From Acidobacteriaceae bacterium (GTDB lineage Bacteria > Acidobacteriota > Terriglobia > Terriglobales > Acidobacteriaceae), in assembly GCA_003151155.1 (NCBI GenBank), contig PLWX01000072.1, forward strand, positions 14,483 through 78,482: 64,000 bases of DNA, given 5' to 3'. Position numbers and translations under genes: made by a program. The notes beneath the pieces are model-generated. The model ran no database searches. It was not told where the DNA came from and saw only the letters and a list, made by a program, of their open reading frames with translations. Shown in pieces: positions 1 to 64,000 of this stretch (position 1 is the first letter of the stretch; every line of letters starts with the position of its first letter).

Positions 1-1469
1 TCTGTGCGCAGCACGCGGTAGTCCGGCCCACGCAATGGCTTTGGTGCGATGTTCTGTGCCTGCCCGGTTCGTCGATCGTAGCGCGTGAGTTTTCCGCCAA
101 AAACAATATCCGGGTCCAACGGATCAGGTACGACGTATCCGTATTCTTCCGCGGCGACCGGATGCCACTCGCGCATCGTGATCTGACCGTCGTCGCCACG
201 GCTGGAAACACAGGCGGACCCGCTCTCCTGCTGCCCACCACACACTCGATAGGGAAATGCATTGTCGGTATTGACGTGGTACATCTGCGCAGTTGACTGG
301 TTGTACCAGGAACTCCAACTCTCGCCGCCATTCACCGTCACAATCGCGCCCTGGTCGCTGACGAGGCAGATGATGTTACTGTCGTTGGGATTGATCCAGA
401 TATTCTGGTAATCATCGCCTCCCGGCGCTCCGCGGAAGCCGGTCCACGTCTTCCCGCCATCGGTCGACTTCCAGGTGACCGTGCTGGTCATATAAAGCAC
501 ATCAGGGTTACGCGGATCGGCTTTCGGGACAGGCAGATCCCCACCGCCGATGCGTTGCGCGGGACGCGGATCGTCCGTGACGGTATTCCAAGTTGCTCCA
601 CCATCTTTCGATCCGTAGATATGAACTGCTTCCTTAGTGGCGACTGACGCATACAGTCGCTTGCTGTCGCTGGCAGCGATCGTCACGTCGGCTTGAATGA
701 TGCCGTCTGGCAATCCACCCGTAAGTTGGTTCCACGTCTGTCCGCCATCGGTGGACTTGTAGATTCCTCCGCGAGCGACGTTCCATTGTCCGTTTTCCCA
801 CGGACTTTCCCGCGATTCCCATAGTCCCGCATAAGCAACGTCAGGGTTGCTGGGGTCGATCTGAACGTCGGATGCCCCGACATTTTCGTCCTTGTACAAA
901 ACTCTCTGGAACGTTTGTCCGCCGTCGGTGGAGCGGAAGATCCCGCGCTCCGGATTTGGACCGTACGGGTGTCCGGCAACCGCGACAAGGAGTTTGTTAG
1001 GGTCTCGAGGATCGACGGCAATGGCGGGGATCTGCTGCCCATCGCGAAGACCCAGATGTGTCCAGCTTTTACCACCGTCGTTGCTTTTGTAAACGCCGTC
1101 GCCCACTGAAAGATCAGGACGATGGAGGCCTTCACCGCTGGAGACATAGATTGTTTTGGGATCGGAGGGTGCCACAGCCACGGCGCCAATCGACGCGGTC
1201 GGTTGCTGGTCGAAGAGCGGCTGCCAAGTGCGGCCGAAATCGTCCGTGCGCCACACACCTCCGTTCACCACGCCAATATAAAAAACGTTTGGCTGATTGG
1301 GTACGCCCGAAACGCTACGCGTGCGGCCGCCGCGAAGCGGTCCGATATTGCGCCAGTGCCACGCACTTTCTAAACCGGAAGGAAGCTGCTGAGCAAAAAG
1401 CAGGGAAGAGAGCAATACATAGCCGAACAAAATGACAGCGTGCGTGGAGCGGTTACGTATGAAAATCAA
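1..1469 (-). CDS. BNR/sortilin-like (VPS10-type) beta-propeller exported protein, partial (runs off the window start)
   Basis: Open minus-strand frame with TTG start at 1469 after GGAGGG; my translation gives MIFIRNRSTHAVILFGYVLLSSLLFAQQLPSGLESAWHWRNIGPLRGGRTRSVSGV... with repeated STDGGQTW/KSTDGGKTW/KSNDGGKSW BNR motifs. Absent from the ORF track because it has no stop in the window. Confidence 0.85.
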   Translation of the reverse strand, partial: MIFIRNRSTHAVILFGYVLLSSLLFAQQLPSGLESAWHWRNIGPLRGGRTRSVSGVPNQPNVFYIGVVNGGVWRTDDFGRTWQPLFDQQPTASIGAVAVAPSDPKTIYVSSGEGLHRPDLSVGDGVYKSNDGGKSWTHLGLRDGQQIPAIAVDPRDPNKLLVAVAGHPYGPNPERGIFRSTDGGQTFQRVLYKDENVGASDVQIDPSNPDVAYAGLWESRESPWENGQWNVARGGIYKSTDGGQTWNQLTGGLPDGIIQADVTIAASDSKRLYASVATKEAVHIYGSKDGGATWNTVTDDPRPAQRIGGGDLPVPKADPRNPDVLYMTSTVTWKSTDGGKTWTGFRGAPGGDDYQNIWINPNDSNIICLVSDQGAIVTVNGGESWSSWYNQSTAQMYHVNTDNAFPYRVCGGQQESGSACVSSRGDDGQITMREWHPVAAEEYGYVVPDPLDPDIVFGGKLTRYDRRTGQAQNIAPKPLRGPDYRVLRT

Positions 1470-1645
1470 TGGTCCCTCCGAGCGGGGTTCCCAACTAGCC
1501 AGGGTCAGCGTGCTGGGGTAACGAGCGGATGGAGGATATCGCATTCCGAGGAGGGGGAACAAACGGCGGGAGGACATTCGAAGGAGAGATTTGAGAATTC
1601 CCCGTGCTCGTCTTGCTGACGAGCACAGGGATCGTGGTTGGATCG

Positions 1646-3256
1646 TTAATGAGCGGTGGCTTTTTCTGCCCCCAAGCCAGTATTGGCTCGAACTTGCAGT
1701 TCCTTGAATCTCTCCTCGGCAAGATGATCCTTCCCGCCGACGAAAGTTCCGAGGATTGCCCCGAGGAAGCCGATCGGAATACTGAGAATTCCTGGATTCT
1801 CAAGCGGGAAGATCGGTGCCCGTTGGATAAGGTGACGCGCGGCTCCGACGACGGTGGGTGGATCGATACCCATGATGCTTGGTCCGAGGAAGATCAACAC
1901 GATCGATCCTACAAGACCGAAGGCCAACCCCATCACCGCTCCGGTGGTATTGAAGCGCCGCCAGAAGATGGAGAAGACGATCACCGGCAGGTTCGCCGAT
2001 GCCGCAACCGCAAACGCCAGCGCCACCAGGAATGCGACGTTGGCCTTGGGACCGAGGATGATTGCAATTGCGATCGCGATCGCGCCGACCACGAATGCCG
2101 TGATGCGCGCCACGGTACGCTCTTCACCAGCCTTGCGTTCTACGCCGTTGTGGATCACGTTCGTCCAAACGTCGTGTGCAAAGGATGTCGAAGCGCTGAT
2201 CGTCAATCCCGCGACCACCGCGAGAATGGTTGCAAACGCAATCGCAGAGATAAACGCGAAGAACACGTTTCCTCCAATCGCCTGCGCCAGCAACGGAGCA
2301 CTCATGTTGTTTCCGCCGTTCTTCGCGATATAGTCGCGGCCCACAATCGTGGCTGCTCCAAAACCGAGGAACGTCGTCATGATGTAGAAGGTGCCGATCA
2401 ATACCATTGCCCATACCACGCTGTTACGCGCGGTCTTCGCATCGGGAACGGTGTAGAAGCGAACCAGGATGTGCGGCAATCCGGCGGTGCCCAGGATCAG
2501 CGCCATGCCGAGCGAAATCAGTTCGAGGGCACCGTACGGAGGCTTAAAGCGAAGACCCGGTGTAAGGAAGTCTTTTACGACTTCTTTTCCGGCCGCATCG
2601 TGATATTTCACCTGGGTAATGGCGTTGAAGAACTCTGCGATGCTGAAGTGGAAGTGCGCCAGCACAAGCACACTGAGCAGGATCGTACCGCCCATCAAAA
2701 GAATGGCTTTTACGATCTGCACCCACGTTGTAGCGATCATGCCGCCGAAGACGACATAGACGATCATCAATATGCCGACGCTGATCACCGCGATGTGATA
2801 GCTAATGCCGCTGTCTTTCAGAAGCAGTGTCACCAGCGCGCCTGCACCGACCATCTGCGCGATCATGTAAAACGTGCTGACGGTGAGCGTGCTGAAAGAA
2901 GCCATGGCGCGCACCGGCCGCGGATTGAGGCGATATGCCAGCACGTCGGCCATCGTGTATTTACCGGCATTCCGCAGCGGTTCGGCGACAATCAGCAGCA
3001 CCGTCAGGTAGGCGACCAGCCAGCCGACGGAATACATAAAGCCGTCGTAGCCGAAGAAGGCGATCAGTCCGGCGATACCGAGGAACGATGCCGCGCTCAT
3101 GTAATCGCCGGCCACCGCTACTCCGTTTTGCCAGGCGGTGATCTGACGATTAGCGGCAAAGTATGAGGCCGACGATCCCGAACGACGCGAAGCCCAGGCG
3201 GTGATGCCAAGGGTCACGACAATGAAGCCGAGGAAGAGAACCAGAGTTGCATTCAT
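1646..3256 (-). CDS. actP: Cation/acetate symporter, sodium:solute symporter family (ActP-like)
   Basis: 536 aa, about 13 TM segments, SSS family motifs ([34 protein letters not shown]); follows a DUF485 gene as in yjcH-actP. Confidence 0.9.
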
Positions 3257-3633
3257 TACTGTTTCCCTCCGTCCTGGAACCAGCCTTCTTTCCTCAAGTG
3301 CTCCATAATGTGGGCACCGTACATGTCAAACTTCTTGGCCGCATGCACGTAAAGAGCGGCGATCGTCCATGCCATGAAGAACTGCGACAGTGCGAACAGG
3401 TAAGCCAGGTTTACCGGCCCCCACACCTTCTTGCTCATGAAGGCCGGCGCATAGCCGACGAGGATAGGAAGCGCGAAGTAATACACGATGAAAAATATGG
3501 TTGCCGGCACGACGAATCCAACTCTTGCCAGCAACAACAGACGGAACTCGTCCATTTCAGAAACACGATCCCATTGCGTTTTACCGTCCATGGTCTTCGT
3601 GTTATTGGTTAGCGGCGCATTCGGGATTGCCAT
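3256..3633 (-). CDS. yjcH: DUF485 inner membrane protein (YjcH-like)
   Basis: 125 aa, two TM segments, immediately upstream of actP; the actP start and yjcH stop abut. Confidence 0.8.
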
Positions 3634-3789
3634 CCAGTCTTCTCCTTGGGTCAGAGGCTCTTTGCTGTAATCAATTACCGACTTCGTACAAGGGACAAAA
3701 AGGATCTAGCAGAATGCAAGAATTCACCCCGCCATCCCGGCCCGCCCATCGCGTGGGCAGGGATTGTGGAGCATAGGCCCAAATTGATC

Positions 3790-3805
3790 TGTGATACATA
3801 TCACA
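3790..3805. promoter_or_regulatory. CRP-type palindrome TGTGATACATATCACA
   Basis: Perfect TGTGA-N6-TCACA read directly, in the intergenic region between yjcH (start 3633, minus) and the gene at 3959 (plus). Confidence 0.7.
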
Positions 3806-3958
3806 GGGCTATGTACAAGTCACTGGTTCTGTAGACGAAAAGAGGGAAGCCGGGCCGTTCCCCAAGGGGGCTGTAACGTTCTGTTCACATTCAGCGTTTA
3901 GCCGGGCCTCGGGCTTGTTAAGTTAAGATGTCAGCGCCGCACCCTGGAGGCAACCTCG

Positions 3959-4396
3959 ATGAGTTCTACTGTTCCGCAGTCGTTTAAGAATCATGTTCGC
4001 TTCGATCCGCCCTTCCACTTCTTTGTTCTTCCTGTATTCACCTTCGCAGTCGTGTGGTCGATCGTCCACCTCGTTCGCCACTTCGGATACCACAGCGCCG
4101 GATTGGTCGTCCTCTTCATGGCTGCTCTGGTACTCGCCGTTAAGACGAGGTTTTACGCTCTCAAGGTGCAAACCCGGGTCATCCGCCTCGAAGAGCGTCT
4201 GCGACTCTATACCTTGCTTTCGGACCCCCTCCGATCGCGGATCCCTGAGCTTAACGAGGCTCAACTGGTGGGCCTCCGCTTTGCCAGCGACGGGGAATGT
4301 CCGGCATTAATGGAACAGGCGCTTGCGAGCAGCCTGAAGAACCCCGAAATCAAGAAAGCCGTCAAGCAATGGCGTGCCGACCAGTGGCGCGTCTGA
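3959..4396 (+). CDS. DUF6526-like small membrane protein
   Basis: 145 aa; two TM segments followed by the VIRLEERLRLYTLL...LVGLRFASDGE pattern. Confidence 0.6.
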   Translation: MSSTVPQSFKNHVRFDPPFHFFVLPVFTFAVVWSIVHLVRHFGYHSAGLVVLFMAALVLAVKTRFYALKVQTRVIRLEERLRLYTLLSDPLRSRIPELNEAQLVGLRFASDGECPALMEQALASSLKNPEIKKAVKQWRADQWRV

Positions 4397-5177
4397 GCCC
4401 AGCGTGCCGGGCAGATCAAACCTGAGCTTGCGGAAACTGAAAGTTGCTTCCGGCGAGCGTCGCGTCGGCCTCGCCCGAGCCCTGTCGAAGCTCGGCTACT
4501 GTTCCCGCTCCCAAGCCTTTGACCTGATCCGCCAGGGTAAAGTCAGCGTCAACGGGCGGGTTCGCCACGACGCCGAACTGCCGGTCGATCTTCAGCGCGA
4601 CCACCTCACCGTCGCTGGCCAGCATGTCGCCCTGGCGGAATCGATCTATCTCCTCCTCAACAAGCCGCGCGGCCTCGTCACCACCGCCGGCGACGAAAAG
4701 GGCAGGGAAACCGTTTACTCCCTCCTACCAAAAGAAACACCGTGGGTCGGCCCCGTCGGCCGTCTCGACAAAGCGAGTGAAGGTCTCCTCCTTCTGACCA
4801 ACGATTCGGAGTGGGCCGCTCGCATTACCGATCCCACCTCACATCTGACGAAGAACTATCACGTCCAGATCGCCGCTTTGCCAAGCGATGGATTAGTCGA
4901 ACAGCTACTACGCGGGATCCGTCATGACGGCGAGTTGCTGCGCGCCCGACAGGCCGGTGTGTTGCGTACCGGCCAGAAGAACAGTTGGCTGGAGATCGTG
5001 TTAGAGGAAGGAAGAAACCGTCAGATCCGGCGCATGTTCCGGGCACTAGAGATTGAGGTTCTCCGCCTCATCCGTGTCTCCATTGGCCCGCTCCAACTCG
5101 GCGACCTCGAAAAAGGAGCCTGCCGTCCGCTCACGTCCTCCGAGAAGCAAGCCTTAGACCACGCATTCCGCCCGTAA
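4374..5177 (+). CDS. Pseudouridine synthase, RsuA/RluB/RluF family
   Basis: S4 domain (LARALSKLGYCSRSQAFDLIRQGKVSVNG) and catalytic GRLDKASEGLLLLT. The start may be ATG 4374 (overlaps the upstream gene) or GTG 4404. Confidence 0.9.
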   Translation: MPTSGASEPSVPGRSNLSLRKLKVASGERRVGLARALSKLGYCSRSQAFDLIRQGKVSVNGRVRHDAELPVDLQRDHLTVAGQHVALAESIYLLLNKPRGLVTTAGDEKGRETVYSLLPKETPWVGPVGRLDKASEGLLLLTNDSEWAARITDPTSHLTKNYHVQIAALPSDGLVEQLLRGIRHDGELLRARQAGVLRTGQKNSWLEIVLEEGRNRQIRRMFRALEIEVLRLIRVSIGPLQLGDLEKGACRPLTSSEKQALDHAFRP

Positions 5178-5229
5178 CGCGGTTTCGTCGAGAGTTGTTG
5201 CTTTCCGTTCAGGAATCAACTATCAAAGT

Positions 5230-6342
5230 GTGTTCCCCATGAACGCGAAGAAGAAAAAGGGCGCCTCGACGATTCGCGATGTTGCTGCCGAGAGTGGATT
5301 CTCTCCGGCAACGGTTTCCATCGTGCTCAATAATGCGCCTCTCTCGCGATACATCCAGGCGACGACCAAGGAGCGTATCGTTAAAGCCGCGCGCAAGCTT
5401 GGGTATCAGCCGAATCAGTTAGCGCGTTCGCTTCGCAGTCGCCGCAACAACACCATTGGCCTGGTGGTTTTCGATATTACCGACCCCTATTGCACTCCTA
5501 TCTTGCGTGGCATCGAAAACAGTCTGTATCAATCCTCGTATGTCTCCATCCTGGCCGATGCCCACAACGAACTCACCCGCTTCGAGCGCTATCTCGAGAT
5601 GCTGCTGGAGCGCCGCGTCGAAGCCATGATCGTCGTCGCCAACTGGACGTTGGTCGACATCAACCTCCTCGCCGATCTTGAGAAGCGCAATATCCCTACC
5701 GTCGTCATCGGACGCGAACTCGAAAAAGACACCATCAACTCCATCATGGTCGATAACGAGAGCGGCGGCCGCATCGCTCTCCAGCATCTCTATTCCTTGC
5801 AGCACCGCAAAATCGCTTTCGTGCGCGGCCCCAGCATGGTCGTTGATAGCCCAATCCGTTGGGCTGGAATCAACAGCTATGCCCAAACTGTCGGACTCCC
5901 CATCGATCCCAAACTTGTGATTGAACTGCCCGATCGCAAAGAGCCAAACTCGGGCTTCGAAGGCGGCTACCGTGCCGTGGAGGAACTTCTGCGGCGGAAA
6001 AAGCCGTTCTCAGCCGTGCTTGCGTTCGACGACATGACCGCCCTCGGTGTGATGCGCGGACTGACCGAGCGTGGCATCCGCGTGCCCGACCAGTGCTCTG
6101 TGATCGGCTTCGACGACGTTGCCCCCGCCGCGCTCGCCATTCCTGCGCTAACAACCGTTCGCCAACCGATGGAAGCCATGGGATCTCTCGCCGTTGAGAT
6201 CGTCGTCGAATCTTTGAGCTCCGACCTGCGTCCCGGAGAAATCTCTGTGGTGCATCGTAAGATGGCGCCCGAACTCGTGGTTCGCGAATCCACCCGGGCC
6301 GCCGGTACCATCAGGGCGACTCCCGCCCTGGGTGACGATTAA
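5230..6342 (+). CDS. LacI-family transcriptional regulator
   Basis: N-terminal HTH (STIRDVAAESGFSPATVSIVLNN) and periplasmic-binding-like domain (NTIGLVVFDITDPYCTPILRGIE). Confidence 0.95.
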   Translation: MFPMNAKKKKGASTIRDVAAESGFSPATVSIVLNNAPLSRYIQATTKERIVKAARKLGYQPNQLARSLRSRRNNTIGLVVFDITDPYCTPILRGIENSLYQSSYVSILADAHNELTRFERYLEMLLERRVEAMIVVANWTLVDINLLADLEKRNIPTVVIGRELEKDTINSIMVDNESGGRIALQHLYSLQHRKIAFVRGPSMVVDSPIRWAGINSYAQTVGLPIDPKLVIELPDRKEPNSGFEGGYRAVEELLRRKKPFSAVLAFDDMTALGVMRGLTERGIRVPDQCSVIGFDDVAPAALAIPALTTVRQPMEAMGSLAVEIVVESLSSDLRPGEISVVHRKMAPELVVRESTRAAGTIRATPALGDD

Positions 6343-6352
6343 ACCGGTTTAA
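6339..6352. promoter_or_regulatory. LacI-type operator candidate TTAAACCGGTTTAA
   Basis: Perfect 14-bp palindrome with central CCGG, overlapping the lacI-family stop codon, 70 bp before the creatininase-family start. Confidence 0.6.
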
Positions 6353-6421
6353 AGTGGCCTTCAAGGTGTAATCTTTTGGCGCGCAATTTTCTGCGCGATC
6401 CTGTATTCCTAGCGAGGGCCT

Positions 6422-7297
6422 ATGAACGCACGCCGCATTGTTCTCCCGTTGATTATTTTTGCGTTGTCACTCTCTGCCCACTCCCAGGAGAAGCTTTCCG
6501 TGAAATGGGAAGAACTCACTGCTTCCGATTTCGTGAGAGGTATCGAGTTGGCGCACAACACCTGTGCGTTGCCGATTGGAATTCTTGAGAAGCATGGTCC
6601 GCATATGCCGATCGGCACCGATCTACTCAACGTGCGTTACGCCACGGTGGCAGGAGCGCAAAAGGAATACGTTGTTGTTTTTCCCGAGTACTACTTCGGA
6701 CAGATCTTCGAAGCGCGCCACGAACCCGGCACCATCGCCTATAGCCTTGAGTTGCAACTCAAGCTTCTGCAGGAGACGGTGAACGAGATGGCCCGGAACG
6801 GATGCAAGAAGATCGTGATCGTTAACGGTCACGGTGGAAATGAAAGTTTGCTTCCGTTGTTCGCGCAATCCCAATTAGCATTCCCGCACGACTTTGCCGT
6901 TTTCGTCTACGGCTTGCCGAAGTTGGATGTCCCCGGACGCCCCGCACAACGCGACCACAACGATATGCATGCGGGCGCCAGCGAGACTTCGCACATGATG
7001 GTGTCGCATCCCGACTTGCTGCGCATGGATCGCACCAAGCAGGAGTCAGGCGCCGATCAGGATCATCTGAAGCTGCCCGACAGCCTTTACACCGGGATCT
7101 GGTGGTACGCGAAATTTCCCGACCACTTCGCCGGAGATCCTTCGACGGCTAGCAAAGAACTCGGTGCCTTCGACATGAACACTTGGGCAAACAGCCTCGC
7201 CGACGCCTTCCGCGCGGTGAAAGCCGACCAGGACACGATTCGTCTACAGAACGAGTTCTTCGAGAAAACCAAGAATCCGCTTGCGACCAAACAGTAA
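6422..7297 (+). CDS. Exported creatininase-family amidohydrolase
   Basis: Signal peptide followed by ILEKHGPHMPIGTD, NGHGGNES and HAGASETS metal-binding motifs. Confidence 0.88.
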   Translation: MNARRIVLPLIIFALSLSAHSQEKLSVKWEELTASDFVRGIELAHNTCALPIGILEKHGPHMPIGTDLLNVRYATVAGAQKEYVVVFPEYYFGQIFEARHEPGTIAYSLELQLKLLQETVNEMARNGCKKIVIVNGHGGNESLLPLFAQSQLAFPHDFAVFVYGLPKLDVPGRPAQRDHNDMHAGASETSHMMVSHPDLLRMDRTKQESGADQDHLKLPDSLYTGIWWYAKFPDHFAGDPSTASKELGAFDMNTWANSLADAFRAVKADQDTIRLQNEFFEKTKNPLATKQ

Positions 7298-7300
7298 TCG

Positions 7301-9217
7301 CTACCTCTTAAGCGCGAGGACTTCGTTAACCGCTCGATACGCCTGGTCAATCGCGGCGTCGGTGTAAGCCGTCGCTGCGGCATCTGAGTTCGCAATCGAG
7401 ATTCGTCCAAAGGACTTGCGCCCGATCACGTGCGGCCGTTCATTCTCCGGAACGTCGGGATCGAAGAGCGAGTTATAACCGTACGCGTAGCCGTGCGCCC
7501 ATCGGTTCACCGTGATCCCTGCAATGTCGCGCGCCGGGTCGAAGCCTTCCTTTCCGAACATCCGTGCCAGTTGATCGCGAATGTTTCGCTCGAAGGTTTC
7601 ATACGGAGTGGTGAACAGCTCCATACGTCCTGCACGATATTGATCTTTTTGTGGCAGCCCCAGCTTGCAGGGCGTGCGCAACATAAACAGCACCATCGGC
7701 TCGTCCGGATGGCTGGGGAACTTATACGTGCCGATGCTGACCGGGAAATCCAGCGCGACGTACACGTGATAGCTTCCTGGGCAAACGACCTGCCACATCC
7801 CGAGCTTCTCGAACATTTGCCAATTGCGAATCGCGACGTGCGTATACACCAGCGGCGCTTTCACGCCCTCCGCGAGAGCATCTTTCTGCTTCGCCGGGAG
7901 TTCAGGACACAGGTAGGGAATCATCATGTTGTAGCAGGCCATTACGCAGGCCTTTCCAACCACGCTCCGCACTTTGCCGTCCTGCATATACCGCACTTCT
8001 ACTTGCTTCGCAGTCGCAATGTCGCCCACATGCTGTGCGCGGACTACCGTGCTGTTCAGACGGATGCGCAGCGGTGATTCCGCGCGATCCAACTTGCCAT
8101 AATCCGCATGCGCGGTTACGACGTCTTCCATCGTGTGTCCCGGCATCGCTTCCGGCAGTAGATTTCGAACCAACAATCGTGCCACCGAGGCATTGCCGTC
8201 CGGGAAGTGGAAGATGTATGGCTCCTGCTTTTCTTCGCCACGGCCTTCGCTCGCGTTGCCGAGACCCAATCCATCCAGTCCGGCATAATGAATGCCGTAA
8301 TCGTCCCCCGCCTGCAAAATCGCACTTGTCGGTACCGCTTCAATGTTCACGCAGAACAGATCATTGGTGCGCGATTGAAAAAAGGGAAGCACTTCAGGCG
8401 TGCACTTCGCGTATTTCGTGAGGTAGTCGGCGTAGCTGGTCTTCGCCAGCTTGGCGATTTTTTCTTCGCGCGACATGCCGGGCAAGTAATCGACTTTTTC
8501 TGTGTACACGCGCGCCAAGTCGCGCTGCGCCGCAGCCGACAGCGGTGTCTTCTTCACCCACTCCTGCCATGGCGTGGAAAACATTCCCGGCACCAGGCGA
8601 TCTTCGCCGAACGTTTCTTTATCGAAGAAATTTGCAGTACCGAGCTTCGCATAAAGCTTTTGATCGTAGTCCTTGTAAAACTTTTTGGGCTCGATACCCA
8701 AGTCCTTGAGCACGCCCTTGGCAACCGTGCTGTATTCCGAAGGGCTTTCGATCGACTGCGTCCCACCGTATCCGAGGAGCATTCGGTTGCCGGCGCGGAA
8801 TTCATTGCGCTTCGCGTGTCCGCCGAAATCGTCGTGATTATCTAGGATCAAGATGCGCGCATTCTTTCCCGCCTGCTTGCGATAGAAATGCGCTGCCGCT
8901 AATCCGCTGATGCCGCCACCGACAATCACCAGGTCGTATTCTTCGCCCGTTGGGTCCGGTTGCGAATCGGCCTTAGCGAAGTCGCCATCGCGCAACTGGT
9001 GCGCGTATGTATACGACCCCTCGTGGTTGCCGCGCATCCCCGTGAGCGCGGGCGGGTAGTACTCTCCCGCCGCCGGGGCATCGGGTTTGTCGAATGCGTT
9101 GAGAATCTGAGGTGCGACGAGCGCGCCGCCTACGGTCAGGGCCACGCCGTTGAGGAAATCGCGGCGGGTAATGCTGCGGTCCATCCCAAGCTGATGGTCC
9201 CGCTTCTTGTCATCCAT
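7301..9217 (-). CDS. Tat-exported FAD/NAD(P)-dependent oxidoreductase
   Basis: Twin-arginine signal ([20 protein letters not shown]), FAD-binding GxGxxG ([23 protein letters not shown]). Confidence 0.85.
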
Positions 9218-9283
9218 GTTCCCGTTACCAGGTTTCGGTAGAGTGGCCGCGATTATAGCTCTCGAGTCGCTCTCTGCCCAGCC

Positions 9284-10201
9284 TTAGCGATCCGGTTGGA
9301 ACATGTATCGACCGCCTTTTTGCTTGGAGAAGCTCTCTGCGACATCAAGAAACGCGCGCGCAGCGTGTGAGAGCGCTGAGTTCCTGCGGTACACGATACG
9401 GACCTTACGCTCGAACGCGAGTTCTTTGACCTTCGCGCTTGCCAGCTCTCCGCGCGCGATCTCATCTTCCACCGAGATGCCGGGCAGCAACGCCAGTCCG
9501 CGCTCGCGAGCCACAAACTTCTTGATCGCCTCCACGGTCGGCAATTCCACATGCATGTGCAGCGGCACATTCTTGTGCTTAAAGGTGTCGATCACCTTCG
9601 CGCGGTAGGGTGAAGGAACGTTATGCGCGACAAAAACTTCCGCCCCCAACTGCGTAATGCTGAGCTGTCCGGCCCCGGCCAGTGGATGCGTCGGCGGCAT
9701 GACGAATACCAACTCGTCACGGTAGATCACCACCGACCGTAACTCCGGCTGATCCACCTTGTAGGTGATCAGCCCCAACTCGATGCTGCGATTCATAAGC
9801 TCTTCTGGGATGTGGCTTGCCAGCGAACGCTGCACCGCGATCGAAACCATAGGACAGCGGTCGCGAAACTTGTCGAGCATCGGGAGCAAATAGAGGCACG
9901 TAACCTCGTTGGCGCCGATGCTGAGGTGCCCACGCTCCAATTGGCGGAGCTCCCCGACCGCCGCCAACGCTTCTGTTCGCATGTTCAGCAGCCGCTGGGC
10001 GTACTCCTCCAGCACCTTGCCTGCGTCTGTCAAGAGTCCTTCCCGGGAAGAACGATCGAACAAAGCCTCGCCGATCTCTTCCTCTAACTTGCGGATCGTC
10101 TGGCTGATCGCCGGCTGGGTCCGGTAGAGCTTTTTGGCCGCCTTGGAGAAACTGCCTTCGCGCGCCACGGCAAGAAAGGTTTCCATCTGAAACAGGTCCA
10201 C
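9284..10201 (-). CDS. LysR-family transcriptional regulator
   Basis: Canonical LysR HTH (MDLFQMETFLAVAREGSFSKAAKKLYRTQPAISQTIRKLEEEIGEALFDR). Confidence 0.95.
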   Translation of the reverse strand: MDLFQMETFLAVAREGSFSKAAKKLYRTQPAISQTIRKLEEEIGEALFDRSSREGLLTDAGKVLEEYAQRLLNMRTEALAAVGELRQLERGHLSIGANEVTCLYLLPMLDKFRDRCPMVSIAVQRSLASHIPEELMNRSIELGLITYKVDQPELRSVVIYRDELVFVMPPTHPLAGAGQLSITQLGAEVFVAHNVPSPYRAKVIDTFKHKNVPLHMHVELPTVEAIKKFVARERGLALLPGISVEDEIARGELASAKVKELAFERKVRIVYRRNSALSHAARAFLDVAESFSKQKGGRYMFQPDR

Positions 10202-10236
10202 TTATAGTCTCCCGGTGCAAGTGCTTCTAAAACTTA

Positions 10237-10288
10237 TGGATAACATATTCTAATACTAAACATAAAAATTATAAACTTGAGTTATCCA
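10237..10288. promoter_or_regulatory. AT-rich divergent promoter region with inverted repeat TGGATAAC...GTTATCCA
   Basis: 8-bp arms at 10237-10244 and 10281-10288 in an AT-rich island between divergent lysR and leuA. Confidence 0.35.
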
Positions 10289-10311
10289 CCTCCTGCTCGT
10301 TACTCTCTTAT

Positions 10312-10333
10312 CACGGCCTGCTCGCGGGCCGTG
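10312..10333. repeat. Hairpin CACGGCC-tgctcgcg-GGCCGTG in leuA 5' region
   Basis: 7-bp perfect inverted repeat ending 27 bp before the leuA start. Confidence 0.4.
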
Positions 10334-10359
10334 GCTCGTATTGGGGATCAGGAGGACCA

Positions 10360-11583
10360 ATGGATCGATCGAGAATCACCATTTTCGATACCACGCTGCG
10401 CGATGGCGAACAGTCTCCGGGGTGCAGCATGAACGCGCCGGAGAAGCTGCGGATGGCGCGCCAGTTGGACCGCCTCGGTGTCGACGTGATCGAAGCCGGT
10501 TTCCCAATCTCGTCCGAAGGCGATTTCGAGTCGGTGAGGATGATCGCCGCCGAAATCCGACGCCCCAAGATTGCCGGTCTCGCCCGTGCCCACGCCAAGG
10601 ACATCGAGCGCGCCTGGCATGCCCTGGAGCATGCAGCCCGCCCGCGCATCCATGTTTTCCTGGCTACCAGTGATATTCACCTGAAATACAAGCTCCGCAT
10701 GACGCGTGAGCAGTGCATTGAGCAGGCCTTTGAGCAGGTGCGGTTCGCGCGATCGCTGTGCTCTGACATCGAATTTTCGCCGGAAGACGCTACCCGTACA
10801 GACCTTGAGTTCCTTTGCTCGGTATGCGAAGCGGTGGTCGAAGCCGGCGCCACGACCCTGAACCTGCCCGATACTGTTGGCTACACGGTTCCTTCTGACA
10901 TCACGCGCATCTTCAGCGCCGTTCGCGAGCGAATTCGTCGCGACGACGTTGTTCTCTCCTGCCACTGCCACAACGATCTTGGCTTGGCAGTTGCTAACTC
11001 TCTGGCAGCGGTAGAGGCCGGGGCGCGGCAAATCGAATGCACTATCAACGGTATCGGCGAACGAGCCGGCAACGCTTCCCTGGAAGAAGTTGCGATGGCG
11101 ATCCGGGTACGATCCGACGCTTATCCCTACGAGCTCGGGCTCCATACTGAGCAGCTTTATCCCACCAGCGCTCTGCTCTCTGAAATTACTGGCGCTCAGG
11201 TGCAGGCCAACAAGGCCATCGTCGGGCGCAATGCTTTTGCCCACGAAGCCGGCATTCACCAGGACGGCGTGCTCAAGAACCCGTTGACTTACGAGATTAT
11301 GACGCCGCACTCCGTTGGCGTCCCCGATAACAAGTTAGTATTAGGCAAGCACTCCGGACGCAGCGCCCTGAATCATCGTTGCGAGGAACTTGGCTACCGC
11401 TTTACGCGCCGCGATCTCGACAACGTCTATCGACGCTTTGTCGACCTTGCCGACCAGGTGAAGGTGGTGGAAGACACTCACTTGCTGCGCATTATCCGTG
11501 AAGAGATGGCCATGGGTGTAATGCCCGATTTGGTTGAACCTACCCGCGCGGCTGGCGCTTCTGCGCACGCTGCTACCAGTTAA
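10360..11583 (+). CDS. leuA: 2-isopropylmalate synthase (short form)
   Basis: 407 aa; [56 protein letters not shown]; followed by leuB, leuC, leuD. Confidence 0.92.
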
Positions 11584-11589
11584 GGGATC

Positions 11590-12684
11590 ATGAAACTCAA
11601 AATTACAGTGCTGAGCGGTGATGGCGTCGGACCTGAAGTAACGGCCGAAGCCGTGCGCGTATTGCGCGCCATCGCGAATGTCAACGGCTACGAATTCCAA
11701 TTCACCGAAGCGGACGCCGGCGGTGTCGCCATTCGTAAACACGGCAGCCCGCTGCCCGAGCGCACCTTGCACGCGTGCCTGGAAGCTGACGCTGTGCTGC
11801 TTGGCGCGGTAGGCCATCCTGAGTTCGATGGCATGCCCCGCGAGAAGAAGCCCGAGACGGGCCTGCTCGCTTTGCGTCAGGCGCTAGGTGGCTTTGCGAA
11901 TCTGCGCCCGGTGCAAGCTTACCCGGCGCTGGTCGATTCCTCTCCTATCAAGTCGGATATTGTTTTCGGCGCGGATGTCATGATCGTTCGCGAACTGCTG
12001 GGCGGCCTCTATTTCGGCGAGCCTCGCGGCTTAAAAGACGATACCGCCACCAACACCATGAGCTACTCGCGCTACGAAGTCGAGCGCGTGGCCCACATCG
12101 CATTCCAGCAAGCTCGCGGTCGTCGCAAGAAGGTGACGTCGGTTGACAAAGCGAACGTATTGGAGTGCTCGCAGCTCTGGCGGCAGGTTGTGAACGAAGT
12201 CGCCAAAGAATATCCGGACGTGAAGCTCGAACATGCTTACGTAGATTCCTTTGCGATGCGTCTCATTCAGGCCCCCACTGCGTTTGATGTAGTGCTTACT
12301 GAAAATCTTTTCGGCGACATTCTCTCCGACGAAGCTGCGGTGATCGGCGGCTCACTTGGGCTGCTCGCGTCGGCCACGATTGGTGGCGAGGTTGATTTGT
12401 ATGAGCCGGTACACGGTTCTGCTCCGGATATCGCGGGTAAAGGAATTGCCAATCCCATCGGGGCAATCAATTCAGCTGCCATGATGCTTCGGCACACGGC
12501 AAAGCTCGAACAGGATGCCCGCCTCATCGAGTCGGCAGTAAATGCCGTGCTGCTCGATGGCTATCGCACCCGCGATTTGGTCGCATCATCGCGCAAATTC
12601 AATACCACCGCAGAGGTCGGCGCTGCCATTGAGCGCCAATGTGCGGACATGGCAATCAGCCATTACGCCTATCACGCGGTTTAA
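11590..12684 (+). CDS. leuB: 3-isopropylmalate dehydrogenase
   Basis: [16 protein letters not shown]...; [18 protein letters not shown]. Confidence 0.97.
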
Positions 12685-12690
12685 CAACTC

Positions 12691-12712
12691 CCCGGCCGAA
12701 TGCCGGGTTTTT
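12691..12712 (+). terminator. Terminator-like hairpin between leuB and leuC
   Basis: CCCGGC-cgaat-GCCGGG followed by TTTTT. Confidence 0.55.
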
Positions 12713-12727
12713 CCTGAGAACTGATTG

Positions 12728-14140
12728 ATGTCTGGTCCCCGCACTCTGTTTGAAAAAATCTGGGACGCTCACGTCGTGTGTGTGCCCGACGATCAGCCGC
12801 CCATCCTGTATATCGATCGCCACTACGTTCACGAAGTCACTTCGCCGCAGGCTTATGACGGGCTTCGTGCCGCGAAACGCAAGGTCCGGCGCCCCGATCT
12901 CACCTTTGCAACCGTGGACCACAACGTGCCCACGACCTCTCCCCGGTTAGTAATCAAGGATGACATCGCGGCGCGACAGATCAACGCTCTGCGTACGAAC
13001 TGCGCCGAGTTTGGCGTTCCTCTCTTCGATCTCACTTCCGAAGAGCAGGGAATCGTGCACGTCATAGGTCCGGAATTGGGCCTGACCTTGCCAGGCATGA
13101 CTATCGTCTGTGGTGACAGCCATACCAGCACCCACGGCGCCTTCGGCGCCTTCGCTTTCGGTATCGGTACCTCCGAAGTGGAACATGTACTGGCAACCCA
13201 ATGCCTGCCACAACGCAAACCGAAGACGATGAAGATTGAGGTCTCCGGTGTGCTGCCCGAAGGCGTCACTGCCAAGGACCTTGCGCTCGGCATCATCGGG
13301 CGCCTCGGAACCGACGGTGCTACGGGCTACGTGATCGAATACAGTGGTTCCGCGGTTCGCGCCCTCTCCATGGAAGCCCGCATGACCCTCTGCAACATGA
13401 GTATTGAGGGTGGTGCCCGTGCCGGCCTGATCGGTCCCGACGATACGACGCTCAGCTACGTTCACAACCGTCAATATGCTCCCCAAGGCGCAGCGTGGGA
13501 TGCGGCGGTGAAAGAGTGGAAAGCCCTCAACAGTGATCCCGGCGCGAAGTTTGACCGCGAGGAAAAGGTCGCCGCCGCCGAACTGGCTCCGCAGGTGACC
13601 TGGGGCACGAACCCCGGCATGGTTGTGTCGGTCGGCGAAAAAGTTCCCAATCCCAATTCCACTGCGGATGAAGGCCAGCGCCAATCGCTGGAGCGTGCGC
13701 TCACTTACATGGATCTCAAGCCCGGCACCGCAATCGCCGATATCACGATCGATCGCGTATTCATCGGATCGTGCACTAACTCTCGTATTGAGGATCTACG
13801 CGCCGCTGCAAAGGTCGTCAGCGGATACCATGTCGATTCGCGAGTGAATGCCATGGTCGTCCCCGGCTCACAGCACATTAAAGCCAAGGCCGAGGAGGAA
13901 GGACTCGATCGCATTTTCCTGGAAGCCGGCTTCGAATGGCGCGAGTCGGGATGTTCGATGTGCCTCGGCATGAATCCCGATATCCTTTCGCCCGGCCAGC
14001 GGTGCGCTTCCACCAGCAATCGTAACTTTGAAGGTCGCCAGGGCCGAGGCGGACGTACCCACCTGGTTAGTCCGGCAATGGCGGCGGCAGCGGCCATCAA
14101 AGGCCATTTCACCGATATCCGCGATTGGGAGTACAAGTAG
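12728..14140 (+). CDS. leuC: 3-isopropylmalate dehydratase large subunit
   Basis: [16 protein letters not shown]; Fe-S cluster cysteines in [17 protein letters not shown] and [11 protein letters not shown]. Confidence 0.97.
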
Positions 14141-14142
14141 CC

Positions 14143-14748
14143 ATGCAGGCATTTCGCACTCATACCGGCGTGGTCGCTCCGCTGCTGCGCTCCAACGTCG
14201 ATACCGACCAGATCATTCCAAAGCAGTTTCTCAAGCGCATTGAGCGCACCGGCTTCGGCCCATTCCTGTTCTTCGATTGGCGTTTCGATCAGGAGGGCAA
14301 GCCTCGTCCTGAATTCGTGCTCAATCAGCCCGGATTCAAAGGTGCATCGATCCTCGTTTCGGGCAAGAATTTCGGTTGCGGTTCTTCGCGCGAACACGCA
14401 CCGTGGGCGATGGAGGATTTCGGCTTCCGCGTGGTGATCGCGCCAGCCTTTGCCGACATCTTTAAAAATAATTGCCGCAATAGCGGCATTCTTGCAATTA
14501 CTACCTCGCAAGAAAACGTCGACGTGATCGGCCATCGTGCCGAACAAAGCCCGGGCTACCAACTCACGGTGGATCTGGAAAACGGCAAGATCCATGACAA
14601 CGCCGACTTCGCCTTTACGTTCGAGGTCGATCCCTTCACGCGCCGCTGCTTCCTCGAAGGACTCGACGATATCGGCTTGACCCTGCGTCACGAAGGTTCA
14701 ATCCGCAAATTCGAAGAGCGCAGGGCGTCCCACACAGCGACGGCGTAA
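14143..14748 (+). CDS. leuD: 3-isopropylmalate dehydratase small subunit
   Basis: APLLRSNVDTDQIIPKQFLK; GKNFGCGSSREHAPWAM. The ORF track start (14125) is extended; ATG at 14143 is the likely start. Confidence 0.96.
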   Translation: MQAFRTHTGVVAPLLRSNVDTDQIIPKQFLKRIERTGFGPFLFFDWRFDQEGKPRPEFVLNQPGFKGASILVSGKNFGCGSSREHAPWAMEDFGFRVVIAPAFADIFKNNCRNSGILAITTSQENVDVIGHRAEQSPGYQLTVDLENGKIHDNADFAFTFEVDPFTRRCFLEGLDDIGLTLRHEGSIRKFEERRASHTATA

Positions 14749-15213
14749 CTGAAGCGGCAATCGATCATTCCGCAGTAAATCCGCGTGTGCTCCTGTGATG
14801 GATGGAGCGAGTCTTTGTCTATGCGGGGAATGGCGTTGCAGGGGTTACTCATTCGTACTGGGTTCCCCTCCCACACCCCTCTGTAGGTTCAGTAGCTTAT
14901 CGAAACCTCGCAAAATATTCCAGCCAAAGAAGTTATAGGCAAAATATTCAAAAATAAAGGGTTAGAGGTTATTTCGTCGCAGCCGCGGGATTTACCCCGC
15001 TGTCGGGGTCGTTACAAGAAGAGAAAGAGCGGTGGATGATTCATGATGGTGTCCCACGCGAATGCATTAAAGTCCTGCGCTGTCACGAAGTCTGTCCCAC
15101 CGGGGTGTGTCCGACACCCACAAAAGTTCATGAAAGAGACTGTGTATTCAATAGAAGCTGCGGTCCCGCGGGCGCTCTTTCTGATTGACGATGGCCGGCA
15201 CGCATGTGCTTCA

Positions 15214-16773
15214 ATGGCACGCATGATGCTGCGTGTGGGGATGTTGCTAGCGGTCCTGGTTGGGGCGGGAGGGCAGGAGCTGCCTGCCACTGTAGCCGGC
15301 CAACTCGATGGACGGGAAAAGCAGTTAGAGAGCTTGTACGCCGACTATTGGCGCACAGAGTACAAGATTGCTTTAGGCGACCATGCTCTTTCGTCGAGGC
15401 CCATCCAGGAGCAGATCCGGACGGTGGTGTCGGATGAAAGGTTCCTCGCCAATCTCAGGAATGCGAAGTTTTCCGATTCGCTGTTGAAGAAGCGGCAGAA
15501 GCTGTATCTCAACGAGGCCGTTTACACCAAGATCACGAACGATCCGGCGCTGACCGCGGTGGTGGAGCAGATCACTCAGAACGAGAACGGCTTCCGCTTC
15601 AAAGTGGGCGACCGCCAACTTTCACGAGCCGAGGTGACGGACTTACTGGAGCACAATCCGGACCGACAGTTGCGGGAGGAAGCCTGGCGCGCAACGAGCC
15701 AGATCACGGGCGTGAATGGCGCCCGAATTCAAAAGGCGATTCAGCTTCGTAACCAGCTTGCGGTGAAGAACTCGGACGAAATATTTTCCATCTTTCTGTT
15801 GCATCGGAAGGGACTCGAAGTAGAGCAGGTGTTCGATTGGTTCGATCAGATTAAGGAACAGACGGAGCCGGAGTACCAGCGATTGCTGAAACGGATGCGC
15901 AATGAACTGGGCGTTGCCAAGATCGAGCCGTGGGACCTCGATTTCTTTTTCTCGAAGGCGACCAACGACTTTGAAGCGCAGAAGTTTCCGACCGACGACG
16001 GGTGGAAGGAAACGAAGGAACTTGCGGCAAGCCTGGGATACGACCTTGATCCGGTGGAAATGCATGTTGCCGACCTGGGCTTTGGAGGGGCGGCGTATCC
16101 AATTCTGTATGGAAAAGAGGTAAAGATCCTGGCGAACCGATACTCGGGGATCTTTTTCTATGATCGCTTATGGCACGCGACCGGGCATGCATTGCATTAC
16201 CAGATGGTGAATGAGCCATCGTTTCTTTTGCGCGCCAACTACGCGGAACCGATGGATGAAGGGATGGCGCAAGTGATGGCGCTGTTGTTGTACCGTTCCG
16301 AGGTGAACGCGAAACTGTTTACGCTGACACCGGAGCAGGCGAGCGTAGTAGATGCGGCGTACCGGTTGAAGCTGCTGTACACGGTGCGGAACACGATCGC
16401 GGATTCGCTTTCCGAGTTTGAGTCGTATTCCGATCCGGAGAAGGATCCGGCGTCGGTCTATAACCGCATTCACGCGGAGTATCTGGGAGTGGATATGCAC
16501 GATGCCCCGGTGTGGGGGTTCAATCCGATGTATGGTTCCGATCCGATCTATCTGCAAAGTTTTGTTGTAGGCGAGATGGTGGCGCGCCAGATCGAACACA
16601 AGGTAGATGAGAAGTTTGGGCGGAATTGGGGAAAACCCGCTGGGGACTATTTAAGAACGAACTTTTATTCGCGTGGAGCTGAACAGAGTGTTGACGGCTT
16701 TATGCGCGGCGGAACTGGCGAAGCGCTGACGCCGCGGTACTTAGTGCAGTTCCTGGAAAGTTCGAAGAATTGA
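15214..16773 (+). CDS. Exported M2/M3-like metallopeptidase homologue with HATGH in place of HExxH
   Basis: Signal peptide (MARMMLRVGMLLAVLVGAGG); RLWHATGHALHYQMV...MDEGMAQVMA keeps the gluzincin spacing between the second His and the distal Glu. Confidence 0.75.
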   Translation: MARMMLRVGMLLAVLVGAGGQELPATVAGQLDGREKQLESLYADYWRTEYKIALGDHALSSRPIQEQIRTVVSDERFLANLRNAKFSDSLLKKRQKLYLNEAVYTKITNDPALTAVVEQITQNENGFRFKVGDRQLSRAEVTDLLEHNPDRQLREEAWRATSQITGVNGARIQKAIQLRNQLAVKNSDEIFSIFLLHRKGLEVEQVFDWFDQIKEQTEPEYQRLLKRMRNELGVAKIEPWDLDFFFSKATNDFEAQKFPTDDGWKETKELAASLGYDLDPVEMHVADLGFGGAAYPILYGKEVKILANRYSGIFFYDRLWHATGHALHYQMVNEPSFLLRANYAEPMDEGMAQVMALLLYRSEVNAKLFTLTPEQASVVDAAYRLKLLYTVRNTIADSLSEFESYSDPEKDPASVYNRIHAEYLGVDMHDAPVWGFNPMYGSDPIYLQSFVVGEMVARQIEHKVDEKFGRNWGKPAGDYLRTNFYSRGAEQSVDGFMRGGTGEALTPRYLVQFLESSKN

Positions 16774-16821
16774 ACAGAGAGCTTTATCGATTTGTGCGAA
16801 ATCCATTGACCGCGTTCGAGG

Positions 16822-17580
16822 CTAAGCGAGTTTTGCGTCCGGCGGAGGGATGGAGGCCGTGATCCACGAGACGCCGATCATGGCAAGCGCGACGAAGCCG
16901 CTGGTCCATTCGTCGGGGTTGTGCGGCGATGCGGCGATTCGCGGCAAATGCGTAGTGACGACGAAGACCAGGAACATGGTGCCGAGCAGGATCGACGCGA
17001 GACGGAATTGAACGCCGCTGGCGATGGCGAGGGCAGCCGCGAAAAAGGCACCGCCCACAAATTCAGCCCAGAAGAAATGAGCGGGAATCCAAGCGGGGAC
17101 CAACGTCGCGACGAAATGGGCATAGCGAAAATGCGCGATGCCGAAATCGATGAGCGCCAACACCAGCAAAAGGCGTGGGATCAACACGGAGAGGTGCGGA
17201 TACGCTTGACCGCGACGAACCGGCGGAGTGCTGGCTAACAGCAATGCGGCGGCACACATCGAGAGCAGTTCGCAGGCGCCGATCCACTGGTTGGGATCGT
17301 CGGGGTGGGCGAGGATGGGCGATATATGAAACATCGCGATGTTGGCGAGCAGGAGGGCCGCCAGGAAAGCGCCAGCATGTCGCGTGGAGCGATCGAAAAG
17401 GATAGCGGCGCTGAAGAGCACGAGGAGGCCTCCGATCAGACCGACGATGAAGGGGCTCGCCGGCGTCCACGGTGGGGAGGGGCGTGGTCCAAGGGAAAAG
17501 GCATACAGCAGGTGCTGGATTCCGAAGCAGGCGATCGCGAAGGCGAAAAGCGTGCGAGCGAGTTTCGCCAAAGATGTCAT
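16822..17580 (-). CDS. Multi-pass membrane protein, DoxX-like
   Basis: 252 aa, about 7 hydrophobic segments; family assignment tentative. Confidence 0.5.
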   Translation of the reverse strand: MTSLAKLARTLFAFAIACFGIQHLLYAFSLGPRPSPPWTPASPFIVGLIGGLLVLFSAAILFDRSTRHAGAFLAALLLANIAMFHISPILAHPDDPNQWIGACELLSMCAAALLLASTPPVRRGQAYPHLSVLIPRLLLVLALIDFGIAHFRYAHFVATLVPAWIPAHFFWAEFVGGAFFAAALAIASGVQFRLASILLGTMFLVFVVTTHLPRIAASPHNPDEWTSGFVALAMIGVSWITASIPPPDAKLA

Positions 17581-17698
17581 GAGCAGATCGCAATACTATG
17601 CCGGGAACCGTTGCCCGGCGCAATGGGATTGTTCCCACGCCATGAAAGATTCTGGGAACGGTTGACGTGAAAGTTCTGCGGCTGCGAAACTCATTTCG

Positions 17699-18409
17699 AT
17701 GGCCTACAAGGGCAAGATTGAATTTGCGCACGAACGCAGGATTCGCGAGCGCAACACCACGGTTTATCGCATTTGCCACCTGCCGATCTGGATCTGGGTA
17801 TTTTTCCTGGCCCCCGGACCGCTGACGTTCAGCCTCTTCGCACATGGCTTCAACCGCCTGAATGGGCTGTGGCTGGGAGTTGTGCTTGTCTGCGTTTGCG
17901 TGGCCGGATATTTTGCGCAGCTGCCTGGCTGCGAACATGGCCCTTACATTATCCGGTTCGACGAGGATAAACGGAATCCGCTGTACCGGAAGATTTGCTA
18001 CACCTTTGCCTGGAATGCGGCGATCAACTTCGCGCTGCTGAACCTGGTAGGAACGATCATCGCCGTGGCGACCGGCGTTTGGTATATGAAACAGATCTAC
18101 CAGTACGCCTATTTTCCGATCCTGCTCATCGTGCTGGTGCTCGCTGCTTTGGGCCTGCTCCCCCGAGTGGGACGGTCCACAAAGCGAGAAGGGATCGAGC
18201 GACGCTACTTCTACGGGACCGTGTGGTCGGTGACGATTGCACAGACCGCGGTCTTAACTTTGTGGAAGACCCTGCCGAGGACTCCGACGACCAACGTGGT
18301 GAAATTGGTCGTGTATCTGGCGGTCCTTGCATTCATGGGAGTCCTGGCCGTGCGCGGCGTTTTGCCGCGAACCCGTCCGATTCTGCCGGGGGAGACGATC
18401 GCGGAGTGA
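17699..18409 (+). CDS. Multi-pass membrane protein of unknown function
   Basis: 236 aa, several hydrophobic segments, no recognised motif. Confidence 0.6.
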   Translation: MAYKGKIEFAHERRIRERNTTVYRICHLPIWIWVFFLAPGPLTFSLFAHGFNRLNGLWLGVVLVCVCVAGYFAQLPGCEHGPYIIRFDEDKRNPLYRKICYTFAWNAAINFALLNLVGTIIAVATGVWYMKQIYQYAYFPILLIVLVLAALGLLPRVGRSTKREGIERRYFYGTVWSVTIAQTAVLTLWKTLPRTPTTNVVKLVVYLAVLAFMGVLAVRGVLPRTRPILPGETIAE

Positions 18410-18477
18410 GGCACCCCTCACCGACGCAAAGTTGCATTTCGAATTCGTCGCCAAAAATCTTCGTGCCTACGCTCCAC

Positions 18478-20250
18478 CTAGGGAATCACCAGCTTGGTGA
18501 AAGGCGAGACATAAGCCATCAGAGTCACCAGGATCCCGACCAACGCTGCCAGCGCAATCGAGTGGAAGAAGACGTAGCGGAGGATTTGGCCTTCGTGGCC
18601 GTACCATTCTGTCGCAGTACTGGCAACGACGATGGACTGCGCGTCGATCATCTTGCCCATTACGCCGCCGGCGCTGTTCGCCGAACACATCAGCGTGGGT
18701 GAGAGGTGCAACTGTTGCGCTGAGATTTTCTGCAGGCTTCCGAAGAGAACGTTGGACGCAGTGTCGGAGCCGGTGAGCGCGACGCCGAGCCAGCCGAGCA
18801 TGGTTCCGAAGAACGGGTACATCACGCCGGTGCGGGCGAAGGCGAGGCCCATGGTGGCGTCGAGTCCGCCATAGCGGGTGAGGAAGCCGATGGCCATCAT
18901 GGCGCTGATGGTGAGGAGCGAGTAGCGGACCTTCATTAGCGTGGCGCCGTAATTCTTGAGCAGGCTGGGTAGGCCGAGACCCATGATGATGCCGGCGACA
19001 ATCGACGCGACAAAGATGCCGCTTCCGGTGGCGGAGAGCCAGCTCAACACGAACACCGCAGCTTCTTTGGTGGGCGCAGCAACGACCGGAGGCACTCGGA
19101 GTACGAGGTTATGCAGGCCGTGTACCGGGAACTTCGGCGCGGAGAGGCCGTCGAGGAATTTCTTGGCTTGTGGTGTGCCCCATGTGAAAACACAGACGCT
19201 GAGGATGATCCACGGCACCCAGGCGCGAAAGACTTGGCCCCCCGTATAGCGATTTGGGTCGTGGCCAACGTTGTCACCTTCGCCAGGGAATCTCCATACG
19301 CGTTTTGGCTTCCAGAACTTCATGAAGGCGACAAGCGCGCCCATGGAGATCACGGAGGCAACAATGTCCACCAACCATGGACCGTGATAGTTCGAGACAA
19401 GATATTGCGGGACGGCAAAGAAGATTCCTGCGACGGCGATGGCGGGCCAGATTTCCAGCATGGCGCTCCAGCCGACGAAAGCTACGATCAACCAGAAGGG
19501 AACGATGAAAGAGAAGAAGGGCAGAATGCGTCCGACCTGGGCACCGAGGATCATCTCGCTGATGCCGGTAACGCCTTTCAACCCGAGGATAGGCGTGCCG
19601 AGAGCGCCGAAGGCAACCGGCGCGGTGTTCGCGATGAGAGACATCGCCGAGGCTTCGAGAGGGCGGAAGCCGAGACCGATGAGGATGGTCGCAGTGACCG
19701 CGACGGGAGTTCCGAAGCCGGAGGCGCCTTCGAAGAACGCCCCAAAGCAAAACGCGATGAGCAGCAGTTGGAGGCGGCGATCCTGGGTGATGTTCATCAG
19801 GCTGTGCTGCATGATCTCGAAACGCCCGGTAACGACGGTGAGGTTGTAGAGAAAAATGACGTTGATGATAATCCAGCCGATGGGGAGCAAGCCGTATCCA
19901 GCGCCGTAAACCATAGTGGCCGCGGCCATGCGTCCGGGCATGTGGAAGGCAAAGATGGCGGTGATCATGGCGGCTGCGAGTCCGAGGACGGCGGCCCAAT
20001 GGGCATGAACTTTGTTCGAGGCGAGCGCGCCGAGCAAAACGATGACAGGAATCGAGGCGACAATGGTGGAGATGAGCCAGTGGCCGAGCGGGTCATAGCC
20101 CTGCGCCCACGGTGCGCCGACGGCGGGCATGCGCAGGATAACGGTGGCTGCGACCGCTAAAAGGACGACGACAAGAAGAGGAATCCAAGGCGCGGGCGGT
20201 TTCGGTTTGTCGGCGGGAGTTTCGAAGGGAACAGGGTTCCTCGTTGACAT
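18478..20250 (-). CDS. lctP: L-lactate permease
   Basis: 590 aa, LctP family features (FEGASGFGTPVAVTATILIGLGF; GSDTASNVLFGSLQ). Confidence 0.95.
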   Translation of the reverse strand: MSTRNPVPFETPADKPKPPAPWIPLLVVVLLAVAATVILRMPAVGAPWAQGYDPLGHWLISTIVASIPVIVLLGALASNKVHAHWAAVLGLAAAMITAIFAFHMPGRMAAATMVYGAGYGLLPIGWIIINVIFLYNLTVVTGRFEIMQHSLMNITQDRRLQLLLIAFCFGAFFEGASGFGTPVAVTATILIGLGFRPLEASAMSLIANTAPVAFGALGTPILGLKGVTGISEMILGAQVGRILPFFSFIVPFWLIVAFVGWSAMLEIWPAIAVAGIFFAVPQYLVSNYHGPWLVDIVASVISMGALVAFMKFWKPKRVWRFPGEGDNVGHDPNRYTGGQVFRAWVPWIILSVCVFTWGTPQAKKFLDGLSAPKFPVHGLHNLVLRVPPVVAAPTKEAAVFVLSWLSATGSGIFVASIVAGIIMGLGLPSLLKNYGATLMKVRYSLLTISAMMAIGFLTRYGGLDATMGLAFARTGVMYPFFGTMLGWLGVALTGSDTASNVLFGSLQKISAQQLHLSPTLMCSANSAGGVMGKMIDAQSIVVASTATEWYGHEGQILRYVFFHSIALAALVGILVTLMAYVSPFTKLVIP

Positions 20251-20377
20251 GGCGACTAGTCCTTATCGGCGTAGATGTGCGATTGAACCTGCCGATCCAA
20301 GTGGGACGCGAGGATACAACAACGAGGGGAGTTCTGGCGAGCAACAGAATTGTGAACATCCGTTGCCCGCCAGGAGA

Positions 20378-20695
20378 CTAGGCAGCCTTGGTGGTTTTTT
20401 GTGCGGACTTGGAAGCGAGGATCTCGAGCTTTTCGATCTGGGGTGGCTTGGCGAAAAGGTCAGCGTGGGCATTCAGCGCGTCGACGACTTTGCCGGTAGC
20501 GTGCGCCTGACGACCCTGCTCGTCGGAAAAGGTGTCGTAGATGCCGAAGGTGGTTGGACCGATGCGGAAGCCGTACCAAACATTGGTGCCCGGTTCCTGT
20601 TCAACGATGGCTTGAGCCGAGCGAAGAAGGTTTTCGACTTCCTTCTCTTTGCCGGGCTTGGCTTCGAGACGTGCAAGTAACGCCAGTTTGTCCAT
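20378..20695 (-). CDS. Antibiotic biosynthesis monooxygenase (ABM)-domain protein
   Basis: MDKLALLARLEAKPGKEKEVENLLRSAQAIVEQEPGTNVWYGFRIGPTTFGIYDTF; the start at 20695 is preferred over the extended track ORF. Confidence 0.8.
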   Translation of the reverse strand: MDKLALLARLEAKPGKEKEVENLLRSAQAIVEQEPGTNVWYGFRIGPTTFGIYDTFSDEQGRQAHATGKVVDALNAHADLFAKPPQIEKLEILASKSAQKTTKAA

Positions 20696-20791
20696 GTGAG
20701 TTCTCCTTATAGAAGTGCGGTGGGTGCGTACACGTAACGGATGCCAGCCGTCAGCGCGAGACTCTGTCCTGCTCTGGATTTCCAAAAGATT

Positions 20792-20809
20792 CGTGTCAGC
20801 CCTGACACG
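20792..20809. promoter_or_regulatory. 18-bp palindrome CGTGTCAGCCCTGACACG
   Basis: 8-bp perfect arms with 2-nt spacer, about 100 bp upstream of the ABM gene start. Confidence 0.5.
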
Positions 20810-20943
20810 GTCGTGTTCCGTAGCCACGATGTAAATCCTCCAAGAGCAATGTAACTCATTTCATTTCAGCTAATTCCGGATTGGTGACTGCAGTGCATTT
20901 CTCTCTGGCGTAAGCGTTGGAAACCAGACCAGAGGAAATCGAT

Positions 20944-21534
20944 ATGCGGCGGCTCATCGGCAACCTGAACGGCAAAGCGAAGTGGATGGGAACAGTGGTT
21001 CTTCTTCTGACGGTGAGCGCGGTGGCGCAGACGACGGAACCAGAGGTTGTGAAGCCGACGCGGTTGATCCTGGTGAGCATTCCTGATCGCAGATTGGCGC
21101 TGATGGAAGACGGCAAGGTCCTGAAGATCTTTTCCGTGGCAGTTGGGAAGGAATCGACGCCAAGTCCTGAGGGAACTTTCACCGTGAAGAGCCGGCTGGC
21201 GAACCCGACTTACTACCACAAGGGCACTGTGGTTGCGCCGGGGCCGACGAATCCGCTGGGCACGCGCTGGGTGGGATTGAGCGAAAAGGGATATGGGATC
21301 CATGGAACGAATGCACCGAAGTCGATCGGCAAGGCCGCATCGCACGGCTGCATTCGAATGGGCCAGAAGGACCTGGAAGAACTCTTCACGATGGTGAAGC
21401 TGGGCGACGCGGTGGAAATTCGTGGCGAGCGCGATGAACAGATCGCCGAAGTGTTCGGTGGAGTGCCCGACGCGACGGTCGTGGCGACGGCGCAGAGTTC
21501 CGCGGCGGCGGCAGGTCAAGCGGGTGGGTTGTAA
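20944..21534 (+). CDS. Exported L,D-transpeptidase (YkuD domain)
   Basis: Signal peptide; YGIHGTNAPKSIGKAASHGCIRM catalytic motif. Confidence 0.93.
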   Translation: MRRLIGNLNGKAKWMGTVVLLLTVSAVAQTTEPEVVKPTRLILVSIPDRRLALMEDGKVLKIFSVAVGKESTPSPEGTFTVKSRLANPTYYHKGTVVAPGPTNPLGTRWVGLSEKGYGIHGTNAPKSIGKAASHGCIRMGQKDLEELFTMVKLGDAVEIRGERDEQIAEVFGGVPDATVVATAQSSAAAAGQAGGL

Positions 21535-21556
21535 CTGAGAGGAGTGGAGGTAAGCC

Positions 21557-21730
21557 ATGCAAAGCGCAATCGAATTCTTGACGGTGGTGGGTGGGTTGGT
21601 GTTTTCGGTGTCGTGCGCGCTGCTGGTGGAAGAGCTGATCTTTGGCGGACTGTTCAGGCTTTTCTTCCAAGGAAGAGCATTGCCGGTGCGGGTCGAGAGT
21701 AGTCAGGCGAAAGCTAAGAAGCAACTCTAA
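21557..21730 (+). CDS. Small membrane protein (57 aa)
   Basis: MQSAIEFLTVVGGLVFSVSCALLVEELIFGGLFRLFFQGRALPVRVESSQAKAKKQL; GGAGTGGAGG SD; lies between two operon genes; below the ORF track cutoff. Confidence 0.65.
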   Translation: MQSAIEFLTVVGGLVFSVSCALLVEELIFGGLFRLFFQGRALPVRVESSQAKAKKQL

Positions 21731-21740
21731 GGAGGTTGCC

Positions 21741-23057
21741 ATGCTGGTGTTCAAGTATTTGCTGATGACGTTGGGAATTGGGCTGATCGCGGCGGCTGCA
21801 GCGATCGTTGCGTACGATCTGTTTCTCAAATTGCAGTTTCGACGTTCTATCGCGGCCGGTGTTCCGGTAGCAGAACCGGAGCCGGTGCGCTGGCGAATGA
21901 CGGTGGTGTTCGTTGCGCTGGCATGGGCTCCAATGCTGATCGCCGCGAGTATTGCCGTGGTCCCTAGCGGAGCCGCGGGGGTGCGAGTGAGCGAAACCCG
22001 CGGCACGCTGTCCGGCACCCTCTATCCAGGCGTGCATTTTGTAACACCGGTTCTGGAGCACGTGGAGACGTTCGACACGCGCGACAAACTGTTCACGACT
22101 GGAGTCGAAGACTCGAAACTCGCCGGTGCGCATGGAAAAGGGGCGTTAACCGTCCAGGCTAAAGAAGGATTGTCGCTCGGGCTGGCGATCACGGTGCGGT
22201 ATCGCATCGATCCGAAGCGGTTGGATTACATCCAGTCGCACTTGCCGCAACCGATTGAGAGCGAGCTGGTGCCGCCGGTCGTGGCGAGCGCCTGGCGGGA
22301 GATCGTACCGAATTACAACGTCCGCGAGGTTTTCAGCACAAAGCGCGAAGAGGTTCGACAGCGTGCGGCGGGAATCATTACGCAGAAGCTTGGGAAAGAT
22401 GGCGTCATCGTGGAAGAGGTGATGCTGCGCGATATCCAGTTGCCGCCCGAGTATGCCAAAGGCTTGGAAGATCTGTTGCTGAAAGAGCAGCAGAACGATC
22501 AACTCTCAGTACAGACGGAGATGCAGCAGAAGCAGGTGCGCATTTCAGAACTCGAGGCAGAGGCTGACAAGGCACGATCGGTGAAACAGGCCGAGGGGGC
22601 AGCCCAGGTGAAGGTGATTGCCGCGAAGAGCGAGTCAGACGCGATGCAGTACACGCTGCCGCTGAAGGAAAAGCAGATTCAGCAATCGAAGCTAGAGGCA
22701 GAGGCGCGGAAGGAGTCGACGATCAAGAACGCCGAAGCAGCCGCGGAAGCTAAGGTGATTGACAGTAAGGCCGAGTTGCAGCGGCGCAACATGTTGTCGG
22801 AGGCGGAAGCGAACCGGATTCGGGTGACGGCGGTGGCCGATGCGGAGCGGATGAAGAGTGAGGCAGCCGTGTTGAAACAGAATCCGCTGCTGATTAACAA
22901 GATCGTGGCGGAGAAGCTGTCGGACAAGATCCAGGTAATGATGGTGCCATCCGACGGAAAGTTCTTCTTTGCCAACGATGTGATGAAGAGCTTCGGAGCG
23001 CCGGGAAGGGCTGAGACTGAAGCGGAAGATCCGCCGGCGCAAGGTGGACAGCACTGA
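21741..23057 (+). CDS. SPFH/band 7 (prohibitin-like) membrane protein
   Basis: N-terminal TMs, band 7 domain, long Glu/Ala/Lys-rich coiled coil; GGAGG SD just before ATG 21741. Confidence 0.88.
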   Translation: MLVFKYLLMTLGIGLIAAAAAIVAYDLFLKLQFRRSIAAGVPVAEPEPVRWRMTVVFVALAWAPMLIAASIAVVPSGAAGVRVSETRGTLSGTLYPGVHFVTPVLEHVETFDTRDKLFTTGVEDSKLAGAHGKGALTVQAKEGLSLGLAITVRYRIDPKRLDYIQSHLPQPIESELVPPVVASAWREIVPNYNVREVFSTKREEVRQRAAGIITQKLGKDGVIVEEVMLRDIQLPPEYAKGLEDLLLKEQQNDQLSVQTEMQQKQVRISELEAEADKARSVKQAEGAAQVKVIAAKSESDAMQYTLPLKEKQIQQSKLEAEARKESTIKNAEAAAEAKVIDSKAELQRRNMLSEAEANRIRVTAVADAERMKSEAAVLKQNPLLINKIVAEKLSDKIQVMMVPSDGKFFFANDVMKSFGAPGRAETEAEDPPAQGGQH

Positions 23058-23089
23058 GGGATTCGCCAACTGGTGTGGCGAGTAAAAGG

Positions 23090-23130
23090 CCGGGTGATCG
23101 AGGATCCGCCGCCCTCGATCACCCGGTTTT
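23090..23130 (+). terminator. Rho-independent terminator after the SPFH gene
   Basis: 14-bp perfect stem CCGGGTGATCGAGG/CCTCGATCACCCGG followed by TTTT. Confidence 0.85.
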
Positions 23131-23145
23131 CACGAGTATGGATTT

Positions 23146-24396
23146 ATGGAGCCAGCGATGGGAACGTCAGAATATAATTCGCCGCAGAGAATGATCTACA
23201 AACGGCTTTGCTTCGGGCTCCTGGTGCTGGCTTTGTGCGCTGCGTTCTCCTATGCCGCTGCGCCGGAGACGACTTGGGCGGGGCCGTCCGCGAGACTTGC
23301 GAAGGAGATCGCGAATATCTCCGGGCCGGGCACGGCAACACTCGCTATCCGCAACCAATCGGCAATCGCAAATGAGGAACTTCCGGCGATCAGGCGCGGG
23401 ATCGAGGCGCAACTGCGGGTGGATGGAATCCAGATTCGCAGCGCGGACAATGCCGCAACCTCGATATCGGTCACGCTTTCGGAGAATCTTCAGGGTTGGC
23501 TCTGGATCGCCGAAGTTAAGCAGGGCAGCGACACCAAGGTTGCGATGGTTCCAGTGCCGCGAAACGGCAATGCGACGATAGCGCAAGCTGGGCCCAATAT
23601 GACCTTGAAGAAGACGCTTGTGTATTCGCAGGCAAGTGCGATTCTCGATTTCGCTACGATTCACGCGGGCAACGACACCCACCTCGTAGTGCTCGATGCT
23701 GACAATGTCTCGCTCTATCGGTCGACAGGAACGAAATACGAACTGGAGCAAGCATTTCCGGTCGTTCATTCGCGGCCCTTTCCGCGAGATTTGCGGGGCA
23801 AACTCGCGATTCCACGCGATCATCTCTTCGACGCCTACCTTCCCGGATTACTTTGCAGCAGCAGCGTATCGATGCCTATCAACGTTACGTGCCGCGAGAG
23901 TGATGATCCCTGGCCGATGGGTTCACAAAAAGCGTTGTTTAACTCTGCCCGGAATTTCTTCACGGGGGCGCTGCTGCCGGGAATCGGAAAGCCTGTGGCG
24001 CCGTTCTTCACTGCCGCTGAGCTGCCGCGCAGTAACTACACGCTATGGATTCTCGCCTCGACCGATGGCGCGGTCCGTGAGAGCGACGGGGTAAATGAGC
24101 GTCGTGTAACGGCGTCGGTCAGCGGCGACTGGGGTAGCGACCTGGCGGCAGTTCACGATGCCTGTGGATTGGGAACGCAACTCCTGGTAAGCGCGTCAAG
24201 CAATGGTAACGATTCGCTGCGAGCCTACGAGGTACCGGACCGTGAACCGGTGCTGGTAAGTGCGCCCTTGAATTTTGATAGCGAGATCACTGCGCTGTGG
24301 ACATCATCGGACGGTACGGACGCGAACCTTGTGGTGCATAACACGACAGGAGGACGATATGAGGCGTACAGCGTCTCTATTGCTTGCGGCCAGTAG
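23146..24396 (+). CDS. Exported protein of unknown function
   Basis: Hydrophobic signal (LCFGLLVLALCAAFSYAAA); start uncertain (23146 or 23191). Confidence 0.6.
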   Translation: MEPAMGTSEYNSPQRMIYKRLCFGLLVLALCAAFSYAAAPETTWAGPSARLAKEIANISGPGTATLAIRNQSAIANEELPAIRRGIEAQLRVDGIQIRSADNAATSISVTLSENLQGWLWIAEVKQGSDTKVAMVPVPRNGNATIAQAGPNMTLKKTLVYSQASAILDFATIHAGNDTHLVVLDADNVSLYRSTGTKYELEQAFPVVHSRPFPRDLRGKLAIPRDHLFDAYLPGLLCSSSVSMPINVTCRESDDPWPMGSQKALFNSARNFFTGALLPGIGKPVAPFFTAAELPRSNYTLWILASTDGAVRESDGVNERRVTASVSGDWGSDLAAVHDACGLGTQLLVSASSNGNDSLRAYEVPDREPVLVSAPLNFDSEITALWTSSDGTDANLVVHNTTGGRYEAYSVSIACGQ

Positions 24397-25696
24397 CGTC
24401 GTCCTGTTGTTGGCAAGCGCGGGCGCGCGTACGCGTCCGCGACAGGGAGGCACGCTTCGAGTGGAGATGCGCGCCGACGCTTCGCAGTGGATGAATAGCG
24501 CGCTGCGAACCCTGGTCTTCGACTCGCTCACCCAACTCGACAGCGCCGGTTCTGTGCAGCCCGCACTGGCCGTGCGTTGGGAGTCGCAGAGTGATGATCG
24601 GCGATGGCAACTTTGGCTTCGCCCGGGCGTACGCTTTCAGGACGGCACACCGTTGTCAGCAGCGACGGTCGTGCAATCCCTGACGGCGGAGGATTGTAGC
24701 GGCTGTCCGTGGCGAGCGGTGCACGCGGCGGGCGATGCGGTGGTGTTCGAATCCGAGACGGCGGTGCCGAATCTTCCGGCAATTCTTGCCAATTCGCGTT
24801 ATGCCATTGTGCGCAAAGATGAGAGCGGAAATCTGGTAGGCACGGGGCCGTTTCGATTCGGATCGGTGTCGAATGGTGCGGTGACGCTGAATGCCGTTGA
24901 TGACAGCTGGCGGTCGAGGCCGTTTGTGAATGCGATCGAGATGCGCGGTGGACGATCGCTGCGCGATCAATGGATGGACGTGAGTGCTGGACGCGCGGAT
25001 GTGGTGGAGGTGCCGGCGGATCAACTTCGGCGGGCGCAGCAGGATCACATGCATCTGCTGGTTTCCCGCGACTCGGATTTGATCGCGCTGGTGGTGGACG
25101 ACAAATCTCCCGCGACACAGGATGCAAGGGTGCGCGAAGTGCTTTCGATGAGCCTCGATCGAGCGTCGTTGTTCAATGTTGTGTTTCAGAAGGAGGGAGA
25201 AGTCTCAGCGAGCCTGCTCCCGAATTGGCTGAGCGGTTATGGCTTCCTGATGAACACGGCACCGCCGCACGCGAATGCGGTGCCGACGGCTGTGAGTCGT
25301 GGAGAGATCACGTTGTCGGTTGAGGGCAGCGATCCAGTGTTGCAGTTGATTGCCGAGCGACTAGCGCTGAATGCCCGCGATGCGGGCCTGAACGTGCGGG
25401 CAGTAGCTGGAACTTCCAAGAGTGCCTTGCGGTTGACACGGATTCACCTCGAAGAAACCAATCCCGCGGCGGCGTTTGCTGATATAACCGCTCAACTTGG
25501 GATGGGAGAACGCGTGCCGGCGAATGATGTGGCCGCCGTGTTTCATCAGGAGCAGGATGTACTCGCCAAGCACACGGTAATTCCTTTGCTCTATCTGCCG
25601 CGAGCCGTGGCTTTCAGCCCGCGGGTTCACGATTTCGTGCTGCATTCGGACGGCATGATTCGGGTTGCGGATTTCTGGCTGGAGGATGGCAAATGA
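24359..25696 (+). CDS. Extracellular solute-binding protein, family 5 (SBP_bac_5)-like
   Basis: Signal peptide MRRTASLLLAASSVVLLLASAG; GGTLRVEMRADASQWMNSALRTLVFDSLTQLDSAGSVQPALAVRWE...WQLWLRPGVRFQDGTPLSAATVVQSL. Confidence 0.8.
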   Translation: MRRTASLLLAASSVVLLLASAGARTRPRQGGTLRVEMRADASQWMNSALRTLVFDSLTQLDSAGSVQPALAVRWESQSDDRRWQLWLRPGVRFQDGTPLSAATVVQSLTAEDCSGCPWRAVHAAGDAVVFESETAVPNLPAILANSRYAIVRKDESGNLVGTGPFRFGSVSNGAVTLNAVDDSWRSRPFVNAIEMRGGRSLRDQWMDVSAGRADVVEVPADQLRRAQQDHMHLLVSRDSDLIALVVDDKSPATQDARVREVLSMSLDRASLFNVVFQKEGEVSASLLPNWLSGYGFLMNTAPPHANAVPTAVSRGEITLSVEGSDPVLQLIAERLALNARDAGLNVRAVAGTSKSALRLTRIHLEETNPAAAFADITAQLGMGERVPANDVAAVFHQEQDVLAKHTVIPLLYLPRAVAFSPRVHDFVLHSDGMIRVADFWLEDGK

Positions 25697-27477
25697 ACTT
25701 GCGCCAGCGCCTGCTGTTGATGTTTTCGCTGACGGTGATTGTCGCCGTCGCGGCGGTGGCGTACACGGTGTCGTTGCGCACACGTGAGGCGTTCGCGCAG
25801 GCCGATCAAGAACGAACCAATGCGCTGGTGGCACAGTTCCATCGGGAGTTCGACCGGCATGGCCTGGAGGTAAAGCAGCAACTCGATCGGATGGGAAGCA
25901 GCGAAGAGGTGAGTCGCGTTGCCTTCGAACTCGGTCGCGGCGGCGAGTCGTCGGCCTACTTGAACGAAGCAGGGATTCTGGCCCAGGAGTACGGGCTCGA
26001 CTTTCTCATCTTACTCGGGGCGGATGGAAGCATCATCAGTTCAGCTCAGTGGCCGGCACGCTTTGGATACAAAGAGCCTGTCCCTGAAGCGGGAGCGGTT
26101 CCATATTTAAGTAAAGAGGAACTGCCGCAGGGTAGTGCGATTGGGATGTTCGCATCGAAGTCGATTCGTTCGGGTGAGAACACAGTGTTTCTCGTCGGTG
26201 GCGAGCGACTCGATAAGGAATTCCTGCAATCGCTGGCCACGCCAGCGGGCGTGCAGATCATGCTTTATCGCGTCGGCGCTAACGGGTTTCAAGCACAAGA
26301 CCTCATGAGCCTCGACGGGGCGGTGGTAGCTCCCGAAAAATATCAGCCTCTCATCCAACTTGCGATCGAACGGCGCACCGAAGCCAATGCGATTGTTTAC
26401 ACGACGGCTGATCGGAAGGACAGCATGTTCACAGCTGCAATTCCGTTGATGGATCGTGCGGGGGGAGTGGTGAGCGTGCTGTTGATTGGAAGTCCGCGTC
26501 GCGAGCTGATCGCGCTGCAAGACCACATCCGCGCGGTGGCGCTCACGGTGGGAGGACTTGGAATTTTATTGGCGATTGCGGTGAGTCTGTGGATCACCGG
26601 CCGGGTGACTCGCCCGATCGTGGAACTGGCGGCAGCTTCACGGCAGATTGCAGCAGGGGATTGGAATGTGAGCGTTAACCCGCATGGGGCAAGCAGCGAG
26701 ATAGCCGACCTTGCCGAAGCTTTCAATCGCATGACTGCGCAGATGATCGAGCAGCGCGAGCGGCTGGTGCAGAGCGAACGCGTGGCGGCTTGGAGAGAAC
26801 TGGCGCGACGCTTAGCTCATGAATTGAAGAACCCGCTGTTTCCCTTGCAACTGACGGTAGAGAACCTGGTGAAAGCACGCACGATGGCGCCGCAGGAGTT
26901 TGACGAAATATTCGATGAAGGCACCACGACGCTGATGGCTGAGATACAGAACCTTAAGGCCATTATTCAACGGTTCAGCGATTTCTCGAAGATGCCCCAG
27001 CCGCAATTGCAGGCAGTGCGGGTGAATGAGATTGTGCAACGAGTGGCAGCACTTCACCAGCCGGAACTGAAGGATCGCGGGAATGCAGTGACGATGATTC
27101 TGCATTTGGATCCAAACCTTCCCGTAATCGCGGTCGATCCTGAGCTGTTGCATCGCGTGCTGTCGAACCTGGTTCTGAATGGATTGGACGCCATGCCGCA
27201 AGGGGGATCGATCACGATCAATACAGCAGCCCGCGAGGACTCGGTGCGCATCGAAGTGGCGGATACCGGAACCGGATTGACGAAAGAGGAATGTGAGCGG
27301 CTTTTTACCCCCTACTACACCACTAAGCAGCACGGCACAGGCTTGGGACTGGCGATTGTGCAATCGGTGGTGACCGACCACGGCGGGACCATCAATGTGG
27401 AAAGCACACCGGGACAGGGAACTACGTTTATCATCGATCTTCCGCGGTCCACGGCCGCAATCGGAGCGAACGCTTGA
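25693..27477 (+). CDS. Sensor histidine kinase (periplasmic sensor, HAMP, HisKA, HATPase)
   Basis: ARRLAHELKNPLFPLQLTVENL H-box; HATPase (LSNLVLNGLDAMPQGG, DTGTGLTKEE, GTGLGLAIV); ATGA overlap with the upstream SBP. Confidence 0.93.
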   Translation: MNLRQRLLLMFSLTVIVAVAAVAYTVSLRTREAFAQADQERTNALVAQFHREFDRHGLEVKQQLDRMGSSEEVSRVAFELGRGGESSAYLNEAGILAQEYGLDFLILLGADGSIISSAQWPARFGYKEPVPEAGAVPYLSKEELPQGSAIGMFASKSIRSGENTVFLVGGERLDKEFLQSLATPAGVQIMLYRVGANGFQAQDLMSLDGAVVAPEKYQPLIQLAIERRTEANAIVYTTADRKDSMFTAAIPLMDRAGGVVSVLLIGSPRRELIALQDHIRAVALTVGGLGILLAIAVSLWITGRVTRPIVELAAASRQIAAGDWNVSVNPHGASSEIADLAEAFNRMTAQMIEQRERLVQSERVAAWRELARRLAHELKNPLFPLQLTVENLVKARTMAPQEFDEIFDEGTTTLMAEIQNLKAIIQRFSDFSKMPQPQLQAVRVNEIVQRVAALHQPELKDRGNAVTMILHLDPNLPVIAVDPELLHRVLSNLVLNGLDAMPQGGSITINTAAREDSVRIEVADTGTGLTKEECERLFTPYYTTKQHGTGLGLAIVQSVVTDHGGTINVESTPGQGTTFIIDLPRSTAAIGANA

Positions 27478-28850
27478 CGAAGGCCGACATTCTGATCGTG
27501 GATGATGAAGCCAACACACTGGCTTCGCTTTCACGGGCTTTTCGTTTGGCCGGACACGAGGCGACGGTTTGCGATAACGCTGCCCGCGCGCTGGAGTTGG
27601 CTAAGTCGAGGCCCTTCGATTTAATTCTCTCGGATGTCGTGATGCCGAACCGTGATGGGTTGGCTCTTCTGGAAGATCTGAAGAATGCTGGCGTAGCGGC
27701 GCCGGTGGTGATGATGTCGGGGCAGGCGCACATTGAGATGGCGGTGAAGGCGACGCGACTTGGCGCGTTGGATTTTCTGGAGAAGCCACTCTCGACCGAC
27801 AAGTTGCTGCTGACCGTCGAGAACGCGTTGAAGTTGAAACGGCTTGAGGTGGAAAATCGCGATCTGCGCAGCCGGGTGGGGAAGCACGAAATTGTGTGGA
27901 GCGGCGACGCGATGCGGCGGGTGATGGCGCAGATCGAGCGTGTTGCCGCGAGCGAAGCCCGGGTCTGCATCTACGGAGAGACGGGCACAGGTAAGGAACT
28001 CGTCGCGCGCACGTTGCATGAGAAAAGTGCTCGACGCGGCGGCCCGTTCGTGACGTTGAACTGCGCTGCGGTTCCGGCGGAACTTATCGAGTCGGAGTTA
28101 TTCGGGCACGAGAAAGGATCGTTCACCGGAGCAGCACAACGTCACATCGGAAAGTTCGAGCAGGCGCACCGCGGCACGCTGTTTCTCGACGAGATCGGAG
28201 ATATGCCCCTGGCTATGCAGGCCAAGCTGCTGCGCGTGCTGGAAGAGGGAGAGGTCGAGAGGGTCGGCGGAGATAAATCGATTCCTGTCGATGTGCGCGT
28301 ACTGGTGGCCACGCACCGCAACCTCGAAGACCTGGTGAAGGAGGGGAAGTTCCGGCAAGACTTGTTTCACAGAGTCTATGTATTTCCGCTCGTGTTGCCC
28401 CCGCTACGGCAGCGTAAAGAAGACATTCCAGTTTTGCTGAAACACTTTGCAGCGCAAGTGTGTTCTCAGAACGGATGGAAGCCGGTTCCGTTTACAGCCG
28501 AGGCGATTGAATCCCTGCAGAGATATTCGTGGCCAGGGAACGTACGGGAGATGCGCAACGTTGTCGAGCGTTTGTTGCTGCTTGCCGTCTCAGGGGAAGT
28601 GGATCGTTCCACGGTTGAATTGGCGTTGCCAGAGGCACAATCGGGCATGCCTTCGGGTGGCGAACCGGGCATCGGTCCTCTAGCACCGAGGGTTGCGCAA
28701 TACGAACGTGAGGCGATTCTTGCGGAACTGCAGCGGCAGCAACATCACATCACCAATACCGCCAAGGCGCTTGGACTGGAGCGCAGTCATCTCTACAAGA
28801 AATGCCAGCAACTGGGGATCGAGATGAGGGCAGTGCGAGGTACGCGCTAG
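27474..28850 (+). CDS. Sigma-54-dependent response regulator (NtrC family)
   Basis: Receiver (ILIVDDEANTLASLSRAF), Walker A GETGTGKE, ESELFGHEKGSFTGA, Fis-type HTH; TTG start overlaps the kinase stop. Confidence 0.95.
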   Translation: MTKADILIVDDEANTLASLSRAFRLAGHEATVCDNAARALELAKSRPFDLILSDVVMPNRDGLALLEDLKNAGVAAPVVMMSGQAHIEMAVKATRLGALDFLEKPLSTDKLLLTVENALKLKRLEVENRDLRSRVGKHEIVWSGDAMRRVMAQIERVAASEARVCIYGETGTGKELVARTLHEKSARRGGPFVTLNCAAVPAELIESELFGHEKGSFTGAAQRHIGKFEQAHRGTLFLDEIGDMPLAMQAKLLRVLEEGEVERVGGDKSIPVDVRVLVATHRNLEDLVKEGKFRQDLFHRVYVFPLVLPPLRQRKEDIPVLLKHFAAQVCSQNGWKPVPFTAEAIESLQRYSWPGNVREMRNVVERLLLLAVSGEVDRSTVELALPEAQSGMPSGGEPGIGPLAPRVAQYEREAILAELQRQQHHITNTAKALGLERSHLYKKCQQLGIEMRAVRGTR

Positions 28851-28947
28851 CGCACCTCCTCCGATGACGTCGCCGGATTTCGCATCTTCCTTGTAGCGGC
28901 TTCAAGTTGCGGTACACTCATCGGCATCATTCTGGAGGAAGCTACGT

Positions 28948-30390
28948 ATGCGGGTCAGAATTTGGGCGATCTTTGCTTTCATGTTACTGGCCATTGGGGT
29001 CTTCGCGGAAAAGGCGCCGGACACAATCCAGGCGCGATTGGGACACGCGTATCGCTTCGATCGTGGGGGTTGGGTCTACTTGCACCTGGAAGGGAAGCCT
29101 GAAGATATTGGCTTTCAGCACGGCTATCTGCTCGCGCCCGAGATCGAAGACGGTTTCAAGGTGGTGCAACTCCACGATACCCACGCCAGCAAACATGATT
29201 GGGAATTTTTCCGGCACGTGGCGCATGACATCCTCTGGCCGAAAATCGATCCGGAATACCAGTCCGAACTGAAGGGAATTCAAGAAGGTCTGGCGGCGAA
29301 GGGATCGACGCTGACGCTGGACGACGTGGTGGCTTTGAATGGAATGGAAGAGGTCGCCGACTATTACGTTCCGTACCTGAACAAGCTGCAAGGAAAGGTG
29401 AATCCGCCGGGGCTGGTGGCGCCGGGCAATTGCAGTGCGTTCGTTGCGACGGGGAGCTACACGTCCGATGGCAAGATCGTCATCGCGCATAACAACTGGA
29501 CGTCGTACATGGTAGGCGAACGCTGGAGAATTATTTTCGACATCGTGCCGGCGAAGGGTTTGCACATCCTGATGGACGGCTATCCAGGAACAATCACCAG
29601 CGGCGACGACTACGGGATGAATGAACAAGGGCTGGTCGTCACGGAGACGACCATTACGGCATTTGCCGGGTTCGATCCAAACGGCCAGCCGGAGTTCGCA
29701 CGATCGCGGAAGGCGATGCAGTACGCGAAAGACATCGATGAGTGGATCAAGATCATGCTGGAAGGCAACAACGGCGCCTACGCCAACGATTGGCTGTTGG
29801 CCGATCAGAAAAACAATGAGATCGCACGGGTCGAGTTAGGACTGGTGCATTCGGCGGTGGATCGCACGAAGGACGGGTACTTCGTGGGATCGAATTTCCC
29901 CATCGATCCGAAGCTGATTCACGATGAAACGACTTTCGACATCAACGATGCTTCAAGTTCACCGAATGCCCGGCGGAAGCGGTGGGAGCAGGTGATCCGC
30001 CAAAACAAGGGGAAAATTACCGTTGAGACAGCCCGTGCGTTCATGAGCGATCACGAAGATGCGTTTGAAGGCAAGCAGCACGCGGATATGCACACGCTTT
30101 GCGGCCATGGGGATGTCAATCCAAACGCGGAAAAGGGGTGGGAGTTGGAGCCATACGATCCGATGGGAGCGGTGAACGGAAAAGCCGCTGACGCGGAGAT
30201 GACCAAGAAGATGAGTTTCTACGCACGCATTGGGCACCCGTGCGGAGACAACTTCGTGGCTGCTCCGTTTCTGAAAGCCCATCCGGAATATAACTGGGAG
30301 GCTCCGGTACTACACGACATGATCGCGGGACCGTGGACGCTGTTTCAGAAACAAGATCACGAGGTCGAACAGAAGGCGAGTGGAGAGTAA
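28948..30390 (+). CDS. Exported C45/phospholipase B-like Ntn-hydrolase
   Basis: Signal peptide; candidate nucleophile in PGNCSAFVATGSYTSDGKIVIAHNNW; DEGLVVTETT-like region (NEQGLVVTETTI). Confidence 0.75.
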   Translation: MRVRIWAIFAFMLLAIGVFAEKAPDTIQARLGHAYRFDRGGWVYLHLEGKPEDIGFQHGYLLAPEIEDGFKVVQLHDTHASKHDWEFFRHVAHDILWPKIDPEYQSELKGIQEGLAAKGSTLTLDDVVALNGMEEVADYYVPYLNKLQGKVNPPGLVAPGNCSAFVATGSYTSDGKIVIAHNNWTSYMVGERWRIIFDIVPAKGLHILMDGYPGTITSGDDYGMNEQGLVVTETTITAFAGFDPNGQPEFARSRKAMQYAKDIDEWIKIMLEGNNGAYANDWLLADQKNNEIARVELGLVHSAVDRTKDGYFVGSNFPIDPKLIHDETTFDINDASSSPNARRKRWEQVIRQNKGKITVETARAFMSDHEDAFEGKQHADMHTLCGHGDVNPNAEKGWELEPYDPMGAVNGKAADAEMTKKMSFYARIGHPCGDNFVAAPFLKAHPEYNWEAPVLHDMIAGPWTLFQKQDHEVEQKASGE

Positions 30391-30410
30391 CACTCTCGAG
30401 CAAAAACCGA

Positions 30411-30432
30411 GGGCGCCTTTGCGGCGCCCTTT
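30411..30432 (+). terminator. Rho-independent terminator
   Basis: GGGCGCC-tttgc-GGCGCCC-TTTT. Confidence 0.85.
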
Positions 30433-30450
30433 TCCCTGCCATCGACGTAT

Positions 30451-31017
30451 TTAGCGAACGCGAACCGCAGTGCAGATGCCACCGATCAATACGGCGAACC
30501 CGACCAAAGAGAGCATTGGCAGGGGCGTGCCGGCATCACGGAGTGAGGCGATCTCTCTGGTGGTGATGCGAAAATTTGATGTCGGGAAAAAGAAGCTGGA
30601 AGGGGTCCGCCCAGTGCGGGTGCCGTCAACGACAGTGAACTTGGTGGAGACAGAAGAGTTCGCGATCGGAGAGCCATTGGCGTCCACTAGTGTGACAGTG
30701 ACGGTGTGTGCGCCGGGAGTGAGCCCGGTAAAGGTGTAGTCACTGGCGGTGGTGTTTACGGGGTCATTGCCGTCGAGTTGAACTGTGAAGTCGGGGGAGG
30801 CTGCCGCCGAAACGCCGGTGTTGGTGAGTTGGTACGTGACGTGGACAAATGTCTGGGCGATGGTTTCGTTGGCTTTGGGCGTGTTGACGCGCAAAGCACC
30901 AGCCTCAGAGGGCACGTTCGAGGGGCCCGACTGTTGTCCACGTGTAGGAGTCGAGGTCTGCCCGGCGAATACTGAAACACTCAACCCTAACACTGCCGCT
31001 AATAGGACCTTTTTCAT
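30451..31017 (-). CDS. Exported Ig-like/repeat protein with C-terminal hydrophobic anchor
   Basis: Signal peptide MKKVLLAAVLGLSVSVFA; C-terminus TPLPMLSLVGFAVLIGGICTAVRVR resembles a sorting tail. Confidence 0.65.
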   Translation of the reverse strand: MKKVLLAAVLGLSVSVFAGQTSTPTRGQQSGPSNVPSEAGALRVNTPKANETIAQTFVHVTYQLTNTGVSAAASPDFTVQLDGNDPVNTTASDYTFTGLTPGAHTVTVTLVDANGSPIANSSVSTKFTVVDGTRTGRTPSSFFFPTSNFRITTREIASLRDAGTPLPMLSLVGFAVLIGGICTAVRVR

Positions 31018-31336
31018 TCTTCCTGGACCCCGGGGGGAGTTTGCGCCCTCAGTTTGGATAAAAATCTACCCACTCTGGGGAGCTTCTTACATCTCGCGCA
31101 CGCGCCCGGTTGCACGAGGAGCTCTCAGCGCAACCGGCCAAGTTTTTGTGCTGCAGCTACTTAGCTTAGGTAAAGAATAAGATTACTAATCTACTCGGGA
31201 CACGTACCTCTATGATTAAGTGCAATTTGATAACCCAAGTCTCCCGATTCTCATAGAATTGTGAGTGTTAGGGCAAAATTTCTGGATGCCGGAGGCGTCG
31301 AAAACGAGCTGGGCTGAAAGCGCATCTCACATTGGC

Positions 31337-31726
31337 ATGAAGGTGTTGCTGTTGGCCGTGGTTACGATGGTCGCGTCTTACCAGGCGCTGGCGGCTGCTC
31401 CCGGGTCGTTTGCGGGCACGGTGGTAAGTGGCCCCGGGACTTCAGATACGTGGCTCTATGTCCAAGGACGCAATCACAGCGTGCGGCGGGTTTATGTGAG
31501 CGGCGCGAAATTCCGCTACGACAGCGAGATGCCAGGATCGGAACGCAAGAAGCCGGTGCCGACGTCACTGCCAGCTGGGACGCAGGTTCGGGTCACGGCC
31601 GAGCAGGACGAAACGGGAGAGTGGCGGGCCACTGACGTAGAGATCCTGGAAAATGCAGCACCTGTCGATGAGAAAAAGACCGTCGGTTCGACTACCTCTA
31701 AGAGTTCCAGCACGTCAAAGAAGTAG
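31337..31726 (+). CDS. Exported protein of unknown function
   Basis: Signal peptide MKVLLLAVVTMVASYQALA; small beta-rich domain, Lys/Ser/Thr tail. Confidence 0.6.
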   Translation: MKVLLLAVVTMVASYQALAAAPGSFAGTVVSGPGTSDTWLYVQGRNHSVRRVYVSGAKFRYDSEMPGSERKKPVPTSLPAGTQVRVTAEQDETGEWRATDVEILENAAPVDEKKTVGSTTSKSSSTSKK

Positions 31727-31875
31727 AGATGAGCAGCATTTAGGGAAGTTCTCGCCGAGGGCTGCCCGTTTACGTGTTTGCTTGGTAGAGATTTGTGTGG
31801 GGTCGGCGGCCTGAAGTTTCTGCGGCGACCGATAGGCCTATAATGCTGCACAACCCATCCATCGGGAGTTTCAAA

Positions 31876-33105
31876 ATGATGTACAAACCGCTCGTCCTGT
31901 CGGTTGCATTCGCGATTTCCGGCTTCGCCGTGGCGCAGACCGCGCCCGCGCAGCCTGGAACTTCCACTCAGTCGCCAACGGCCACGCCCACCCAACCGGC
32001 GCAGACGGGAAGCGGTGCAGCGGACACGCAGAATACTTCTGCACCGGCTGCAAGCACCGCACCTGTACCGCCAGCAACGGATAGCAACACACAGGCCGCA
32101 CCGGAAGGACAGCCCGCACCGCAAGACGCCAAAGATCCGTTGGCGCATGAGGCGACGGAAAATCTGCCGAAGGCGACTGATGTGAAGCACGATGGGTCGC
32201 GTGACGATGTTTCCGCGATCGGCAATCGCCACATTGGTACGGGCAAAAGTCCGGGCGATTGGTATTCGATCGAGAGCGAGATCCGCATGGGCAAAGGCTA
32301 TGCCATGCAGATTGAGTCGGGTATGAAACTGGTGCAGGACCCGGTCGTAACCGAATACGTGAACCGTATCGGACAGAACCTGGTTCGTAATTCCGATGCG
32401 AAAGTTCCTTTCACAATCAAGGTTGTGGACTCCGACGAGATCAACGCATTCGCGCTCCCGGGCGGATTCTTCTACGTAAATTCAGGGTTGATCCTGGCGG
32501 CTGACGAAGAAGCGGAACTCGCCGGAGTAATGGCTCACGAGATTGCTCACGTTGCGGCCCGGCATGCTACTCGCCAGATGACTCGTGGACAAATCGCAAA
32601 CATCGCTTCCATCCCGCTTATTTTCGTCGGAGGCGGATTGGGGTACGCTTTGCAGTCGGCAGCGAGTTTGGCGCTTCCGATGACGTTTCTGAAATTCTCG
32701 CGTGGCTTCGAGGCTGAGGCAGATTATCTCGGATTGCAATATATGTACGCCACGGGATACGACCCGCAGGCGTTCATAGCATTCTTTGAAAAGGTGCAGG
32801 CGAAGGAGAAGAAGAAGCCGGGCTCGTTGTCGAAGGCGTTCTCCACCCATCCTCAGACGCCCGATCGAATTGAGAAGTCGCAAGAGGAGATCGCGAAAAT
32901 CCTTCCGCAGCGTGATCAATACGTCGACGACACTTCGGAATTCCAGGTTGTGAAGTCACGGCTAGCGACCTTGGAAAATCGACACAAGGTGGAAGATCAA
33001 AAAGAAAACCGTCCGACGCTGCGCCGCACGACCGCGGACAGTTCCCAGGGGGACAGCAAGACAAATGACGATGATCGTCCGACTTTGAAGAAACGCGACG
33101 ACTAG
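31876..33105 (+). CDS. Exported M48-family metalloprotease
   Basis: VMAHEIAHVAARHATRQMTRGQ; FEAEADYLGLQYMYATGYDP; Pro/Thr/Gln-rich N-terminal linker. Confidence 0.92.
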   Translation: MMYKPLVLSVAFAISGFAVAQTAPAQPGTSTQSPTATPTQPAQTGSGAADTQNTSAPAASTAPVPPATDSNTQAAPEGQPAPQDAKDPLAHEATENLPKATDVKHDGSRDDVSAIGNRHIGTGKSPGDWYSIESEIRMGKGYAMQIESGMKLVQDPVVTEYVNRIGQNLVRNSDAKVPFTIKVVDSDEINAFALPGGFFYVNSGLILAADEEAELAGVMAHEIAHVAARHATRQMTRGQIANIASIPLIFVGGGLGYALQSAASLALPMTFLKFSRGFEAEADYLGLQYMYATGYDPQAFIAFFEKVQAKEKKKPGSLSKAFSTHPQTPDRIEKSQEEIAKILPQRDQYVDDTSEFQVVKSRLATLENRHKVEDQKENRPTLRRTTADSSQGDSKTNDDDRPTLKKRDD

Positions 33106-33125
33106 TCGGCACTTCGTGCAAGAAC

Positions 33126-33151
33126 AACCGGCAGCCACAAGGCTGCCGGTT
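33126..33151 (+). terminator. Rho-independent terminator after the M48 gene
   Basis: AACCGGCAGCC-acaa-GGCTGCCGGTT then TTCTTTT. Confidence 0.85.
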
Positions 33152-33174
33152 TCTTTTGGTCGCAACTTGGACGA

Positions 33175-33378
33175 TCAGTGTTTTTTGGCGATGGCTGCAA
33201 GTTTGTACGCAGTGAGTTCGGCGGAGTCCTGAAAGAGAAGCCGGATCAGGTGTTTCTGGCCTTGAATGATCTGCCCTTGCACCATGATGGTGAGTGCGAG
33301 AGCGACATTTCCGAGAACCAGCACGAAGATGAGGCTTTTGCTCTTCAGGAGTTTCGTGAGCGCCGTTGGGATCGCCAT
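33175..33378 (-). CDS. Small single-TM protein of unknown function
   Basis: MAIPTALTKLLKSKSLIFVLVLGNVALALTIMVQGQIIQGQKHLIRLLFQDSAELTAYKLAAIAKKH; start uncertain (33378 or 33456). Confidence 0.5.
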   Translation of the reverse strand: MAIPTALTKLLKSKSLIFVLVLGNVALALTIMVQGQIIQGQKHLIRLLFQDSAELTAYKLAAIAKKH

Positions 33379-33465
33379 TGTCCACCTTAGGAACCTTAGG
33401 CTCCCCTTCGGGGTTGTACTGAATTCAGCTACTTTCATCCAACCGCGCAAAACCACACCGTGCTT

Positions 33466-33485
33466 CTTGTGATCTCGGTCACAAG
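33466..33485. promoter_or_regulatory. CRP-type palindrome CTTGTGATCTCGGTCACAAG
   Basis: Perfect TGTGA-N6-TCACA core (33468-33483) with 7-bp arms; an extra CTTGTGAT half-site at 33488-33495. Confidence 0.7.
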
Positions 33486-33565
33486 TCCTTGTGATTCATG
33501 TTCTACGCTTGGAGGCGCTAACTGTATACTTTTGATAACGGTAAGCGCAATTCCGAACATTTCTT

Positions 33566-34378
33566 ATGCCACTGCTTTGGCTCAGATTAGCGGTTTTGTT
33601 CTACGGGTTGGGATTGGTCTATTCGCTGCTGCTGCTGAGCAAGCGGGGAGACGTGCTGGCCCGCGTCGCGGGCCCGGCGGTTGGACTGGGGATGACCTTC
33701 CAACTGGTTTCTCTGGTCGAGTTCGCGGTGCTGGAAGGCAAGATTACCGCCTCGGTACACCATTCGGAGTCGCTCTTGGCGTTCGTGATCATGGTGGTAT
33801 TCATGATCTTCTTCATCCGGTACAGGACAACCTCGCCGGGCATCTTCGTGTTTCCGCTTGTCTTCTTCCTGACCTTTGCTTCAGCGATCGGGCCGCATCC
33901 GCTTTCGTTCTCTTCGCCCCTCTTAAAGAATAGCTGGACGATCGTGCACATCGTGCTGATCTTCACCGGATACGCTGGGCTGTTTCTGAGCTTCGGTGCG
34001 AGTCTGCTTTATCTGCTAGCGGAGAAGAGTTTGAAGTCAAAGCATCCGGCAAGTTTCATTTCGCGGTTGCCGGCGCTGCAAACCATCGACGAGATCGGCT
34101 ATCGCGCTCTTCTGCTCGGCTTCCCGTTCATGACTTTCGGATTGGTTGCTGGATCGGTGCTGGCGGAAAACAAGTTTGGCAGTCTGTTCTTCATCGATCC
34201 CAAGGTGCTGCTCTCGATCATTATGTGGCTGGTGTACATGCTGTTGCTGTACACCCGCTGGAATTCCGGATGGCGAGGCCGTAAAGCTGCCTACTTGGCT
34301 GCGTTCGCGTTCGTGGCGGCGGTGGGCGCGTGGGCAGCAAACTACTTCAGCCACCTGCATAGGTTCAACATTTCATGA
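33566..34378 (+). CDS. hemX: Cytochrome c assembly/HemX-like membrane protein
   Basis: 270 aa, about 8 TM, CcsA/HemX-type, directly upstream of hemA. Confidence 0.8.
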   Translation: MPLLWLRLAVLFYGLGLVYSLLLLSKRGDVLARVAGPAVGLGMTFQLVSLVEFAVLEGKITASVHHSESLLAFVIMVVFMIFFIRYRTTSPGIFVFPLVFFLTFASAIGPHPLSFSSPLLKNSWTIVHIVLIFTGYAGLFLSFGASLLYLLAEKSLKSKHPASFISRLPALQTIDEIGYRALLLGFPFMTFGLVAGSVLAENKFGSLFFIDPKVLLSIIMWLVYMLLLYTRWNSGWRGRKAAYLAAFAFVAAVGAWAANYFSHLHRFNIS

Positions 34379-35694
34379 ACTTCTTCGTCATTGGCGTGAA
34401 CCACAAGACCGCGCCTGTGGAAGTGCGTGAGAGGTTCGCTATTCCGGAGAGCCGGTTGCCGGAAGCGACGAAGATGTTGGCTAATTATCCTGGGATTGAA
34501 GAAGGGATGATCGTCTCGACCTGCAACCGCGTCGAGATGATGGCGCGTTCGACGAACGGAACCGTCGACATGCGCGGTTTTCTAAAGGCTCTCTACAACA
34601 TCGAACCGGGCCAGTACGAGCAATTCCTCTACGAGTTTCGCGAGACGGAAGCGGTGCGTCACATCTTCCGCGTAGCCTCGAGCCTCGATTCGATGGTTGT
34701 GGGCGAGCCGCAAATTCTCGGCCAAGTGAAGGAAGCTTACGCAACCGCCCGAGCCGTTGGCGCGGTGAATTCCCAGCTGGATGCGCTGCTGACGCGTGCA
34801 TTTGCGGTGGCGAAAAAAGTTCGCACCGATACCCAGATTGCCAGTTCGTCGGTCTCGATTGCGTCGGTTGCGGTGGAACTGGCTAAGAAAATCTTCGGAT
34901 CGCTGCAAGGTAAGTCGGTTTACCTGGTCGGCGCCGGGAAAATGTGCGAGCTCGCAGCGCGACATTTTATAGCCCATGGCGCGGCGAAGATTTATGTCGC
35001 CAACCGCACTTATGAGCGCGGCGTGGCGCTGGCAAAGAAGTTCAACGGGGAAGCCATTCCCATCGAGCACCTGTACGACACCGTCGACAAAGCCGACATC
35101 GTGTTGAGCTCTACGGGCGCCCCGGTTGCGATTTTCAGAAAAGAGCACGGCGAGAAATTCCTGGCCCGCCGCAAGAATCGTCCGATGTTTTTCGTCGATA
35201 TCGCGGTACCTCGCGACGTTGATCCGAAGATGAACGATCTTGACGGCATGTTCGTGTACAACATCGACGACTTGCAGCAGGTGGTACAGTCGCATCTCTC
35301 GGATCGAACCGAAGAGGCGCGGCACGCCGAAGATATCGTTAACGCTGAAGTCGAAAAGTTTGAAGAGCGCCTGCGGACCCTCGACGTGGTGCCGACAATT
35401 GTTTCGCTGCAGGAGCACCTGGAGACGGTGCGGCAGGCCGAGATCGACCGGGTTCGCGGACGATTGGGCGAACTGACGCCCGAGCAGGAACTCGCAGTTG
35501 AAGCGATGACTCGCGGCATCATTAACAAGATCATGCACACCCCGATTACCACTTTGAAAACCGCGGCGAAAGAGCCGGAGTCGACAACCGTGATCGAACT
35601 AGTGCGCAAGATTTTCAATCTTCGTGAAAAAGCGAAGATCGAAGCAGCTTCGAATTCCGGAAATGTCGGGCCGTCCAAAGGCCCAGGAAAGTAG
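34375..35694 (+). CDS. hemA: Glutamyl-tRNA reductase
   Basis: [37 protein letters not shown] overlap with hemX. Confidence 0.97.
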
Positions 35695-35704
35695 ACCGCA
35701 GTTC

Positions 35705-36640
35705 ATGGCGACCTTACGTATCGGTTCCCGCGGTTCGCAATTGGCCTTGTGGCAGGCCCACCACATTTCCGCGCTGCTGCGTGAGCGCGGGCACGAAGTC
35801 GAACTTGAGATCATTAAGACCACGGGCGACAAGATTCTCGACGTGGCACTTGCCAAGGTTGGGACGAAGGGCATGTTCACCAAGGAAATCGAGGAGGCCC
35901 TGGCGGCCGGCAAGGTAGATCTTGCGGTTCATAGTCTGAAAGACCTGCCGACGCAGCTGCCGGATGGATTCGAGCTGGCTGCGGTAACGACCCGGGAAAA
36001 CCCGCGCGATGTATTTCTGTCGGTGAAGTTTGAAAGTATCGCTGCATTGCCGCAAGGCGCGCGGGTGGGCACGAGCAGCTTGCGGCGGCAAGCACAGATC
36101 AAAGCGCAGCGCCCCGATCTTGATATCCATCCGCTTCGCGGCAATGTCGATACTCGCGTGCGCAAGCTTGAGCATGGCGAATACGATGCCATCATTCTGG
36201 CGTTTGCAGGACTGAATCGGCTCGGAAAGACGCAACTGGTGAAGGAGATCATCAGCGAACACACCATGTGCCCAGCGGCGGGACAGGGTGCACTTGGCAT
36301 TGAAATTCGACTCGGCGATACGCGTATGCGCGAGATTCTGAGTTTTCTCGACGATCGCGACGCACGAGCGACAACCACGGCAGAACGAGCGTTACTCAAC
36401 CAACTCGGGGGTGGCTGCCAGGTTCCCATCGGCGCATTTGCAGAGGTGAAGGATGGCGAAGTGCACCTGACTGCGATTTGCGCTCGCCCCGACGGCACCG
36501 AAATTCTGCGTGAAGTGCGCAGCGGAAGCGATCCGGTAAAGCTCGGCGAAGAGGTGGGCAAAACTCTGCTGGCGCGCGGGGCCACAAAGATTCTGGAAGA
36601 CGTTTACGGCGAAACAGTTGCGGCGCCGTCGCAGCCCTAA
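35705..36640 (+). CDS. hemC: Hydroxymethylbilane synthase
   Basis: [31 protein letters not shown] dipyrromethane cofactor motif. Confidence 0.97.
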
Positions 36641-36645
36641 ACGCC

Positions 36646-37461
36646 ATGGCCAAGGCAAACAGCCAGGAAGTAAAACCTCTTCGCGGTGTGCGCATTCTCG
36701 TTTCGCGCGCCAAGAAACAAGCCGGTTCGCTCTCCGACGATCTTCGCGGTCTCGGTGCTCGCGTCCTGGAGATTCCTTTTATCGAAATTCGCAAGCCACA
36801 GTCGTTTGCTCCGCTGGATTCCTCCCTGCGCGCTATCGATACCTATGACTGGCTGATCCTGACCAGCGTGAACGGCGTGCGAGCGCTGTTCGAGCGAATG
36901 GAGAAACTGAAGCTTGGCGGCGATACCTTGTCGCAACTGAAGATCGCGGCCATTGGTCCCGCGACCAAGGCGGCGATCGTAGATCATGGCTTGAAAGTTC
37001 ACGTGACACCGAAGGAATACGTTGCGGAAGCGGTTGTGGAAGCATTGGCGGCGAAGGTGAACGGGAAGCGAATGCTGCTGGTGCGGGCGAAAGTAGCGCG
37101 CGATGTCATTCCCCGCGAACTGCGAAGGCTTGGAGCAGAAGTGGACGTAGTGGAAGCCTACGAGACGGTGGTGCCGGCGAAATCACGTGAGCGTCTGCTG
37201 GCTGCGCTCGAAAATGAGAGACAGCGGCCCCAGGTGATCACCTTTACAAGTTCTTCGACAGTACGGAATTTCGTCGAACTGATCGGCAAACGGGCGGCGA
37301 ATGCGTGTTTTCAAAAGGGTGTCTGTTCGGCCTCAATTGGACCTGTGACTTCGGATACGCTCCGGGAGTTCAGACTGCCGGTGAATATCCAAGCCGACGA
37401 ATACACGATGCCGGGTTTGGTGAAGGCTATCATCGCAGCTCATTCCACTTTTGCATTCTGA
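36646..37461 (+). CDS. hemD: Uroporphyrinogen-III synthase
   Basis: Position after hemC; LRGVRILVSRAKKQAGSLSDDLRGLGARVLEIPFIEI and TFTSSSTVRNF. Confidence 0.93.
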   Translation: MAKANSQEVKPLRGVRILVSRAKKQAGSLSDDLRGLGARVLEIPFIEIRKPQSFAPLDSSLRAIDTYDWLILTSVNGVRALFERMEKLKLGGDTLSQLKIAAIGPATKAAIVDHGLKVHVTPKEYVAEAVVEALAAKVNGKRMLLVRAKVARDVIPRELRRLGAEVDVVEAYETVVPAKSRERLLAALENERQRPQVITFTSSSTVRNFVELIGKRAANACFQKGVCSASIGPVTSDTLREFRLPVNIQADEYTMPGLVKAIIAAHSTFAF

Positions 37462-37475
37462 TCTTTTGTGCACAG

Positions 37476-37499
37476 AAAAAGGGCGGCTTCGTGCCGCCC
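37476..37499 (-). terminator. Rho-independent terminator for the cyclophilin gene (minus strand)
   Basis: GGGCGGC-ttcgt-GCCGCCC; the T-tract is on the minus strand (AAAAA on plus). Confidence 0.8.
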
Positions 37500-37518
37500 T
37501 TCGCACTTCCTCAAAGCA

Positions 37519-38049
37519 CTACTCGACTTTGTCGATCTTGACCGTTTTAATGCTGACATCTTTGTTGGGCTTGTCCTGACGATTGCGAGGGACATTGACG
37601 ATCTTTTCCACGACGTCCTCGCCCTCAACGACTTCGCCGAAAATGGTGTGATTACCCGTTAGCCAAGTAGTTGGCGCGCAGGTGAAGAAAAACTGTGAGC
37701 CGTTGGTGTTCGGACCGCTGTTGGCCATGGCGAGCTTCCCCGGCTTATCGAACTTGTGGGGAGACCCCTTGGTCTCATCTTCAAATTGATAGCCGGGACC
37801 CCCGAAGCCGCTGCCCATTGGGTCGCCACCCTGGATCATGAAATTCGGGATCACGCGATGGAAGATTGTGCCGTTGTAGAGAGGATCGCTCGATTTCTTC
37901 TTGGTGCCCGGATGCGTCCACTCGCGCTTGCCTTCTGCGAGGTCAACGAAGTTCTTAACCGTCTTGGGAGCCTCTTTTTCGAAAAGTCGAACCACGATAG
38001 TGCCCTCTGACGTGTCGAACGTGGCATAAAGTCCAGGAGTGCGAGCCAT
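37519..38049 (-). CDS. Peptidyl-prolyl cis-trans isomerase, cyclophilin type
   Basis: FHRVIPNFMIQGGDPMGSGFGGPGY; MANSGPNTNGSQFFFT. Confidence 0.97.
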   Translation of the reverse strand: MARTPGLYATFDTSEGTIVVRLFEKEAPKTVKNFVDLAEGKREWTHPGTKKKSSDPLYNGTIFHRVIPNFMIQGGDPMGSGFGGPGYQFEDETKGSPHKFDKPGKLAMANSGPNTNGSQFFFTCAPTTWLTGNHTIFGEVVEGEDVVEKIVNVPRNRQDKPNKDVSIKTVKIDKVE

Positions 38050-38129
38050 AAATTTCCTTTCAGCGCAGATTCAGAACCAACCAGTGTAAATCAATCCGGT
38101 GGGCTGAGACGGTTGGCTCAGCGGAGCAG

Positions 38130-38939
38130 CTAGAAGTCTTTTTCGATTCCGATGATGGGTGCGAAGCGCGGACTGTCCCGGTAGAAGCCGGCGATAAATC
38201 CGAAGTCGAGGGTGAGTTTTTCCCGCAATTTGTAATGACCGCCAATCTCTGTTTGTAACTGGCCCTTGCCAAGTAGTTGGTTCCAGGTGCCTGCTCCAGC
38301 GAACTCGGCCGCGAGATCGAATCGCGATGTGAAGTCGTGGTCCAGAGAGGCAGCTGCGGTGTAAACAAAACCGCGTGTCGAGCGGACTCCCACCACGCCG
38401 GTCACTGGATTTCCTGCGAAGTAAACGCCGACATTGATTCGGGCTGTGTTGTGTTTCGGAAGGGACTTCTGCGCGATGCCATTGAGATAGTAGTCAGCGA
38501 CACCGGATCCAAGTTGCTCTGCCTCGTCGCCGGTCGGCAGCTCGATGTTGAGACTCGCGCCAAAGCCTGGCCACTTAGATCCCGGTTTCTCCTCAGAAAT
38601 ATGCCACTTCACCGAGAGATCCATGTCGCCATAACCGAAAGCCGCCTCGGGATAGATCGGGTTGGGTGCCGTGGAAATATTGAGCAACTGGTTGTCGAAT
38701 CCTATTTCAATGTTCTTGAATGCGCCAAAGCTGACCTTGAAATTCGCAGTGTTCTGGCGCAGGTTTGGATAATCGCTGCCTTTAAGAATGTCGTATTCGT
38801 TGTTCACTTCGACGTGCCAGCGGTGGTAATCGGCGACTCCGGTGTCGTCGGTAACGAAGGGTGCTTGAGCCTGGGCGGCCGAGGTAAAAAGCGCAAGAGT
38901 CGCAAATGCGGCGCCCAGCAATGGAGTGGGAATTCTCAA
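38130..38939 (-). CDS. Outer membrane beta-barrel/transporter-like exported protein
   Basis: Signal peptide, alternating beta-strand pattern, ends in a C-terminal Phe (IIGIEKDF). Confidence 0.65.
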   Translation of the reverse strand: MRIPTPLLGAAFATLALFTSAAQAQAPFVTDDTGVADYHRWHVEVNNEYDILKGSDYPNLRQNTANFKVSFGAFKNIEIGFDNQLLNISTAPNPIYPEAAFGYGDMDLSVKWHISEEKPGSKWPGFGASLNIELPTGDEAEQLGSGVADYYLNGIAQKSLPKHNTARINVGVYFAGNPVTGVVGVRSTRGFVYTAAASLDHDFTSRFDLAAEFAGAGTWNQLLGKGQLQTEIGGHYKLREKLTLDFGFIAGFYRDSPRFAPIIGIEKDF

Positions 38940-39027
38940 TTGAGTCGCGCCAGTATCGCCGAACCGCCCGTTGTAGGCCAGTTAAAATACAATCGGGAGT
39001 ACTCGTGATATAAAATGCGACAACTTT

Positions 39028-40257
39028 ATGGATGTCTCCCCCGGCACTCCTACAACACTGAGTACGAGCCAACGAACCCATGCGGTAATGGCCGGCTACC
39101 TCGGCTGGACGATGGACGCCTTCGACTTCTTTGTCGTGGTGTTCATGATCAGTACACTCGCGGACAACTTTCACGTTTCGAAATCGCGACTCGTCTTCAC
39201 CATGACAATGACGCTGGCGATGCGTCCGGTGGGAGCTTTTGTCTTCGGATTGCTTGCTGATCGCTTCGGCCGGCGCGTGCCGCTCATGGCCAATGTCATC
39301 TACTTTTCCGTAATCGAGGTGCTCTGCGGTTTTGCGCCGAACTATACGGTGTTCCTGGTCCTGCGTGCGCTCTATGGGATCGGGATGGGCGGTGAGTGGG
39401 GAATTGGGGCATCGCTGGCCATGGAGAGCATTCCGCAGCGCTGGCGCGGCATTATCTCCGGTCTGCTGCAGAGCGGCTACTCGGCTGGGTACTTGTTGGC
39501 TGCGGTAGCGTATCGATTCGTATTCCCGAGCCTGGGATGGCGCTGGATGTTCTGGCTGGGCGGTATCCCGGCGATCCTGGCGCTGTACATCCGATGGCAT
39601 GTTCCCGAGTCGGAGGCGTGGAAGGAGCACGCGACCAATAGCATGGCGCAGATCATGCGGGTGTTCGCCAACTATTGGAAGTCGTTCGCCTACCTGTGTG
39701 TGATGATGACGCTCTTCATGTTCCTTTCGCATGGCACCCAGGATCTCTATCCCGATTTCCTGAAGACGGAGCACCATCTGAATCCGTCCTGGGTGTCTTA
39801 TATCGCGATCATCTATAACGTGGGGGCAATCGTCGGAGCGATTATCTTCGGACTGCTTTCGCAACGGATCGGGCGGCGGAAGGGAATTCTCCTTGCGCTT
39901 TTTGTCTCGATCGTGACGATTCCGGCTTGGGCTTTTGGGCATGGGATCGTGATGATCGCCGTGGCAGCCTTCATCATGCAGATGGGCGTACAAGGTGCAT
40001 GGGGAGTGGTCCCGGTGCACCTCAACGAACTTGCTCCCGATTCCGCCCGTGGGCTGGTGCCAGGCTTTGCCTACCAACTCGGCATTCTGTTTGCATCTGG
40101 AACAAATAGCATCGAGTATGCGCTACGCGATCACTACGGCTATCGCTGGGCGCTGGCTGGGTTCGAGATTGTAACCATCCTCGGTCTCGCTGTCGTGGTG
40201 TGGTTTGGCCGTGAGGCGCACGGTAAACAATTCAGCAGGTTACGCACGGATGGTTAG
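39028..40257 (+). CDS. MFS transporter (metabolite:H+ symporter, sialate/lactate-type)
   Basis: GWTMDAFDFFVVVFM; LADRFGRRVPLM; about 12 TM. Confidence 0.88.
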   Translation: MDVSPGTPTTLSTSQRTHAVMAGYLGWTMDAFDFFVVVFMISTLADNFHVSKSRLVFTMTMTLAMRPVGAFVFGLLADRFGRRVPLMANVIYFSVIEVLCGFAPNYTVFLVLRALYGIGMGGEWGIGASLAMESIPQRWRGIISGLLQSGYSAGYLLAAVAYRFVFPSLGWRWMFWLGGIPAILALYIRWHVPESEAWKEHATNSMAQIMRVFANYWKSFAYLCVMMTLFMFLSHGTQDLYPDFLKTEHHLNPSWVSYIAIIYNVGAIVGAIIFGLLSQRIGRRKGILLALFVSIVTIPAWAFGHGIVMIAVAAFIMQMGVQGAWGVVPVHLNELAPDSARGLVPGFAYQLGILFASGTNSIEYALRDHYGYRWALAGFEIVTILGLAVVVWFGREAHGKQFSRLRTDG

Positions 40258-40274
40258 GTGCATCCTAGAAACTG

Positions 40275-40667
40275 ATGGAACCGAAGGATCAATATAGCCC
40301 GGAACTCTACCAAAGAATTGACAGCATGAGTCCCGCAGAGCTGGACACTTTGCCGCAGGGCACGATTCAACTTGATCGCGATGGCAAGATCCTGCAATAC
40401 AACGCCAGTGAAGAACGTCTCGCAAATATCCGGAGAGCAAAAGTAATCGGAAAGAATTTCTTTACCGAGGTCGCTCCTTGCACCGACGTGCAGGCCTTTC
40501 ACGGACGCTTCCGCGAAGGTATTCGTAGGAAAGTGCTGCATGAGACGTTCCGGTACCATTTTTCATTCCGGAAAAATCCGACCGATGTCTCCGTCACGTT
40601 GTTCTACAGCAGCCGAAGTGAGACAGTCTGGGTGTTTATTAGGAAATTGGACGATGTTCGGGAGTAA
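40275..40667 (+). CDS. Photoactive yellow protein (PYP) homologue, PAS domain
   Basis: GTIQLDRDGKILQYNASE...VIGKNFFTEVAPCTDVQAFHGRFREG...VWVFIRKL aligns without gaps over the core with remembered Halorhodospira PYP (GAIQLDGDGNILQYNAAE...VIGKNFFKDVAPCTD). Confidence 0.88.
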   Translation: MEPKDQYSPELYQRIDSMSPAELDTLPQGTIQLDRDGKILQYNASEERLANIRRAKVIGKNFFTEVAPCTDVQAFHGRFREGIRRKVLHETFRYHFSFRKNPTDVSVTLFYSSRSETVWVFIRKLDDVRE

Positions 40668-40687
40668 GATTTCTCTAGAGGCGAGCC

Positions 40688-40864
40688 ATGGACCCGAATC
40701 CTGAAGACGCGAAGCCCGACGCGAGTAAGCAAGTGGCAGAAGCCCATTCGCTGCTTATGCGGCTGAAAGAAACCAAGAACGCACATCCGGAACTGGATGA
40801 GGCGATCGAAAAGCTCGAGATGGCCCTGAGCATCTTAACGACGAACACCGGCGGAATGTTATAG
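40688..40864 (+). CDS. Small helical protein of unknown function (58 aa)
   Basis: MDPNPEDAKPDASKQVAEAHSLLMRLKETKNAHPELDEAIEKLEMALSILTTNTGGML; 20 bp after the PYP gene; below the ORF track cutoff. Confidence 0.6.
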   Translation: MDPNPEDAKPDASKQVAEAHSLLMRLKETKNAHPELDEAIEKLEMALSILTTNTGGML

Positions 40865-40880
40865 CTCGAATGCAATGATC

Positions 40881-40910
40881 AAGGATGCCGTCAGTGACGG
40901 CATCCTTTTT
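40881..40910 (+). terminator. Rho-independent terminator
   Basis: AGGATGCCGTC-agt-GACGGCATCCT-TTTT, 11-bp perfect stem. Confidence 0.88.
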
Positions 40911-40916
40911 GTTGCG

Positions 40917-41369
40917 TCATGCCGCGCGCTTTCTCGTCCGGGCTGCTTTCTTGGCGGCTTGACTGCGCGACCCGGCACTCCGCTTCTTAGCTGCGGTTTT
41001 CGCCTGCCGGGACAACGCCGCCTTCGAAGCGGCCGAGCGCCCTTCGCGCTTCAAGGCGTTCTCGGTTGCGCGGGAACGCTTGGCGGAGGTCTTCTTTTTT
41101 GCTCCCGCCTTTCCTTTGCTCAGATCCCGCACCGCTTGCTTGCGGGTTCGGGCAGAACCTTTTCCACTCGCGGGCGGCTTCAGCGCTACTCCCGCGCGAC
41201 GGGCTTTCGAGAGTCCGATGGCGATCGCCTGCTTCGTCGATCGGGCTCCGTGCTTGCCCTCGCGAATGTGATCCATCTCTTCCTTCACAAACTCTCCGGC
41301 TTGTGTGCTGGGCGCTTTGCCCTCCGCCTTGTCCTGATTCGCTCGTTCAATCGTTTCTTGTTCCGGCAT
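40917..41369 (-). CDS. DUF6496-like protein with Lys/Ala/Arg-rich histone H1-like tail
   Basis: MPEQETIERANQDKAEGKAPSTQAGEFVKEEMDHIREGKHGARSTKQAIAIGLSKARRAG then a highly basic KKTSAKRSR...AAKKAARTRKRAA tail. Confidence 0.75.
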   Translation of the reverse strand: MPEQETIERANQDKAEGKAPSTQAGEFVKEEMDHIREGKHGARSTKQAIAIGLSKARRAGVALKPPASGKGSARTRKQAVRDLSKGKAGAKKKTSAKRSRATENALKREGRSAASKAALSRQAKTAAKKRSAGSRSQAAKKAARTRKRAA

Positions 41370-41483
41370 GCGTCCTTCTCCCTTATCGAAGTGCGAACAA
41401 CTTACAGAAAACATGATGCGATGGCTCTGCTTCAGGATGGCATCGCAAACTTGCGGTAGTATCGGTGGTCGATGGAGGGTGGA

Positions 41484-42941
41484 ATGAAACAGTGGCTTCA
41501 AGGCGGTGCTGCCGCATTGCTATTGACTGGATCCTGTGTCGCACAACAGGCGCAACTCGGGAAGGCTGTCGAGCCTTACGTGAAGGTGAATACTGCTCGC
41601 GTCGTGCTGGAACACGTTCGCATCATCGACGGAACCGGTAAAGCGCCTGTCGAAGACCAGAACATTGTGCTCGAGAGCGGGAAGATCTCCGCTATCCAGC
41701 CAGGCAGCGATGTGGCCCCGCGCTCTGGCGTTACGGTACTCGATCTTCGCGGGGATACGGTATTCCCCGGACTGGTCGGAATGCACGACCACATGTATTA
41801 CATCGCCCGGCCGAACCTGGCTGCCGATGGAAGTTCCGAGCCACCGTTGATGGTGCCGCAGATGACTTTCTCGTCGCCGCGACTTTATTTGGCGGCAGGT
41901 GTCACGACGTTACGCACCACGGGAAGCGTGGAGCCGTACACCGATCTAAACCTGCGCACTCTGATCGACCGCGGCGAACTGGTGGGCCCACACATGGATG
42001 TGACCGGACCATACCTGGAAGGTGCCGGCAGCCCGTTCATGCAGATGCATCCGCTGAAGGACTCGGAAGACGCGCGCAAGACCGTGGCTTTCTGGGCAGA
42101 TCAAGGCGCGACATCCTTCAAGGCTTACATGAACATTACCCGGAACGAGCTAGCAGCAGCAATTCAAGAGGCACACAAGCGCGGGCTGAAAATAACCGGG
42201 CATCTGTGTTCGGTCACGTATCCCGAAGCGGCGGACCTGGGCATCGATGACCTGGAGCACGGGTTCTGGGTGAACACCCAACTCGACCCAGGTAAGCAGC
42301 CGGACGTCTGTCCGAGCACGACTGGTGGTCCGACGCTGGAACACATGGAACCAAGCGGCGCAGAGGCAAAGGCGCTGATCGAGAAATTGGTAAGCAAGCA
42401 CGTAGCGGTGACATCGACTCTGCCGGTTTTCGAGAACATCGTGCCGGGGCGTCCGCCCCTGTCGCCGCGCATGATGCAAGTGCTGAGTGCGCCAGCGAGA
42501 GAGGCTTATCTTTATGCGCGCAACCGGCGCTTCGCGACTGCTAAAGGCAATGAGGCTGCGCTGCTGCGTCGCGACATGGATCTCGAAGTTGCATTTGTGC
42601 GGGCTGGAGGATTGCTGCTCACAGGTCCCGATCCGACCGGGAACGGAGGCACGATGCCAGGCTTCGGCGATCAGCGCGGGCTAGAACTGCTGGTAGAGGC
42701 TGGTTTCTCGCCGGTCGAGGCGATCCAAATCGCGACCTCTAACGGCGCGCGATATATGGGTAAGCAGGACAGCATCGGAAGCATAGCTCAGGGCAAGAAC
42801 GCGGACCTTGTGGTCGTAAAGGGAAATCCGGCGGAAAAAATTGCAGACATCGAGCAGGTTGAAATCGTCTTTAAAGATGGAGTCGGCTACGATTCGGAGA
42901 AATTGATCGAGTCGGTACGGGGCCGTTACGGACAATATTAA
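41484..42941 (+). CDS. Exported amidohydrolase-family metallohydrolase
   Basis: Signal peptide; VFPGLVGMHDHMYY; ITGHLCSVTYPEAADLGIDDLEHG; GSIAQGKNADLVVVKGNP. Confidence 0.88.
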   Translation: MKQWLQGGAAALLLTGSCVAQQAQLGKAVEPYVKVNTARVVLEHVRIIDGTGKAPVEDQNIVLESGKISAIQPGSDVAPRSGVTVLDLRGDTVFPGLVGMHDHMYYIARPNLAADGSSEPPLMVPQMTFSSPRLYLAAGVTTLRTTGSVEPYTDLNLRTLIDRGELVGPHMDVTGPYLEGAGSPFMQMHPLKDSEDARKTVAFWADQGATSFKAYMNITRNELAAAIQEAHKRGLKITGHLCSVTYPEAADLGIDDLEHGFWVNTQLDPGKQPDVCPSTTGGPTLEHMEPSGAEAKALIEKLVSKHVAVTSTLPVFENIVPGRPPLSPRMMQVLSAPAREAYLYARNRRFATAKGNEAALLRRDMDLEVAFVRAGGLLLTGPDPTGNGGTMPGFGDQRGLELLVEAGFSPVEAIQIATSNGARYMGKQDSIGSIAQGKNADLVVVKGNPAEKIADIEQVEIVFKDGVGYDSEKLIESVRGRYGQY

Positions 42942-42963
42942 GGCCGCAAATGGAGAGCACGCG

Positions 42964-43746
42964 ATGAGCAAGGCACTGCCGGCAATTTTCTTCGGACACG
43001 GCAATCCAATGAACGCGATCCAGCACAATTCTTACACCGAAGCTTGGTCGGCGATCGGACGAAAAGTTGGGAAGCCAAAGGCGATCCTGAGCATATCTGC
43101 CCACTGGTATGTGCCGATGAGCGGCGTGACGATTGCGACCGCTCCGCGAACGATCCACGATTTCGGCGGTTTTCCGGAAGCGTTATTTCAGGTGCAGTAT
43201 CCGGCTGCGGGGGACCCTGTGTTGGCCGCTAGAGTGCAACGGATGCTGGCGCCTATACCCGTGACGCAAGACAGCCACTGGGGTCTGGATCACGGAACGT
43301 GGTCCGTGCTTTGCCACGTCTATCCTGAAGCCGATATTCCTATTGTGCAGCTCAGTATCGACGAGACACGACCCGCATCTTTCCATCTTGAAGTCGGGAA
43401 GTGGCTTGCGCCACTCCGCGAAGAAGGAGTTTTGATCGTGGGTAGTGGGAACCTGGTGCACAACCTGCACACCTACGCATGGGGTCGCCATGTCCAGGAA
43501 CCCTATGATTGGGCCGTTCGCTTCGAACAACTGGCGCGCGAGATGCTTGTTACAGGAGAGAGCACTCCTCTCGTGAACTACGAGAGCCTTGGTCGGGATG
43601 CGCAACTTTCTATTCCCACGCCGGACCATTACCTGCCGCTGCTGTACGTGATTGGAACACGGCAGGATAAGGAACGGGTCAGCTTTCCCGTGGAAGGGGT
43701 AGATGGGGGATCGATCTCCATGCTTGCAGTGCAGGTAGGTGGCTAG
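42964..43746 (+). CDS. ygiD: 4,5-DOPA-extradiol-dioxygenase family protein (YgiD)
   Basis: PAIFFGHGNPMNAI; SISAHWYVPMSGVT; LDHGTWSVLCHVYPEADIPIVQLSID. Confidence 0.92.
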   Translation: MSKALPAIFFGHGNPMNAIQHNSYTEAWSAIGRKVGKPKAILSISAHWYVPMSGVTIATAPRTIHDFGGFPEALFQVQYPAAGDPVLAARVQRMLAPIPVTQDSHWGLDHGTWSVLCHVYPEADIPIVQLSIDETRPASFHLEVGKWLAPLREEGVLIVGSGNLVHNLHTYAWGRHVQEPYDWAVRFEQLAREMLVTGESTPLVNYESLGRDAQLSIPTPDHYLPLLYVIGTRQDKERVSFPVEGVDGGSISMLAVQVGG

Positions 43747-43831
43747 AAGCTGAGGGTTGAAGAGCGGGAGACGGTGCCGAATGAAAGATAGCGCCAGGGG
43801 GAGCGCAAGGCACAATTTTTAACGGTTGCGG

Positions 43832-43984
43832 TCAGCAGTGCGCCCAATCCTGCGACGCCTCTGACTCGAACAACTCCGTTTCGATCTCCCGCTCTAACTT
43901 TTTCAAGCGCAACGCTATTTCGGGCTCGGCGATCTCAGCACGCATATCGCGGATGGTTCGAAGCAGCAGATAAATGTCATGCAT
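43832..43984 (-). CDS. Possible small protein (50 aa)
   Basis: MHDIYLLLRTIRDMRAEIAEPEIALRLKKLEREIETELFESEASQDWAHC; coding-like composition, no homology known to me. Confidence 0.35.
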   Translation of the reverse strand: MHDIYLLLRTIRDMRAEIAEPEIALRLKKLEREIETELFESEASQDWAHC

Positions 43985-44042
43985 GAAAGAAACCGATCGA
44001 GGTAAGAATGTTCAGCCTATGCTCGGGCAAGTTGGGCTTAAA

Positions 44043-44193
44043 TCCCACTGCTGTCGCCCTCGTACCACGAGGGTGTTAGACGGAAATGGGACATGGCGGC
44101 TGCTAGAGGTTGACAAACCTCCTGGTACTCCGGTAACTCCTCGCAAACATATCAACGGATTAAGATAGGTGATTGCGATAGTAGACATCGCAA
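44043..44193 (+). other. Hairpin-rich leader upstream of the hybrid kinase (candidate structured RNA)
   Basis: Nested stem TCCCA/GTC/CCCTCGT-acc-ACGAGGG/GAC/TGGGA (44043-44091), GAGGTT-gaca-AACCTC (44106-44121), TTGCGAT-agtagac-ATCGCAA (44173-44193). Confidence 0.4.
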
Positions 44194-44221
44194 GTCGAGA
44201 ACCGGGTTCCTGAAGGAGTGT

Positions 44222-45880
44222 TTGGGCGTGTTGGTTTGGATGGCAACCTTGCTGGTCGTGGCCACGCTTTTGAGCGCGCTAGCCTGGTTTGCGCGCAGGA
44301 GTCGGAGACTTTCAAAACGTGTGGCGGATTTGCAGCGAGAAATCGGGGTGCGCGAATGTATTGAGCGGCAGTTGCAGGCGATTCAGTCAAACCTCCAAAT
44401 GGCGACGGAAGCCTCCGGCGTGGGCACCTGGTATTGGGATCTACAGACGGATGAAGTCACGAGCTCCGACCAGGCGGCTCGCTTGTTTGGCCTCGAGACC
44501 GACAGCCGGACGTTCAAGAGTTCCGATTGGTTGTCTCTCACCCATCCGGACGACGTAGATCGAGTGAAGAGTGTGGTCGCCGGGGCGTCCAGCGCAGGCG
44601 AAATCTACCATGTTGAGTACCGGGTAGCCCGCCCCGATGGCAAGACGGTGTGGCTCTCAACGTCCGGACGCGCCCTACGAGACTCGGACGGCACGGTACG
44701 CAGGATGGCCGGAATTACCACCGACGTGACCGATCGCAAGCGACTCGAAGAAAATTTCTATCAAGCTCAAAAAATGGAAGCCGTCGGGCGTCTTGCAGGC
44801 GGCGTGGCTCATGACTTCAACAACATGCTCGGCGTGATCTCCGCTTATGCGGAACTGCTGCGGGAAGATGCAGGGCTGCCCAAATCTTCGGCCAAGCGGG
44901 TTACGGAAATCTTAAATGCGGTGCAGCGAGCGAATGCTCTCACCCGCCAACTACTTGCGTTCAGCCGGAAGCAGGTTATTAACCCGACGAGCCTGGACCT
45001 GAACGCTGTCATTCTCGGGGTGAAGGACATGCTGCAGCGGTTGCTGGGCGAAGATGTGCGCATCAGCACAAACCTTGCGGAGAAGCTCCCGAACATCACC
45101 GCCGATCGCGGTCTACTCGAACAGGTGCTGCTCAACTTCGCGGCGAACTCGCGGGATGCCATGCCCAAAAGCGGGCATTTCGAACTCAAGACATCGGTGC
45201 GTGCCACCCCTGCGCAAGGTACACGAGATTCGAGCGAAGAATTCGTGGTTCTAGACGTCTCCGACACCGGGTGCGGAATGAGTCCCGAAGTGATGAAGCA
45301 TGTCTTCGAGCCCTTCTTCACGACCAAGGATCCAAGCCGGGGTACTGGCCTTGGCCTCGCGACGGTATATGGCGTAGTAGAACAGCTGCAAGGCAAGGTG
45401 ACGGTCGACAGCACGGTTGGGGTGGGCACAACATTTCACATCCATTTGCCGTCGGTGGAGAGCAAGGTAGCGGGCGAGCCAACACCTCCGACGGCCCCGG
45501 AGACTGCTCCTGCAGCGACCATCTTGCTGGTAGAGGATGAGAGCTCACTCCGCAACGTTCTGACTGAGTTTATCGAAGCGTCCGGCATGCGGGTACTTGC
45601 GGCCAGCGGTGGCCGTGAGGCCCTGGCCAGGATTGATGCTGGTGAGCGAATCGACGTTCTACTCACGGATCTCGTCATGCCGGGACTCGACGGGCGGAGC
45701 CTGGCGCAGATCGCCCGCGCGAAAATGCCAAGCTTGCACGTGATTTACATGTCGGGCCACACCGACGATACCTTGATCCAGAAAGAGTCGCTGGAAGCAG
45801 GGCTGTTCTACCTGCAAAAGCCCTTCAGCCGGGCCGATTTAGTGAAAGCCATTGCGGCGGCCATGGTTCCGGTCGCGTAA
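44222..45880 (+). CDS. PAS-containing hybrid histidine kinase with C-terminal receiver
   Basis: AGGVAHDFNNMLGVISAYAELL H-box, HATPase_c, receiver (ILLVEDESSLRNVL...VLLTDLVMPGLDG). Confidence 0.94.
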   Translation: MGVLVWMATLLVVATLLSALAWFARRSRRLSKRVADLQREIGVRECIERQLQAIQSNLQMATEASGVGTWYWDLQTDEVTSSDQAARLFGLETDSRTFKSSDWLSLTHPDDVDRVKSVVAGASSAGEIYHVEYRVARPDGKTVWLSTSGRALRDSDGTVRRMAGITTDVTDRKRLEENFYQAQKMEAVGRLAGGVAHDFNNMLGVISAYAELLREDAGLPKSSAKRVTEILNAVQRANALTRQLLAFSRKQVINPTSLDLNAVILGVKDMLQRLLGEDVRISTNLAEKLPNITADRGLLEQVLLNFAANSRDAMPKSGHFELKTSVRATPAQGTRDSSEEFVVLDVSDTGCGMSPEVMKHVFEPFFTTKDPSRGTGLGLATVYGVVEQLQGKVTVDSTVGVGTTFHIHLPSVESKVAGEPTPPTAPETAPAATILLVEDESSLRNVLTEFIEASGMRVLAASGGREALARIDAGERIDVLLTDLVMPGLDGRSLAQIARAKMPSLHVIYMSGHTDDTLIQKESLEAGLFYLQKPFSRADLVKAIAAAMVPVA

Positions 45881-45988
45881 AACTGTGTAAGCCGCACCAC
45901 CCCATTGAACTTCCATTTATGATTAGGCGTTTGTAGCCCGGCGGACACCCCCTAGTTTTTAGGAATCCAATGGGAGCAGGTTGAGCCC

Positions 45989-48900
45989 ATGTGGATTGTC
46001 AGACTCGCCCTTCGCCGGCCTTATACCTTCGTAGTAGCGTCGCTGCTGATCCTCATTTTGGGTCTGACGTCGATCGTCACCACCCAGAAAGACATATTTC
46101 CATACATCGATATTCCCGTCGTCAGTGTGATTTGGACATACACCGGTCTCTCGCCTGACGAGATGGAAAAGCGCATGGTGACGATCACCGAGCGCGCCAT
46201 GACGACGACGGTAAACGACATCGAGCACATGGAGTCGCAGTCGTACAACGGCGTGGCGGTTATTAAAATTTACTTCCAGCCCACGGCGAAGGTGGAACTC
46301 GCAATTTCGCAGGTCACCTCGATCGTGCAGACCATCCTGAAAGTACTGCCACCGGGAACTACGCCCCCGGCGATCGTGAAATATGACGCCTCTTCCGTGC
46401 CAGTTCTTCAACTCGGCTTGGCGGGCGAAGGACTGAGCGAATCGCAGCTTTACGACTACGGAACTAATTTCATTCGCACCCAGCTCGCGACCGTGCAAGG
46501 CGCGGCAGTTCCTTTGCCTTACGGCGGCAAACAGCGGCAGATCATGGTCGACATCGATCCCGACCAGATGTATGCGAAGCACGTGTCGGCCCAAGATGTT
46601 TCCGCTGCACTTGGATTGCAAAACCTCATCCTGCCTGCCGGCACAGCCAAGATGGGAGATAAGGAATACCTGGTTCGCATCAACAGCAGCCCCACCACGG
46701 TGCAGGGGTTGAACGAACTTCCGATCCGCGCTTCGAATGGCGCCTTCGTGTTTATGAAGGACGTGGCGCAAGTTCGCGATGGTTTCGCAGTGCAATCCAA
46801 TATCGTGCGCTTGAATGGCTCTCGTTCTGCAATGCTCTCCGTGTTAAAGAACGGGAAAGCCTCCACGCTCGATATCGTGAAAGCCGTGAAGGCTGCGCTG
46901 CCGAGGATCGAGAGTACCTTGCCGGCAAACCTTAAGATCACGCCCCAGTTCGACCAGTCGCTTTTCGTGCGCGCTTCGATCTGGGGAGTGTTGCGGGAAG
47001 CGGCGATCGCGGCATTCCTGACGGCCCTGATGATCCTGCTCTTCCTGGGAAGCTGGCGCAGCACGCTGATTGTTTGCACTTCGATTCCGCTGTCGATCCT
47101 GACTTCGATCGTCGTCTTCACTTCGCTTGGCGAGACGATCAACATCATGACGCTAGGCGGATTGGCCCTGGCCGTGGGCATTCTCGTCGACGATGCAACG
47201 GTCGAACTGGAAAACGTTCACCGCAACATGGGGATGAAGAAGCCGCTGACCCGCGCCATCCTCGACGGAGCTCAGCAGATCGCGGTGCCGACACTGGTTT
47301 CGACACTGGCAATCTGTATCGTCTTCGTGCCCGTCGTGCTGCTCACGGGTGCGGCGAAGTATCTCTTCACTCCGTTAGCGATGGCCGTCGTTTTCGCGAT
47401 GATGGCGTCTTATCTGCTCTCGCGAACCCTGGTACCGACAATGGTGCACTTCCTCCTCGGCGCGGAGATGCCGCTGTACACCGAGGAAAATCCAGACACC
47501 AAAGAGGCACGCAGCTGGATTTGGCGGGTCCATCAGCGCTTTGAGCATCACTTTGAGAAATTTCGGGATTGGTACAAGGGCATCTTGACTTGGGCGCTAT
47601 ACCATCGCGCGCTCGTGCTGATTGTCTTCGGCGTGTTTGTGCTTGGTTCGGGAATTCTTGTGCTGGTCATCGGCGAAGACTTCTTCCCCTACGTGGACGC
47701 GGGTCAGATGCGTATGCATGTGCGTGCGCCGGAGGGCACGCGCATTGAAGATACAGAACAGATCTTCGCACGCATCGAAGAGCAAATTCGCCAGATTGTT
47801 CCTGCGGACGAGACCGATCTTATTCTCGACAACATCGGATTGCCCGCCAGCGGCATCAACCTGGCTTTCAGCGATTCCTCGTCGGTAGGCAATGCGGATG
47901 GCGACATCCTGATCGCGCTCAAGGAGAAGCACCATCCGACGCGAGACTATATCCGCAGATTGCGCTCGATGATGGAAGAGAGGTTTCCTCAGGAATCGTA
48001 TTTCTTTCCGGCTGCGAATATCACCAACCAAATCTTAAATTTTGGCTTGCCCGCGCCCATTGACGTGCAGGTGGTTGGCCGCGATCCAGTCGGCAATTAC
48101 AAAATTGCGGAAGAGATCCGCGACCGGATGCGGGATATTCCCGGCGCCGTCGATGTGCATATCCACCAGCAGATTGCTTATCCGGAGATTGATGTCGATG
48201 TGGATCGCAGCAAGGCGCAGCAGCTTGGCCTGTCGCAGCGTGACGTGGCCAGTTCGCTTCTGATCTCTTTGAGCGGCAGCTATCAGACTGCGCCGAACCA
48301 GTGGCTGAATTACGGCAATGGCGTGAACTACACGGTCACCGTACAGACGCCGCAATACAAGATTGATTCCATGCAGAAGCTGGAGAACACCCCGCTGACC
48401 AGCAGCGCTAACAGCGGGGGCAATCCACAGTTACTCAGCAATGTTGCGACCTTCCGGCGCTCGGTTTCGACTGCAATCGTGAATCATTACAACGTGCAGC
48501 CCACCTACGATATTTATGCTGACGCAGACCAGCGGGATTTGGGTGGGGTGGCTCGCGATATTAATAAGATCATTGCCGACGTCAGCAATCACCTTTCAAA
48601 GGGAAGCTTCATCGTAATGCGCGGACAGGTGCAGACGATGAACCAATCGTTCACCCGTTTGGGCATCGGAATTCTGTTCGCTATCATTTTTGTGTACCTG
48701 CTGATGGCAGTGAACTTCCAGTCCTGGATCGATCCCGCAATTATCCTGATGGCTCTGCCGGGAGCATTTGCCGGGATCCTCTGGATGTTGTTCGTCACAC
48801 AGACGACGTTCAATGTGCCGTCGCTGATGGGTACTATCATGAGCATCGGTGTCGCGACGGCAAACAGCATTCTGCTCGTCACCTTCGCAAATGACGAACG

Positions 48901-49213
48901 CCTGGAGGGCAAAGATCGGATTGAGGCCGCGATTTCCGCGGGATATACGCGTCTCCGGCCCGTATGTATGACGGCACTCGCTATGATCATTGGTATGCTT
49001 CCGATGGCACTGTCGATGGGTGAGGGCGGAGAGCAGAATGCGCCGCTGGGACGTGCTGTGATCGGCGGCCTGATGCTGGCTACGGTCAGCACATTGGTGA
49101 TTGTGCCGATCGTTTATTCTTTGTTGCGCAAGAATCCACCGATCGATTACGACAAGAAGATCGACGAAGAATGGCATGAACCCAATGTTGGCGAACAACC
49201 GCAGAGCGCGTAA
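45989..49213 (+). CDS. RND-family efflux permease
   Basis: 1074 aa, RND architecture; TPQFDQSLFVRASIWGVLREAAIAAFLTALMILLFLGSWRSTLI. Confidence 0.95.
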   Translation: MWIVRLALRRPYTFVVASLLILILGLTSIVTTQKDIFPYIDIPVVSVIWTYTGLSPDEMEKRMVTITERAMTTTVNDIEHMESQSYNGVAVIKIYFQPTAKVELAISQVTSIVQTILKVLPPGTTPPAIVKYDASSVPVLQLGLAGEGLSESQLYDYGTNFIRTQLATVQGAAVPLPYGGKQRQIMVDIDPDQMYAKHVSAQDVSAALGLQNLILPAGTAKMGDKEYLVRINSSPTTVQGLNELPIRASNGAFVFMKDVAQVRDGFAVQSNIVRLNGSRSAMLSVLKNGKASTLDIVKAVKAALPRIESTLPANLKITPQFDQSLFVRASIWGVLREAAIAAFLTALMILLFLGSWRSTLIVCTSIPLSILTSIVVFTSLGETINIMTLGGLALAVGILVDDATVELENVHRNMGMKKPLTRAILDGAQQIAVPTLVSTLAICIVFVPVVLLTGAAKYLFTPLAMAVVFAMMASYLLSRTLVPTMVHFLLGAEMPLYTEENPDTKEARSWIWRVHQRFEHHFEKFRDWYKGILTWALYHRALVLIVFGVFVLGSGILVLVIGEDFFPYVDAGQMRMHVRAPEGTRIEDTEQIFARIEEQIRQIVPADETDLILDNIGLPASGINLAFSDSSSVGNADGDILIALKEKHHPTRDYIRRLRSMMEERFPQESYFFPAANITNQILNFGLPAPIDVQVVGRDPVGNYKIAEEIRDRMRDIPGAVDVHIHQQIAYPEIDVDVDRSKAQQLGLSQRDVASSLLISLSGSYQTAPNQWLNYGNGVNYTVTVQTPQYKIDSMQKLENTPLTSSANSGGNPQLLSNVATFRRSVSTAIVNHYNVQPTYDIYADADQRDLGGVARDINKIIADVSNHLSKGSFIVMRGQVQTMNQSFTRLGIGILFAIIFVYLLMAVNFQSWIDPAIILMALPGAFAGILWMLFVTQTTFNVPSLMGTIMSIGVATANSILLVTFANDERLEGKDRIEAAISAGYTRLRPVCMTALAMIIGMLPMALSMGEGGEQNAPLGRAVIGGLMLATVSTLVIVPIVYSLLRKNPPIDYDKKIDEEWHEPNVGEQPQSA

Positions 49214-49219
49214 ACAGGC

Positions 49220-50563
49220 ATGAGCGAACAGCAAACACAAACGACGGATAAACCGGCAACCTCGGATACCCCCACGAATCTCCGGTTGTGGATCATCCTG
49301 GCCGCGATTCTGTTGGTGATCGTGTTCCTGGTCGGCTTTGTGCCGCGCCATGAGCGCACGAAGAAAATCGACGAGGCTGCGAAGCAGCGCGAGAGCAGCG
49401 CGCCGGCATTGGAGGTCATCAAGGTCCAGCGCTCCAGGGCCAATGCTCACTTGACTATCCCCGGCACCATCACCGCAGTTGTGGAAGCACCGATTTACGC
49501 CCGGGCCTCGGGATACATTTCCAAGCGCTATGTGGATATCGGGGACCATGTGCACGCTGGCCAGTTGTTAGCGCTGATCGATGCTCCCGATCTAGACCAG
49601 CAGGTGGACCAGGCGCGGGCGTCGCTGTTGCAGGCACAATCCGTTCTTGGTCAAATGCAAGCTCAACTGAAATTGGCGACCGTGACCACCGAGCGCTATC
49701 GAGTGCTGGTTGCCAAGGGAGTGCTTTCACGGCAAGACGGTGATACCCAGGAAGCCAACTTGGAAGTCTCCCAGGCGAACGTCAAGGCTGCTGAAAACAG
49801 CGTTGTCGGAAGCCGGGCAAATCTCGATCGTCTGTTGAGACTGCAGGGTTACGAGAAGGTGACTGCTCCCTTTAACGGAATTGTTACGGCGCGGAATGTG
49901 GACGTCGGGACATTGATCTCCGCGACTGGCGCGGGACAGGGTAATACTGCGACCGCGGCAGTTCCGACCGGTCTGAGCCAGGGTGGACAGATGTTCAGCG
50001 TGGCGCAAAGTGAGCGCATGCGCGTCTTCATTGGAATTCCTGAAGCCTATTCCGCATTCGTGAAGATAGGCGAAAGCTCCGATGTCGAAGTCAGCTCATT
50101 ACCTGGGCAAAAATTCACAGGCAAGATTACTCGTACTGCGAACGCAGTCGATCCCGGGACACGCACCTTGCTCACTGAAGTACAGATCGATAATCGTGAG
50201 GGCAAACTTCTGCCGGGAATGTATGGGGTGATTACTTTTGAAAATGTTCGCACCGCGCCACCCCTGGTCATTCCTGCAGATGCCCTGATCTCGCGAGCAC
50301 AGGGGAACATGGTTGCCGTCGTCCGCGATAATGTCGTGCACTTACAGACGATTACGGTGGGTCGCGATTACGGCGCGCAACTCGAAGTTCTGAGCGGATT
50401 GAATGACGGCGATCAGGTGGCGATCAATCCCAGCGATATCGCAACGGAAGGTGCCAAGGTCGTTCCGCGCGAAGCTCCGGCACAACCACAGCCGGCCGGT
50501 GGCCAGCCGGCTAACGGTGCGGGCCAACAAAGCGGCTCGGGGAAGAAGCGCGCTGGCCAATGA
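49220..50563 (+). CDS. RND efflux periplasmic adaptor (MFP) subunit
   Basis: Biotinyl-lipoyl-like region (APIYARASGYISKRYVDIGDHVHAGQLLALIDAPDLDQQVDQA). Confidence 0.94.
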   Translation: MSEQQTQTTDKPATSDTPTNLRLWIILAAILLVIVFLVGFVPRHERTKKIDEAAKQRESSAPALEVIKVQRSRANAHLTIPGTITAVVEAPIYARASGYISKRYVDIGDHVHAGQLLALIDAPDLDQQVDQARASLLQAQSVLGQMQAQLKLATVTTERYRVLVAKGVLSRQDGDTQEANLEVSQANVKAAENSVVGSRANLDRLLRLQGYEKVTAPFNGIVTARNVDVGTLISATGAGQGNTATAAVPTGLSQGGQMFSVAQSERMRVFIGIPEAYSAFVKIGESSDVEVSSLPGQKFTGKITRTANAVDPGTRTLLTEVQIDNREGKLLPGMYGVITFENVRTAPPLVIPADALISRAQGNMVAVVRDNVVHLQTITVGRDYGAQLEVLSGLNDGDQVAINPSDIATEGAKVVPREAPAQPQPAGGQPANGAGQQSGSGKKRAGQ

Positions 50564-52527
50564 CCTCGCAAAAATTGCAGCGGCTGGCTCTGTTCCTGGC
50601 ATTGCTATCGACGCTGAACCTCGCGCAGACTGCGCCTCCTCCTGCCGAACCGCAATCCTCGTCCGAGAGCGGCGTCATCCGGCAGACCGAAAACGACAAC
50701 ACGAAACCGGAGCGGGAACGCCCTCGCGCATCATTCTCATTTCCGTTTCTTAGCGCATATAGCTATCGACGAGTTCCTGACCTGCAACTCGATCACACCA
50801 CGAAACTGGCGACGCTGGTGCAGAACGGTTCACTGCGATTGTCGCTGCAGGACGCGATTGAGCTGGCAGTCGAGAACAATCTCGATGTCGAGATTCATCG
50901 TTATGGCCTGGCGATCGCGGATACTGATGTTCTGCGCGCCCAGGGCGGTGGCTCGACACGCGGATTGGATTACAGCGAGGCGCAGGTTCCAAGCGGCGTC
51001 GGTGGGCCGGGAAGCCCGTTGCTGAACGCAGCCGCGGCCACCGTGAGTCCGACCAATCCAACGATAACCAACACCTTCCAACTGAATCAGATCGAGCAGG
51101 TGCAGACCAACCTTTCGTTGCAGGGCGCTACGCCTTTCTCCACGGGCCCCGCAATTCCGCTGTACGATCCAACCCTGGTTGGCCAGCTCGCATGGGTGAA
51201 GCGCACGCCATTCCTTACGAGTACAACCAGCGGCAGCAGCGTGGGACCGAGTAGCGCAGGGTCCAGCGATACCGAGAACAACACGCTGGCGAACGTATCG
51301 CTGGTACAGGGATTCAGCACGGGAACGCAGTTCCAGGCGGGAGTAAATAACAGTTCGCAGATCCTGACCTCAACAAACTCCAGCGCGAATCCGTTTTTCA
51401 CCGCACCGAACACGATCGCCACCATTTCGCAACCTTTGCTCCGCGGCTTCGGGCCGGGCGTGAATCGCCGATATATACGTATTGCCAAGAACGATCAAAA
51501 GGTTACCCGTCTTATCTTCCGTCAACAGTTGATCGACGTTGTTTCCGGCATTGCGCGACTTTATTACGACCTCGTCAGTCTCCGCGAAGACGTTGCCGTG
51601 AAGCAGGAAACTCTGAATGCGGCGCGTAAGCTCTACTCTGACGACCAGGCGCAAGTCGAAGTCGGTACTTTGCCGCAATTGGAGTTGACGCGCGCGCAAT
51701 CGCTCGTCGCGTCCAGTGAACTCGACCTGGTCAGGTCTCAGGGGCTCGTCGCGCAGCAAGAGACGGTGTTGAAGAGTCAACTGGCACGCCGCGGGTCGGG
51801 CGACGAAATTCTGAAATCTGTGCACATTGAACCGACCGACGTCATCGTGATCCCGGCATCGGACACTCTTCCCCCGGTTGACGATTTGGTGGGGCAAGCT
51901 CTGGTCGCTCGTCCAGATCTTGCGCAGGCAGTGCTGCAAGTGACCAACGGGAGGATTACCCTCGAAGGTTCAAAGAATGAACTGCTTCCGGAACTCGATC
52001 TTTTCGGCAGCCTGCAAACCCACGGAACGATCGGATCCAGCTCGCTGGCGCCAAGTATTCCAAGTCCGGTCACGACGCCTGCGAGTGCCACGGCACGAAT
52101 CTACGAAGCAGGAATCCAACTCACCTTGCCGCTTCGTAACCGGATAGCGCAGGCCGATGCCCAGCGCGATACGCTCCAGGTTCGCCAGATGCAAGCCCGC
52201 CTGCAACAGCTGGAGAACCAGGTACGCGTCGAAGTGCAGAACGCTTACTCGGCGCTGCAAGTGGCCCGTACGGCGTATAGCGCTGCGGTCAACAGCCGGC
52301 AATACCAGGAGCAGGTGCTGCAAGCCGATCGTGACCGGCTATCCGTGGGTGCGACGTCAAACTTCTTTATCATCCAGGACGCCAGTTATCTTGCCCAGGC
52401 CCGCTCTACCGAAGTAGCGGCGCGCAGCACGTACATTGAGGCGAAGGTTGCTCTCGACCGGGCGATTGGCACCGTTCTCGAAAATAATCACATTGACCTC
52501 GATGACGCGGTCCGTGGCGTAAAGTAA
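50560..52527 (+). CDS. TolC-family outer membrane efflux protein
   Basis: Long helical OEP repeats; ATGA overlap with the MFP gene. Confidence 0.92.
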   Translation: MTSQKLQRLALFLALLSTLNLAQTAPPPAEPQSSSESGVIRQTENDNTKPERERPRASFSFPFLSAYSYRRVPDLQLDHTTKLATLVQNGSLRLSLQDAIELAVENNLDVEIHRYGLAIADTDVLRAQGGGSTRGLDYSEAQVPSGVGGPGSPLLNAAAATVSPTNPTITNTFQLNQIEQVQTNLSLQGATPFSTGPAIPLYDPTLVGQLAWVKRTPFLTSTTSGSSVGPSSAGSSDTENNTLANVSLVQGFSTGTQFQAGVNNSSQILTSTNSSANPFFTAPNTIATISQPLLRGFGPGVNRRYIRIAKNDQKVTRLIFRQQLIDVVSGIARLYYDLVSLREDVAVKQETLNAARKLYSDDQAQVEVGTLPQLELTRAQSLVASSELDLVRSQGLVAQQETVLKSQLARRGSGDEILKSVHIEPTDVIVIPASDTLPPVDDLVGQALVARPDLAQAVLQVTNGRITLEGSKNELLPELDLFGSLQTHGTIGSSSLAPSIPSPVTTPASATARIYEAGIQLTLPLRNRIAQADAQRDTLQVRQMQARLQQLENQVRVEVQNAYSALQVARTAYSAAVNSRQYQEQVLQADRDRLSVGATSNFFIIQDASYLAQARSTEVAARSTYIEAKVALDRAIGTVLENNHIDLDDAVRGVK

Positions 52528-52575
52528 ACGCTTGCATTCGAACTTGAAATAATCCGGCAGTAGCGGAGGGGATAG

Positions 52576-53538
52576 ATGCGCCCTGTAGTTCTGTCGATCG
52601 TACTTTTGTGCTGCAGCTTTGTTCCTGCGCAGGAAACAGTGACCCCACCGCCTGCGCAGACCCCTCAACCCCCGACGCCTGCAGCGCCTGCCGCGACGGT
52701 CGAGCAGGAATCCACCACGCCCCCCGCACCCTCGACCGAAAAAGAATCACTACCCGCGCCGAAGAACGACAAGAAACAGACGCCACGCGAAGAGGCCTGG
52801 GAAATTCTCCGTCTCGGGGCACAAAACAAGAGTGCAGACCGCAGAACCAAGTCGATCGGCGTTCTTGGTCTTGTTCCCAACAATGCCGAGGCGCGAAAGT
52901 TTGCTGAAACAGGCTTGCAAGATTCAGATCCACGAGTTCGTGCTGCTGCAGCCACTGCGCTCGGGGAAATGGGAGCGAAACCATCCATCGCGCTTCTCGA
53001 GAAGCAATTGGACGACGACGACACGGGAGTTGTTCTTGCCGCTGCCAAAGCGCTGCTGGCAATGAACGACAAGGCCGGTTATGAGGTCTATTACGCAGTG
53101 CTCACCGGGGAGCGCAAGGCCAAGGGATCACTGATTCACGAGCAGATGAAGATTCTGCACGATAAGAAGAAGATGGCGGAAATCGGTATCGATGAAGGGT
53201 TAGGATTCGTTCCGTTCGCCGGCATGGGGTATACCGCCTACAAAATGCTCGCCAAGGACGAGGTGTCACCGGTGCGTGCCGCCGCAGCTCGTGCGCTGGC
53301 ACAAGACCCTGATCCGGCGAGCGCGCACGCGCTGGCAGACGCGGTGGGCGACAAAAGCTGGATTGTGCGTAAGGCGGCAATCGATGCGCTTGCGAAACGC
53401 AACGATCCCAACTGGCTGAAAGCCGTGATTCCCGCAATGGCGGACGAGAAAGATATTGTGATGTACACCGGGGCCGCTGCCGTTATTCACCTGACTGATG
53501 TGCCACCGCGGAATACAAAACGTCGAAAGAAGAAATAG
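52576..53538 (+). CDS. Exported HEAT-repeat protein
   Basis: Signal peptide, Pro-rich linker, HEAT repeats (DSDPRVRAAAATALGEMGAKPSIALLEKQLDDDDTGVVLAAAKALLAM). Confidence 0.85.
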   Translation: MRPVVLSIVLLCCSFVPAQETVTPPPAQTPQPPTPAAPAATVEQESTTPPAPSTEKESLPAPKNDKKQTPREEAWEILRLGAQNKSADRRTKSIGVLGLVPNNAEARKFAETGLQDSDPRVRAAAATALGEMGAKPSIALLEKQLDDDDTGVVLAAAKALLAMNDKAGYEVYYAVLTGERKAKGSLIHEQMKILHDKKKMAEIGIDEGLGFVPFAGMGYTAYKMLAKDEVSPVRAAAARALAQDPDPASAHALADAVGDKSWIVRKAAIDALAKRNDPNWLKAVIPAMADEKDIVMYTGAAAVIHLTDVPPRNTKRRKKK

Positions 53539-53546
53539 CCAGCGTG

Positions 53547-53780
53547 TTATTGCAGAACTTTGTCGGCCAATTGGGCCAGTAAGGCCGCGCGCAGGCGAAC
53601 ATTTTCCTCCATTTCGATCGCGAAATGATGCTTGCAAAAACCCTCCTGTTTGCCGTGATCGCACACAACAAAACGCAATTCACATGGCTTTGCATTCTGC
53701 TCGGTAACTTGGCGCACCTGGTGCCATTTGCAGCTACGAACATCCGGAAATTTATTGGGGTCGTATTTCTCGATTTTCAT
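53547..53780 (-). CDS. Small Cys/His-containing protein of unknown function
   Basis: 77 aa; SCKWHQ...KPCELRFVVCDHGKQEGFCKHHFAIEME suggests metal binding. Confidence 0.55.
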   Translation of the reverse strand: MKIEKYDPNKFPDVRSCKWHQVRQVTEQNAKPCELRFVVCDHGKQEGFCKHHFAIEMEENVRLRAALLAQLADKVLQ

Positions 53781-53836
53781 GGAATCGCCTTCCCAGGCAT
53801 CCTCTCCTAGCGCCTTGAGACTATAAAACCGATCAA

Positions 53837-53973
53837 TTCCCTTTAGGGAAACGTATTTTTAGGGAAATCTTACCTGAAGGGGCCGGGGAATTAATGCCGG
53901 ATTATCGTTATTGTTCCACAAAACGTCGGGTAAACAGTTGCAAAACCATGTAACTGTAACGATTCTTCCCTAA
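53837..53973. repeat. Multiple TTAGGGAA motif copies in an intergenic region
   Basis: TTTAGGGAAA at 53842-53851 and 53858-53867 (direct), TTCCCT-tt-AGGGAA at 53837-53850, TTCCCTAA at 53966-53973. Confidence 0.45.
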
Positions 53974-54057
53974 GCAATGGGTGCACGAAGGTGAGTCCCA
54001 CATCCGAGGGAGTGTCAAACGAGAGTGAAGCAGCGAAACTGTTACGTGGCGACCAAC

Positions 54058-54255
54058 ATGAATTCGACGTTCAATCGACTCGACCCTGAGCAGGGCAAAG
54101 CAGAACAGATCGCGCTAAACGACCTGCTCGAAGTTGAAGCTTGCCTCCGGGACATGTTGCAGTCCACGAGTGATTCCACAGTTCTGCAGCGTCTTTTCAA
54201 TCTTCATCGAGAAATCCAGCGGTACGTCGCCGAAGTGAACGAAAAAAAGGAATAG
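54058..54255 (+). CDS. Small helical protein of unknown function
   Basis: MNSTFNRLDPEQGKAEQIALNDLLEVEACLRDMLQSTSDSTVLQRLFNLHREIQRYVAEVNEKKE; start uncertain (54025 or 54058). Confidence 0.45.
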   Translation: MNSTFNRLDPEQGKAEQIALNDLLEVEACLRDMLQSTSDSTVLQRLFNLHREIQRYVAEVNEKKE

Positions 54256-54360
54256 CCTCTCCTTTCGTAACCCTGCCCAGCTTCTGAACGCGTGCAAACC
54301 GAGCGTCATTCCTGACATCCTACTGCGGTTGGCATTCTTATAAAGGCATGTGGAGAAATC

Positions 54361-54675
54361 ATGAAGCGCTTTGTGTTATGGACGGCAGGAATTGTTTGCG
54401 GGTTGTGGGTTGCAGGCCAATTGCGAGAAGCGGGAGGTCGGGTTGCGAAACGCAGCGCAGGCCTGGATCTGAATCAATGCACCCGCGAAGATTTGCTTGC
54501 CCTTCCCGGCATGACCGTTGCATTTACGGATCGCATCATCGCGAATCGGCCCTATCGGCATCGCCTTGATCTGGTAGCACGGATGGTAGTACCGAGCGGG
54601 ATTTACCAAAATATACGCGATCTTGTGGATGTAGAGACAGGCGCCGCGGGCCGATCGGTTCATGCCGCTTCCTGA
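54361..54675 (+). CDS. Helix-hairpin-helix domain protein with N-terminal hydrophobic segment
   Basis: LDLNQCTREDLLALPGMTVAFTDRIIANRPYRHRLDLVAR. Confidence 0.65.
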   Translation: MKRFVLWTAGIVCGLWVAGQLREAGGRVAKRSAGLDLNQCTREDLLALPGMTVAFTDRIIANRPYRHRLDLVARMVVPSGIYQNIRDLVDVETGAAGRSVHAAS

Positions 54676-54774
54676 TCGAGACCGCGAGCAGCTCTCGATT
54701 TCTGGCAAACCTAAAGCTAAGAGTGCATCCAACCCTGAGGTAGACGCTAACCAGCGCTCAGGGAGAAAACACTT

Positions 54775-55179
54775 ATGCGAAACAAACTTCTCACGATTGC
54801 CACTGCCGTGATCTTTTCAACCGGTATTGCCGTGGCGCAAAGCAGCACCGGAACGGCTGCGGCGGGAAATGAAGGCAGCGGTGCAGGTAGCGGAGCCAGC
54901 AGCGGCCAGAGCACGCCCTCTACCTCGTCGAGCCAAACCGGATCGAGCACGTCCAGCTCGCCCTCGTCAACGACCTCGCCTTCTTCGAGTTCCAACTCAG
55001 ACATGAATGCGACCTCACCGTCCGGCACAAGCCCCACTTCGCCCAGCTCTGGCTCCAGCGGCTCAGATACGAATGCTTCGAGCCCGAGCAGCACCACCAG
55101 TCCCTCCTCGACTTCCACTCCGAACAGCACGGACCCGAACGGCTCGAATCCGAGTACCAGCACGACTCCGCATAACTAG
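54775..55179 (+). CDS. Exported Ser/Thr/Pro/Asn-rich low-complexity protein
   Basis: Signal peptide MRNKLLTIATAVIFSTGIAVAQ then a mature region that is almost entirely S/T/P/G/N. Confidence 0.65.
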   Translation: MRNKLLTIATAVIFSTGIAVAQSSTGTAAAGNEGSGAGSGASSGQSTPSTSSSQTGSSTSSSPSSTTSPSSSSNSDMNATSPSGTSPTSPSSGSSGSDTNASSPSSTTSPSSTSTPNSTDPNGSNPSTSTTPHN

Positions 55180-55206
55180 GCGGGGTTTTCAGTTCATCAA
55201 AGGATC

Positions 55207-55231
55207 AAGCCGTGGCGCGATGCCACGGCTT
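55207..55231 (+). terminator. Terminator-like hairpin
   Basis: AAGCCGTGGC-gcgat-GCCACGGCTT, 10-bp perfect stem, T-rich downstream. Confidence 0.75.
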
Positions 55232-55268
55232 TCTATTGTCTTCATTCGATAGGTTAGTATCGTTGCGT

Positions 55269-55553
55269 ATGCGACGACGGTTCATGTTCGCGATCGCGAT
55301 CACATTCGGTTCGGCGATTGTGCTTTTTGCAGCGGACTACGCTTGGCTCCGCGTGCGGATTGCCAGGAGCGACGCTGCCTTTGATACCGTCCGAGTTGAC
55401 GTTGTGGAGCAGATTCCGCAAAAGGGGAACAAGGCGGAATATGTACCCGAAGATCCGCAGCTGCAAAGCTGCGTGCGCTCGATCTTCCCCCATATGGACC
55501 AGCAGCCCTGCTGGTATCTGAAACGCCACGCACACCAGCAAATCAATTTCTGA
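55269..55553 (+). CDS. Small single-TM protein of unknown function
   Basis: MRRRFMFAIAITFGSAIVLFAADYAWLRVRIAR...; two Cys in the extracytoplasmic part. Confidence 0.5.
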   Translation: MRRRFMFAIAITFGSAIVLFAADYAWLRVRIARSDAAFDTVRVDVVEQIPQKGNKAEYVPEDPQLQSCVRSIFPHMDQQPCWYLKRHAHQQINF

Positions 55554-55629
55554 ACCAGGCCCTAGGCCGCCAACGCAGGTCGCACTTCCTTCATCTAGCT
55601 AAGGAACACACTCCCCAGGAGAATTCACG

Positions 55630-56136
55630 ATGTCCCTTTTCTCGATCAAGCTGGAAAACCTGCAGAACCTTTTTGTCGAACAGTTGCGCGACCTTTACGA
55701 CGGTGAGAAGCAGATCACGAAGGCCCTGCCCAAATTGATTGAGAAAGCCAACAATCCGGAGTTGAAAGACGCCCTCCAGGAACACCTCGACGTTACCAAC
55801 GAACAGATCAAGCGCCTCGAACAGATTTCCCACATACTGGGAGAAAAAGCGTCCGGCGAAACCTGCAAAGGTATGAAGGGGGTTCTTGCCGAAGGCGATA
55901 GCGTGGTTGGCGACGCTGAGGACAACAGTGTCCGTGACGCCAGCATCATTGCATCCGCCCAGCGCGTGGAACACTACGAAATTGCGGGCTATGGCACGGT
56001 TCGTACCTACGCAAAATTGCTGGGGAAGAACGACATTGCCAATCTACTTGAGCAGACCTTGCAGGAAGAGAAAGAAGCGGACCAAACGCTGAGCGAGATC
56101 GCTGAGAGCGTGAACGTGGAAGCGAAAGCCGCCTAG
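55630..56136 (+). CDS. DUF892 (YciE/YciF-type) ferritin-like protein
   Basis: LFVEQLRDLYDGEKQITKALPKLIEKANNPELKDALQEHLDVTNEQIKRLEQI...RVEHYEIAGYGT. Confidence 0.92.
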   Translation: MSLFSIKLENLQNLFVEQLRDLYDGEKQITKALPKLIEKANNPELKDALQEHLDVTNEQIKRLEQISHILGEKASGETCKGMKGVLAEGDSVVGDAEDNSVRDASIIASAQRVEHYEIAGYGTVRTYAKLLGKNDIANLLEQTLQEEKEADQTLSEIAESVNVEAKAA

Positions 56137-56151
56137 GCTGGCTGTGAAATA

Positions 56152-56177
56152 AAAGGCGGAACGAGAGTCCCGCCTTT
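56152..56177 (+). terminator. Terminator-like hairpin
   Basis: AAAGGCGG-aacgagagtc-CCGCCTTT. Confidence 0.65.
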
Positions 56178-56194
56178 CTGTGTCTTCTAGTAAC

Positions 56195-56947
56195 TCAATA
56201 TTTCACAATCTTGGCAAAGTTTTGCGGGTCTAAACTCGCGCCACCTACCAGTGCGCCATCGATGTCGGGTTGCGACATCAGCGATTTCGCATTGTCGGGT
56301 TTCACACTGCCACCGTATTGAATGCGCAGTGCTGAAGCGAACTCTTTGCCAAAGGATTTCTCCGCTTCGTGACGAATGACCATGTGCGCTTCTTCCGCGA
56401 TTTCGGGGGTTGCGGTTTTTCCGGTTCCAATCGCCCATACCGGTTCGTAGGCGACAACCAGCTTCGCAGCTTTCTTCGCGGAGATTCCACGAAACGCTCG
56501 TGAACACTGACGCCGCAGGACGTCTTCCGTAAGGTTCGCTTCGCGCTCTTCCAGCACCTCTCCGACGCAGACGATCGGCGTTAGCCCGTGCTCGAGAGCG
56601 ACTTCGAGCTTGCGATTGACGGTGTCATCGGTCTCGTTGAAGTACTGCCGGCGTTCCGAGTGGCCGATGATCACATGGGTTACGCCTTCGGCTACCAGCA
56701 TCTCAGGCGAGCATTCGCCGGTGAACGCACCTTCCTTCTCCCAGTGCATGTTTTGGGCACCGACCATAACGTTCGATCCCTTGGTGGCTCCCACTACCGC
56801 TATCAGCGAGATGAAGGGAGGGCAGAGCACGATCTCATCGCGCTTGTGATCGGCCACCAGCGGCAGGAATGCCGTTACGAACTCGCGTGCCTGTTGTGGC
56901 GTTTTATACATCTTCCAGTTACCGGCAATAATCTTTTTACGGCTCAT
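56195..56947 (-). CDS. tpiA: Triosephosphate isomerase
   Basis: MSRKKIIAGNWKMYKT; THVIIGHSERRQYF; VVAYEPVWAIGTGKTA. Confidence 0.97.
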   Translation of the reverse strand: MSRKKIIAGNWKMYKTPQQAREFVTAFLPLVADHKRDEIVLCPPFISLIAVVGATKGSNVMVGAQNMHWEKEGAFTGECSPEMLVAEGVTHVIIGHSERRQYFNETDDTVNRKLEVALEHGLTPIVCVGEVLEEREANLTEDVLRRQCSRAFRGISAKKAAKLVVAYEPVWAIGTGKTATPEIAEEAHMVIRHEAEKSFGKEFASALRIQYGGSVKPDNAKSLMSQPDIDGALVGGASLDPQNFAKIVKY

Positions 56948-57522
56948 TTCAAATATTCCATTTCCCATTGGCGCGCTGCGGCGACATAGACGTCGAGCGT
57001 GCTGCTGTCAAAAAGTGCGAAACGTACTTCCTTTACGAATGAAGTCTTCTGGAGGGCTTCCGCGACGGTCTGGATCGCGACTCGGGCGGCTTCGTTGACC
57101 GGGTAGCGATACGCTCCGGTTGAAATTGAAGGGAACGCCAAGGTATTGACTGAATTTTCGTCGGCGACTCGAATGGATTCCCGATAGGCGCTCGCGAGGG
57201 TCTTTGCCTCGTTGCGATTTCCACCACTCCATACCGGACCGACCGTATGAATTACATATTTCGCCGGGAGACGTCCAGCGGTAGTCATTACCGCTTTTCC
57301 CGCGGGCAGCCTCCCAATTTTCGCGACGATGCGCTGACATTCCTGGAGGATAGACGGCCCTCCATTGCGGTGGATTGCACCATCCACCCCGCCGCCGCCG
57401 AGCAGGGTGGAATTGGCGGCATTCACGATGGCGTCAACCGAGAGTTTCGTGATGTCCGTTGGCCCGTCGAAGACAATTGCTTTCCCGCCTTCGAGGACCA
57501 GCGTATATCCAGTTTCCGGCAC
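56944..57522 (-). CDS. Macro domain protein (ADP-ribose/O-acetyl-ADP-ribose hydrolase, MacroD type)
   Basis: DAIVNAANSTLLGGGGVDGAIHRNGG; VIHTVGPVW; AFPSISTGAYRYP; ATGA overlap with tpiA. Confidence 0.94.
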   Translation of the reverse strand: MPETGYTLVLEGGKAIVFDGPTDITKLSVDAIVNAANSTLLGGGGVDGAIHRNGGPSILQECQRIVAKIGRLPAGKAVMTTAGRLPAKYVIHTVGPVWSGGNRNEAKTLASAYRESIRVADENSVNTLAFPSISTGAYRYPVNEAARVAIQTVAEALQKTSFVKEVRFALFDSSTLDVYVAAARQWEMEYLK

Positions 57523-57531
57523 GAAGCGCTC

Positions 57532-58743
57532 CTACTTGTTGGTGAGCGCTTCTACGCCCGGCAGTTTCTTGCCTTCGAGAAATTCCAGCGATGCTCCCCC
57601 ACCTGTCGATATATGGGTGATTTTGTCGGCCACGCCCGCGTCGTGAACGGCCGCGACACTATCCCCCCCGCCGACGATGGAAGTGGCTCCGGCATTGCCG
57701 GCCACTGCTTTTGCGATGGCGCGTGTTCCCCTGGCGAAGTGCTCGAACTCAAAAACACCCATCGGGCCATTCCAGACGATGGTACGTGCTTTCGCGATCT
57801 CCGCGGAGAACAGCTCGACTGTCTTCGGACCGATATCCAGCGCCATTTTGTCGGCCGGAATAGGTTGGCCTTCGCCAATCTGTTCGGGATGCGCCTGCGC
57901 GTCGAACTTGTCGGCCACCACGTGATCGACTGGTAAGAGGAACTTCAGATTGCGGGCCTTGGCGTCGGCAAGCAACTGTTTGGCGAGATCAAGTTTATCC
58001 GCTTCGAACAGCGATTTTCCGATTTCCTGACCTTGTGCCTTGAGGAAGGTATAGGCCATGCCGCCGCCGATGATGATGGCATCGACTTTGGTCATCAGGT
58101 TCTGGATTACTCCGATCTTATCGCTGACCTTGGCCCCCCCGAGGATGGCGACGAACGGATGTTGGGGATGGGACAACGCTTTGCCGAGATATTCAAGTTC
58201 TTTCTGCATGAGCAGGCCGGCAGCCGACTTCTCCATGAACCTGGTGATACCGACGGTCGAGGAGTGTGCTCGATGTGCCGACCCGAAGGCGTCATTGACG
58301 TAAATCTCTGCGAGCATGGCCAGTTGCTTGGAGAAAGCCTCGTCATTCTTTTCTTCTTCCGCGTGGAAGCGGACGTTCTCCAACAAGAGCGCTTGGCCTT
58401 TTTCCAGCTGCTTTGACATCTCGACGGCTTGTGCACCGATACAGTCTGGCGAGAAGCCGACGTTTTCCGACGGGCCCATCACGTGATCCAGCAGCACCCG
58501 CAACCGTTCCGCGACCGGTTTAAGACTCATCTTCGGATTCGGTTTGCCTTTCGGCCGTCCGAGGTGAGAGCAGAGAATCAGGCGGGCACCGTGACGGAGC
58601 GCATATTCGATGGTAGGCAGTGTCTCGCGAATACGGGTGTCGTCCGTGACGCGACCGTTTTCATCGAGAGGAACGTTGAAATCCACACGCATAAAAACGC
58701 GCTTATTGCTGAGTTGCAGATCTTTAATCGAGAGCTTGGACAT
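57532..58743 (-). CDS. pgk: Phosphoglycerate kinase
   Basis: [78 protein letters not shown]. Confidence 0.97.
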
Positions 58744-58919
58744 GAAATGAACTCCGCGCGCGCCGGAATCGAGGAACAGGCGAGGCGCGCCTCGTGAACA
58801 GGAATGCATCGGTTTGGATCAGGGCACGATTTCGTCGTGCCGCCAAATGCTAGAGACTGCGGGCTCTCACCCTTGCAAGAACTTCGGGGCCGAACTCATT
58901 GCCCGGCCCCTTTTGCCTT

Positions 58920-59924
58920 CTACAGTCCTTTGCTGCCCAGGAAGCTGATCAGGTCGCGTACACGGCAGGAGTATCCCCACTCGTTGTCGTACCACGAGAT
59001 CACCTTCGCGGTGTTGCCAACCACCTTGGTCAACTCCGGATCGAAAATCGACGACAGGGAATTGCCTTTGAAGTCGCTGGAAACCAGCGGAGCAAGTTCG
59101 TATCCGAGAATGCCCTTCATCGGGCCGTTTGCCGCCTTTTCGATGGCCGAATTGATGCTTTCTTTCGTGATCGGCTTTTCGGCCGTGAAGGTGAGATCGA
59201 CTACCGACACATTCGGGGTTGGGACGCGGATCGCGAAACCATCGAGCTTGCCGGCCAGTTCCGGAACTACCAGCTTTAGGGCCTTTGCGGCTCCCGTGGA
59301 AGTCGGGATCATCGATAGCGCGGCTGCGCGAGCGCGGCGAAGGTCCTTGTGCGGGAAGTCGAGAATGACCTGGTCGTTGGTATAGCTGTGGATGGTCGTC
59401 ATCAAGCCGGTGAGAATGCCAAACGTGTCGTTGAGGACCTTGGCAACCGGTGCGAGGCAGTTAGTCGTGCAAGAAGCATTCGAAATTACGTGGTGCTTTG
59501 CCGCGTCGTACTTATCCTGGTTGACGCCGAGCACGAGCGTGATGTCTTCATCCGTAGCAGGGGCGGAGATGATGACCTTCTTCACCGACCCTTTGAGATG
59601 TTTCTTGGCGTCGGCAGCCTTGGTGAAGCGCCCCGTCGACTCAACCACTACCTGAACACCGAGAGACGACCAATCCAGCGCCGCCGGATCCTTTTCCGCG
59701 AACACGCGAACGCTCTTGTCATCGACTTTGATGGCATCGGCGGTGGCCGAAATATTGTGGTGAAGATTGCCGAGAATTGAGTCGTATTTCAGCAGGTGCG
59801 CCAAAGTTTTCGGGTCAGTGAGGTCGTTGACGGCGACGATTTCAATATTCGAATCGTTAAGTGCGGCGCGGTACACGTTCCGGCCGATACGTCCAAAGCC
59901 ATTGATGCCAACCTTAATTGCCAT
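58920..59924 (-). CDS. gap: Glyceraldehyde-3-phosphate dehydrogenase
   Basis: [42 protein letters not shown]. Confidence 0.97.
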
Positions 59925-60119
59925 TTTTTCTCCAACAACACATCGAAAATAAGAGCTAAGTGCGATTAACGCTTGCTGACAAGGATGCCAACAGAAAATC
60001 CTAGCACCCACGTTCCACCACGGCAAACCGAGGTTCACATTTATGGGCGTCTATTCGTCGCAAAATGGGCAGCTTACAAATCACTTGCCGAAGTGAATGC
60101 CTATGAGTAAAGTGCCGCG

Positions 60120-60530
60120 ATGGAACTTCTGAAGGCAGTGCTTGCGAGCTTTTGGCCCCAGAAGTACCGGACGTGGGCGACACCGGAGATGAAGCCGGCG
60201 CTGGTTCATGCTTCCGTCCTCTCAGGGATGCTCGAATTCATTTTGTTCGGGTATCTGGCATTCCTCCAGTTCCGCAAACATTTTCTCGCCCGGGCCGACC
60301 ATTTCGCGCAAGGAAACGAGACGACGCAGGCGGCCGCCCTGCTGCTGGTAGCGGCTAGCGAGTTCTTCTACCCGCTTTCGGTGGCTCTCATTTTTTTCAC
60401 AGCGGAGGGTTTCGTCCGTGCCCTGAGCGGGGCAATCTTAGGTGAAGTGCTGCCGAGCTTGCCGGTCGCCCTGTTTGCGAGAGTATGGAACCGAGTTCAT
60501 CGCAGTCCGCGACATGTCATTGCGGGATGA
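60120..60530 (+). CDS. Membrane protein of unknown function
   Basis: 136 aa with two or three hydrophobic segments. Confidence 0.5.
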   Translation: MELLKAVLASFWPQKYRTWATPEMKPALVHASVLSGMLEFILFGYLAFLQFRKHFLARADHFAQGNETTQAAALLLVAASEFFYPLSVALIFFTAEGFVRALSGAILGEVLPSLPVALFARVWNRVHRSPRHVIAG

Positions 60531-60665
60531 TGTTCAGCTTGTCGTGGGAGTCGAACGGACCGGTCCGTGCCACCGTCCTAACAGCGTGTGAAGTTTGGGA
60601 AAGTCTTCTCCAAAGCAGGGTCTCGCGACTCGCTTCATCCCCTCCGAACGTGGTATAAACCCCTT

Positions 60666-61694
60666 ATGCGCAAGTGGATGCGCGACCGCAATAAGCGGCG
60701 CACTCGCAAGAATGGTCCCGAACAACCGGGTGGTGATCAACCTCCTCCGTTGCAACCTTCGCTCGATCGGGGTGACTCCACCAACTATCCTCCGGACGAT
60801 ATCGGCAATCGTGTAGAAGCTCCGGTTGTCGCGACCGCGGATGGTCCTTATCAAAGTGCTCCTAAAACCGAGGGCACCAAACCTTCAGAGGATCGCCCAG
60901 CGGAACGAAATTCCCGGCGGCGTGGACGTCGGGGACGCGGACGTCAGCGCGGAGCGATTCCTGGTGGTCCCGCGAAACCTACGCTGCCAGCCCCAGGCGG
61001 ACCGACGGGAGAAGGTGCCGAAGAGGCCGACTATCCGTTGGAGCCGGCGCTTTCGGAGCCAGCCCATGCCGAGCCATCGTTAGCTGAACCTGCCGGTGTC
61101 GCAGGCTCGACACCGCAAGCGCAGGCCGCGGCCCGCACTCGCGCGCCGAAAGGAGCCGTAGTCCTCGCCATCGGACTGCCCGGTTCCGGCAAGAGCACCT
61201 GGTTCAAACGTCACAACCTCATCCCGCTATCCAGCGATCTGATGCGCACGCTGCTGTTTGATGACGTTACGGAACAGCGCTACCAGGACCTGGTGTTCTC
61301 GACGCTGCGTTCGCTGCTGCGCGCTCGCATGATCGCGAAGCGACCGTGGAACCACGTGGATGCCACAAACTTATCGCCCAAGGAACGCCGCAGCTGGATC
61401 AAACTAGCTCACGATTTCGGCTACGACGCGCATGCCGTTTTCTTCGATGTGCCGACCGAAGTCTGCATTGAGCGTAACCAGAAACGCGGACGCAACGTTC
61501 CTGACGACGTAATCCATCGCATGGCAGCAAAACTCCGCGCCCCGAAGTTCGAGGAAGGTTTCAGCAAGATCACCATCGTGAAGCTTAAAAAGTCCGCGGC
61601 TGACGCAACCCCTGTGGAAGTGCCCACGGAGCCGCAGGCTGAGGTCGAAGAAAATGCTCCAACGCATGAACCGGAAGATTTCAACCACGAATAG
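60666..61694 (+). CDS. P-loop (polynucleotide kinase-like) ATPase with basic RG-rich N-terminal extension
   Basis: Walker A VLAIGLPGSGKSTWFKRHN; LSSDLMRTLLFDD; N-terminal RRRGRRGRGRQRG segment; the start at 60666 is the plausible ATG. Confidence 0.75.
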   Translation: MRKWMRDRNKRRTRKNGPEQPGGDQPPPLQPSLDRGDSTNYPPDDIGNRVEAPVVATADGPYQSAPKTEGTKPSEDRPAERNSRRRGRRGRGRQRGAIPGGPAKPTLPAPGGPTGEGAEEADYPLEPALSEPAHAEPSLAEPAGVAGSTPQAQAAARTRAPKGAVVLAIGLPGSGKSTWFKRHNLIPLSSDLMRTLLFDDVTEQRYQDLVFSTLRSLLRARMIAKRPWNHVDATNLSPKERRSWIKLAHDFGYDAHAVFFDVPTEVCIERNQKRGRNVPDDVIHRMAAKLRAPKFEEGFSKITIVKLKKSAADATPVEVPTEPQAEVEENAPTHEPEDFNHE

Positions 61695-61714
61695 AGGTAA
61701 CAAGACATAACGAG

Positions 61715-61740
61715 CAAAGGAGAGCTTCGGCTCTCCTTTG
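61715..61740 (+). terminator. Rho-independent terminator with TTCG tetraloop
   Basis: CAAAGGAGAGC-ttcg-GCTCTCCTTTG, 11-bp perfect stem. Confidence 0.8.
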
Positions 61741-61778
61741 CCTTGCAAGCCTGCACCCACCTTGGGATCAGGGACGAT

Positions 61779-62168
61779 TTAATGGTGCTCCGCCAACTCT
61801 GCGGCGTCAGCTTCAGCTTTCGTCTTGTGAGTCGTCCCATCGGGATGATTGGGGGGAGAGTAGAGCGTGTAAAGCTTCAGGGGCGCGGTCTTCGATGGAT
61901 TGATGACATTGTGGAACGTCCCTGCAGGAACGACCACGGCATCGCCATCCCGCACTAGATGCGTCTCCATTTCATCGATGACGAATTTTGCTTCTCCGCT
62001 TTCGATGCGGAAAAACTGATCGACTTTCGCATGAACTTCGTCGCCAATTTCCTCGCCTGGCTGCAGGCACATTACAACCAGCTGGCAGTGGGAAGCGGTG
62101 AATAAGACTTGCCGGAAATTCGTGTTCGTCAAAGTCTGCTGTTCGATAGCCCCAACGTAGCCCTTCAT
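61779..62168 (-). CDS. Cupin-domain protein
   Basis: CLQPGEEIGDEVHAKVDQFFRIESGEAKFVID...DAVVVPAGTFHNVIN. Confidence 0.88.
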   Translation of the reverse strand: MKGYVGAIEQQTLTNTNFRQVLFTASHCQLVVMCLQPGEEIGDEVHAKVDQFFRIESGEAKFVIDEMETHLVRDGDAVVVPAGTFHNVINPSKTAPLKLYTLYSPPNHPDGTTHKTKAEADAAELAEHH

Positions 62169-62449
62169 TCTGGATTCTCCTTTGGCAGTCTCAGAGCCTA
62201 AACGCGGGACCTCTCGAAACAGCGTTCTTTTTCACCGTTCTCGCCCAGAAGCGGAATCCGAAATGATAGGAACGGGCAGGAGAGAGGTCGAGCCCAAAAG
62301 GACGAGCAGGGCTTCGAAAGGTCGGGCCTTAGAAGCAAGCAGGGTGTCGTTTCGTTGCCTGCCAGGCGTACAGATTTGAATGGTAGCTAATAAAAAAATT
62401 ACGTTAAATTTCTGCTTCAATCCAGACACTCTCGTGATATTGTGCGCGA

Positions 62450-63226
62450 ATGTCTTCAGCCGCTCTGGCTCCAGATAACTCGCAAGCGAACAGCCGGGAA
62501 GATGTGGTTGTTGAATCCTGCAAGTTTTGCGGCACGCCTGTTCCCGGTACGTACTATCGCGTGGACATTAACTTGGCATGTACGCGATGTGGGAAAGCAG
62601 TGCGCCACGAGCGGAATGTGGTATTCGTTCTCGCTTTGACGTTCGGCGTGGTGGCTGCGATCGCCGGCTGTGCGATCTACTCGACCATTGCAATCGTTAC
62701 CGGTTGGAACCTAAGTGTGATCTCGCTGCTGGTGGGGCTGATGGTTGGCAAAGGAATGATGGCGGGGTCGCACGGAAGCGGAGAACGTCGCTATCAAGTT
62801 GTGGCGGCGCTGCTGACCTATGTGGCGGTCTCGTTGGCTACAGTGCCGGCCTCGTTGTCTTACGCTGTGACGCAACAGGTAACAGCCGAATCAGAGGTCC
62901 GGAGCGTTTCCCAATTCACCACTCCGCAGGTCGCGGACCCGTTAATGTCGATTCCGTCGCGCATCCACCCGGTGAAGATGAATTCGATTCGAATTCCTTC
63001 GTCCCTCGCCACTCAGCGACCGCGCATGAGGCTTGCGGTAGCGATCGGAGTGCTGGCGCTCTCCGGACTGGCTTCTCCCTTCGTCGTGCTGGCACACAGT
63101 CTTTCGCACGGGCTGCTGATGCTGTTAATTTTGATGATAGGAATGCGTATCGCGTGGAAGACATCCAAGGGCAACCGTATGCCCAGGCTCTACGGGCCGT
63201 TCGCGCAAGAAGAGTCTGGCGCTTAG
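62450..63226 (+). CDS. Multi-pass membrane protein with N-terminal zinc-ribbon-like motif
   Basis: ESCKFCGTPVPGTYYRVDINLACTRCGKAVRHE then about 5 hydrophobic segments. Confidence 0.6.
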   Translation: MSSAALAPDNSQANSREDVVVESCKFCGTPVPGTYYRVDINLACTRCGKAVRHERNVVFVLALTFGVVAAIAGCAIYSTIAIVTGWNLSVISLLVGLMVGKGMMAGSHGSGERRYQVVAALLTYVAVSLATVPASLSYAVTQQVTAESEVRSVSQFTTPQVADPLMSIPSRIHPVKMNSIRIPSSLATQRPRMRLAVAIGVLALSGLASPFVVLAHSLSHGLLMLLILMIGMRIAWKTSKGNRMPRLYGPFAQEESGA

Positions 63227-63244
63227 CACACCGCCGGGCCGGCA

Positions 63245-63952
63245 TTACCGTACCTGAAAAACGCCCTCTAATTCTCTTAGAATTTCCCGCGCGGCCTGCG
63301 CTGGATCTGGCGCTTCGCTGATCGGTCTCCCTACAACGATGTGGCTGGCTCCCGCTCGTAGAGCGTCGGCTGGTGTAACCACCCGGGCTTGATCGCCCTT
63401 GGCCGCTCCCGCCGGTCTGACACCGGGGGTAACGATCGCGAAGTCGTCGCCTAGTTCATGTCGCAACTCACGAGCCTCGTGTGCAGATGCCACTAACCCT
63501 CGAATTCCGCTGGCACGTGCCAATCTCGCGAGTCTGAGGACTTGAGCTTGCACATTTCCAGCGACCCCAATCTCAGAGAGATCTTCGTCGGCAAGACTCG
63601 TGAGTACCGTGACCGCGAGCACCAGAACGTTGTTTCCTGCAGCCCCAGCAGCTGCATTAAGCATCTTTGAGCCGCCAGAAGCGTGCACGGTCAGCATATC
63701 GACCCGCAAGGCGGACGCTTGCCGCACGGCCGCTGCCACTGTGTTGGGGATATCGTGAAACTTGAGATCGAGAAAGACTTTCTTGCCGGAGGAGACGAGG
63801 TCTCGCACAATCTGCGGACCTTCTGCAGTGAAGAGCTGCTTGCCAACCTTGAAGGTCGAGAAGGATTCCCCGACCGCTTGCACGATCTGTTGAGCTTGGC
63901 TGGCGGAATCCACGTCGAGGGCGATGATGAGGCGGTCGCGTGTCTCAGGCAT
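63245..63952 (-). CDS. pyrF: Orotidine 5'-phosphate decarboxylase
   Basis: RLIIALDVDSASQAQQIV; VFLDLKFHDIPNTV; VTPGVRPAGAAKGDQARVVTPADALRAGASHIVVGRPI. Confidence 0.96.
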   Translation of the reverse strand: MPETRDRLIIALDVDSASQAQQIVQAVGESFSTFKVGKQLFTAEGPQIVRDLVSSGKKVFLDLKFHDIPNTVAAAVRQASALRVDMLTVHASGGSKMLNAAAGAAGNNVLVLAVTVLTSLADEDLSEIGVAGNVQAQVLRLARLARASGIRGLVASAHEARELRHELGDDFAIVTPGVRPAGAAKGDQARVVTPADALRAGASHIVVGRPISEAPDPAQAAREILRELEGVFQVR

Positions 63953-64000
63953 GGACTCAGTTTACTGCACTAAAACGGGAATGCCGAGAACTACCGCAAT

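Follow-up and report, generated by a model that had tools for sequence, protein, structure and literature searches.

The gene and its predicted product

The window, by which we mean the whole 64,000-nucleotide stretch of DNA analysed here, carries a gene whose product resembles the M2 and M3 metallopeptidases and in which the HExxH motif is degenerate (Table 1). Its frame is intact from the ATG at 15214 to the stop codon at 16771-16773. The open frame itself begins further up, at 15043; we prefer the start at 15214 because homology sets in near 15214-15226, as does the signal peptide. The N-terminus, MARMMLRVGMLLAVLVGAGGQ, reads as a positively charged segment followed by a hydrophobic stretch and by small residues ahead of a likely cleavage site, and export of the protein is probable. 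This agrees with a preliminary description of the locus, which had reported an intact reading frame with a signal peptide. The gene is present in single copy in the 336-contig assembly of the window's genome. A promoter scan at the gene gave no site, and the two terminator-like sites that were found both lie inside it and are no more than chance would give.

Table 1. Positions of the gene, its landmarks and two adjacent reading frames in the window.
Feature	Position	Strand	Remarks
Probable pseudopeptidase gene of the M2/M3 group, 519 aa, product probably exported	15214..16773	+	open frame; full-length homology to 13 relatives; AF2 mean pLDDT 93.3
Probable Sec signal peptide	15214..15276	+	sequence reading; similar N-termini in homologues
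Two strands ahead of the zinc helix, residues 291-308	16084..16137	+	clade-fixed T294A, V307A
HATGH, degenerate HExxH (His321-Ala322-Thr-Gly-His325)	16174..16188	+	CAC GCG ACC GGG CAT
Glu349, presumed third zinc ligand, in MDEGMAQ	16258..16260	+	24 residues past His325; invariant in 18 sequences
Active-site loop MYGSDPIYLQSF, residues 439-450	16528..16563	+	
Neighbouring ORF, membrane-protein-like	16822..17580	-	no Pfam match
Neighbouring ORF, membrane-protein-like	17699..18409	+	no Pfam match

On the upstream side the genes can be read as leuB, leuC and leuD (the last matching Aconitase_C), followed farther away by an HMGL-like synthase; on the downstream side come a convergent ORF, a second ORF and a lactate permease. 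When the neighbours of the HATGH clade were compared across genera, no conserved neighbour or operon partner was found. Neighbours were shared only between two genomes of genus g65 and among some genomes with the HExGH form, and the window had none in common with the other genome of its genus within the stretch compared. The gene probably stands alone.

The AF2 model of the protein (pTM 0.91) matched neurolysin, thimet oligopeptidase, ACE and M32 structures in a Foldseek search of the PDB (E 1e-11 to 1e-9), and its best TM-scores were to testis ACE (0.81). A model of the sister protein L020, which has the HE form of the motif, was of equal quality and matched the same structures. Part of the protein scores above the Pfam cut-off for M3 (PF01432, 36.3 bits against 27) and part above that for M32 (PF02074, 27.0 against 25.1), with the M3 match present in all 18 aligned members, and the NCBIfam subfamily models fall far below their cut-offs (TIGR02289, 35.7 against 442 bits; pepF TIGR00181, 14.6 against 491). 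We therefore place the protein, on its predicted structure, in the M2/M3/M32 fold group (clan MA), with a mostly helical clam-shell; Pfam, profile and fold searches all bear out the M2/M3-like kinship first proposed for it.

No single family accounts for all of its features. Like ACE and the bacterial M2 enzymes, it has the fold, the HxxxH motif with a Glu 24 residues on, and a profile alignment that runs through FLLR...E; unlike them, it has Ala for the general-base Glu and no His at positions 291 and 439, and a distinct M2 gene, with HELGH, is present elsewhere in its genome. The M3 enzymes (neurolysin, thimet oligopeptidase, PepF) share the Pfam match, the top Foldseek matches and a profile match to 2h1j, but only the N-terminal part of our protein matches the M3 model, the Glu is gone and the protein is probably exported. 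With M32 (BsuCP, 3hq2), the C-terminal part aligns by Pfam and phmmer and the fold matches, whereas HATGH replaces HExxH and the HES of the distal Glu is MDEG.

Conservation and ancestry of the HATGH motif

The codons in Table 1 confirm the H-A-T-G-H reading of the preliminary description, which had placed the motif at 16171-16185, three bases off. In an alignment of 18 sequences, His321, Gly324, His325, Glu349, Glu401, Trp434, Pro444 and Tyr446 are among the invariant residues. The protein has therefore retained the zinc ligands His, His and Glu (His321, His325 and Glu349), and it is probably occupied by zinc, judging by these residues. Both His had been described as kept and the distal Glu as lying at an ACE-like spacing, and both points hold; the same 24-residue spacing occurs in the genuine ACE-type M2 protein of this genome (L069; HELGH...HEAIGD). 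That M2 gene (L069/L070, positions 4469-6087 of contig C194 in the window's genome, G000) is apparently broken into two frames.

The general-base Glu is replaced by Ala in all six members of a clade found in six species-level genomes, the window's included, whose four genera all fall in the same family of Terriglobia (Acidobacteriota). Carriers other than the window are L007 (JAIQFP010000002.1, a Terriglobia metagenome assembly) and the whole genomes G001, G015, G073, G128 and G072; L007 and the G073 copy, which agree in their scores and in the length of their contig, are apparently one gene and were counted once. By comparison, HEAGH or HESGH is found in all eight sisters (the HE group), which come from seven further genera of the family, and HExGH in all four outgroup sequences, which are more distant members of the phylum. 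The Ala codons of the six members are GCG, GCC, GCT, GCC, GCC and GCC. The codon thus varies synonymously while Ala stays. A sequencing error at the GCG codon is rejected, since HATGH recurs in five other genomes, where the Ala codons differ synonymously. Besides the soil bacterium of the window, five or more relatives have Ala322, which is more than chance.

In the tree, a branch sets the HATGH sequences apart from all others with a support of 100/100 (99/100 without the longest outgroups), and a position inside the HE group was not separated from one beside it (AU p 0.33). Since the outgroups carry Glu, the simplest reading of these sequences is that Glu was lost once and that Ala has been kept since the common ancestor of the clade.

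Within genus g65, the pair of HATGH genomes (L007/L016) gave a dN/dS of 0.134 (NG86) and 0.104 (YN00), compared to 0.121 and 0.091 for an HE pair at similar distance; these values are limited to comparable pairs, the more distant ones being saturated at synonymous sites and left out. Purifying selection on the clade is strong, and the HATGHALH region is unchanged across the four genera. The preliminary description had allowed that all homologues might carry HETGH. Instead, all five other close homologues carry HATGH, and the alignment gives a conserved motif in a monophyletic clade with the zinc ligands kept, the frame intact and purifying selection at work.

Among 398 genomes drawn from the family, 14 carry the HATGH or the HExGH form and none carries both. 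A draw of 399 genomes from the class gave only six matches, all within the same family. No relative of the protein was found in the viral contigs searched, and the plasmid search returned one distant M2 protein (22% identity), in Priestia. The HATGH gene of G072 (L022, 1468-3043, minus strand) reads as two overlapping frames split near residue 120, which may be a frameshift or an assembly fault.

Changes around the zinc site

Eighty-two columns of the alignment are constant within both groups, and seven differ between HATGH and HE: 278, 283, 288, 294, 307, 322 and 352. All seven clade-fixed differences, Ala322 among them, fall around the zinc site in a stretch of 75 residues (278-352) that holds its strands and two helices. 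In a permutation test on the span of the seven columns, for which the stretch was not chosen beforehand, random draws of seven were equally tight in 0.012% of trials (p = 0.00012).

Other changes are older than the loss of Glu. At position 291 (Gly or Ala) and position 439 (Met, Leu or Phe), a His is found in three of the four outgroups. From the surrounding motif (HASAWD in genuine M2 proteins) and the loop, we take these two positions to be the extra active-site His of ACE, His353 and His513. The eight HE sisters (L004, L019, L005, L020, L021, L023, L024 and L025) also have neither His, indicating that this Terriglobia group was altered before Glu was lost and making the activity of the HE sisters themselves uncertain.

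In the window protein, the active-site loop has Met439 at the position of the outgroup His, the invariant Tyr446, and Phe450 where other sequences have Tyr. Position 450 (16561-16563) is Tyr in 16 of the 18 sequences, the exceptions being the window (Phe) and its congener L002 (Leu). By position, Tyr450 is presumably the transition-state Tyr of ACE (Tyr523) and thimet oligopeptidase (Tyr612). Another catalytic residue may thus have been lost in the window's genus only, which is consistent with a relaxed catalytic demand. The earlier statement that nothing but the general-base Glu is missing therefore oversimplifies: the two His are absent group-wide, and Tyr450 is gone in the window's genus.

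Possible roles of the HATGH proteins

Working from the sequence and its conservation, the single origin, the purifying selection, the fold, the retained zinc ligands and the fixed changes round the site, all of which are directly supported, we infer a loss of catalysis, zinc occupancy and a working function. With a probability of roughly two in three, the protein is an exported, folded and probably zinc-loaded member of the M2/M3/M32 group that no longer hydrolyses peptides efficiently and is likely to bind them without cutting. The Glu that activates the zinc-bound water would have been Ala since the ancestor of the clade, with the loss of efficient peptide hydrolysis. Outside the cytoplasm, the clam-shell cleft and the zinc would then hold peptide tails or short peptides and leave them uncut, and the working role would be that of a capture, sequestering or sensing protein. 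Peptide capture is our best guess, made on the strength of the predicted fold, the export and the retained zinc site. The term pseudopeptidase, used as probable in the preliminary description, is well supported by the conserved loss of the catalytic residue in intact, selected genes, from which the loss of catalysis itself would follow. The binding or regulatory role suggested there stays tentative, since neither an active family partner nor a conserved neighbour was found.

In zinc peptidases, loss of this Glu lowers activity and does not always abolish it. A residue other than Glu could act as the base, such as Asp443 of the loop, and the protein would then still be a hydrolase whose site was rebuilt rather than lost. 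The loop before Tyr446, which corresponds to the His-loop of M2 and M3 enzymes, reads YGSDP in all HATGH members, with Ser442 and Asp443 fixed in 6/6, whereas the HE sisters have YSTGP, YASQP, YAAIP or YFAVP and thus Gly, Gln, Ile or Val at 443; the other fixed changes ring the active site, and Tyr446 is kept. However, the PepF-type M3 enzyme 2h1j has TDP at the place of Asp443 together with an intact HExxH, so that Asp443 by itself is no sign of a new base and its case as one specific to Glu-less proteins is weakened. Given also that Tyr450 is gone in two members, we regard a rebuilt hydrolase as unlikely. A scheme that spans both readings, in which hydrolysis was lost stepwise (the two His, then Glu, then Tyr in one genus) and the site was rebuilt round the zinc for peptide capture or for zinc chemistry based on Asp443, is tentative and stands at somewhat less than even odds.

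A protein that captures or buffers zinc outside the cytoplasm would also be exported, keep invariant zinc ligands and dispense with the Glu. The fungal zincophore Pra1, in which HRxxH replaces HExxH (Glu to Arg), provides the precedent: it has no protease activity, captures zinc, is needed for growth at low zinc and probably arose from an HExxH protease through loss of the Glu (PMC3386192, PMC12663325). Ecm14, whose general base is Lys, likewise has no detectable protease activity (PMC11266112). The HATGH proteins resemble both in their peptidase fold, in zinc-binding residues that are kept or re-used and in a replaced general base, but the families (M35 and M14) are unrelated. Furthermore, the zinc transporter/receptor gene that is syntenic with Pra1 was not seen at the HATGH locus, and a comparison of the neighbours, part of which were annotated, gave none conserved across genera, which speaks against a consistently linked zinc transporter. 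Because a protein of this length with a cleft and Tyr446 also exceeds what zinc capture needs, we consider this role quite improbable.

The protein could conceivably serve as a pseudo-subunit, joined within the cell to an active M2 or M3 relative whose activity it regulates. Genuine M2 proteins with HELGH are encoded in the window's genome, G001 and G072, intact in the latter two, and ordinary M3 proteins with HExGH in G015, G072 and G128; an M2 search of G015, G073 and G128 found none. An active paralog as the partner is rejected, since the HATGH and HExGH versions of the family occur together in none of the genomes searched, and G073 gave no match to any other M3, M2 or M32 protein. With no shared neighbourhood either, we give this arrangement very little credence. 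Gene decay, that is, an ortholog drifting without its Glu, would fit the split G072 copy and the lost Tyr450, but it is highly improbable and already largely refuted by the dN/dS of about 0.1 within one genus, the five of six members that are intact and the HATGHALH region.

Precedents for the pseudopeptidase reading also include C. elegans ACN-1 and the Drosophila proteins ANCE-2, -4 and -5 (PMC1325048). These proteins are from animals, without established orthology to the bacterial group, and ACN-1 is described as having no metallopeptidase active site, whereas the window protein keeps the zinc ligands. A review of pseudo-metallopeptidases gives cases in M1, M12, M13, M14, M15, M16, M24 and M41; its introductory table and sections 3.4 and 4 contain none from M2, M3 or M32, and the word 'angiotensin' is absent from the text. 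A full-text search of the open-access literature found no description of a bacterial M3/M2 group that has HATGH or lacks the Glu. The HATGH clade would add a variant from bacteria to a kind of pseudo-metallopeptidase that is already known, and can be compared with ACN-1 and ANCE-2, -4 and -5.

The well-described pseudo-metallopeptidases are mostly eukaryotic. The protein also carries a warning for annotation, as it lies above curated peptidase cut-offs, so that a pipeline would take it for an active peptidase. Because sister genera of bacteria have closely related HExGH and HATGH forms, never together in the genomes searched, the same protein can be compared before and after the loss of its Glu.
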